A stretch of 38,484 nucleotides of DNA from an uncultured bacterium (GTDB taxonomy: Bacteria > Planctomycetota > Phycisphaerae > Phycisphaerales > SM1A02): assembly GCA_903911205.1 (NCBI GenBank), contig CAIWCL010000387.1:1-38484 (forward strand). Direction: 5' to 3'. The position numbers were made by a program, and so were the translations under genes. The notes below the pieces were generated by a model. That model was not told the origin of the DNA. It saw nothing but the letters and a program-made list of their open reading frames with translations, and searched no databases. This document shows positions 1 through 38,484 of the stretch, piece after piece (the stretch's first letter is position 1; each line of letters starts with the position of its first letter).

Positions 1-31
1 CTTTTCACAGGCACTTCAGGAGTCCCAAAGA

Positions 32-3000
32 ATGCAGCGCAGCAAGCAGAACGAGGCGACCTTCATCTCGACGCAGAGTGGTCCGCTCTTCACTCGGACC
101 GCCGTCGGTTTCATCGCGGTCGCACTCGTCGGAACTTCGGCCTGGACCAACTCCGCGTTCGCGCAGGATGCTCCTCCGGAGCCGGCGCCAGCGACGGAAC
201 CCGCTCCTGCACCAGCGACGGAACCCGCTCCTGCACCAGCGACGGAACCCGCTCCTGCACCGGTCACGGAAGTCCCGGTCGCGCAGTCGGGCCCATCCGC
301 CGCTGAAATCGAATCGATGCGCACCGCCGCGCGCGAAGCGATGGCTCGCAGCGAGTGGAAGAAGGCGATCGATCTCTGGTCGACCCTCCAGACCGCTGTT
401 CCTGGCGACGCGGAAGCGATGAAGCAGATGCAGCGCGCACAAGCGGCGCTCGATCAGGGCTCGCTCATCAACGACGTTGGTGCCGATCTCGAGATCCGCA
501 AGCAGCGCGCGATCGTTCAGCTCGAAGCATCGATGAAGCGTGCCGATGAATTTGCGATCTCGGGCTCATTCGCCGACGCGGAGCGCACGCTCCTGCAGGC
601 AAAGCAGGCGATGACGCGTGAGAAGAGCGTCTTCCCCGCCGCCGAGTTCAACAGCCACATCGAGGCCCTCGACTCGCGCTACGACGCAGTTCGTACCGCA
701 GCGGCGAATGCCGCCGCGCTCGCAGAGCACGACAGCCGTGAGGCCGCGAATCAAGAGCGCAGCACGCGCGCTGCCGCAGAGGCAGAGAAGCGCCAAAAGG
801 CGATCAATGAGCGCCTCATCCGTGTGCGTCAACTTCAGATGGAGTTGAAGTACGAAGAAGCGATTCAGGTTTGCGACGAGATCCTGCTCCTGGATCCGAA
901 CAACCCCGCCGCGCAGGCGCTCCGCGCCGCTCTCAAGACGAGCGCGGTCTACCGCAGCTACAGCGAAACGGAACAGCGTCGCAGCGAGGCCTACACGAAC
1001 TTCTCGAAGGAAATCCTCGAGCGTTCCGTTCCCCCGATGCCGAATATCACCGGCCCCGGCGCGCGTTCGACGACCGGCCTCCTCGAGTATCCAGAAGACT
1101 GGCCATCCCTTTCGGATATGCGCATGCGCGATCGCGCAAGCGGCTACCGCGAGAGCACCGTCAATCGCCAGGCGATGGCGGCGATGCAGAAGGCGGTCTC
1201 CGTCAACTTCAACAACAACCAGCTCGACCAGGTCTTCAGCTACATGAACCAGGTCAGCGGCGTGGAGTTCTACCCCGACTGGAAGGCGCTCGAGACGATC
1301 GGCGTTCGCCCGGAAGACCCCATCACGCTCACGCTCGACAATGTGCCCGCGGAAGTCGCGCTCAAGCGCGTCGTGGAGCAGCTCGGTGACGAGAGCGATC
1401 GCCCCGACTATTCCGTCGAGGACGGCGTGGTCGTCGTGAGCTCCTCGGAGCAACTCCGCAAGAAGACGATCACGATCGTCTACGACATCCGCGACCTTCT
1501 CTTTGAAGTGCCGTACTTCGACAACGCGCCTGACTTCAACCTGAGCTCCGCGCTTTCGCAGGGCGGCCAGGGACAGGGCGGTAGCGGTGGTGGCACCGGC
1601 GGCGGTGGCGGCGGCGGCTTCGGTGGTGGCGGCGGCGGCGGTGGTGGCTTCGGCGGCGGCGGCGGTGGATCCGGCGGCGGCGGCGGCGGCGGCATCATCG
1701 GCGACCCGGGTGAAGATCCGGAACGCAAGAGCCGTGAAGAACTCATCGAACAGATCACCACGATCATTCAGGATCAGGTCGACCCGGACAACTGGGTCGA
1801 CAACGGTGGCGACACCGGCAAGATTCAGGAGCTCAACGGCAACCTGATCATCACGAATACCGCGCGCAATCACCGCGATATCGAAGGCTTGCTCACGCAG
1901 CTCCGCTCGATCCGCGCGCTCCAGATCAATTACGAGGCGCGCGTCATCGGCGTCACGAGCGATTGGTTCGAGCAGATCGGCGTGGACCTCGACATCTACT
2001 TCAATACGAACAATCGCATGTTCGATCAGGCGCGCGCCGCCGATCCGAACTTCAACCTCAGCGACTTCTTCTTCCAGGATGGTGGAACGAAGGGTCAGTT
2101 GAAGGATCCCGTGATCTTCGGTTCGTGGGATCAGGTTGCGGAAGACGGCTCGTTCCAGAACACCGTCCCGACCGGTTCTGCGATTGGTATTCCGAACGAT
2201 GACGGTGGTATCGACTACCAGTTCGGACCAGTTGGTTCGCCGATCCGCCGCCAGTCGGGTTTCACGCCAGTTGGATTCACGCAGGATTCAACGGGCATCC
2301 TCGACTCGCTCCAAGGCGCTGTCCCCGGTATCGGTGGAACGATCCTCAGCTCTGGTGCTGCGGCCGCGACGACCGGCTTCAGCTACATGGATGACATTCA
2401 GGTTGACCTCCTCATCCAGGCAACGCAGGCTGATCAGCGCGGCGTCGTGCTCACCGCACCGCGCCTCACGCTGATGAACGGCCAGCGCTCGTTCATCACG
2501 ATTGCGAAGCAGATCTCGTTCATCTCCGGCCTCACGCCGGTCGCGGGCGACGCCAGCGGTGCATTCCAGCCGCAGGTCGGCGTCGTTCAGGACGGCTTCG
2601 TCCTCGACGTCGAAGGCGTCATCTCATCCGATCGTCGCTACGTGACGATGACCGTGCAGTTCGATACCAGCACCGTCCTCGGCTTCGACACCCAAGAAGT
2701 GCAGGGTGCAGTCGGTGGAACGGGCACGGCTGGTGGTCGTGGCAGCGACTTCAGCGCCGCGATTCAGCTCCCTGAAATTCAGGTGCAATCGATTCGCACG
2801 ACGGTCAGCGTTCCCGACAAGGGCACGATCCTCATGGGCGGTCAGCGCCGCTTTGAAGAAGTCGAAATCGAGGCCGGCGTGCCGGTTCTCTCGAAGATTC
2901 CGATCGTCAATCGCTTCTTCACCAACCGTATCGATGCTGAAACCGAACTCACCGTCGTCATGCTGATGCGACCTGAGATCGTGATCCAGAGCGAGAACGA

Positions 3001-3052
3001 GGACATCCTCTTCCCAGGTCTCATGGATCAACTCAACAACATCGGTGGCTGA
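32..3052 (+). CDS. Secretin (GspD/PilQ-type outer-membrane channel) with N-terminal repeat-rich region
   Basis: This 1006-residue protein should form the multimeric outer-membrane pore of a type II secretion or type IV pilus-like machine. A signal peptide is visible (hydrophobic stretch about residues 24-37, likely cleavage after AFA at 44). Next come a Pro/Ala/Thr linker holding three TEPAPAPA octapeptides (54-77), an Ala/Glu/Arg-rich helical TPR-like region (about 90-320), an STN/N0-like domain (about 390-480), a glycine-rich stretch (about 510-555), an N1-like domain with the 'LNGNLIITNT' strand (about 570-640), and the secretin core (about 785-1000). The core includes 'VPDKGTILMGG' and 'GVPVLSKIPIVNRFF', both hallmarks of the family. 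The ATG start has AGGAG at 18-22. No other secretion or pilus gene lies in the window; partners, if linked, would be upstream of base 1. The family call is secure; which machine it serves is not. Confidence 0.9.
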   Translation: MQRSKQNEATFISTQSGPLFTRTAVGFIAVALVGTSAWTNSAFAQDAPPEPAPATEPAPAPATEPAPAPATEPAPAPVTEVPVAQSGPSAAEIESMRTAAREAMARSEWKKAIDLWSTLQTAVPGDAEAMKQMQRAQAALDQGSLINDVGADLEIRKQRAIVQLEASMKRADEFAISGSFADAERTLLQAKQAMTREKSVFPAAEFNSHIEALDSRYDAVRTAAANAAALAEHDSREAANQERSTRAAAEAEKRQKAINERLIRVRQLQMELKYEEAIQVCDEILLLDPNNPAAQALRAALKTSAVYRSYSETEQRRSEAYTNFSKEILERSVPPMPNITGPGARSTTGLLEYPEDWPSLSDMRMRDRASGYRESTVNRQAMAAMQKAVSVNFNNNQLDQVFSYMNQVSGVEFYPDWKALETIGVRPEDPITLTLDNVPAEVALKRVVEQLGDESDRPDYSVEDGVVVVSSSEQLRKKTITIVYDIRDLLFEVPYFDNAPDFNLSSALSQGGQGQGGSGGGTGGGGGGGFGGGGGGGGGFGGGGGGSGGGGGGGIIGDPGEDPERKSREELIEQITTIIQDQVDPDNWVDNGGDTGKIQELNGNLIITNTARNHRDIEGLLTQLRSIRALQINYEARVIGVTSDWFEQIGVDLDIYFNTNNRMFDQARAADPNFNLSDFFFQDGGTKGQLKDPVIFGSWDQVAEDGSFQNTVPTGSAIGIPNDDGGIDYQFGPVGSPIRRQSGFTPVGFTQDSTGILDSLQGAVPGIGGTILSSGAAAATTGFSYMDDIQVDLLIQATQADQRGVVLTAPRLTLMNGQRSFITIAKQISFISGLTPVAGDASGAFQPQVGVVQDGFVLDVEGVISSDRRYVTMTVQFDTSTVLGFDTQEVQGAVGGTGTAGGRGSDFSAAIQLPEIQVQSIRTTVSVPDKGTILMGGQRRFEEVEIEAGVPVLSKIPIVNRFFTNRIDAETELTVVMLMRPEIVIQSENEDILFPGLMDQLNNIGG
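191..262 (+). repeat. 24-bp in-frame tandem repeat x3 in the secretin gene
   Basis: Three consecutive 24-bp units (191-214, 215-238, 239-262) are identical except for the last base of the third. They encode three TEPAPAPA-type octapeptides in the linker after the signal peptide. Because the unit is a multiple of three, copy-number change would only alter linker length. Confidence 0.9.
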
Positions 3053-3074
3053 CACCGAACGTGCGACAAGCATC

Positions 3075-3110
3075 AACCGGCGGCGAGTCATCGCCGCCGG
3101 TTGTCTTTTT
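3075..3110 (+). terminator. Rho-independent terminator of the secretin gene
   Basis: A perfect 12-bp stem (3075-3086 with 3091-3102) closes a 4-base loop (GTCA) and is followed by GTCTTTTT. It begins 22 bases after the secretin stop codon, so the secretin and the following STAS gene are probably separate transcripts. Confidence 0.92.
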
Positions 3111-3128
3111 CGGCGTACTTTGCCGAAA

Positions 3129-3157
3129 TTTCGCGGTGATTCGCGCTCTGCTATGGT
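3129..3157 (+). promoter_or_regulatory. Possible promoter of the STAS/kinase pair
   Basis: Between the secretin terminator and the STAS gene, TTTCGC (3129-3134) and TATGGT (3152-3157) are separated by 17 bases. The -10 matches TATAAT in four of six positions and the -35 is weak. The location fits a need for a new promoter after a strong terminator; sequence support alone is poor. Confidence 0.28.
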
Positions 3158-3190
3158 GCGCGCGCCGGCATTTCCCGGCAGGAGCACTCG

Positions 3191-3544
3191 ATGGCGTCAT
3201 CCCACATCAGCGTGCGCAAGACGGACAATCTGATTCGGATCGACTTCATCGATCGGAACATCCTCGACGAACTGAATATCCATCAGATCGGTGAGGAGAT
3301 CCTCAAGGCCGTCGAGTCGGAGTTCCGGCCGAAGGTTGTGATTGTCTTCAAGAACGTCGAGCACATGTCGTCGGCCGCATTCGGCACGTTGATGAAGGTC
3401 AACGAACGCGTGAAGGCCCGCGACGGTCAACTGCGTCTTTGCCAGATCACGCCGCGCATCCACGAGGCGTTCGTGATGACCAAACTCAATCGCATCTTCT
3501 CGATCTCCGATACCTACGAAACCGCCGTCGCGAGTTTCGTCTGA
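3191..3544 (+). CDS. STAS-domain protein (anti-sigma factor antagonist-like)
   Basis: This is a 117-residue single-domain protein of the SpoIIAA/RsbV size and fold class. The pattern is a beta strand 'KVVIVFKNVEHM' followed by 'SSAAFGTLMKVNERV', which matches the conserved loop and helix where the family's regulatory serine sits; Ser60 or Ser61 is the candidate phosphorylation site. GGAG at 3181-3184, six bases before the ATG, supports the start. It lies 36 bases upstream of a GHKL-ATPase kinase gene, its probable partner: in known systems the kinase phosphorylates the STAS protein to break its complex. No sigma factor or PP2C phosphatase is nearby, so the regulated target is unknown. Confidence 0.85.
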   Translation: MASSHISVRKTDNLIRIDFIDRNILDELNIHQIGEEILKAVESEFRPKVVIVFKNVEHMSSAAFGTLMKVNERVKARDGQLRLCQITPRIHEAFVMTKLNRIFSISDTYETAVASFV

Positions 3545-3580
3545 GTTCGTCCGTCGACGCCGCGATCTTGTGACACCTCC

Positions 3581-4003
3581 ATGGCGAATTCCGTGAAGGC
3601 CTTCCGCTGCGAGCACACCCTGCGCGAATTGCGCGAGGGGCTTGAACGCGTCCATCCTGAAGCGGAGGCGGCGCTTGCCGCGCACGGGTTTGACGATGGA
3701 GCCAAGTTCGCCATCCGCCTGGCGATCGAAGAGGCGGTCGTGAACGCGTTCCGACATGGAAACCGAAGCGACCCGAAGAAGTCGGTTCACTTCCGTGCCT
3801 ACATCGACGACACGCGCGCAAGTTTCGAGGTCGAGGACGAAGGGCCAGGCTTTGACCCAGCAACCATTCCTGATCCGACCGAAGACGAAAACCTCGAGAT
3901 TCCTTCGGGCCGCGGCGTCATGCTCATCAAGGCGTACATGACCGAGGTTGAGTATGTGCCGCCAGGAAATCTTCTGCGCATGACGTATCGCAAGCCGGCG
4001 TGA
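3581..4003 (+). CDS. RsbW/SpoIIAB-like ATP-binding protein (anti-sigma serine kinase family)
   Basis: A 140-residue HATPase_c_2 protein. The N-box 'IEEAVVNAFRHGN' (Asn55, His59), the G1 box 'DEGPGFD' (Asp86, Gly88, Gly90) and a late 'SGRGVMLIKAYMTEV' G2 box are all present, so ATP binding looks intact. Length matches stand-alone anti-sigma kinases. It follows the STAS gene by 36 bases, and the two form a minimal partner-switch module acting in the cytoplasm. No good Shine-Dalgarno precedes the ATG, which may mean coupling to the STAS gene. Whether it inhibits a sigma factor or another partner cannot be told from this window. Confidence 0.85.
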   Translation: MANSVKAFRCEHTLRELREGLERVHPEAEAALAAHGFDDGAKFAIRLAIEEAVVNAFRHGNRSDPKKSVHFRAYIDDTRASFEVEDEGPGFDPATIPDPTEDENLEIPSGRGVMLIKAYMTEVEYVPPGNLLRMTYRKPA

Positions 4004-4031
4004 GCGAACGGCACGCGATCAGCCTCTCAAC

Positions 4032-5699
4032 TCAGTCATTCAACTGAAGCGTCCCCTCAAGATCGATCGAACGGATCGTTCCAGTTGGAAGGACCACGCT
4101 GCCGTCCGGGCTCAACGAGAAGACAGGCCGCTGTGCGAAAGGCAGCAGCACGACGGTCGCTTTCCATGTTGCGATTGATGTGGCTCGAAGCGGTTCTTCG
4201 GGGCAAGCCACCGCAAACTCCGTTGGGTGACTCTGCCGTTGGAAGCCGTCGCGCCAGATCGGATCGACGGACCATCGGTCGATCGGATTGGTGGATGCAC
4301 CGATGGGCTCGGTGGATTGAGCGTTAATGTCGGCGAAAGAGACGCCGCGGAACACCACCCAGATGTCGCCCGCGCGGTCGAAGAGATCGCTACCGAACGT
4401 TGGCGTGAGGATGAACTGCGAGCCGTCTGAAGTTTGCCTGATCGTGGCGTCCAACCGGACGATCGCACGCAGTGCGTCGTCGATCGCCGACTCGGGAAGG
4501 TCGCCAGCGGTAACCGCGGGCAGCACGAGATTGCTCGAGCGATGAGACCGTCGCCCGGTTCCGATGCCGAAGTTCGTACCCGGCTCCGCGCGGCTGATGA
4601 GCATCTGGGCGAGTCGTGAACGGTCCTCTGGTGAGAGCGCGCGGGTCTCGAGTTCGCTGAGCGCGCTCGAAGTGCCCGTGTAGGGCGCGATCCAGACGAG
4701 GATCGGCGTCGGCAGCAGGGACGAGCCGAGCCCGAGCGAGAACGCCATGGATCCAAGGAGCGTGCACGCGAAGATCGCGACTCCAACCCCGAGAAACCTC
4801 CACTGCTTGATCTGCGCCACGCTCTCGACCGCTGCGGGCCGTGAGAGATCCGAGCCGCACTCGGTGCAGTGCACTGGGCGCACGCGCGCAAGCAATTGCC
4901 TGCACGCGCGGCAGCGCTCCTGCCACGCGGGACGCGCAGCGCCCGACATGGCGAAGAACGGCGCGGCGACCGCGATTCCAAGCGCAAGGATGACCTCCTT
5001 CACCGGCATGAAGGATCCACCCATCAGTGTTGGCATCAGGGTGGGCATCGAGGCGAAGATGAACATCATCGGAATGAAGACGATGGATGCGCGCAGTCCG
5101 GCGAGATAGCGCTCGCCGAACGGTCGTTCCGGGTCGGCGGCGACCGCACTTCCGCGCAGAACGAAGCGCTGAAGCCGTGCACGTACACCACGTGGCGCAT
5201 CGGAGGCCGGCAGACTGGCGTTGAGGCGGCCGACCGCGTGCATGTCACGACGCGCGAGCGCTTCCCAGCACTCGATAAGCGCGCCTTGTATGTCGCGCGA
5301 GATTCCGTGACGGCAGCGTGGCGCGAAGCCATCGGCGTTGCGCGGCGCGCACGCATCGCCGCACGTCGGACAGACACAGCCGCACTCCACGCGCACGCGC
5401 GCGACCGCACGGGCGAAGCGTCGGAGCGAGCGCACGTTTCTGATCGCGAGCACCGTGTTGATCGGCACGATGGCAACCCAGAACAGTCGGCCCAATGGAC
5501 CGATCCATCCCGAGCCGCCGGTCGAGCGGTTCCATGGATCAAGGCTGAGGAACGCCACGGCGCAGACGAGCACCGGAACGATCATGAGCAGGGGGATCAG
5601 GTACACGCCCCGACGCGCCTGACGCTCACATCGCTCGACGAAGCCATTCCACTCGGAGTCGGAGATGGTCCAACCGCTTCGCGGTTCTTCCGTGGACAT
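4032..5699 (-). CDS. Multipass membrane protein with two Cys-rich zinc-knuckle-like motifs, function unknown
   Basis: This 555-residue protein is not one I recognise. Hydrophobic segments occur near residues 31-53, 65-85, 210-235, 245-265 and 315-345, so it is probably an inner-membrane protein. Two Cys clusters look like metal knuckles: 'CGCVCPTCGDAC' near residues 108-119, and 'CRACRQLL' followed by 'HCTECGSDL' near 280-305. A soluble C-terminal half follows the last helix. I chose the ATG at 5699 over an in-frame one at 5783: GGAGG lies at 5712-5716, whereas the longer version would read through the rny terminator hairpin. It is convergent with the kinase gene and downstream of rny on the same strand. 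A distant relative of small zinc-ribbon membrane sensors is possible but unproven. Confidence 0.7.
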   Translation of the reverse strand: MSTEEPRSGWTISDSEWNGFVERCERQARRGVYLIPLLMIVPVLVCAVAFLSLDPWNRSTGGSGWIGPLGRLFWVAIVPINTVLAIRNVRSLRRFARAVARVRVECGCVCPTCGDACAPRNADGFAPRCRHGISRDIQGALIECWEALARRDMHAVGRLNASLPASDAPRGVRARLQRFVLRGSAVAADPERPFGERYLAGLRASIVFIPMMFIFASMPTLMPTLMGGSFMPVKEVILALGIAVAAPFFAMSGAARPAWQERCRACRQLLARVRPVHCTECGSDLSRPAAVESVAQIKQWRFLGVGVAIFACTLLGSMAFSLGLGSSLLPTPILVWIAPYTGTSSALSELETRALSPEDRSRLAQMLISRAEPGTNFGIGTGRRSHRSSNLVLPAVTAGDLPESAIDDALRAIVRLDATIRQTSDGSQFILTPTFGSDLFDRAGDIWVVFRGVSFADINAQSTEPIGASTNPIDRWSVDPIWRDGFQRQSHPTEFAVACPEEPLRATSIATWKATVVLLPFAQRPVFSLSPDGSVVLPTGTIRSIDLEGTLQLND

Positions 5700-5730
5700 T
5701 GGGTCACGATACCTCCGCGGAGAAAGGGAG

Positions 5731-5775
5731 GAAAAAGAAATCGAGCCTCGCGCGTGGTCGACGCGCAAGGCTCGA
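5731..5775 (-). terminator. Rho-independent terminator of rny
   Basis: Arms 5741-5755 and 5761-5775 form a stem of about 15 bp around a 5-base loop. The single imperfection becomes a G-U pair in the minus-strand RNA but a C-A mismatch in plus-strand RNA, so the element is directional. In minus orientation it is followed by TTTCTTTTTC (5731-5740). It starts 28 bases after the rny stop. Confidence 0.88.
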
Positions 5776-5802
5776 GACTGCATCAGAACAGTTCCGTCAC
5801 GT

Positions 5803-7440
5803 TTACCGAGCGATCGCTTCCGCGCGGGTTTCGCGGAGCACCGTCACCTTGATCTCGCCGGGGAAGGTCATCTCGGCCTCGACGCGCTTCGCAATCGCTT
5901 CCGCGATTTGGAACGCTGTCGCGTCGTCCGCCTTCTTCGCATTGAGAATGACGCGAATTTCGCGACCCGCCTGAATCGCGTGCGCCTCATCGACAAACGG
6001 CTGCTCGCGCGCGATGCCTTCGAGTTGCTCGAGTCGCTTGATGTACATCTCCATCGACTCGCGGCGTGCTCCGGGGCGTGCGCCCGAAATCGCGTCGGCC
6101 GCCATGACGATCGGCGTGTACGCGGTCGTCGATGGAATATCGCCGTGGTGACCACCGCACGCGTTGAGCACGGCTTCGCTCTTTTCGCCGTACTTCCGCA
6201 GGAATTCCATGCCGATCGCGGGGTGACCGCCTTCCATCTCGTGGTCCATCGCCTTGCCGATGTCGTGGAGAAGTCCAGCGCGTCGCGCAGTTGCGCCGTT
6301 CAAACCAAGTTGGTCCGCGATCATTTGTGAGAGGAACGCGACCTCGACCGAGTGGCGCAACACGTTCTGGCCGTAACTCGTACGGAAGTGCATCTTGCCG
6401 AGCGCTTCGATCACCTTCGGGTGAAGTCCGCGGACGTCGGCCTCGACGACCGCCTCGTTGCCGACCTTGACGATCTTCTCCTCGATGTCGCGCTTCGTCT
6501 GCTCGACGAGTTCTTCGATGCGCGTTGGGTGAATGCGTCCGTCGGCGACGAGGCGCTGCAATGCTTCGGCGGCGATCGCTTGACGCACACGATCGAAGCA
6601 CGAGACGCTGATGACGCCCGGCGTATCGTCAACAAGAATGTCCGCGCCGGTCGCTTTCTCGATCGCGCGGATGTTGCGACCTTCGCGACCGATGATGCGG
6701 CCCTTCATATCTTCGCTTGTGATCTTGATCGAGCGCACGGTCGACTCACCGACGTTCTCGGCGGCGTAGCGTTGGATCGCCATGAGCGTGATTTCGCGCG
6801 CCTTACCCTTCGCTTCGCGCTCGGCCTCATCGAGGAGCTTCTGCCGCAGCGCGGAGCCATCGTGGGCGGCCTCTTCGCGAACTTCGGTGAGGTAGAGCTC
6901 GCGCGCTTCTTCGCGCGACAATCCCGAAACCTTCGACAACGCGCCGCGGAGTTCGTTGCGCGTGCGCTCGTTCTCGTCGGAGGCGCGCTTCAACTCATCT
7001 TCTTGACGCTTGAGATCCGCCTCGCGCGAGTCGATTTTGGTCTCGCGCTGTCCGATGGATTCGAGTTTCTTGTCGAGGGTTTCCTCGCGTTTCGCGGCGC
7101 GGGCGAGGCTCTCATCGAGTTTCGCTTGCGACGCCTTCGACTCGCGATCGAGGGTTGCGCGCTTTTCGGACGCAGCCTTCTCGGCGGCCAGTTCGACCTC
7201 CCGCGCCTTCTTCTCCGCTTCGCTCCGCATCGCGTCGGCGGCGAGCTCGGCTTGCGCCTTCGCATCAGCGATCATGCGGTCGGCCTCGGCGCGCGCGGCC
7301 TTGATGCCGCGGCCCGATGCAAAGGTGAGAATGACGATGCCAACGACGGCGCCAACGATGAGTGCGATGCCAGCCGCGATCAGAATCGCAGCGATACCGA
7401 AGTCACCAGCGCCGGAACCAGATTGAAGCAGAATGGACAT
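5803..7440 (-). CDS. rny: Ribonuclease Y
   Basis: RNase Y is a membrane-anchored endoribonuclease that initiates mRNA decay. The 545-residue protein has the full family layout: an N-terminal membrane helix (about 14-40), a long charged coiled coil (about 45-200), a KH RNA-binding domain with 'GRIIGREGRNIRAIE' (248-262), and an HD metal-dependent phosphodiesterase domain with 'LLHDIGKA' (His392, Asp393) plus the downstream 'GGHHGD'. A perfect AGGAGG (7446-7451) sits five bases before the ATG. Length is slightly above the usual 510-530 residues. It has its own terminator and appears monocistronic. Identification is very secure. Confidence 0.97.
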   Translation of the reverse strand: MSILLQSGSGAGDFGIAAILIAAGIALIVGAVVGIVILTFASGRGIKAARAEADRMIADAKAQAELAADAMRSEAEKKAREVELAAEKAASEKRATLDRESKASQAKLDESLARAAKREETLDKKLESIGQRETKIDSREADLKRQEDELKRASDENERTRNELRGALSKVSGLSREEARELYLTEVREEAAHDGSALRQKLLDEAEREAKGKAREITLMAIQRYAAENVGESTVRSIKITSEDMKGRIIGREGRNIRAIEKATGADILVDDTPGVISVSCFDRVRQAIAAEALQRLVADGRIHPTRIEELVEQTKRDIEEKIVKVGNEAVVEADVRGLHPKVIEALGKMHFRTSYGQNVLRHSVEVAFLSQMIADQLGLNGATARRAGLLHDIGKAMDHEMEGGHPAIGMEFLRKYGEKSEAVLNACGGHHGDIPSTTAYTPIVMAADAISGARPGARRESMEMYIKRLEQLEGIAREQPFVDEAHAIQAGREIRVILNAKKADDATAFQIAEAIAKRVEAEMTFPGEIKVTVLRETRAEAIAR

Positions 7441-7981
7441 GCGAGCCTCCTGTCGAATGAGACTGCTCGCCGGGTGCCTCCTGCACCGGTTCTGCCTGCG
7501 ACGTTTGCGATCGATCGTGTCTTCGAGTTGGGATGCGGTGCGCGCGTCTCTCTCAAGCCTTCAGGATGCTCAGCCACACTGGTGCATGGCTTTGCGGGAC
7601 CCCAGCGTGCGACACGTCTGTGCCGGCGCGGCTTCCGCCGCTCACGCTGTCCTGAATTCCACCCGCCGCGGTGCGCGCGGGGGTGTCGGGAGAATGGAAT
7701 GAAATTGCACTCACGGAAACTGAACTCGAAAACGGGTGCCCCGAAAGAATTGGGTGGGGCGTTGTGCTCGATCGATCTATCCCGATCCACGCGTCGGCAT
7801 CGCCTCGGCGCATCCTGGGGGACTTGTGCGGCGGGTCGAACCGACGCCTCGTCCTGCAAACGGTCGCGAACGGCAGAGCCTGTTCGACGAGCCGGAAAAA
7901 GACAGACGGCCAAAGTCGCCGCCCGGTCCGCGTCCGCGGACAGGTGAAGTATCGACACCTTTCCGAAACTGTCAAGGTAGG
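7441..7981. other. 541-bp divergent intergenic region without a recognisable gene
   Basis: This lies between the divergent starts of rny and the ABC permease. Several open frames cross it on both strands, but their translations are Arg/Ser/Pro-rich and look like frame shadows. Apart from the rny ribosome binding site and a small imperfect hairpin near 7469-7488, I see no structured RNA, repeat or convincing promoter. It presumably holds promoters for both flanking genes. Confidence 0.5.
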
Positions 7982-9826
7982 ATGCCCGTCCGCATGACCG
8001 GCTTCGCGACGTGGCTCTCGAATCTTCTGCCGACGAACCCGATTGCAGTCCGAATTGTCTCGGGCGGCTCGAAGCGGTCGCGGCATCTGCTGCTCCGGTC
8101 GGGCTACCTCGCGATCATGATCGTGATCCTGCTTCTCGGGCTCCTCGGCGGCGACGGATCGATGAAGCAGCTCGCAACTCGAGGTGCAGGGGCCTTTTCT
8201 GTCGTCAGTTTCGGACAGGTGCTTCTGATCTGTGTCCTGACGCCAATTTTCATGGCGGGAGCGATCGTCCAAGAAGCAAGCCCGCGGACCTGGGACATCC
8301 TCCTGACGACCCCACTTGGGAACCTCCAGATCGTCCTTGGGAACCTCTTCGGGCGGCTGTTCTTCATCCTTGCGCTCTTGCTGTCGACGCTGCCGCTCTT
8401 CGTGCTCACGCAGTTCTTCGGCGGTGTCCCCGGTGGCGCGATCCTGACGAGTTATGCGATTGCCGCGTCGAGCGCGCTGGTGGTCGCCACCACGGCGGTC
8501 ACGCTCTCGGTCACCCGAAGTGGTGGGAAGCGCGCGGTGCTCGTCTTCTACGCCGCGGTCGTGATGTACCTCTTCGCGACGTACGCAGCCGACGCGTACT
8601 TCCGGACGCAGGCGAACATCGGTGTCGGTTCCGGGGCGACGCGCACAACGATTCTGACCGCATTCAACCCGTTCCTCGCCCTCGAGAGTTCGCTGCAATC
8701 GACGAGCTATGTCGCGTACTCACAGAGTGACGTGGCATTTCTGCCGCTCGCGCCGCTGTATACGAATCCCGCCGCGAGTTTCTGCGTGATCTGCGTACTC
8801 GCGAGTCTCGCCATGATGATCTGGTCGACGTTGCGCTTGCGTGTCATCGGGACGCGCGGGCCGCGTGTGAGTTGGTGGAAAGCGGCGCTCGGGGCGGGGG
8901 CCGGCGCGATGGGGACGCGCGAGTCGCGTCGCGTCGGTGCAAATCCGATCGCGTGGCGCGAGCGGATGCTGCGAACGCAGTCACTCGGTGGGCTCTTCGG
9001 ACGATGGATCTTCCTCGGCCTCGGAGCGTGCGTCGGCTTTGTTCTCTGTGGTCTGCACCGCGGTGGCACAATCGATTCGGCCGAACTTCGCCTCGCGCTC
9101 CTAGGAGTCGTGGGCGCTGAAATCGTGGTGGTGCTTCTGACCGCGGTGAGCCTCAGCGCAACAGCGGTGAGCCGCGAGCGCGAAGATGGCACCCTCGACA
9201 TTCTCCTGACGACACCGATTCAGCCCGGACCCTATCTCGCGGGCAAATTGACGGGCATCGTGCAGTTCCTGATCCCGATGCTCGCGGTTCCGTTCGTGAC
9301 ACTTGGTTCCGTCGCGATCTACGTGCTTGCGAACGGCTTTGGTGCGAAGCAGGGGGTCACCATCACAGAGCAGGTCAACCTCGCGACGGTGAGTATGCCG
9401 ATCGTTCTTCCTGAGGGCGCGGTGCTGGTCCTCGTGAATCTCGTGGCGGCGACGAGCTTCGCGATCATGATTGGCTTGCAGTGGTCGCTGCGCACGAAGG
9501 GCACGATCGGCTCAGTGATGGCCGCCATCGGGATTTTGGGCGTCATCGGGCTTGTCTTGGGCGGGTGTGCGGCCGCGTTCGGGAGCAGCGTTCCCTATGT
9601 TGGGGCGGCGATGGCCGCAATGAGCCCGCTCAATGTGCTCTACGCGACGGTCAACCCTGCTGCCGCGATCAGCGCAAGCGTCGAGAATCTGCCCGCGGCG
9701 CGCACGAGTCTCATCGTCGGCACGATCGCGTCGGCCATCGCCTTCTCCGCGATCTGCTTCGCGATGCACGCGGCGATGAAGAAGAACTTCATGATGACTG
9801 TCCGCCGACTTGCGGGTACGAATTGA
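7982..9826 (+). CDS. ABC-2 type transporter permease with internally duplicated halves
   Basis: A 614-residue polytopic membrane protein made of two similar halves. Each half carries an amphipathic motif ('TWDILLTTPL' near residue 103, 'TLDILLTTPI' near residue 403) preceding several transmembrane helices, the signature of ABC-2 permeases of the ABC2_membrane_2 type. The repeat spacing of about 300 residues suggests a fused pair that replaces a homodimer. It would export an unknown substrate with a separate ATPase; none is encoded in this window. The start is uncertain: AAGG/TAGG lies at 7974-7981, so ATG 7982 (MPVRMTG) is very close to it and ATG 7994 (MTGFATW) is a fair alternative; a longer frame back to 7736 has no hydrophobic or conserved content. 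Confidence 0.85.
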   Translation: MPVRMTGFATWLSNLLPTNPIAVRIVSGGSKRSRHLLLRSGYLAIMIVILLLGLLGGDGSMKQLATRGAGAFSVVSFGQVLLICVLTPIFMAGAIVQEASPRTWDILLTTPLGNLQIVLGNLFGRLFFILALLLSTLPLFVLTQFFGGVPGGAILTSYAIAASSALVVATTAVTLSVTRSGGKRAVLVFYAAVVMYLFATYAADAYFRTQANIGVGSGATRTTILTAFNPFLALESSLQSTSYVAYSQSDVAFLPLAPLYTNPAASFCVICVLASLAMMIWSTLRLRVIGTRGPRVSWWKAALGAGAGAMGTRESRRVGANPIAWRERMLRTQSLGGLFGRWIFLGLGACVGFVLCGLHRGGTIDSAELRLALLGVVGAEIVVVLLTAVSLSATAVSREREDGTLDILLTTPIQPGPYLAGKLTGIVQFLIPMLAVPFVTLGSVAIYVLANGFGAKQGVTITEQVNLATVSMPIVLPEGAVLVLVNLVAATSFAIMIGLQWSLRTKGTIGSVMAAIGILGVIGLVLGGCAAAFGSSVPYVGAAMAAMSPLNVLYATVNPAAAISASVENLPAARTSLIVGTIASAIAFSAICFAMHAAMKKNFMMTVRRLAGTN

Positions 9827-9864
9827 GTGAATTTGGAGACGCCGACGCGCGTCTTCGCATCCAC

Positions 9865-9915
9865 GCGCTCCATCCAAGCGCTCCATCCAGGCGCTCCATC
9901 CAGGCGCTCCACGCG
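9865..9915. repeat. 13-bp tandem repeat, nearly four copies
   Basis: Units GCGCTCCATCCAA/G occur at 9865-9877, 9878-9890 and 9891-9903, and a diverged partial copy follows at 9904-9915. The array fills the gap between the ABC permease stop (9826) and the DUF4139 start (9959). It is not a multiple of three, consistent with a non-coding location. Confidence 0.9.
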
Positions 9916-9958
9916 TTGCTGTTCGGCTGACACAACACCCCACCTTTGGAATCTGCTC

Positions 9959-11491
9959 ATGCTCTCGACATCGCTCGCTTTCATCGCCGCAAGCACTCTT
10001 TCGCACGCCGCCCTCGCACCGCGAACTGAAACGGAGAAACCAAGCGAAGGCACGTCGCTCACGGTGTACTCGTCGGCCGATCCCGCGGGATTCGACCCGC
10101 AGCAGTTCGTGCAGCAGCAGCGATCGAGCGGCATGGACAATGTGTGGGGTGTGCCAGGCTTTGGCGTGGTGAAGTCCGTGCGGAAGCTTGCCATTCCGAA
10201 GGGGCGCGGCGAACTGGCGTTCACCGATGTCGCTGCGTGGATCGATCCGACGACGGTCTCGTTCGTCGATCTTGATGACGCGAAGACCACGGTGCTCGAG
10301 CAGAACTTCCAGTTTGATCTCGTCAGTCCATCCAAGTTGATGGAGCGCTTTCTGAATCGCGAAGTCGCGCTCGCAGTGCCGCTCGGTGAAGGCGTTTCGA
10401 ATGTCACGGGCACGCTGCTCTCGGCGAATCAGGGCCAAATCGTGCTGCAAACCGCGCAGGGCGTGAAAATCGTGCCGATGGCGGGCGCGCAAGTACTGCT
10501 CGGTGAATTGCCGGGCGGGCTCCTGACGAAGCCAACGCTCGTTTGGAAGCTCGCGAGTGAATCGGGTGGAGAACATCTCGTCCGAACGACGTATCAGACC
10601 GCCGGGATGACCTGGCGCGCGGATTACAACATCGTGCTCGACGATGCCGATCGCTCGGGTGCGATCACGGCATGGGTCACGCTCATGAATCTGTCGGGTG
10701 CGTCGTACAACGACGCAGAGTTGAAACTCGTCGCGGGCACCGTGAACAAGATCCAACCGCGCATCGGGAGCGGGATGGCGCGCGGTATGCGCATGGAGGC
10801 GATGGCGATGGCCGATGCTGCGGGAGGGTTCGAGGAAAAGGAATTCAGCGACTTCCATCTCTACACCTTGCCGCGCAAGACCGACGTCCTGCAGAACTCC
10901 ACGCAGCAAATCGCGCTCTTCCCGCCGGTGTCCGGCTTCAAGGTGAAGCGCGAACTCATGTTTGATTTCGCGGGCGGCATGATGGCGCCCGGCGCGCCGA
11001 TTCTCGATCGCGACTTCGGTGTCGCGACGAAGCAGAATCCTGCGATCCTCGTTTCGTTTGAGAACAAGAAGGACAACAGTCTCGGCATGCCGCTGCCCGC
11101 AGGCAAAATTCGAGTCTACAAAGAAGACTCGGCCGACGGTACGCTGGAGTTCGTGGGCGAGGATCTCATTGCGCACACGCCGCGCAACGAAACGGTGAAG
11201 ATCCGACTCGGCGAGGCGTTTGACGTGGTCGGCGAGCGCACGCGCACGGACTTCACCATCGACAACGCAGCGAAGCGCATGACGGAGACCTTCCGTATCG
11301 AGGTGCGCAACCAGAAGTCGTCGGCGCAGAAGGTGCGCGTACTCGAGCGGCTCTACCGCTGGACGAATTGGAAGATCGAGAACCAGAACACGCCGTTTGA
11401 GAAGCTCGATTCGGGGACGGTGGCGTTCGAACTCGATGTGCCAAGTGAGGGCAAGAAGACGATCGAGTACAAGGTGACGTACACGTGGTGA
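9959..11491 (+). CDS. Exported DUF4139 domain-containing protein
   Basis: A 510-residue protein beginning with a short signal peptide (MLSTSLAFIAASTLSHAALA). The C-terminal half carries the features of DUF4139: 'YQTAGMTWRADYNIVL', 'IRVYKED', 'DFTIDNAAKRMTETFRIEVRN' and the closing 'LDVPSEGKKTIEYKVTYTW'. The domain is a beta-rich region of unknown function in secreted proteins; no catalytic motif is evident. A Met-rich stretch (GMARGMRMEAMAMADAAG) lies mid-protein. The chosen ATG at 9959 has a weak GGA nine bases upstream; the frame extends back to 9827 but that part is mostly the translated 13-bp repeat. It probably lies in the periplasm or at the cell surface. Confidence 0.82.
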   Translation: MLSTSLAFIAASTLSHAALAPRTETEKPSEGTSLTVYSSADPAGFDPQQFVQQQRSSGMDNVWGVPGFGVVKSVRKLAIPKGRGELAFTDVAAWIDPTTVSFVDLDDAKTTVLEQNFQFDLVSPSKLMERFLNREVALAVPLGEGVSNVTGTLLSANQGQIVLQTAQGVKIVPMAGAQVLLGELPGGLLTKPTLVWKLASESGGEHLVRTTYQTAGMTWRADYNIVLDDADRSGAITAWVTLMNLSGASYNDAELKLVAGTVNKIQPRIGSGMARGMRMEAMAMADAAGGFEEKEFSDFHLYTLPRKTDVLQNSTQQIALFPPVSGFKVKRELMFDFAGGMMAPGAPILDRDFGVATKQNPAILVSFENKKDNSLGMPLPAGKIRVYKEDSADGTLEFVGEDLIAHTPRNETVKIRLGEAFDVVGERTRTDFTIDNAAKRMTETFRIEVRNQKSSAQKVRVLERLYRWTNWKIENQNTPFEKLDSGTVAFELDVPSEGKKTIEYKVTYTW

Positions 11492-11605
11492 TCGTCGGCG
11501 CGACACGCGCGGCAGCGGATCGCCGCACGGCTGGTTTACGCGCGCCCAACAGAGTGCTCGCGCGATCTTGACGCGTCGCCAATAGATCGCTGAACTCCTT
11601 CCACG

Positions 11606-11635
11606 AACCTCCAGGCTTCACCCTGGAGGTTTTTT
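11606..11635 (+). promoter_or_regulatory. Terminator-shaped hairpin containing the downstream ribosome binding site
   Basis: A perfect 10-bp stem (11606-11615 with 11622-11631) closes a 6-base loop, and T residues run from 11630 to 11635, immediately before the ATG at 11636. The descending arm contains GGAGG (11625-11629), six bases before the start, so the same structure looks like a rho-independent terminator and also hides the Shine-Dalgarno. It may simply end the DUF4139 transcript (stop at 11491), or act as an attenuator or translational switch. Confidence 0.75.
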
Positions 11636-14599
11636 ATGAGATCGATGTTCCTCGTTGCCGCTGTCGCTTCAGCCGCGTTCACGGCTGATTCCACCTTCGC
11701 AGGTGGACCTTCCATCACGCTCAACAAACTCGCGAGCACGCCACGCGCTGGCTACGACGTTGCGGGCGCCGAAATCGTTGCATTCGATGCCACGACAAAT
11801 CGCGCGTTCGTCGTCAACGGTCTCACCAACGCGATCGACATCTTCGATCTCCAGATTCCTGGCTTCCCTGTTTCGGAAGGCGCGATCTCGCTGCTTCCGT
11901 ACGGTGGCGGCGTGCAAAGCGTGGCCGTGAAGAACGGCAAGCTCGCGTGCGCCGTGCAAGGTGTTGCGAAGACGGATCCGGGCTACGCGGTGTTCTTCGA
12001 TACCGACGGAACTTTCCTCGCGAGTGTCATGGTCGGCGCGTTGCCCGACATGATCACATTCACGCCTGACGGCACGAAGGCCATCACGGCGAACGAAGGC
12101 GAACCGTCCACCACCTATGCAATCGATCCAGAAGGCTCGATCAGCATCATCGATGTGAGTGGCGCGACGATTACGCAAGCAAACGTTACGACGCTCGGCT
12201 TCAACGGCCTCCCTGCAGGCACGATTGATCCGTCGATCCGCGCGTTCGGCCCAGGTAGCCCGACGATCGGCCAAGATCTTGAACCTGAGTACGTTGTCGT
12301 GTCGGCCGACGGCTCGACGGCGTGGGTTTCGCTGCAAGAGCACGCTGCGCACGCGGTGGTCGATCTCACGATCCCAGCAATCACCGCGGTACGGCCCTTC
12401 GGCACGAAGAATCACGGCGCGGGTACGCCAAGCCTCACGGCCGCGACCTTCAACAATCCTCCGGTGCTCGGCACAACCGCCGCTGGTCAAGACATTCTCC
12501 TCGGCGGTTTCAGCGGTCTTTGGATCGACTCCGTCAACGCAGCAACAGGTGTCATTACCTTCTGGGCGAACACCGATCGCGGCCCGAACCTCGAGCCAGT
12601 GAACGTCGACGGTGACGCAGCACTTGAGCGTCCTTTCGCGTTGCCCGGTTTCCAACCGCGCATCGTGCAGTTCACCTACGACCCCGCAACGAGCGCGCTC
12701 GCGTTCACGGGCACCATCTTGCTGCGCAAGCCCGATGGCTCGCCGATGACGGGCCTGCCGAACATCCAAGGCGTTGGCACCGGTCTCGCGTACACCGACG
12801 AGCAACCGATCGACCTCTTCGGCAACACGATTCCGAACGATCCATTCGGTGGTGATCTCGAAGGCGTCGCGCGCACCGCGGACGGCAATATCTGGATGTG
12901 CGATGAGTACCGTCCTGCGCTCTATAAGTTTGACGCGACTGGTCTGATGCTCGATCGCTTCGTGCCCGCGGGATCGAACGCGTTCGGCGTCAATGTCGGC
13001 ACCGAAGCGTTCCCTGCGGTCTACGCGCAGCGCCGCGACAATCGCGGTTTCGAAGCGATCGCGGTGTGGGACAACTTCGTCTACTGCTTCGTGCAGAGCC
13101 CACTTGATAACCCAGACGTTGCAAACGATGCCAACTCGAAGACGTCGCGCAACACGCGCATCGCGAAGTTCAACACGGCGACGAACACCGTCGTTGCGGA
13201 GTACATCTACGTCCTCGAAGGTGGACAGAGCGACAAGATCGGTGACGCCTGCGCGTTCGCGCCGGGCAAGTTCCTTGTCGTCGAGCGTGATAGCTCGGTC
13301 GGCTCGTCGTCCCTCAAGAAGATCTTCCAGATCGATCTCGCAGGCGCGACTGATGTTTCGACGCTTCCCCCAGCGATCGCTGGCCCCGGAGGCACCCTCG
13401 ACAAGATGACGCCCGCGCAACTTGCAGCGGCAGGCATCGTGCCAGTGTCGAAGCAAGTGCACGTCGATCTCGCAGCGGTTGGTTACGCGAACTACGGCGA
13501 CAAGGTCGAAGGTCTTGCGATGCGCGATCCGGCGACGCTGTTCGTCATCAACGACAACGATTTCCGCATGCCGCTCACGTTTGATCTCGCGACGGGTACG
13601 TTCCCAGTGAACGCCTCCGCAGTGCCAACGACGCTCGGCATGATCACCTTCTCGGGCAATGGTCTCGATCCAAGCGATCAAGACGGCGTGAATCGCATCG
13701 CCGGCTGGCCAGTTGAAGGCGCGTACCAAGCCGACGGCATGGCCTCGTTCGTTTCGGGTGGCCAGCAGTACTACGCCACCGCAAACGAAGGCGACTCGCG
13801 TGAGTGGGGCACCTTCGTCGATCTCACCACGATCTCTTCGGCGACCGTCACGCTCGACAAGCAACTCTTCCCCGGCCGCGATTGGTTGAAGGTCAACACG
13901 CGTCTTGGTCGACTCCAAGTTCGCAAGGATCTTGGCGACCTCGATGGTGACGGCGACTGGGATCGCATCGTCGCGATCGGTTCGCGTGGCATCGCGATTT
14001 GGAACGCGAGCGGCGCGCGCGTGTGGGATTCGGGCGACTTCTTCGAGCAGTACACCGCGACGCAGTTCCCGCTGAACTTCAACGCAAGCAACACCAACAA
14101 CACGCGCGACAACCGCAGCCGTGCGAAGGGCCCAGAGCCGGAAGGCGTGGCGTTCGGCGAGATCGGCGGTCGTCCGTATCTCTTCGCGATTTGCGAGCGC
14201 GTCGGCGGCATCTTCGCCTACTCGGTCGACAATCCAGCTGCGCCTGTCTTCGAGGGCTACATCAATTCGCGTGACTTCGCGTTCGCTCCGAATACTGCTG
14301 GCGCCGGCGACCTCGGTCCTGAAGGCATCGCGTTTGTCTCCGAGAGCGACAGCCCGACTGGCAAGGCACTGCTGCTCGTGGCACACGAAATCAGTGGCAC
14401 GCTTGCGATCTACGAGGTTGCACGCGTGTGCGATACGCCGGGCGACATCAACGCCGATTGCATCGTCGATGCCGCGGACCTCGGCGAGTTGCTTTCGCAG
14501 TGGGGCGCATGCGGCAAGGGTGCGTGCAGCGCAGACCTCGACGCCGATGGCGAAGTCGGCGCGTCCGACCTTGCGATTCTGCTCTCGAACTGGGGTTGA
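11636..14599 (+). CDS. Secreted choice-of-anchor-I-type protein with phytase/esterase-like insert and C-terminal dockerin repeats
   Basis: A 987-residue exported protein (signal peptide MRSMFLVAAVASAAFTADSTFAGG). Residues 35-250 match choice-of-anchor I proteins: 'AEIVAFDATTNRAFVVNG', 'ALPDMITFTPDGTKAITANEGEP', 'DLEPEYVVVSADGSTAWVSLQE'. From about 276 to 645 the sequence becomes esterase-like phytase (PF13449 type): 'GGFSGLWID', 'NTDRGPN', 'LEGVARTADGNIWMCDEY', 'DNRGFEAIAVWD', 'DKVEGLAMRDPATLFVINDND'. The first family then resumes: 'NGLDPSDQDG', 'QADGMASF', 'YYATANEGDSREWG', 'KGPEPEGVAFGEIGG'. Residues 935-987 form two dockerin-like calcium loops (GDINADCIVDAADL; ADLDADGEVGASDL) ending in LSNWG. 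A phosphoesterase role is suggested only by family resemblance. Its start lies behind the hairpin at 11606-11635. Domain boundaries are by eye. Confidence 0.85.
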   Translation: MRSMFLVAAVASAAFTADSTFAGGPSITLNKLASTPRAGYDVAGAEIVAFDATTNRAFVVNGLTNAIDIFDLQIPGFPVSEGAISLLPYGGGVQSVAVKNGKLACAVQGVAKTDPGYAVFFDTDGTFLASVMVGALPDMITFTPDGTKAITANEGEPSTTYAIDPEGSISIIDVSGATITQANVTTLGFNGLPAGTIDPSIRAFGPGSPTIGQDLEPEYVVVSADGSTAWVSLQEHAAHAVVDLTIPAITAVRPFGTKNHGAGTPSLTAATFNNPPVLGTTAAGQDILLGGFSGLWIDSVNAATGVITFWANTDRGPNLEPVNVDGDAALERPFALPGFQPRIVQFTYDPATSALAFTGTILLRKPDGSPMTGLPNIQGVGTGLAYTDEQPIDLFGNTIPNDPFGGDLEGVARTADGNIWMCDEYRPALYKFDATGLMLDRFVPAGSNAFGVNVGTEAFPAVYAQRRDNRGFEAIAVWDNFVYCFVQSPLDNPDVANDANSKTSRNTRIAKFNTATNTVVAEYIYVLEGGQSDKIGDACAFAPGKFLVVERDSSVGSSSLKKIFQIDLAGATDVSTLPPAIAGPGGTLDKMTPAQLAAAGIVPVSKQVHVDLAAVGYANYGDKVEGLAMRDPATLFVINDNDFRMPLTFDLATGTFPVNASAVPTTLGMITFSGNGLDPSDQDGVNRIAGWPVEGAYQADGMASFVSGGQQYYATANEGDSREWGTFVDLTTISSATVTLDKQLFPGRDWLKVNTRLGRLQVRKDLGDLDGDGDWDRIVAIGSRGIAIWNASGARVWDSGDFFEQYTATQFPLNFNASNTNNTRDNRSRAKGPEPEGVAFGEIGGRPYLFAICERVGGIFAYSVDNPAAPVFEGYINSRDFAFAPNTAGAGDLGPEGIAFVSESDSPTGKALLLVAHEISGTLAIYEVARVCDTPGDINADCIVDAADLGELLSQWGACGKGACSADLDADGEVGASDLAILLSNWG

Positions 14600-14627
14600 A
14601 TCGCCCAAGTTCCCGTTTGATTTCCCG

Positions 14628-14667
14628 CGCGGCGGGTGGCTTTCGGGCCGCCCGCCGCGTGGCGTTT
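14628..14667 (+). terminator. Terminator between convergent genes
   Basis: Arms 14628-14640 and 14647-14659 make a 13-bp GC-rich stem (one U-G pair on the plus strand) around a 6-base loop, followed by TGGCGTTTT. The T tract is short and displaced, so efficiency is uncertain. It lies between the plus-strand stop (14599) and the rsmA stop (14676); the minus-strand side lacks a T run. Confidence 0.65.
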
Positions 14668-14675
14668 TGCGGCGC

Positions 14676-15485
14676 TCACCCGCGCCACAGTCGCACGAGA
14701 TCAGCGACCGCGAGCGTTTCAGGTCGTTGCGTCGGTTCGATGCCGTCGGGCCACGTGCGCGCGCGGCCGAGGATCGCGCCGAGTTGCTTGCGGCGTTTCG
14801 AGAAGAGTGTGTGCACGAACGCGCCGAACGCGTCGGCCTCGTCGCGTGCGATGGCAGGCGTGGCACGCGGGCGCAACGCAAGCATCGCGCTCGTCACATC
14901 TGGCGATGGCCAAAAGCAGCCCGGCGCGAGCACCGCGACTTGCTCGACTTCGCAAAACGCCTGCACGAGAATCGTCAGCGGGCCATACTCGCCGCCGCCA
15001 GGTTGCGCGCGCAAACGATCGCCGACCTCTCGTTGAATCGTGACAAATTGTCCGCGGCAGTTGGGTACTGAAGCGCAAATCGCCATGACTGGGCTCGCCG
15101 CTTGGTACGGAAGATTCGCAACGAGCGTGAACTCCCTCGAAGCGATGCGCGCGAGTGCCTCGGCGTTGAGCGCGCGCTTTCCGTCGAGACAATCGCCTTC
15201 GATCAGGGTGAACCGCGGATGCGCGCCAAGTCGCTCGCGCAGAATCGCGGCCATGTCGCGGTCGAGTTCGATCGCGATCAATTCCGCGCCGCGTGCGAGA
15301 ATTTCTTCGCTCATCGTGCCAGTGCCGGGGCCGATCTCAAGGACCAACGAGCCCTCGTGAATGCCGCTCACGTCGACAAGGCGTCGAAGCAGGTTGTGGT
15401 CGACGAGAAAGTTCTGCCCGAAACGATGCTTCGGTGAGATTCCACGCGCGGCGAGAAGGTCCTTGATCTCAGACTGCGTTTGCAC
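14676..15485 (-). CDS. rsmA: 16S rRNA (adenine(1518)-N6/adenine(1519)-N6)-dimethyltransferase
   Basis: RsmA/KsgA uses S-adenosylmethionine to dimethylate two adjacent adenines near the 3' end of 16S rRNA during 30S maturation. The sequence shows 'KHRFGQNFLVDHNLL' at the N-terminus, the SAM loop 'LEIGPGTGTMSEE', 'AIELDRDMA', the catalytic motif 'NLPYQAASPV', 'QREVGDRL', and the C-terminal 'FSKRRKQLGAIL'. The second position of the usual NLPYN is Gln here. I place the start at a GTG (15483-15485), giving 269 residues, the normal family length; the open frame runs to 15728 but overlaps the upstream gene and terminator. Translation signals are weak. Family identification is secure, start less so. 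Confidence 0.93.
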   Translation of the reverse strand: MQTQSEIKDLLAARGISPKHRFGQNFLVDHNLLRRLVDVSGIHEGSLVLEIGPGTGTMSEEILARGAELIAIELDRDMAAILRERLGAHPRFTLIEGDCLDGKRALNAEALARIASREFTLVANLPYQAASPVMAICASVPNCRGQFVTIQREVGDRLRAQPGGGEYGPLTILVQAFCEVEQVAVLAPGCFWPSPDVTSAMLALRPRATPAIARDEADAFGAFVHTLFSKRRKQLGAILGRARTWPDGIEPTQRPETLAVADLVRLWRG

Positions 15486-15523
15486 GCACGCATCGTACGA
15501 GACCTTGCGACGATGGTTGATCT

Positions 15524-15559
15524 GACAAATGAAACAGGCCCAGCGCGAGCCGGGCCTGT
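15524..15559 (-). terminator. Likely terminator of the cytochrome gene
   Basis: An 8-bp stem (15534-15541 with 15552-15559) closes a 10-base loop; in minus orientation it is followed by TTTCATTTG. It begins about 45 bases after the cytochrome stop and lies upstream of rsmA. The T tract is interrupted, so this is a moderate candidate. Confidence 0.55.
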
Positions 15560-15603
15560 GAAAGTGCCTCTGATGCAGCGCGATCAGCGCGAACGACTCA
15601 CAC

Positions 15604-17595
15604 TCAAGTGCCCCATGCAGCGAGGAGTGCCGCGAGGTCCGCGGCGTCGACCGAGCCGCTGCCGTCGATGTCGCCGGAGCCCGAGCCACCCCAATTGGAG
15701 AGAAGCGTGGAAAGATCGCTCGCATCAACCGAGCCGTCGCCGTTCAAGTCTGCAGGGTTGCCCGCAGACAACTTGACGCTCGCCGCATCCATCGCGACCG
15801 GCGCGCTCTTACCCGTCTCGACCCAAAGGTCGTAGGCAGTTTGGCCTGTCGTGTCGGTGTAGTTCTGATCGCGGAGGAATTCGATGTACTCCTTCGTCGT
15901 GGTCTGGTAGTACAACGTCACGGTTGCGCCAGTCGCCCCGGCAGGAATGTCGAACAACGTGTCATCCCAGTGTTGACCGTCGGCATAGGTGTAGCCAACG
16001 GCACCCGAGCCAATCGCGTTAAACGACGCGTTGGTGAAGCCGCGAGGCGGGATGCGATTGTCGGAGTACACCTTGTTGGCAAGCGCGAGGTGGAAGCCAG
16101 GGCCAGCGGGAATACCCGTCAGCTTCGCGATGGCGGGCGAAATTCCTTGCTTCGCCTGGTAGACCTTGGTGTCCTTCGTCGTGAGTTGCGCCGAAGCACT
16201 GTTGTATGCCCCGCGCTCGGCAACGACGGCTCCGGCCGCGTCAGTGAACTTCACGTTGAGCCACATGCGGCGACCTTCCGGATAGCCCGTTGGTAGCTTG
16301 TGGCCCGACTCGTTGACAACGCGCACCTTGATCTGTGAACCCTCTTGGGTCACTTGCATGTCGGAGGCGTTCTGCAACATCTGAATCGTGCGCGCAGAAG
16401 CTTGGTCGATCCGGTCTTGCGTGAGGCCGAGTGCATCAGCTTCATCGGGGCCAAGTTGCTCGCGGATCGCTTGCACAACCCACGTGTTCGCGCCGGCGAA
16501 CGAGTGCTGCGGCATGTCGGTGCGCTCAAACCACGGCTCGCCGAACTCGTAGAAGCGGCAGCCACCCGCGATCACCTTCGGCATGTGGCAATCTTGGCAA
16601 CTTGAAACGACACCGTCGGCATCGTTCCCACCGTAGCGGTGGTCGGCGTACTCAACACCGTTGACATACGAGCTGTTCAGCCACTCGCTGTAGGTGCGCT
16701 GCTCAGGGAACATCTCCATCGGATTCTGCGTCGGGTGCGGAGAACCGAGTGGGTTGAGGACGTACTCGCCCGTCTTCTGGTTCTTGGTGTAGAGCGGGTT
16801 GCTCACGTCGTGGCAAGTGCCGCAGAACTCGCTGGAGCGGTGGTAGGGCGATGTGATCAATTTCACAGAGCCGCCGTGGAGGTTCACCGGAACATCGCTG
16901 AATGGACCGCGACGGTTGTCCTCAGGATCGACCACGTAGCGGCCGTTTCCGTCGCCAGTCGGGATCAGACCTTGCGATTGAAGTGCGCTGATGATCGGGA
17001 CGTCAGGCTGCGCGGGGTCGCCGGGGTAGCCGACCGCACTCTCGGGTCCGAGGGTTGGATTGACGATGCGGTGACATGCGTTGCAGTTCACGCCGTCGAA
17101 ATCTTCGGCGCCGAAATCATCGATCTTGCCGTCGGCAGACTTGCCGGACAACCAACCCGCGGGCGAGTGGCAACGGATACACGTCTCGCCGCCCACGTTT
17201 GCGTCTTGATTCGCGATCGCGAGCGCTGCATGCCACACCGGGTCGCGCGCGCTCTGGCCCATGAGGCTCGTAATCCACGTGTCATACGGCGCAATCTGAT
17301 CGCCGTAATCGGAGTGGCAGTACTGGCAATTGATGCCGCCGATGATCGGGGCGAAGACGTCGGGGTTCGGTTCTGGTTGCGTACCAGGTTGGAAGAAGTC
17401 GGCGGCGGTTGTTGGGACCTGCTTCTGACCAGCTCCACCGCGAGCAGCGACCGAGCCGACGATTCCGCCGACCGCGGCGAGCGCCGCAACGGCAAGAACA
17501 CCCTTCATGACGGTGCCGCGGAACTTCGTTGAAGTCGAAGCATCGGAACTTCGCTGCACGGTGGGATTCATGTTTTGCTTGGAAGGATCGGTCAT
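15604..17595 (-). CDS. Five-heme c-type cytochrome with C-terminal dockerin-like repeats
   Basis: A 663-residue exported protein. After a hydrophobic N-terminal segment (about residues 32-50, signal peptide or anchor) there are five CxxCH heme motifs: CQYCH 90-94, CIRCH 139-143, CNACH 171-175, CGTCH 258-262 and CQDCH 333-337. Several other His residues could be distal ligands. A beta-rich region follows, containing 'NESGHKLPTGYPEGRR', a motif seen in multiheme cytochrome families. The tail has two dockerin-like loops (ADLNGDGSVDASDL; GDIDGSGSVDAADL) ending in AAWGT. It should act in electron transfer outside the cytoplasmic membrane; partner and substrate are unknown. ATG 17595 is preceded by AAGG; the frame extends to 17745 without signal-like content. 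Ordinary cytochromes of this kind lack dockerin repeats. Confidence 0.9.
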   Translation of the reverse strand: MTDPSKQNMNPTVQRSSDASTSTKFRGTVMKGVLAVAALAAVGGIVGSVAARGGAGQKQVPTTAADFFQPGTQPEPNPDVFAPIIGGINCQYCHSDYGDQIAPYDTWITSLMGQSARDPVWHAALAIANQDANVGGETCIRCHSPAGWLSGKSADGKIDDFGAEDFDGVNCNACHRIVNPTLGPESAVGYPGDPAQPDVPIISALQSQGLIPTGDGNGRYVVDPEDNRRGPFSDVPVNLHGGSVKLITSPYHRSSEFCGTCHDVSNPLYTKNQKTGEYVLNPLGSPHPTQNPMEMFPEQRTYSEWLNSSYVNGVEYADHRYGGNDADGVVSSCQDCHMPKVIAGGCRFYEFGEPWFERTDMPQHSFAGANTWVVQAIREQLGPDEADALGLTQDRIDQASARTIQMLQNASDMQVTQEGSQIKVRVVNESGHKLPTGYPEGRRMWLNVKFTDAAGAVVAERGAYNSASAQLTTKDTKVYQAKQGISPAIAKLTGIPAGPGFHLALANKVYSDNRIPPRGFTNASFNAIGSGAVGYTYADGQHWDDTLFDIPAGATGATVTLYYQTTTKEYIEFLRDQNYTDTTGQTAYDLWVETGKSAPVAMDAASVKLSAGNPADLNGDGSVDASDLSTLLSNWGGSGSGDIDGSGSVDAADLAALLAAWGT

Positions 17596-17772
17596 ATCGT
17601 CGCCTTTTTCGCTGGGCCGTTCTCGCAGGGACCTTCTCACTGGGACTGCGTCGCTGGACACTTCTTCAAGACAGGGTTGCTCGACCCGCAACAAACATCG
17701 GTCAGAGACTGCTCCGGTTCGCACGAGAGCGTGTGGCGTTCCCAAAAAACGTGGGTTCTCGCCACAGTACGC

Positions 17773-17800
17773 AGAGTAAACCCGCCCCGCGAGGGGTCAA
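17773..17800 (-). promoter_or_regulatory. Candidate promoter for the cytochrome gene
   Basis: On the minus strand TTGACC (17795-17800) and TACTCT (17773-17778) are separated by 16 bases. The -35 matches TTGACA at five positions and the -10 keeps the most conserved T, A and final T. This would give a leader of about 170 bases before the ATG at 17595. It lies in the 301-bp divergent region 17596-17896, in which I see no gene. Confidence 0.4.
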
Positions 17801-17896
17801 GGAAGACCTCGGTTTGTGCGAATCTATCCCGCAATCTCGCAATCGCACCTTCGATGGACTCGCGGTATCGGACGCAGGCATCGTTACACTCCGCGC

Positions 17897-18724
17897 ATGC
17901 AAGAGCCCCTCGGTGGCCACTCATTTCGACTGCCTGCTCATCAGGCCCTCCGCGTCCGATCCGCGGTCGTGTCCTCGGTCGTGTCCTCGGTCGTGTTCTC
18001 GGTTGTGGGAACGATGTACTCCGCAGGGCTCTCCGTCGTATCCGTGAGCGCGTTGGTGGGCTTGACCGTGTGCATGGCAGGCTGCGCGACCGTTTCGGAG
18101 GGGCCAGAGTTCATTCCGGTCAGCCACGACACGTATGAGCGTGCCTTTGACGCCGCGTGCGCCGTCGCACGCGAAGAAGGACTTGTGCCGGAAATCACCG
18201 ATCGCCGCGCGGGTTCGATCGAAACGCAGCCGCGCACGGCAGGATCGCTGCTCGAGCCTTGGGCTTGGCAGGACCTGACGGCGAGTGAGGTTCTCGAGGG
18301 GACATTCGGATTCGAGCGGCGCCGAGCCCGGTTCGAGTTCATTCCTGCTGGGTTCCGCCCCGTTCCTCCTGAGGCGACGGCTCCACTTGCGGGGCCAATC
18401 CTCCCAGGGTCGACGCGCGGCAGCGGTGCGGATGTCGCGTCGACGACCGGCGATCTCGAGTTGCGGGTGTCGGTGAGCGTGGAGCGCCAGTTCCGGCCTG
18501 GATACCAAGGTCCCGCGTACACGCGCTCGCTCGGCAGTTTTTCAACCGATGTGACCGCGAAAGACGACCCGCGCGCGCCGCGCGATCTTTCCATGTGGAC
18601 GCCCATCGCACGCGATGAACGACTGGAACGCTTGCTCCTCGCACGGATCGAGGAGCGGCTTCGTGCGGAGTCGTCTGCGACGTCTGCAGCAGCAGCGACG
18701 AAGTCTGAACCCGCGACGAAGTAA
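17897..18724 (+). CDS. Putative lipoprotein of unknown function
   Basis: A protein of up to 275 residues, not recognised beyond its lipoprotein signal. The hydrophobic run 'VSVSALVGLTVCMAGC' ends in a plausible lipobox (MAGC), making Cys63 the lipid attachment site. The mature part is soluble and Arg/Glu-rich with a low-complexity Ala/Ser/Thr tail. The start is ambiguous. ATG 17897 has TACACT (17885-17890) six bases upstream, like a leaderless -10; it would put the Val/Ser repeat (VVSSVVSSVVFSVV) in front of the signal. ATG 18014 gives a normal 23-residue lipoprotein signal with GGGA nearby, leaving the repeat untranslated. It is convergent with the oligopeptide permease gene. Confidence 0.7.
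   Translation: MQEPLGGHSFRLPAHQALRVRSAVVSSVVSSVVFSVVGTMYSAGLSVVSVSALVGLTVCMAGCATVSEGPEFIPVSHDTYERAFDAACAVAREEGLVPEITDRRAGSIETQPRTAGSLLEPWAWQDLTASEVLEGTFGFERRRARFEFIPAGFRPVPPEATAPLAGPILPGSTRGSGADVASTTGDLELRVSVSVERQFRPGYQGPAYTRSLGSFSTDVTAKDDPRAPRDLSMWTPIARDERLERLLLARIEERLRAESSATSAAAATKSEPATK
17964..18008. repeat. 12-bp tandem repeat at the 5' end of the lipoprotein gene
   Basis: Units CGGTCGTGTCCT at 17964-17975 and 17976-17987 are identical; 17988-17999 has one change and a diverged partial copy follows. If translated in the lipoprotein frame it encodes the Val-Val-Ser-Ser run; if translation starts at ATG 18014 it is the leader. Confidence 0.9.
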
Positions 18725-18823
18725 CGCGTGTGACGTGCGCTTGCCTCGCGAATCGACCATTCGGATGGATGTCCGCAATGGACCGTCCACCGATGCACCA
18801 TCAACGCATCGGCATCGCGCCTT

Positions 18824-19807
18824 TCATCCGAGTCGCGGATCGACGAATCGATAGAGCACGTCCACCGCGAGATTGAGGACGACCATCAACGTCGAGTAGA
18901 CGAGGACCACGCCCATCACAAGCGTGATGTCCTTGCCGAGAACGCCATCGACAAAGTGCTGCCCGACGCCTGGTACCGCGAAGACTTTCTCAACGACGAA
19001 CGACCCTGTGAGCGCGACCGCAGTCGCGGGCCCGAGATACGAGAGCACCGGGAGAAACGCGTTCTTGAGCGCGTGCTTGAGTGCGACTTTCCATCGCGGC
19101 AAGCCTTTCGCGCGGGCGGTTCGAATGTAGTCGCTCGACATCTCTTCAATCATGCCGAAGCGAACGAGCCGCGAGATGTATGCCGCGAACGGAAGCGACA
19201 GTGTGAAGGCAGGAAATGACGCACGCACGAGTGATTCGAACACGGTTTCTCCACCCCAGCCGATGGCAGGTGCACGCAGTTTTACTGCGAAAAACATAAG
19301 AATCGCGCTCCCGATGACGAAACTTGGGAGGCTGATTCCGATGATCGCGAGGAGTTGGGTGAGGTAGTCCGACGTGCTGCCTGGTCGGAGACCGCCGATG
19401 GTGCCGGCGACGAGACCGATCGAGAGTGCGATCAGCATCGCGGCAAGTCCGAGCGAAATCGAAACCGGGAGTCCTGTCCCGAGAATTTCATTCACGCTCC
19501 AATCGGGCTGCTTGAGGGAAGGGCCGAGATCAAACGGCTCGGGATGCGTTCCCATGAGCCACGACACCCCCGATGCTTTGCCGAGATAGTCGAAGTAGAA
19601 CGCGACAGGATCGTCGAGTTTGTACTGCTTCTGCATGGCCTCGACGATCTCTGCAGGTGGACGACGCCCTTCCGGGCTTTCAAGTGGATTGCCGGGGATA
19701 CTCCACGCGAGCAAGAATGTCACGGTGTACACCGCGAGCACGATGAGCGGAAGCTGCACGAGTCGCTGCGTCAGAAGACTCGCAATCGTTTGGCGTTCAG
19801 CACTCAT
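18824..19807 (-). CDS. Oligopeptide/dipeptide ABC transporter permease, OppB/DppB type
   Basis: A 327-residue inner-membrane permease. It has the N-terminal OppB/DppB helix and 'WSIPGNPLESPEGR' region, several transmembrane segments, and the EAA loop 'DYIRTARAKGLPRWKVALKHALKN' that contacts the ATPase, ending with the usual 'VDVLYRFVDPRLG'. Length matches the family. Its ATG overlaps the stop of the upstream binding-protein gene (ATGA, 19804-19807), implying translational coupling. The OppC permease and OppD/F ATPases expected next in an operon are missing: the next gene downstream is convergent. Substrate is inferred from the family only. Confidence 0.93.
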   Translation of the reverse strand: MSAERQTIASLLTQRLVQLPLIVLAVYTVTFLLAWSIPGNPLESPEGRRPPAEIVEAMQKQYKLDDPVAFYFDYLGKASGVSWLMGTHPEPFDLGPSLKQPDWSVNEILGTGLPVSISLGLAAMLIALSIGLVAGTIGGLRPGSTSDYLTQLLAIIGISLPSFVIGSAILMFFAVKLRAPAIGWGGETVFESLVRASFPAFTLSLPFAAYISRLVRFGMIEEMSSDYIRTARAKGLPRWKVALKHALKNAFLPVLSYLGPATAVALTGSFVVEKVFAVPGVGQHFVDGVLGKDITLVMGVVLVYSTLMVVLNLAVDVLYRFVDPRLG

Positions 19808-21735
19808 GGTCGACCGCCTCCCGTATCGCGCGCGGCACCGCGTGTGGCATCCTGCGCATCCTTTGCGGCATCGCGGCGATGCAGTGACGAAAGGTCTTGC
19901 TCGAGTCGTGGATGTCCGCTCATGCCAGCAAGTTGCGACGGGTCGTACATGTAGACCGTCACGTAATTGCAGAGCGGTAGCAGTGGCATTTCCTCGGTGA
20001 AGAGCCAGCGCTCGCACTCTGCAAGCATCGCGAGGCGCTTCGCTGCGTTCGTCTCAAGACGCGCTGTGTCGAGCATTTCGTCGAGCTTTGGATTGACGTA
20101 GCCGCGATCGTTGTTGCCATTGCCGGCGCGCTGCAAATCAAGCCACGTTGTTGGATCGCCGTAGTCGCCGTACCAACCACCGCGCGCGATCATGAAGTTC
20201 CCCTTCTTGAGGTCCTCCTTGTAGAGCTTCGAGTCTTTGCCGCGGCATTCAGCCGAGACGCGCAGTTCGCGCTTCCACATGTCGCGCATCGCAAGCGCGA
20301 GGTTTTGATAGCGAGGGCTTGCGGTCGAGTACAGAATGTCGACCGTCGGAAAGCGCTCGCCCTGTGCGTTCTCGATGATGCCGTCGCCGTCGCGATCTTC
20401 GTAGCCTGCGGCCTGAAGCTCCTCGCGCGCACGCGATGGATCAAAGCCAAGTCCTTCGACGAGCGGGTAGCCCTCAATTGAACCTGGTGGCACGAGCGTC
20501 GATGCAACACGCTCGCCGAGTCGTGTGACGCGATCGATCAACTGTTGTTTGTCGACGGCGAGCGCAAATGCGCGACGAACGCGCGCATCATGAAATGGGT
20601 TCGGCTTTCCTCCAGGGAGCGCCTCGCGGCAGTTGAAGCTGAAGAAATCGGTGCCGAACGCGTCGAAGCCGCGAACATCACGTCGCTCGCCCGAGCCTGG
20701 CGCCGGTAGCGCGCCCACGATGTCATCGATGTCGCCGCCGCGGGCGAGACCGGCGTCCACGTCGGCGCGGAATCGCGCGAGGTATGCGCGTCGTTCGGCA
20801 AGCATTTCTGACTTGTATTCCGGCCCAAGATCGGTGAGCCAGTCGGCGCCGCCCGACTCGAACGCGAGGACCCCTGTATTCGGATTCTCAATCGTACGAC
20901 ACTCGATCGAGTCTGCCTCCGTCGCGGCTTGGTTCCAGTAGTACGGATTGCGCTCGAGGCGCATGTCGCGCTTGTAACGCCACACCGTCGGCGTGTACGC
21001 GCCATTCGTGACGATCATGCCGGGTTTCGTCCAGTCGTGACGTTGGACGATGCGGCCAGTCGTTGGATCGTGTGTGACGAACTTCTCCACGGTCGCGCTG
21101 TGTACTGGCGCGAAGGGCGGGAACGCGCAGATGTCGAGGAAGTAGGCAAGCGGCGTTTCGAGTTCGACGACGAGCGTGCGATCGTCAGGAGTCTTGATTC
21201 CGACGTTGGTCTCGAAGTCGGTAACTGTCTCCGTCCAGAGTTGCTCAAGGTCGGAGAGCGTCGCGGTGCCCGCCTTGCGGCGCTCGGCGTACTTTTTCAG
21301 TCGTTCGTCGCGTTGCGTGAAGAAGGCCTTCCCGCCCTTGATTTCGAAGAAGAGGCCGGAGTAGTCGGCCGCCGTGTCGGGTAAGAGCGCACGGCGCCAC
21401 GCGTAGGCGAAGTCGCGGCTTGTCACGGGATCGCCGTTCGACCAACGCGCGTCATCGCGAAGATGGAACGTCCACGTCCGGCCGTCCGGCGAACACTCCC
21501 AACGCTCGGCGACGCCTGGCACGATCGCACAATCCACCGCACGCAGGTTGACAAGTGTCTCGTAGATCACGCGGGCGCGGCGGAGTTCGTGCTGGTAACT
21601 CATCCGCTGTGGATCAAGCGTGTAACAGTCACTCCGCTCGATGATGACGAGGTCTGCTGGCGGAAGTGGGCGATCAAGCGAGATCGCGGCCGCGAGTGCG
21701 ACGACGAGGAGGATGAACGGAGCGAGCAATCGCAC
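19804..21735 (-). CDS. ABC transporter substrate-binding protein, family 5 (OppA-like)
   Basis: A binding protein of about 640 residues for oligopeptides or related solutes. Family 5 features are clear: 'LDPQRMSYQHELRRARVIYETLV' near the N-terminus, 'VPGVAERWECSPDGRTWTFHLRDDARWSNGDPVTSRDFAYAWRR', 'NGAYTPTVWRYKRDMRLERNPYYW', 'FHDARVRRAFALAVDKQQLI' and 'GDYGDPTTWLDL'. An N-terminal hydrophobic helix is present but no lipobox Cys, so it may be anchored by an uncleaved helix. I place the start at GTG 21735, just before that helix; a TTG at 21795 keeps the frame but falls inside a repeated sequence. Neither has a clear ribosome binding site. Length exceeds typical OppA by about 100 residues. Confidence 0.9.
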   Translation of the reverse strand: MRLLAPFILLVVALAAAISLDRPLPPADLVIIERSDCYTLDPQRMSYQHELRRARVIYETLVNLRAVDCAIVPGVAERWECSPDGRTWTFHLRDDARWSNGDPVTSRDFAYAWRRALLPDTAADYSGLFFEIKGGKAFFTQRDERLKKYAERRKAGTATLSDLEQLWTETVTDFETNVGIKTPDDRTLVVELETPLAYFLDICAFPPFAPVHSATVEKFVTHDPTTGRIVQRHDWTKPGMIVTNGAYTPTVWRYKRDMRLERNPYYWNQAATEADSIECRTIENPNTGVLAFESGGADWLTDLGPEYKSEMLAERRAYLARFRADVDAGLARGGDIDDIVGALPAPGSGERRDVRGFDAFGTDFFSFNCREALPGGKPNPFHDARVRRAFALAVDKQQLIDRVTRLGERVASTLVPPGSIEGYPLVEGLGFDPSRAREELQAAGYEDRDGDGIIENAQGERFPTVDILYSTASPRYQNLALAMRDMWKRELRVSAECRGKDSKLYKEDLKKGNFMIARGGWYGDYGDPTTWLDLQRAGNGNNDRGYVNPKLDEMLDTARLETNAAKRLAMLAECERWLFTEEMPLLPLCNYVTVYMYDPSQLAGMSGHPRLEQDLSSLHRRDAAKDAQDATRGAARDTGGGRP

Positions 21736-21778
21736 GTCGCGGAGGATACGCGCTGCGTCGGCGACCTTTGGCGTGGAT

Positions 21779-21947
21779 CCCACCAGAGCGAGCAAGTTGC
21801 GAAGCAGGTTGCGAGCGCTTCGACTGACGCCATCTCGGCCCGCGGCGACGTACTCGCCGCGAGGCCCATCAGAGCGAGCAAGTTGCGAAGCACGTTGCGA
21901 GCGCTCAAAGCACGTTGCGAGCGCTCAAAGCACGTTGCGAGCGCTCA
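21779..21947. repeat. Compound repeat: 42-bp direct repeat plus 20-bp tandem triplication
   Basis: A 42-bp sequence at 21779-21820 recurs at 21865-21906 with three differences. Its end starts a 20-bp unit (AAGCACGTTGCGAGCGCTCA) repeated without change at 21888-21907, 21908-21927 and 21928-21947. A related unit is at 21802-21821. The block fills the space between the OppA-like gene and the stop of the next gene (21950-21952). It contains GAGCGCTC palindromes but no T run. Confidence 0.93.
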
Positions 21948-21949
21948 AA

Positions 21950-23020
21950 TCAACGATAGGGGGCGGCACTCACGATGCCCGCCCAACGCTTCGCTTCCGC
22001 GTCGAACTTGGCCCGGTCGCCCGATTCCCACGCGGCAGCGAGCACACGCGAATCGCCATCGGGCTTCGTGCTGGCGTACGCCGACGGACGCTCGCCGCGA
22101 TCGATGAGTCGAAGCACGACTTCGCAGCTGTTGACCACCGAGCCATACGCCGCGGTTGTGTCCTTCGACGCGTGAGCAGCATCCCATTGGGCAGCGGCAG
22201 CGACAAGGAGTTCGGAAAGTGCCGGCGCGAGCGTCTTCGCAAGTTGCGAGCGATCTGCCTGGGGCATCACAAGGAGGTCGTTGCGGAGGCCAACGAGCAC
22301 GCGCTGCACGGCGCGCATGCGGTCATCGACCGATGCCGAACCCTTCGACTTCCGCGCGATTTCAGCGAGCGCCTCAGCCTGCGCCTTGCGCAGGTTCCGG
22401 GCGTTCTCTGCAGGAAGTTCCTTCTTCCGCGCGGCTGCCGCGAGGGCGTTCAACTTCTGCTGCAGCGCCATCCAGTCGGTTTCAGCGACCGCAGCGTCAC
22501 GCAGTTTGCGCGCGGTTTGGTCGAAGTAGGTGTTGTTGGCTTCGAGGTCTTCAAATGCGTCGATCAGAAGCGTGCCCGCCGAGATGCGCTTACCTGGGTC
22601 AGCCTCAACGGAGGGGGTTGCACACTCGACGATCACATCGATGGCGTCCGAATTTCGGGTGAAGCGGAGAACCTGCATCGCGACGACGGCGCGGCGCAAA
22701 TCCGAACCCTTTGCGACCGGGCCGAGCTCGGTGACCAGAATTCCGGCGTAACCCTTTCGGAACGCCGAAGTCGCGCCGGGGTCTCGGGAAGGCTTGATGA
22801 GCGCGGTGCGTGCATCGTCGATCGTCTTCTGATCGGTGCCCGTCTTGATGGCTTCAACCGAGCGAGCCGCATAGCTGCTGATGCTGGTCTTCTGTGCCGC
22901 ATTCAAGGCACCACTGGCACCGAGCACGGAGGCATCGAGTCCGGTGCCTCCACTCTGACCAAAAGCGGGAACCGTCAGGAAGGCGGCGAGCAGGGTGGTC
23001 AGGAGGGTTCGGGGCATCAT
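21950..23020 (-). CDS. Exported protein of unknown function
   Basis: A 356-residue protein with a signal peptide (MMPRTLLTTLLAAFLTVPAFGQ). The mature region is almost entirely helical, rich in Ala, Lys, Arg and Asp, without cysteine clusters or recognisable catalytic motifs; segments such as 'LQQKLNALAAAARKKELPAENARNLRKAQAEALAEIARK' may form a coiled coil. I do not recognise the family. Two adjacent ATG codons (23020, 23017) fit the signal peptide; the open frame continues upstream to 23107 without signal features. Together with the OppA-OppB pair it is on the minus strand, but the repeat block at 21779-21947 separates them. Confidence 0.72.
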   Translation of the reverse strand: MMPRTLLTTLLAAFLTVPAFGQSGGTGLDASVLGASGALNAAQKTSISSYAARSVEAIKTGTDQKTIDDARTALIKPSRDPGATSAFRKGYAGILVTELGPVAKGSDLRRAVVAMQVLRFTRNSDAIDVIVECATPSVEADPGKRISAGTLLIDAFEDLEANNTYFDQTARKLRDAAVAETDWMALQQKLNALAAAARKKELPAENARNLRKAQAEALAEIARKSKGSASVDDRMRAVQRVLVGLRNDLLVMPQADRSQLAKTLAPALSELLVAAAAQWDAAHASKDTTAAYGSVVNSCEVVLRLIDRGERPSAYASTKPDGDSRVLAAAWESGDRAKFDAEAKRWAGIVSAAPYR

Positions 23021-23677
23021 CCGAGGATTTGTCCGGTGCGTTGTGCGATGAGGACGGAGGTCAGAAGCCAAGGTCGGAAGAGGTTCAGCCTCTTCAGACA
23101 CGCCCAACTGAAGAGGCAGCCGATGTCACCGTCCTCACGAAGGAGGCAGTGGCATCTCGCGGCCACCTCGACGGCGAAGCCGAGGTAGAAGTCAGGACGG
23201 GGGACGCTAATCCAATGGGCGGCGACTGTCAACGAACAGGGGCATGCGCACACGGGAACCGAGGCGGCCAACACGACGGGTCCACCGCGTTGTCAGGCCA
23301 GCGCGGATGGGTTCCTGGTGCGCGCGGAGGGGGAGGGGTCTCCGAGGTCCTCTTCCGCAAGAATCGGCCCCAAGACGCACCGCACCAAACGGGCACCGTC
23401 GCGAGGAGTGAGAGGTCTGGCGCGAGGTTGGTCGAGTCGTTCGTCGGGAGGTTGGCCAGGACGTTGGTCGGGACGTTGGTCAGGAGGACGGTCGGGAGGT
23501 TCGAGGGGAGGTTCGAGGGGAGGTTCGAGGAGATGTTCGAGGGGATGTTCGATTCCGAACGCCTCAACATGCCGATGAACTCGGAGCTGCTCAGTCCCGG
23601 AGCCGCGTAGGGTTGCGGGATGTTCCGCCCACCGATGATTGATCCGCATCGGCGGAAGGAACGTAGTAAGGAACACC
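23021..23677. other. 657-bp divergent intergenic region containing a 12-bp minisatellite
   Basis: This separates two divergent exported-protein genes. Apart from the repeat array at 23424-23555 I see no credible gene: several frames are open on both strands, but their translations are Arg/Ser/Pro-rich or mere readings of the repeat. TAAGGA (23667-23672) is the ribosome binding site of the downstream gene. Confidence 0.55.
23424..23555. repeat. 12-bp minisatellite, eleven units
   Basis: Eleven consecutive 12-bp units fill exactly 132 bases. The first six are of the type GACGTTGGTCGG; the last five of the type GAGGTTCGAGGG or GATGTTCGAGGG. All keep a G at position 1 and a near-constant GTT(G/C) core. 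The gradual change along the array suggests stepwise tandem duplication. It ends 122 bases before the ATG at 23678. Confidence 0.92.
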
Positions 23678-26497
23678 ATGCCGACGAAGTCTGTCCTCCG
23701 CCCTGTCCCGATCGCGCGCGTGCTTCTTGTCTCTGCGCTCGCGAGCCATCTGTGCGGCCACCTTTCTGGCGACGTCGTCGGCCCCGCGCTGTTCCTCAAC
23801 GTCGCGAGCGCCCAACAGAACGTGAATGCGCCACAGGATGCGTCGGCAACCTCGGGTGTGGCGGGAGTTGCGCCGACAGGTATTGCATCGACGGGCGCCG
23901 CCTCAGCCAACGCCGCCTCAGCCAACGCCGTGGCGATCGCCGTCCCGCCAACCGCGGAGCAGGTCGCCCGCTATCGCAATCGGCTCGCTCGAAACTTCGC
24001 CCAGCGAACCCGCAGCATGCTGCAGCGCGAGTTCATCTTCTTGGGCATGCTCGAGAGTGGCAAGACCATGCTCGACGTCGCGCTTGAGCTCGAGCCGGAC
24101 AATGTGTTTCTTTGGCGGCTTGCCCTCGACTATGCGATCAATCTGGAGGACGGAAGCCCCGAGGCGGCCAAGCTCGCCGAGCGTGCGCTCTTACGGCTCG
24201 GTCAATTGGAGCCGGAAGATGAGTTGATCCGACTCCGCCGACTGCTCGCAGTGGTTGAGCAAAAGCAGACCGCGGAGGAGCGCATCGTGCTCTTCCAGCA
24301 ACTGCTCGCCCCTGAGTCCATCAGCCGAATCGGTCCGAGCGTTTCTGCGCGGATTGCCTTCGATTTTGCGTTGTTGCTCCGTCAGACCGGAGATCAGACG
24401 GGGTTCGAACGGGAGTTGATCCACGCGCTCAACCTCGACCCGTTCTTTCCAGAAGCGACCGAACTTGCTGCGGGCTACTTCCGCACGTCGGCCCCGGATG
24501 CCGCTGCCGAGGCTCGTGCCCTGCGTCAAGCGCTGCTTGCGAATCCAACCCGGGAGCCTGCGGCGCTCGGGCTCGCCGAACTCTGCCTGAAATCAGGTGC
24601 CTACCGCGCCGCTGCGGACATTCTCAACGTGGTTGCGGGGCTGGTCGAAACCGACCTTCCCGACTTGGAATTCGATGCAGTCCTGACCGACCTTTGTCTC
24701 GCCAACTGGGGGGCCGATCGCACCGAGTCCGCGTTCGCGGTGGCGACGAAGCGTCAAGACTCGCTGAACCGCGTGTTCCGCAAGACGATCGAGCGCCAGG
24801 GAACGACGCTTTCGGTCGAAGATCTCCGGAATCTCGCGTACCCCATGTCAATGCCGCTCGCGACGACCTTCGCGGCCATTGCGAACAGCGTGACGCCAGA
24901 ATCGAGCTCGAACGTACTAAAGGGTGTCCGCGTCTCCACCGAGACCACGCTGCGTGCGATGGATGAACAGAACGCCGGTCCCGATGAGAAGGCGACCGCC
25001 GCACTGCAGGGGGCATTTGCGCAGCTTTGGCTTGGTGGCGACGTCGAATTCGCGAGGGCGCAAGTCGATGCGGCGACGTCGTTCGCGCCACTCTCTGACG
25101 CCGCGCGCTCCCGTTTTGACGGATGGTTTGCGATCCGCGCGAACGATTTCGCGAAGGCACGCGAGCTTCTCGCGCCGTTCGCCGCAACCGATACAGGCGC
25201 GCAACTTGGACTTGCGGTTGCAGACGCGGCACTGGGCGATCAGAAGGCCGCAGCTCGTGGGTTTCTCGCGGTTGCTCGCGCGAATCCCGCGAGTGCCATT
25301 GGACTTTGGTCGCGCGACCGACTTCGGAAGATCGTCGGCCAGGACATCCAGGTCATCGAAAAGGCAGAGAGCGTCGAAGAGGCAGCGAAGTTGCCGAGCG
25401 AGTTTCTTTCTCTCATGTCGTCCGGTGCCGGCCGATTGATGCTCCGCATCTATCCGCGTGCATCGAGCATTTCGGCATGGGATCCGATGGTCTTTGACAT
25501 CGAAATCACCAACCGAAGTCCGTGGCCACTCGCGATTAGCCCTGACGGCCCGCTCGCCGACACGTCGACCGTTACGGCAAATGTGAATGTCCCCGGCCAG
25601 CCCGGCACGGTGCCGCCCTTTGCACTCTTGGCAATCAATCGCCGATTCGCGATTCAGCCGGGCGAAAGCATTCGTATTCCGCTGGATGTGTCGCTGACTG
25701 ACGCGAGCTTCGCGATGCGCGATGACGCGCTCAGCGGAGGTTTCGTCTCAATCCATCCGATCTTGAATTGGCGAACCACCGAACGCGGCCTTGAGCCTGG
25801 GCCACTCGGGATCGAGGCCGAGTCGCCGTTGGTCCATGTTCAGGGCGAACGTGTCTCGGTCGCGTGGATTGAAGAGTCGAAAGCGATGCTGCAAGACCTT
25901 TCCAAGGCGCCCGATCCAGAACGGATCGCGGCGCTCGCAGCGGTGCTGTTGCGGGCGTCGAAAGATCCGCTGCGATACACCGAGGAAGAGCGGAAGGCAC
26001 TTGAGAGCGTGCCAGCGCTCCTCGCTGATGCCACGAAGCGGCTTTGGCCCGAAGCGCGTGCGTGGCTCGTGTTTGCCCTTCCAAAGGGTGAATTGCGTGA
26101 GCTTTCGGTGCGTGCGTCGGATCTCGTGGGTGGAAACGAACCGGCCCCCAACAGCACTGCGACGGGTACGGCAACAGGCACGGCAACAGGTACCGCAACG
26201 GGCACAGCCGCAGGTGTGGGCGGGGAGTCGGCTCAGCAAGAGCGGAAGATCGTTGGCCTTGAGAACGTGTCCGCAGCCCCGACGCTTGAGCCACTCGACG
26301 AAGTGCTTTCGTCCGACGAGGATCCGCTCGTTCGTATGGCGTGGATTGCGGTTCGCGTGAAACGACCCGAGGATCAGTTGCTCGCGAAGACGTTCGAGCA
26401 CCAAAATCCGCGGATTGCGAAATTTGCGCGCGACTCCTTCGCCTGGATGAATGACGTACAAGAAGAGCGACGACGCAAACTGAATCTCAGCCAGTGA
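23678..26497 (+). CDS. Large exported protein with TPR-like repeats
   Basis: A 939-residue protein with an N-terminal hydrophobic signal (about residues 10-35, ending near NVASAQQ), then an Ala/Thr-rich linker. Residues about 90-600 are helical and carry TPR-like pairs: 'MLDVALELEPDNVFLWRLALDYAINL', 'HALNLDPFFPEATELAAGYF', 'ALLANPTREPAALGLAELCLKSGAYRAAADIL'. A beta-rich stretch (about 600-720, 'MVFDIEITNRSPWPLAIS') follows, then a helical C-terminus interrupted by TATG tetrapeptides. It is probably a periplasmic scaffold; no enzymatic motif is seen. TAAGGA lies five bases before the ATG. Its stop overlaps the GTG start of the following membrane protein gene, which suggests they act together. 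Confidence 0.8.
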   Translation: MPTKSVLRPVPIARVLLVSALASHLCGHLSGDVVGPALFLNVASAQQNVNAPQDASATSGVAGVAPTGIASTGAASANAASANAVAIAVPPTAEQVARYRNRLARNFAQRTRSMLQREFIFLGMLESGKTMLDVALELEPDNVFLWRLALDYAINLEDGSPEAAKLAERALLRLGQLEPEDELIRLRRLLAVVEQKQTAEERIVLFQQLLAPESISRIGPSVSARIAFDFALLLRQTGDQTGFERELIHALNLDPFFPEATELAAGYFRTSAPDAAAEARALRQALLANPTREPAALGLAELCLKSGAYRAAADILNVVAGLVETDLPDLEFDAVLTDLCLANWGADRTESAFAVATKRQDSLNRVFRKTIERQGTTLSVEDLRNLAYPMSMPLATTFAAIANSVTPESSSNVLKGVRVSTETTLRAMDEQNAGPDEKATAALQGAFAQLWLGGDVEFARAQVDAATSFAPLSDAARSRFDGWFAIRANDFAKARELLAPFAATDTGAQLGLAVADAALGDQKAAARGFLAVARANPASAIGLWSRDRLRKIVGQDIQVIEKAESVEEAAKLPSEFLSLMSSGAGRLMLRIYPRASSISAWDPMVFDIEITNRSPWPLAISPDGPLADTSTVTANVNVPGQPGTVPPFALLAINRRFAIQPGESIRIPLDVSLTDASFAMRDDALSGGFVSIHPILNWRTTERGLEPGPLGIEAESPLVHVQGERVSVAWIEESKAMLQDLSKAPDPERIAALAAVLLRASKDPLRYTEEERKALESVPALLADATKRLWPEARAWLVFALPKGELRELSVRASDLVGGNEPAPNSTATGTATGTATGTATGTAAGVGGESAQQERKIVGLENVSAAPTLEPLDEVLSSDEDPLVRMAWIAVRVKRPEDQLLAKTFEHQNPRIAKFARDSFAWMNDVQEERRRKLNLSQ
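26156..26215. repeat. 12-bp in-frame repeat coding for TATG units
   Basis: Five 12-bp units of the type ACGGCAACAGGC (26156-26215) encode Thr-Ala-Thr-Gly repeats near the C-terminus of the TPR-like protein. The period keeps the reading frame. It forms a low-complexity linker. Confidence 0.9.
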
Positions 26498-27450
26498 TCC
26501 AGCACGACACACCGAATGTCGGCGTTCGAGACGCCAGTGAGCATGCAGGCGAGCATGCAGGTGAGCAGGCTCGTGAAGTGGCTGATCTTCCGCGCAAATC
26601 ACGCTGGTTGCGCATGCTTGGCGCTCTGTTCAGCGTGGCGTGTCTCGCGGGCGCGGTGGTCATCGCTCTGCGTGAACACGACGCGATGACAGCCGCGGTG
26701 CACTCGTTGCGTGCAGCGAGCATGGTCGAGATCGCGCTTCTCCTCGTATCGGTTGCGATCGGTATCGCGCTCACGGCGTCACTCTTCACAATCCTCGTGC
26801 GTCGCTTCGCGGAGGTCGCGTACAGCGAAATGCTCGCGCTCATTGCCGCGACGTCGCTCGCCAACATGTTGCCGTTGAAACCAGGATTTGTCGCGCGCGT
26901 GGCGTGGCACAAGGCCCGTCACGGGATTCGTGCACGCGACTCGCTGCGCACGATCCTCGAAGCCATCGCGCTGAGTGCGATGGTCGCAGGATCCATGCTT
27001 GCCGCTGTTGCGTTCCTGCGCGCAATGTCACTTCCGGTTGGTTTTGCGATCGTGGCGCCGGCGTGCTTCGCCGTTGCTGCCGTTGCACCGAGCGCGCAGA
27101 TATTCGTGCGTGCAGTTCTCGTGCGTCACGCGGAGTTCGCACTCGCCGTCTTTCGCTATCACATCGCACTCACGCTCGTCGGGGCGGACGCTTCGCTTGA
27201 AACATCCATCGTGCTTGCATGCGCTTCGGCTGTTGCAACGCTCGTTCCATTCATCTCGAATGGGCTTGGCGTGCGCGAATGGGTGACCGCGCTGCTCTTA
27301 CCTGCGCTTTCTAGCGGGACCTTCGCTGCCGGTGTTGCTGCTGAACTTGCGCTCCGCGTTGCAGAACTCGCAATCACATTGCCTGCAGGGCTTCTCGCGA
27401 GCGCGTGGCTCTCACGCGTTGCGCGTATCGATCCGCCAAGCAGAGCCTAG
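26494..27450 (+). CDS. Flippase-like membrane protein (lysylphosphatidylglycerol synthase TM-region family)
   Basis: A 318-residue polytopic protein with about seven to eight hydrophobic segments. The pattern 'SLANMLPLKPGFVARVAWHKARHGI' and the later 'FISNGLGVREWVTALLLPALSSG' with 'AAELALRVAELAITLPAGLL' resemble the UPF0104/LPG-synthase transmembrane family, whose members move or modify lipid-linked groups. There is no catalytic domain, so a lipid flippase-type role is inference. Translation starts at GTG 26494, overlapping the TGA of the preceding gene (GTGA). The N-terminus carries EHAG repeats before the first helix; ATG 26614 is an alternative start. The TAG stop lies in a 22-bp repeat shared with the next gene. 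Confidence 0.72.
   Translation: MIQHDTPNVGVRDASEHAGEHAGEQAREVADLPRKSRWLRMLGALFSVACLAGAVVIALREHDAMTAAVHSLRAASMVEIALLLVSVAIGIALTASLFTILVRRFAEVAYSEMLALIAATSLANMLPLKPGFVARVAWHKARHGIRARDSLRTILEAIALSAMVAGSMLAAVAFLRAMSLPVGFAIVAPACFAVAAVAPSAQIFVRAVLVRHAEFALAVFRYHIALTLVGADASLETSIVLACASAVATLVPFISNGLGVREWVTALLLPALSSGTFAAGVAAELALRVAELAITLPAGLLASAWLSRVARIDPPSRA
26538..26573. repeat. 12-bp repeat at the 5' end of the flippase-like gene
   Basis: Units TGAGCATGCAGG (26538-26549) and CGAGCATGCAGG (26550-26561) are followed by a diverged third (26562-26573). They encode EHAG, EHAG and EQAR in the cytoplasmic N-terminus. Confidence 0.8.
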
Positions 27451-27502
27451 GTACTGTCTGATGGATCCCCGAAGACCAAAGATCCGCCAAGCAGAGCCTA
27501 GG
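27430..27502. repeat. 22-bp direct repeat providing both convergent stop codons
   Basis: Identical 22-bp copies lie at 27430-27451 and 27481-27502. Each contains the palindrome CCTAGG. In the first copy it supplies the TAG stop of the plus-strand flippase-like gene (27448-27450); in the second, the TAG stop of the minus-strand GH57 gene (27498-27500). Confidence 0.95.
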
Positions 27503-28736
27503 CCTTCGCTGTTGGCTTGAGCGGCGCAGCGACACCAGCGCGCGTCTTCAAGTGGTCGAGCACGTTCATGAAGTTGATGTACGCGTCGTACGGGGAGTCG
27601 TACGGCGAGAAGTACTTGTGAACGTCGCCGTCCGACCAGTACTTGGTACACATGTAGTAGAGGTGATCGCTCGTGGTGAGCTTGCGCCAATCTTCGAGAA
27701 TGTACGGGTCGCCCGCGGCATGACGTGCTTTCACAGGGCCCTCGAGTGCGTAGAGCTCCGCCGCGGCGCCATCTTGAATGGGGTTCCCAAGCCATGCGGA
27801 GAGATCGCGCTCGCTGTCGGCCCACGAGATGAAGTCTTTCACGTCGTAGTCACCGACAGGCTCGTGGCAATCGAGAACTTGCGACGGAGTGAGGAAGTCG
27901 TTGTGCCCTGTATTCGTGTCGTAGATTGCGCCCGGAAGCGCATCGAGGAACTCGAAGATGCCAGTGTCAGCCCACTGGTGTTCGCCGAACGTCTCGTAGT
28001 CCATGAACAGATTGCACATGTAGCCGTCGCCGTTGATCTGGTTGACCCAGCCAGCGAATTTCTCCGCGTTGAGCGGCCATTCCTTCCAGCCTCGGTTTGA
28101 GAAGCGGAACGCGATGTCATCCGAGAGTCGATAGTTCTTCAACAACAGTTTGACGGGACGATCTTCGATCGCGCCTTCACCTGGCGGCGCGTAGAGATAG
28201 TTCGGGGAACGGAATCCAAGCAACCGATCGACGCCTTCGCAAAGAATCGCACGGTGTTGACCGCGGCGCGCGATGTGTGCGGCAAGCTCATTCGAGTAGA
28301 TCAACTCGGTGTTGCGGAAGACCTTTGGCGTGACACCGAAGACTTCTTGCATGCGCTTCTGATGGAGGTCGACTTGCGCATCGAATTCCGCGCGCGAGAA
28401 GAGGAACGAGAGCGAGTGGTGGCTCGTCTCGCCGATCAGTTCGCATGCGCCCGTATCAACGAGCCGCTTGAGGGTGTCGACCACATCGGGCGCCCAACGG
28501 ATGAGTTGATCGAGCGCTGTTCCAGTGATGGAGTACGAGCAACGGAAGCGACGATCGTGACGACGCACGAGATCGAGCATCTTCTGGGTCGCGGGGCGAT
28601 AGCACTTGTCGGCCACCTTGCGGAGGATGCGCTCGTTCGCCTCGTCATCGAAATAGAAAGGATCCGTCGAGAAAACGGAGTAGCGACGAAGCCGCCAAGG
28701 CTGGTGAAGCTCGAAGTAGAAGCAGACGCTCGCCAT
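27498..28736 (-). CDS. Glycoside hydrolase family 57 protein (alpha-amylase/glucanotransferase-like)
   Basis: A 412-residue GH57 protein, cytoplasmic as no signal is present. Family motifs: N-terminal 'FELHQPWRLR' with the His-Gln-Pro core; 'ELIGETSHHSLSFL'; 'FRNTELIYSNE', in which Glu144 is the probable nucleophile; and 'FMDYETFGEHQW', in which Asp246 is the probable acid/base. The enzyme would act on alpha-glucans such as glycogen or maltodextrin. It is 46 bases downstream of the epimerase gene in a minus-strand glycan operon, so it might instead process an alpha-linked surface polymer. The ATG (MASVCFYF) fits the family N-terminus; the longer open frame back to 29336 is a shadow of the epimerase gene. 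Confidence 0.92.
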   Translation of the reverse strand: MASVCFYFELHQPWRLRRYSVFSTDPFYFDDEANERILRKVADKCYRPATQKMLDLVRRHDRRFRCSYSITGTALDQLIRWAPDVVDTLKRLVDTGACELIGETSHHSLSFLFSRAEFDAQVDLHQKRMQEVFGVTPKVFRNTELIYSNELAAHIARRGQHRAILCEGVDRLLGFRSPNYLYAPPGEGAIEDRPVKLLLKNYRLSDDIAFRFSNRGWKEWPLNAEKFAGWVNQINGDGYMCNLFMDYETFGEHQWADTGIFEFLDALPGAIYDTNTGHNDFLTPSQVLDCHEPVGDYDVKDFISWADSERDLSAWLGNPIQDGAAAELYALEGPVKARHAAGDPYILEDWRKLTTSDHLYYMCTKYWSDGDVHKYFSPYDSPYDAYINFMNVLDHLKTRAGVAAPLKPTAKA

Positions 28737-28782
28737 AGGTGCAGCGTAGCGCGGAATGCGTGCGACGTAGCGCGTGACGAGT

Positions 28783-29829
28783 TCAGACGCGGTAATGCGC
28801 GCGATACCACTCGACGAATCGAGCGACGCCTTCTTCCACGGGTGTTGACGGGCGGAATCCCGTATCAGCCGCGAGTGCCGCGGTATCGGCGAACGTGTCT
28901 GGCACGTCGCCCGGCTGCATGGGCAGCATTTCAAGCGTTGCGGAGCGACCGGTCGCCTTCTCAATCGCTCGGATGTAGTCGAGGAGTTCAACCGGGCGAG
29001 AATTGCCGATGTTGTAGACACGCCACGGTGCGCTTGACGTTCCCGGATCCGGAAGCGCCGGATCAAACGCGGGGTTTGGCTGCGCAGTTCGGTCGAGCGT
29101 GCGGATGACACCTTCCACGATGTCGTCGATGTAGGTGAAGTCGCGACGATGTCGGCCGTGATTGAAGACCGGGATCGGCTTTCCTTCGAGAATATTCCGC
29201 GTGAAGAGGAAGAGTGCCATGTCCGGTCGGCCCCACGGACCATACACGGTGAAAAAGCGCAGACCTGTTGTTGGAAGGCCGAAGAGATGCGAGTAGGTGT
29301 GGGCGAAAAGCTCATTCGCCTTTTTACTCGCCGCATACAGCGAGAGCGGGTGATCGACGGAGTCGTTCACCGAGAATGGCAGCTTCGCGTTTCCGCCATA
29401 CACCGAACTAGAACTTGCGTACACAAGATGCGTGCAGCCCTCGCCACGCACGAACGCGTGCCGACATCCATCGAGGATGTTTTGAAAGCCAACGATGTTG
29501 GACTGAACGTACGCGTGCGGATTTTCGATGGAGTAGCGAACGCCAGCTTGTGCGGCGAGATGCACAACACGGCTGAAGCGATGTGTTTCGAAGAGCGATT
29601 CCATCGCACGGCGATCCGCGATGTCGAGGCGTTCGAAGCGAAAGCCGCGTCGAGGCTCGAGTCGCGCGAGTCGCGCATACTTCAGATTCGGGTCGTAGTA
29701 GTCGTTGATGTTGTCGATACCGACGACTTCATCGCCGCGGTCGAGCAGCGCATGCGCGACATGCGAGCCAATAAAGCCTGCACAGCCAGTGACGAGGATG
29801 GTCGATGGTGATGCGGGCGCGTGCGTCAT
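28783..29829 (-). CDS. UDP-glucuronate 4-epimerase-like NAD-dependent epimerase
   Basis: A 348-residue extended short-chain dehydrogenase. The NAD loop '[11 protein letters not shown]' (14-24), '[17 protein letters not shown]', the catalytic Tyr165-x-x-x-Lys169 (YAASK) preceded by 'YASSSSVYG', and '[16 protein letters not shown]' match UDP-glucuronate/galacturonate epimerases closely. '[17 protein letters not shown]' is also characteristic. It would interconvert UDP-glucuronate and UDP-galacturonate for polysaccharide synthesis. It sits between the aminotransferase gene (125 bases away) and the GH57 gene. There is no clear ribosome binding site. Related epimerases acting on UDP-N-acetyl uronic acids cannot be excluded. 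Confidence 0.92.
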
Positions 29830-29954
29830 CGGTAGGGTTGCGGTCGAAGTTTGAATGGGCGACGGTTTGCTGCGCGGCGCGTTCGTGGGCGGTCGAGTCT
29901 ACACGCGGGCGAGAGCCTGCGGTCGATCGCGCACGCGCGATGCAGGGCGCAGGT

Positions 29955-31148
29955 TTACGCAACAGCCGCGCGCGTCGGCGCAAAAGCGCGTTCCATCGCA
30001 CGCACAACGCGGGAAAGATCCTCGTCGTCCATCGAACTTCCCGAGGGGAGGCAGAGGCCGTGTTCGAACAGACGTTCGCATACGGGCGCGCGGCCTCGTT
30101 CATGCGCAAACATGCGGAAGCCTGCGAAAAGTGGCTGCAGATGCATCGGCTTCCACGTCGGACGCGACTCGATGCGTTCCGCTGCGAGTGCCGCGAGGAG
30201 CGCATCGCGTGTGGTTGCGGCTCGCGCGGGATCAATGGTCAGCGCGGTGAGCCAGCGTGTGGTTCGACTCCAAACCGGTTCAGGCATGAGGCGCACGCCC
30301 GCACGGGTTGCGAGCGCAGCCTCGTAGCGCGCGAAAATCGCACGACGACGCGCGACGCGATCAGCGAGCGCGAGGAGTTGTCCACGTCCAACACCCGCGC
30401 ACAGATTCGACAGGCGGTAGTTGAAACCAGCGACGGTGTGCTCGTAATGAGGGGCGGGTTCACGCGCTTGTGTTGCAAGAAAGCGCGCGCGCTCGACGAG
30501 CGCTGCGTCCGACGAAACGAGCATGCCGCCGCCCGACGTCGTGATGATTTTGTTGCCATTGAAACTGAACGCGGCGACTTTGCCGAAGGTTCCGCACCGA
30601 CGTCCATGCACGCTTGCGCCAAGGCTTTCGGCGGCATCTTCGAGAATGGGAATATCCCACTCGTCGCAGATCGCTTCGATGGAACCGTAATCGCAGCCTT
30701 GACCGTAGAGGTCGACCGCCACGAGCGCGCGTGGTCGTCGACCTTCCGCATCAAGCGTGGCGATCGCGTCGCGAAGCGCCGCAGGCGAGAGATTCCAACT
30801 TGCGTCGTCACTATCGACGAAGATGGGTTCGGCGCCCAGTTGCCGAATCGGATTCGCGCTCGCGACAAAGGTAAAACTTGAGCAGAGGACAGCGTCACCG
30901 GGACGCACGCCGAGCAGCATGAGGCCGAGATGAATCGCGGCGGTTCCTGAACTCGTCGCGCAGCAGTGCATCCGCGAGCCGCCTTGGCCGAGTCCGAGAT
31001 ACTCCGACATTTCGCGTTCGAAGCCGTCAACATTCGGCCCGAGTGGCGCGATCCAGTTCGTGCGGAAGGCGTCTTCGACGTAGCGCTGCTCGGCGCCCGA
31101 CATGTGCGGTGGTGAGAGCAGGATTGGTTTTGCGCGCGGGTCGAGCAT
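29955..31148 (-). CDS. DegT/DnrJ/EryC1/StrS-family sugar aminotransferase
   Basis: A 397-residue PLP-dependent enzyme. 'TSSGTAAIHLGLMLLGVRPGDAVLCSSFTFVASANPI' forms the cofactor phosphate site, 'ILEDAAESLGASVHGRRCGTFG' the central Asp region, and 'FSFNGNKIITTSGGGMLV' carries the Schiff-base Lys200. 'FNYRLSNLCAGVGRGQL' and the C-terminal substrate loop are typical. Such enzymes transfer an amino group from glutamate to a keto-sugar nucleotide, as in bacillosamine or perosamine synthesis; the exact sugar is not visible. The ATG has AGGT seven bases upstream. It lies in the minus-strand glycan operon. No dehydratase that would make the keto sugar is present here. Confidence 0.93.
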   Translation of the reverse strand: MLDPRAKPILLSPPHMSGAEQRYVEDAFRTNWIAPLGPNVDGFEREMSEYLGLGQGGSRMHCCATSSGTAAIHLGLMLLGVRPGDAVLCSSFTFVASANPIRQLGAEPIFVDSDDASWNLSPAALRDAIATLDAEGRRPRALVAVDLYGQGCDYGSIEAICDEWDIPILEDAAESLGASVHGRRCGTFGKVAAFSFNGNKIITTSGGGMLVSSDAALVERARFLATQAREPAPHYEHTVAGFNYRLSNLCAGVGRGQLLALADRVARRRAIFARYEAALATRAGVRLMPEPVWSRTTRWLTALTIDPARAATTRDALLAALAAERIESRPTWKPMHLQPLFAGFRMFAHERGRAPVCERLFEHGLCLPSGSSMDDEDLSRVVRAMERAFAPTRAAVA

Positions 31149-31314
31149 GGGTGGAACCTCGCGAGGACAAGCCGTCCCCGTCGATTCCCTATCGGCATTC
31201 GTGCGGGCGGCAAGCGATACGTTCAGGCGAATTGGTTATGAGCAGCCGCTCTCGCGCCGCGGGAGGACGCCGGGGGGGCGTGGATCGCGCGGGGCGACCC
31301 CCTCGCGCAGGCGC

Positions 31315-33333
31315 TCAACTCCCGTGTTCGGCCAGCCAGCACTCAAACATCAGGACGCACCAAATCTCTGCGGCATCGCCCCCGCGGCGGCCGGCGAGGG
31401 TTTCGGCCCAAAGTCGTTGGACGGTCTCGGGGTCGAGGTGCCCCTCCCGCGAGAGCCGCGTTGGGTTGAGAAGATCCTCCGCCCATGTGCGGAGCGGTCC
31501 TCGAAGCCAGCGAAGGAGCGGCACGGAAAAGCCTGTCTTGGGGCGGTCAAACAGCGCGCGTGGCACGCGCCGCTCGAGCACGCGCCGCAGGATCCACTTT
31601 CGTTCGCCGTCGCGGATCCGCATCGATGGCGGCAGCCGAAAGGCGAGTTCCGCGAGCGCCGGGTCAAGAAGCGGCTCGCGTGCCTCGACGCCGAAACACA
31701 TCGTGGCTCCGTCGACCTTCGTCAGGATGTCGTCGGGGAGATAGCGACCGATGTCGGCGACCATCATGCGGACGACGGGGTCGAGCGAGGAGTCGATGTC
31801 GGCAAGCGCATCGATGAGTCTGTTTGCGGGCTGCGTGAAGCCGGGCACGAGTTGGTCGGCGTCGTCCGAAACCCGCGCGAGCATGGCGTGGAGAGCGCCG
31901 AGTGCCGCGAGGGGTGCGGCTTCAGACACGTCACAGTACATCAGCCGCGCGAGTTTCTGGGCGCGATCCCCGGGGCGGTCGAAGGGGAGCAACGAAAGAG
32001 AGGGAGAGGAAAGTGCGCGTCCAAGCGCGTTCGTAGGACCGCGGGGCACCGCGCGCAGGATCCGCGCGGCGAGGGCTCGGAGCCCGCGTGGCAGCCGGGC
32101 GAGCCGTGCGGCGAGCGCCGGTGCGTGGCCATAGCGGTAGTAGCCGCCAAAGAGTTCATCGCCGCCATCACCCGACAGCACCACTTTCACGCGCGATGCA
32201 GCCTCGCGTGCGATGAGCATCGAGGGGATTTGTGAACTGTCGGCAAACGGTTGGTCCCAGCCTTGTGTCGCAGTCATCGCGCCAAATCGTGCGGCCTCGT
32301 CGGACGTGATCCTTCGCACGACGTGCTCGGCGCCGAGATGCCGCGCGACCCTCGCCGCGGGGGCCGTCTCGTCAAAGTCGGGATCGTCGGTCCCGACGGT
32401 GAACGCCACGACCGGCCTCGTCGACTGCGCTTGCATGGCAGCAAGCACCACCGCTGAATCGATGCCGCCCGAAAGAAACACTCCGACCGGGACATCCGCA
32501 ACCATGCGGAGTCCCACGCTCTCCGCAATCGCGGCATCCACCGCATCAATCGCCTCGGCATCGCCGCCCGTGAATGGCTCGTGTGCCCCACGGACCGCGA
32601 TCGTCTCCGCGCTCCACCAACGCGTGATGCGCGCGTTTCCCGTTTCGAGGTCGAGGCGCAGGACGTTGCCTGGCTCGAGGGTGCGCGCCTCGCGGTCGAT
32701 CGACATGGGCGCGGGCACGCATCCGAAGGTCATGAATGCGTGGAGCGCTCGGCGGTCGATCGACCGTCGAAACGCCGGATGCGCACGGATTGCACCCAGT
32801 TCGCTCGCAAAGAGAAACGCCGAGCCCATGGGCAAGGTGAAATTGCCGTCCGGCAACGCGTGTCCGTGCGAGAGCGCGTAGTGACACGGTTTCACGCCGA
32901 AGCGATCGCGGGCGAGAAAAAGCACGCGATCACGCCGATCCAAGAGCGCGAACGCGAACATGCCGCGCAGTTCGTCGAGCGCCGCCGGCATGCCCCGCGC
33001 CGAAATCGCGGCAAGCATCGCTTCGGTGTCCGAACGCCCGCGGAACGCGCGTCCGCCGCCGAAACGTGCGCGCAAGTCGGCGTGGTTATAGATTTCGCCG
33101 TTGAAGACGATGTCGTAGCGCCCGCATGCAGAGCGCATGGGCTGTGCGCCTGCCTCCGTCAGATCGAGAATCGCGAGTCGCCGAAACGCGAGTCCAACCC
33201 GTGTTTCCTCGTCGAATTGGATGCGTTCGTCATCGGGGCCGCGATGCGCGACCACGCGTGCCATCGCCGAAAGCGCTGCGGCTGGATTGGCCGTCATGCC
33301 TGTTCGATCGAAGAAGCCAGCGAATCCGCACAT
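31315..33333 (-). CDS. Asparagine synthase (glutamine-hydrolysing) family amidotransferase
   Basis: A 672-residue two-domain enzyme. Cys2 (MCGFAGFF) is the glutaminase nucleophile; 'HRGPDDE', 'FNGEIYNH' and 'GRSDTEAML' complete that domain. The synthetase domain has the ATP loop 'LSGGIDSAVV' (Ser288-Ser293) and 'LSGDGGDELFGGYYRY'. It is AsnB-like in architecture and slightly longer than classical AsnB. Its position 12 bases after a glycosyltransferase gene, inside a sugar cluster with a uronate epimerase, suggests it amidates a sugar carboxylate, as reported for AsnB-like proteins of O-antigen clusters, rather than making asparagine. That role is inference. The 166-bp gap to the aminotransferase gene holds no clear terminator. 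Confidence 0.9.
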   Translation of the reverse strand: MCGFAGFFDRTGMTANPAAALSAMARVVAHRGPDDERIQFDEETRVGLAFRRLAILDLTEAGAQPMRSACGRYDIVFNGEIYNHADLRARFGGGRAFRGRSDTEAMLAAISARGMPAALDELRGMFAFALLDRRDRVLFLARDRFGVKPCHYALSHGHALPDGNFTLPMGSAFLFASELGAIRAHPAFRRSIDRRALHAFMTFGCVPAPMSIDREARTLEPGNVLRLDLETGNARITRWWSAETIAVRGAHEPFTGGDAEAIDAVDAAIAESVGLRMVADVPVGVFLSGGIDSAVVLAAMQAQSTRPVVAFTVGTDDPDFDETAPAARVARHLGAEHVVRRITSDEAARFGAMTATQGWDQPFADSSQIPSMLIAREAASRVKVVLSGDGGDELFGGYYRYGHAPALAARLARLPRGLRALAARILRAVPRGPTNALGRALSSPSLSLLPFDRPGDRAQKLARLMYCDVSEAAPLAALGALHAMLARVSDDADQLVPGFTQPANRLIDALADIDSSLDPVVRMMVADIGRYLPDDILTKVDGATMCFGVEAREPLLDPALAELAFRLPPSMRIRDGERKWILRRVLERRVPRALFDRPKTGFSVPLLRWLRGPLRTWAEDLLNPTRLSREGHLDPETVQRLWAETLAGRRGGDAAEIWCVLMFECWLAEHGS

Positions 33334-33345
33334 ATCGCGAGGGTA

Positions 33346-34470
33346 TCACGCGCCGAGCGCTTCGATGATCGCAGCGTTCACTCGGCGTACATCGAATTGT
33401 TCCGCTTTGTGCCGTGACGCGGTGGCCATCGCTGCGATGCACGCAGGATTTTGTACGAGTTCGAGACACGCGCTCGCGAGTGCTCGTGCGTCGCGCGGCG
33501 GAACGAGCAGTCCATTGACGCCGTGATCGACCGTTTCGCGACATCCTGGAACATGCGTGGTCACGATGGGGCGTCCCGTTGCGAGCGCTTCTAGCGCAGA
33601 TTTCGGCGTTCCTTCCCGGTAGGACGGCAAAACGAAGACGCTCGACGCGGCGAGTTCGGCGCGCGGATCATCCACCCGTCCTGCGTATTCAACCACGCCT
33701 GCACGCGTCCAACGATCAATCTCCTCGCGGCGAATCGCGGAAGGATTTGCATCGATCCAACCGACGAGCCGAAATCGCACGTCAGGTCGCTGTGCGCGCA
33801 CGAGGCGTGCGGCTTCGACAAACTCGCGCACACCTTTGTCGGCGAGAAGGCGCGCAATCATCGTGAAAACGGGCGGTCCGAGCGGGATCGGCGCGACGGC
33901 AAAGCGTTGGAGATCCACACCAGAACCTGCACACATGCGCACGTTCTGGGTCGACGTAAGGATTCCGCGTCGCGCGAACTCGTTGCGATCATCGACATTT
34001 TGGAAGAACACCGTCGTCGCGTGCGAAAACGCGCGGCGATAGAGCTCCGTCGCAACAGTGCGCACAAGGCGCGCCTTGACCGATGTGCCGATGAACGCGT
34101 ATCCAAGGCCAGTGATCATCGCAACGCGCGTGGGGGTTTTGCACGCCGCCGCGGCAGGAATCGCGTGAAACACGGGCTTTGGATTCGCTGCGAAAACGCC
34201 GTCGGGCCGAAGTCGCGTGAAGAGCGCGTGAAAGTGACGTCGCGCACGCCACTCTCCCATTGGATTGAGTGAGGCTCGGGAATACGGCGCGAAATCCACT
34301 TCTGCGCCGAGTTGCGCGAGCTCATCGCGGATGCGGTTCGCCGGAATCTCATCGGGTGTCGTGGTCGAGACGATCACGCGATGGCCGCGCGCGACGAGGT
34401 CTTCGACCAAGGCGCCGCGAAACGCGACCACAGTGTCGCCGATGGTATTGACGAGGACGAATGTGCCCAA
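33346..34470 (-). CDS. Glycosyltransferase family 4 (PglA/WbpH-like)
   Basis: A 374-residue GT-B enzyme. The N-terminal domain contains 'VAFRGALVEDLVARGHRVIVSTT' and 'PDGVFAANPKPVFHAIPAA'; 'MITGLGYAF' resembles transferases acting on undecaprenyl-linked sugars. The GT4 donor domain has 'FTMIARLLADKGVREFVEAARLV', 'YAGRVDDPRAELAASSVFVLPSYREGTPKSALEALATGRPIVTTHVPGCRETV', with the E-x7-E region intact. It probably adds a hexose or HexNAc to a lipid carrier in the cytoplasm. It is the first gene of the minus-strand arm and is divergent, across 90 bases, from a GT2 gene. Confidence 0.9.
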   Translation of the reverse strand: MGTFVLVNTIGDTVVAFRGALVEDLVARGHRVIVSTTTPDEIPANRIRDELAQLGAEVDFAPYSRASLNPMGEWRARRHFHALFTRLRPDGVFAANPKPVFHAIPAAAACKTPTRVAMITGLGYAFIGTSVKARLVRTVATELYRRAFSHATTVFFQNVDDRNEFARRGILTSTQNVRMCAGSGVDLQRFAVAPIPLGPPVFTMIARLLADKGVREFVEAARLVRAQRPDVRFRLVGWIDANPSAIRREEIDRWTRAGVVEYAGRVDDPRAELAASSVFVLPSYREGTPKSALEALATGRPIVTTHVPGCRETVDHGVNGLLVPPRDARALASACLELVQNPACIAAMATASRHKAEQFDVRRVNAAIIEALGA

Positions 34471-34545
34471 GTGAGCGAGGTTTCCTACGAGAAATCAAGG
34501 CGGCGCGCGGGCATCGAGGCGAAGCAGTGCTTGCCGCGTGACCAC

Positions 34546-34551
34546 TATACT
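34546..34551 (+). promoter_or_regulatory. Candidate -10 element of the plus-strand glycan operon
   Basis: TATACT (34546-34551) matches the -10 consensus at five of six positions and lies nine bases before the ATG at 34561. Transcription would begin two or three bases before the start codon, and no Shine-Dalgarno is present, so the messenger could be essentially leaderless. No good -35 is seen at the proper distance. Confidence 0.45.
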
Positions 34552-34560
34552 CGCCGTCCC

Positions 34561-35346
34561 ATGCGGCTCACCTACGGTGTGGTTACAGCGACACTCAACG
34601 CGCGCCAGTCGCTCGCGCGGTCGTTGGCGTCCACGCTCGGCCAGTCGCGGGCGCCCAGTGAAGTCGTGGTCATCGATGGCGGTTCCCAAGATGGGACGCG
34701 CGAACTTGCGCAGTCGATCCTCGCGAGCGCGCCGTCCACCGTTGAAACGCGCATGCTTGAGCAAACAGGCAGAGGGATCGCGGGCGCGTGGAATGAAGCC
34801 ATAGACGTACTTCGAAGTGACGTGGTCTTTCTCGTGAATGCGGACGACGCGCTGGAGCCTAGCGCTGCGGAGCGGGTCATGGCCGCATTCGAGTCAAGCC
34901 CGACGGTTGGCGTGGTGCACGGAAACGCGCGCTTTGTCGCTGCGGACGGCCGAGAGATGGGCATTGTTCGGCCTGGGATTCTCTCGCGACTCGGCATTCG
35001 TTGTCGCACGATGCACCCGGCGACGATGGTTCGTCGCGATGTCTACACGAGTGTTGGTGGATTTGATCCGGCATTTCGGAATGCACTCGATGTAGAGTTC
35101 ATCGAACGGTGTCATCATGCGGGAATTCCCTTCATGCACATCGATCAAGCCTTGGCGACGTTCACGCTTGGCGGCGTCTCAAACACGCAGGTTGCGCGGA
35201 CGGACCGTGAAATGCTGACGATCGGGCTGCGCCACTCGCGGACGACCATTGTGCCCGTGGCGGCGTATCTCGTACGTCGGCTCGTGATGCGCCCGCTGAG
35301 TCTTGCGGGCTATCACCTCTCGAAGCGCGAAGGAACGTCGTCGTGA
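34561..35346 (+). CDS. Glycosyltransferase family 2
   Basis: A 261-residue GT-A enzyme, cytoplasmic or membrane-associated. It begins with 'YGVVTATLNARQSLARSLAS', then 'VVVIDGGSQDGTRELAQS' for nucleotide binding, 'GIAGAWNEAI' and the metal-binding 'FLVNADDALEP'. 'RTMHPATMVRRDVYTSVGGFDPAF' and 'NALDVEFIERC' complete the acceptor side. The pattern resembles WcaA/WcaE-like transferases. It is the first gene of the divergent plus-strand arm and its stop overlaps the next GTG start (GTGA, 35343-35346). The donor sugar cannot be read from sequence. Confidence 0.9.
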   Translation: MRLTYGVVTATLNARQSLARSLASTLGQSRAPSEVVVIDGGSQDGTRELAQSILASAPSTVETRMLEQTGRGIAGAWNEAIDVLRSDVVFLVNADDALEPSAAERVMAAFESSPTVGVVHGNARFVAADGREMGIVRPGILSRLGIRCRTMHPATMVRRDVYTSVGGFDPAFRNALDVEFIERCHHAGIPFMHIDQALATFTLGGVSNTQVARTDREMLTIGLRHSRTTIVPVAAYLVRRLVMRPLSLAGYHLSKREGTSS

Positions 35347-36224
35347 GCCTCGCGCATGCCCAGCGTATTTCGGTTGTCGTGCCGAGTTTCAATCAGGCGC
35401 GATGGCTTGGTGACACGCTTGCGAGTCTCGTTGCCCAACGCGACAGCGACCTTGAAATCATCGTGATGGACGGTGGTTCTACCGACGGTTCCGACAACGT
35501 CATCGCGCAATTTTCCAAGCATCTTGCGCATGTCGAACAAGGCCCGGATGAAGGGCAGTCGGATGCGCTCGTGCGTGGATTTCGTCATGCAACAGGGGGA
35601 ATTCTCGCGTGGCTCAACTCCGATGACATGCACCTGCCGTGGACGCTCGCGACGTGGCGTGAAGCGTTCGCGACAGATGCGTCGATCGCACTTGTGCATG
35701 GTGATCGCATCGTCATCGACGAGCATGCGCGTGTGATCGATTACCGCAGCGTGCGATGGATGCCGCATTGGCTTCTGGCGCGTATGCCATGGTTTGCGCA
35801 GGAGACATTCGCGTTTCGACGAGAGGCCTATGACGCCGTCGGTGGCATCGACCGCGAGATGCGCTTCGCGATGGATTACGACCTGTTCGTTCGGTTGCTC
35901 TCCCATGGCCGAACGCGGTACATCCCGAGATTGCTCGGTGCGTTTCGTTGGCATCGCGCTTCGAAGAGCGCAACGATCCAAGGATCGATCGGTGCGGCCG
36001 ACATGCGCGCCGTTCGTGCGCGATATGGGCTTCCGGAGTGGCCGCGCTTTCACCCAGGGCGTGTCGCCGCGAGTGCGGCAGTGCGTGCAGGTTCGGCGGC
36101 GTATCGCGTGCTCCCGCATGATGCAGCGCGTCGGCCAACGCGATGTGGTTTTGATGTGCGCGACCTCTTCCGGCTCGCGAGCTCAAGTGAGGCGCGTGCG
36201 CGCTCTCTCGGCGAGATGTGGTAG
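35343..36224 (+). CDS. Glycosyltransferase family 2
   Basis: A 293-residue GT-A enzyme starting at a GTG that overlaps the previous stop, hence translationally coupled. Motifs: 'ISVVVPSFNQARWLGDTLASLVAQ', 'IIVMDGGSTDGSDNVI', 'EQGPDEGQSDALVRGFRHATGGILAWLNSDDMHLPWTL' with the DxD-like Ser-Asp-Asp, and 'QETFAFRREAYDAVGGIDREMRFAMDYDLFVRLL'. The last segment is typical of repeat-unit polysaccharide transferases. It lies nine bases before a GT4 gene. It is distinct from the preceding GT2, so two different linkages are likely. Confidence 0.92.
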   Translation: MSLAHAQRISVVVPSFNQARWLGDTLASLVAQRDSDLEIIVMDGGSTDGSDNVIAQFSKHLAHVEQGPDEGQSDALVRGFRHATGGILAWLNSDDMHLPWTLATWREAFATDASIALVHGDRIVIDEHARVIDYRSVRWMPHWLLARMPWFAQETFAFRREAYDAVGGIDREMRFAMDYDLFVRLLSHGRTRYIPRLLGAFRWHRASKSATIQGSIGAADMRAVRARYGLPEWPRFHPGRVAASAAVRAGSAAYRVLPHDAARRPTRCGFDVRDLFRLASSSEARARSLGEMW

Positions 36225-36233
36225 AAACGCGCT

Positions 36234-37538
36234 ATGCGGGTTGTGCACCTTTCCTACAACGAGTCGAGCGGGGGCGCTGCGCGTGCTGCGCATGGGCTCC
36301 ATACTGGCCTCGTGGTCGAGGGAGCGGACAGCCGCATGCTTGTCGCGCATCGGCAATCGGATGACCCGCGTGTGGAAGTGATGCAGATCCCGGTCGCGGA
36401 ATCGCGCGCGTGGGACGTGGTCGAAGAGCGTTGGATCACGCGCGAACGCACCGATCTCTCCAACACGTTCTTCTCAACCGGCGGTCCGGGATCGGCACTC
36501 TCGTCGCATCCGTTGGTGCAGTCGGCCGACATTATCCATCTGCACTGGGTTCCACGGCTCGCAGCGCCGCGCGACATTGGTGACCTTCTCGCGCTCGGCA
36601 AGCCGGTGGTTTGGACGCTGCACGACGAGTGGGCGTACACCGGAGGCTGTCACTACGCATCAGGTTGCGAGCGTTGGCGGACGCGTTGCGATCGATGTCC
36701 GCAGCTCGTGCGCGATCCGCACGAGTTCGTGCAGTTGACGTTCGATGCGAAGCAGACCGCGTACGCGCGTGGAAATCTCACCATTGTTTCGCCGAGCCAG
36801 TGGCTTGCGCGAACGGCCTCAGAGAGCGCGCTCCTCGGGAATCGCCGCGTTCTGTGCATTCCGTACGGGGTGGACCTCGACACGTTTCATCCCGCGCGTC
36901 GCGAAGCCGGGCGTGCGCGCCTTGGTGTTGGCGACGATGAAGCGGTGCTGCTCTTTGCAGCGGACACGACTGCGGAGCGACGAAAGGGATTCGCGGAGCT
37001 CCGTAGCGCGCTGGAACTTGCTCGCGAGGTACTGACTCGCGAGACACTCACCTCGAGCGAGAAGGTCGCGCGCGTGCGGCTTGCGGTTCTCGGCCACGCC
37101 GATGTCGCAAGCCTTCCTGAAGGCACGCTCGCAACTGGACATCTTTCGAGTCGAACGGAACTCGCTGAAGTGGTCGCTGCGAGTGATCTCTACGTACTCC
37201 CATCGCTCGAAGACAATCTTCCGAACGGCATCCTCGAAGCGCTTTCCTGCGGAACGCCGTGCGTCGGGTTTGATGTTGGTGGCGTTCCCGACATGCTTCG
37301 AGGAACCCCGGGATGCGAGCTCGCGCCTGTTGGCGATGCTCGTGCGCTCGGAATGGCGATGGTGCGCGCGGTGCGCAATCATGCGCTCCTGAGGGCGCGG
37401 CGACCCGCAATTCGGAGCGACGCCGAAGCGCGATACAACCCACGCATGCAGGCAGTTGGTTACCTTGCGCTCTACGCAGAACTGCGAGATGCGAAACCGC
37501 GCATGAACGACGTGACGAACGGGGATTTTCGACAATGA
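36234..37538 (+). CDS. Glycosyltransferase family 4 (WcaC-like) with Cys-rich segment
   Basis: A 434-residue GT-B enzyme. The opening 'VVHLSYNESSGGAARAAHGLHTGL' and the segment 'TLHDEWAYTGGCHYASGCERWRTRCDRCPQL' are distinctive for the WcaC-like group; the four cysteines may bind metal. The donor domain has 'VSPSQWLARTASES', 'CIPYGVDLDTFHP', 'ERRKGFAEL' and 'SDLYVLPSLEDNLPNGILEALSCGTPCVGFDVGGVPDML'. An insert rich in charged residues follows the first donor-domain strand. It overlaps the next gene by ATGA (37535-37538). A role in capsule or exopolysaccharide assembly is inferred from family and context. Confidence 0.93.
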   Translation: MRVVHLSYNESSGGAARAAHGLHTGLVVEGADSRMLVAHRQSDDPRVEVMQIPVAESRAWDVVEERWITRERTDLSNTFFSTGGPGSALSSHPLVQSADIIHLHWVPRLAAPRDIGDLLALGKPVVWTLHDEWAYTGGCHYASGCERWRTRCDRCPQLVRDPHEFVQLTFDAKQTAYARGNLTIVSPSQWLARTASESALLGNRRVLCIPYGVDLDTFHPARREAGRARLGVGDDEAVLLFAADTTAERRKGFAELRSALELAREVLTRETLTSSEKVARVRLAVLGHADVASLPEGTLATGHLSSRTELAEVVAASDLYVLPSLEDNLPNGILEALSCGTPCVGFDVGGVPDMLRGTPGCELAPVGDARALGMAMVRAVRNHALLRARRPAIRSDAEARYNPRMQAVGYLALYAELRDAKPRMNDVTNGDFRQ

Positions 37539-38470
37539 CAACGGTCACACCGACGACTTCTCACAACCGGCCCGCCGATGCCATCGAAGTACGCGCGATG
37601 GCAGCGCTGAGCGAGGAGCTGCACGCGCGAATCTCAGCACTTGAGTCCAAACTCGCAACGACGGAAACAAAACTTGCGTCCACCGAAGCGGAGCGTGATG
37701 AACTTCGCGGGCGCATGGCTTCCGGCCGTGAGCTTGTCAAAATGCTCAAAGGTCGCGTGGCTGAGCGGCTCGGTTTCGGTCGTGGCGAAGCCGCGCAATT
37801 CGGCAGCGCGGGTATCGCAATCCCGACCGAAGCGGCACTTCGTCGCGCGCGAGCGCGCGGGGTGGAGATTGCATCCATCATCGATATCGGCGCATCTGAC
37901 GGCAGTTGGACAGAGATGTGTCGGCGGGTCTATCCCGAGGCGCGGGCGATTTTGCTCGATGCGAATGATGTCCATCGGTCGTCGCTTGAGCGCTATGTCG
38001 CATCGCGACAGGGCGTTGAGCACAAGATTGCCGCGGTTGGTCCTGCGTGTTGCGATCTTTGGTTTGAGCGCACGCCTGATCCGTTCGGTGGTCGCATTCA
38101 CTCCGAGCGCTTGAAGCCAGAATGGGAGCCGCTTCCCGGAACGACGATTGATCACGAGGTCGCGACGCGCGGCTTGCGTGGCCCCTATCTCGTCAAACTC
38201 GATACCCACGGTTTCGAGGTGCCGATTCTTGAAGGTGCGAAGGAGACGCTCAAGAACGCGGAACTTCTCGTGGTCGAGTGCTATCCGTTCCGTATTGGTG
38301 ACGGGGCGCTCATGTTCCACGAGTTCTGCGCGTGGATGTGGGAACGTGGATTCATGGCGCTCGACATCACCGAGCCGTTGTGGCGTGCGCGTGATGGTTG
38401 CCTCTGGCAGATCGACATCGTTTTCTCGCCGCGCACACGTCCAGAATGTCAGGTGCATTCGTGGCAGTAA
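37535..38470 (+). CDS. FkbM family methyltransferase with N-terminal coiled coil
   Basis: A 311-residue protein. Residues about 20-60 (MAALSEELHARISALESKLATTETKL...) predict a coiled coil. The Rossmann methyltransferase then shows 'IASIIDIGASDGSWTEMCRRVYPEARAILLDAN' for SAM binding and 'LRGPYLVKLDTHGFEVPILEGAKETLKNAELLVVECYPF', the FkbM signature. Such enzymes O-methylate sugars. It starts by ATGA overlap with the GT4 gene, so its target is probably the cluster's glycan, possibly as chain-terminating methylation; the coiled coil could measure or tether. The open frame extends upstream to 37313 but only as a shadow of the GT4 gene. Confidence 0.9.
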   Translation: MTTVTPTTSHNRPADAIEVRAMAALSEELHARISALESKLATTETKLASTEAERDELRGRMASGRELVKMLKGRVAERLGFGRGEAAQFGSAGIAIPTEAALRRARARGVEIASIIDIGASDGSWTEMCRRVYPEARAILLDANDVHRSSLERYVASRQGVEHKIAAVGPACCDLWFERTPDPFGGRIHSERLKPEWEPLPGTTIDHEVATRGLRGPYLVKLDTHGFEVPILEGAKETLKNAELLVVECYPFRIGDGALMFHEFCAWMWERGFMALDITEPLWRARDGCLWQIDIVFSPRTRPECQVHSWQ

Positions 38471-38484
38471 ATTCCGTGGCAGTA
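38458..38484. repeat. Short direct repeat at the end of the FkbM gene, cut by the window edge
   Basis: CGTGGCAGTA occurs at 38460-38469, overlapping the FkbM stop, and again at 38475-38484, 15 bases later. It could be the start of a longer tandem array beyond the window. Confidence 0.5.

Follow-up and report, generated by a model that had tools for sequence, protein, structure and literature searches.

Why does the gene for a large secreted enzyme carry its ribosome-binding site inside a terminator-like hairpin that reaches almost to the start codon? The question arises from a 38,484-nt stretch of DNA from an uncultivated planctomycete, referred to here as the window. The gene behind the hairpin (11636–14599, + strand) encodes a 987-aa secreted choice-of-anchor I/phytase-like esterase with a C-terminal dockerin-type tail (PF22494, E 2.7e-121; PF13449, E 6.5e-46; NF038117, E 4.3e-141), a predicted phosphatase-like product for which a search of solved structures gave no sequence match. 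On the opposite strand, positions 15604–17796 encode a multihaem cytochrome-like secreted protein with a dockerin-type tail.

A reading made earlier from the letters alone (the sequence-only reading) had described a 10-bp stem with a 6-base loop, a run of six Ts and a GGAGG at six-base spacing, and the sequence bears this out in every part. The 5' arm AACCTCCAGG (11606–11615, + strand, as are all elements of the hairpin) is the anti-Shine-Dalgarno strand; it is followed by the loop CTTCAC (11616–11621) and the 3' arm CCTGGAGGTT (11622–11631), which contains the Shine-Dalgarno (SD) sequence GGAGG (11625–11629), six bases from ATG 11636. A T6 tract (11630–11635), two of whose Ts lie in the stem, separates the SD from the ATG, so that the whole element, a perfect 10-bp stem with its 6-nt loop and the T6, runs up to the base before the start codon. 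A G-U pair (G11605–T11632) extends the stem to 11 bp. Folding of the RNA from 11480 to 11660 placed the stem in both the minimum free energy (MFE) and the centroid structure, and the 34-nt leader piece gave an MFE of −17.9 kcal/mol, compared to a shuffle mean of −5.8, with none of 300 dinucleotide shuffles as stable. By predicted folding, the SD in long transcripts is thus paired in a stable helix, as in known hairpins that silence the ribosome-binding sites of read-through RNA.

We then asked how unusual this arrangement is. Among 136 SD-preceded genes of a genus sample (~430 kb), it is the longest SD-covering stem; when the upstream halves were exchanged between genes, a stem of ≥10 bp arose ~0.05 times per 136 genes. 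Across the same 136 genes there was no general excess of long ribosome-binding-site stems over the swapped controls. A run of four Ts within ≤10 nt of the start occurred in 3/136 genes, two of which are the window gene and its orthologue. A covariance model of the leader (R2) was run against 16 genomes: in seven it retrieved orthologue leaders (E 2.4e-7 or better), and below E 0.02 it hit nothing except orthologue leaders in any of the 16. A leader module repeated through the genome was rejected, as GGAGGTTTTTTATG occurs once, and the remaining CCTCC..GGAGG..ATG sites of the genome appear to be chance occurrences. In another gene of the genus, which codes for a 382-aa exported-looking protein (L137; G002:C17:3897-3936), tandem CTTCACTCCGA repeats reach almost to the start codon and form a 6-bp hairpin over that gene's SD.

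The genus comprises 16 genomes, 12 of which have the full-length gene at 72–100% identity. The position of the start codon was kept in 12/12 orthologues, as was an SD about six bases before it (GGAG in G004). A stem covering the SD was significant in 10 of the 12 (P 0.007 or better for stability against shuffles), weak in one (G005; P 0.08) and lost in one (G007), where CCTCC has become CGTGC. The arms are CCTCCAGG/CCTGGAGG in the window, CCTCCGGG/CCCGGAGG in G001, CCTCCTG/CAGGAGG in G008, CCTCCTCGGT/ACCGAGGAGG in G006, CTCCTC/GAGGAG in G004, CCTCTAG/CTGGAGG in G011 and CCTCCGG/CTGGAGG in G002. Counting over the aligned arms revealed two pairs that change on both sides: pair 59–96 (columns 9–14 of A4) is found in four forms (A-U, U-A, G-C and G-U), and the pair after it in two (G-C and C-G). 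The covariation score was 0.170 vs. 0.072 when shuffled (reached by 1/500), and it was ≤0.061 with the partner slid. On the protein tree, at least three separate two-sided changes are required (A-U against U-A in G014 and G008; G-C in G001 where its sister group has A-U; and the U-A and C-G pairs of G004 and G006). Compensatory changes in the stems of relatives are what the sequence-only reading had proposed to look for, and these 12 leaders contain them. The leaders of four distant orthologues (L055, L056, L058, and L059), inspected by eye, showed no such hairpin.

Upstream of the hairpin lie tandem 11-bp repeats that resemble a Pho box (11534–11594, + strand), with units GTTTAC (11534), CCCAAC (11545), GCTCGC (11556), CTTGAC (11567; the strongest), GCCAAT (11578) and GCTGAA (11589). 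Averaged over eight equally spaced leaders, the best offsets of CTTnAC-like units from the hairpin foot were 38, 71 and 49, with 60 in fifth place, and these four offsets share one 11-bp register. The motif is shared with pstS: leaders of pstS in the genus carry a matching tandem unit (e.g., CTTTACACGGA-CTTCAC and CTTGACCAAAT-CTTGAC), as does a phoB-like response-regulator gene. The genus-wide pstS box (loci L066–L078; L067 is G000:C33:13528-13544) reads CTTKAC-N5-CTTSAC, with an invariant xAxxxT 10 nt downstream, and the pstS −10 region is often GACCMTTCC. PhoB of Escherichia coli binds 11-bp direct repeats (PMC2648988). On these grounds we read the repeats upstream of the hairpin as a candidate Pho box. 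A literature search for a planctomycete Pho box found no direct description in the library consulted, and we propose the pattern above, with its spacing, as a definition for this planctomycete genus. It should be noted that CTTNAC pairs counted genome-wide were not enriched over a reversed control. We also observed Pho-box-like tandem repeats upstream of a TonB-dependent-receptor-like gene (L098; G000:C288:450-466), and two Pho-box-like sites ~100 bp apart on opposite strands (G011:C207:13058 and 13156), perhaps a divergent pair.

Where, then, would a transcript from this promoter begin? The two most constrained positions of a −10 hexamer are the A at position 2 and the T at position 6. Both are present in 11/11 pstS promoters, in the hexamer that lies 16 nt beyond the final repeat. 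In the nine equally spaced leaders of the hairpin gene, both were conserved in 9/9 at the offset of GAACCT (GAACGT in G007) and in ≤2/9 at any other offset. In the window, this predicted −10 (11605–11610, + strand) overlaps the 5' arm of the hairpin, so that tandem 11-bp direct repeats stand immediately 5' of a −10, as in Pho promoters. GAACCT lies 38 nt (16 + 22) from CTTGAC and 16 nt from a degenerate unit; the unit at 16 nt is degenerate in all nine leaders. In three other orthologue leaders GATCCT, GAACCT and GACGCT stand 16 nt after CTTCAC, GTTCAC and CTTGAC, respectively, and in three outgroup orthologues GAGCAT, GACGAT and GAGCAT stand 16 nt after TCACAY. Placed by the Pho geometry, the predicted −10 falls within or just before the 5' arm in 12/12 orthologues. 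In G004, repeat, −10 and hairpin are all shifted together, with the −10 just upstream of the 5' arm. The stem-less G007 retains the promoter positions, suggesting that this block is held for a reason other than pairing. These hexamers are weak matches to TATAAT, and a 47-nt matrix trained on pstS, which ranked a site 22 nt upstream first in several leaders, was too noisy to decide alone. Transcription should then start 6–9 nt downstream of the predicted −10, in the hairpin loop (11616–11619, + strand), or at the end of the arm in G004 and G006.

A transcript that begins in the loop would lack the 5' arm and leave the SD exposed. The other possible source of RNA is the operon upstream, on the same strand, where a gene for an ABC-2 membrane protein and a DUF4139 (mucoidy-inhibitor-A-like; PF13598) gene are located; the latter (9827–11491) is the predicted source of read-through. 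The DUF4139 gene is directly upstream in every hairpin-bearing orthologue and was not found upstream of the outgroup genes L055, L056, L058 and L059, an association in which hairpin and neighbour are confounded by shared descent. An intergenic terminator scan found no other terminator-like hairpin between the DUF4139 gene and the window gene. Predicted exposure of the SD in most species was 0.00–0.04 in read-through RNA vs. about 0.2–0.5 in loop-started transcripts. It barely differed between the two RNA forms in G005, G007 and G014, and in G004 occlusion of the SD in read-through RNA was no more than partial (exposure 0.20). In the window the GC-rich stem runs directly into a U tract, as in an intrinsic terminator or attenuator, and with its T6 the hairpin would act as such a terminator on read-through RNA. 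Short-palindrome clusters (e.g., TGGCACGTGCCAGGCACCG and TGCCTGGCAC) were seen at L052 25–195 (G012), in the intergenic region of L054 (G014) and at L094 (G000:C68 near 5004), and may represent a REP-like repeat family of intergenic clusters in the genus.

The reading that we prefer is that the hairpin is a read-through insulator built across a phosphate-starvation promoter, with a 5' strand that overlaps the −10 of the Pho promoter and a 3' strand that provides the SD and then the U tract. RNA arriving from the DUF4139 operon would carry both strands and fold into the hairpin, which would then cover the SD; where a U tract is present, such RNA may also terminate just before the ATG. Upon phosphate starvation, transcripts from the Pho promoter would start in the loop, without the 5' strand, and be translated. 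Production of the phosphatase-like protein would in this way be confined to transcripts of its own regulated promoter. We regard this as the best explanation of the locus and, on balance, a probable one. Sequence comparison establishes the hairpin with its conservation and covariation, the 11-bp repeats, the −10 geometry and the neighbouring upstream gene; the start site, the read-through, the translational block and the termination are predictions. The purpose of the hairpin is then probably to act in read-through RNA, and it is best read as an insulator against read-through, to which some species add termination. The fullest version gives the same 30 bp three roles, namely −10 of a starvation promoter, terminator of the neighbouring operon and translation block for read-through RNA; it is more tentative, and we consider it doubtful.

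We had at first put the start at A11603, immediately before the hairpin, and gave this up on comparison with pstS promoters. If a start just upstream of the hairpin (e.g., A11603) were nevertheless used, the gene's own mRNA would carry the hairpin, which would damp translation or protect the 5' end until a protein or sRNA opened it. The purine conserved at 11603, a C..A motif ~12–15 nt upstream of the foot and a 37-nt interval from CTTGAC to the foot that is free of indels in nine leaders all fit such a start, as does a precedent in Bacillus subtilis, where a small ribosome-binding-site hairpin in sigG's own leader damps translation 2–4-fold (PMC5942855). However, this start calls for an unknown opener, as predicted SD exposure at 25°C is 0.000 in most species; the C..A motif is in register with the repeat units and is not −10-like (C at position 2); no conserved xAxxxT is found there; and GAACGT is kept where the stem is gone. 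We judge this start unlikely. Rather less likely still is that the element serves chiefly to terminate the DUF4139 operon, or arose as a side effect of a CCTCC-bearing −10 near a GGAGG SD, with the hiding of the SD incidental. The T run (T4 or longer) is kept in 7/12 orthologues, and in most of these no separate terminator-like hairpin was found in the intergenic region; G005 and G012 have a separate one and no T run, in numbers too small for a test. In addition, CCTCC resembles the sequence in and after pstS −10 regions (CCTTCC, CCCTCCC), so that the pairing of GGAGG at the core of the stem may in part be a side effect. Against this, four of the five orthologues without the T run still have the stem, and the covarying pairs are part of neither the −10 nor the SD. 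A CCTCC next to the −10 may be common in these promoters, so that the core of the stem may have come at no cost, the covarying upper pairs then reflecting selection at a later stage.

The remaining alternatives concern a switched leader or a DNA site. Given a terminator-like hairpin immediately 5' of a start codon, the sequence-only reading had suggested a riboswitch or attenuator leader, with the gene switched by leader pairing and a CUUCC as alternative partner of GGAGG; an RNA thermometer was considered along with them. We found no Rfam 15 match in the window. The orthologue leaders show neither an alternative partner nor a stretch of aptamer size that is conserved, and seven orthologues examined over the first 240 nt of the coding sequence yielded no antiterminator-like partner. 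The CUUCC lies at 11598–11602, one base from the position first given, upstream of the predicted −10, and is not conserved. Up to 65°C, the stem is predicted to stay closed (SD exposure 0.001 at 65°C), and riboswitch and thermometer were rejected on these grounds; a ligand-gated or temperature-gated leader is in our view very improbable. What stands of the roles first suggested is a sequestered ribosome-binding site, conserved with compensatory changes and terminator-like in this species; the switched leader is not supported. That reading had also named a start downstream of about 11615 as fatal to its proposal; the predicted start does lie there, for the gene's own transcripts only, and read-through RNA can still fold. 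Lastly, a perfect palindrome near a transcription start might be the DNA operator of a dimeric repressor just downstream of the promoter. The arms stand 10, 11, 12, 13, about 20 or about 36 nt apart in the orthologues, beyond the SD the half-sites differ in sequence, and two species have G-U pairs; loop length also varies (3 to 10, with a whole extra hairpin in the loop of G014), which speaks for RNA and against an operator. We rejected the operator on the variable arm spacing and regard it as scarcely credible. The extra hairpin of G014 (CGCTCC...GGAGCG; L054 around 2300–2500; G014:C362) sits in the loop with the outer SD-hiding stem kept.

The preferred reading, a read-through insulator, has precedents. 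In phage T4 gene e, long early transcripts fold a hairpin over the ribosome-binding site that lowers lysozyme ~100-fold; transcripts from late promoters, which lie where the 5' strand is encoded, are free of it (PMC3014915). As in gene e (also soc, 49, and I-TevI; PMC3014915), the SD/AUG would lie in a helix in long transcripts initiated upstream, a promoter is predicted within the 5'-strand region whose transcripts would be helix-free and translated, and the helix is conserved among relatives. The T4 case, in contrast, concerns phage early/late timing instead of phosphate regulation and is experimentally proven, whereas the mechanism here is inferred, and the window hairpin adds a terminator-like U tract. 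In B. subtilis, a large hairpin has been proposed to keep RNA that runs on from spoIIG into sigG untranslated; transcripts of the sigG promoter itself are unable to fold it (PMC5942855). That case too is a chromosomal gene behind an operon, with a proposed read-through hairpin missing from own-promoter transcripts; it differs in a hairpin of 20+ pairs, a sigma-factor promoter, the lack of a Pho box, and an unrelated gene and phylum. The tandem 11-bp repeats immediately upstream of a −10 resemble those of a PhoB-type promoter (PMC2648988), although the unit here is CTTnAC-N5 rather than CTGTCAT-N4 and the −10 doubles as a hairpin strand. Unlike in an intrinsic terminator, the T run is not conserved across the genus and sits between SD and start codon. 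The window element would thus work like those of T4 gene e and spoIIG-sigG, a membership that depends on the inferred start and read-through.

On this reading, the locus would be a conserved chromosomal case, outside phages and Firmicutes, of a promoter-straddling ribosome-binding-site hairpin, a type best known from phage T4. If the fuller, three-role version holds and its logic recurs with other sequences elsewhere in Planctomycetota, it may be a general means of insulating tightly regulated secreted enzymes in dense genomes.
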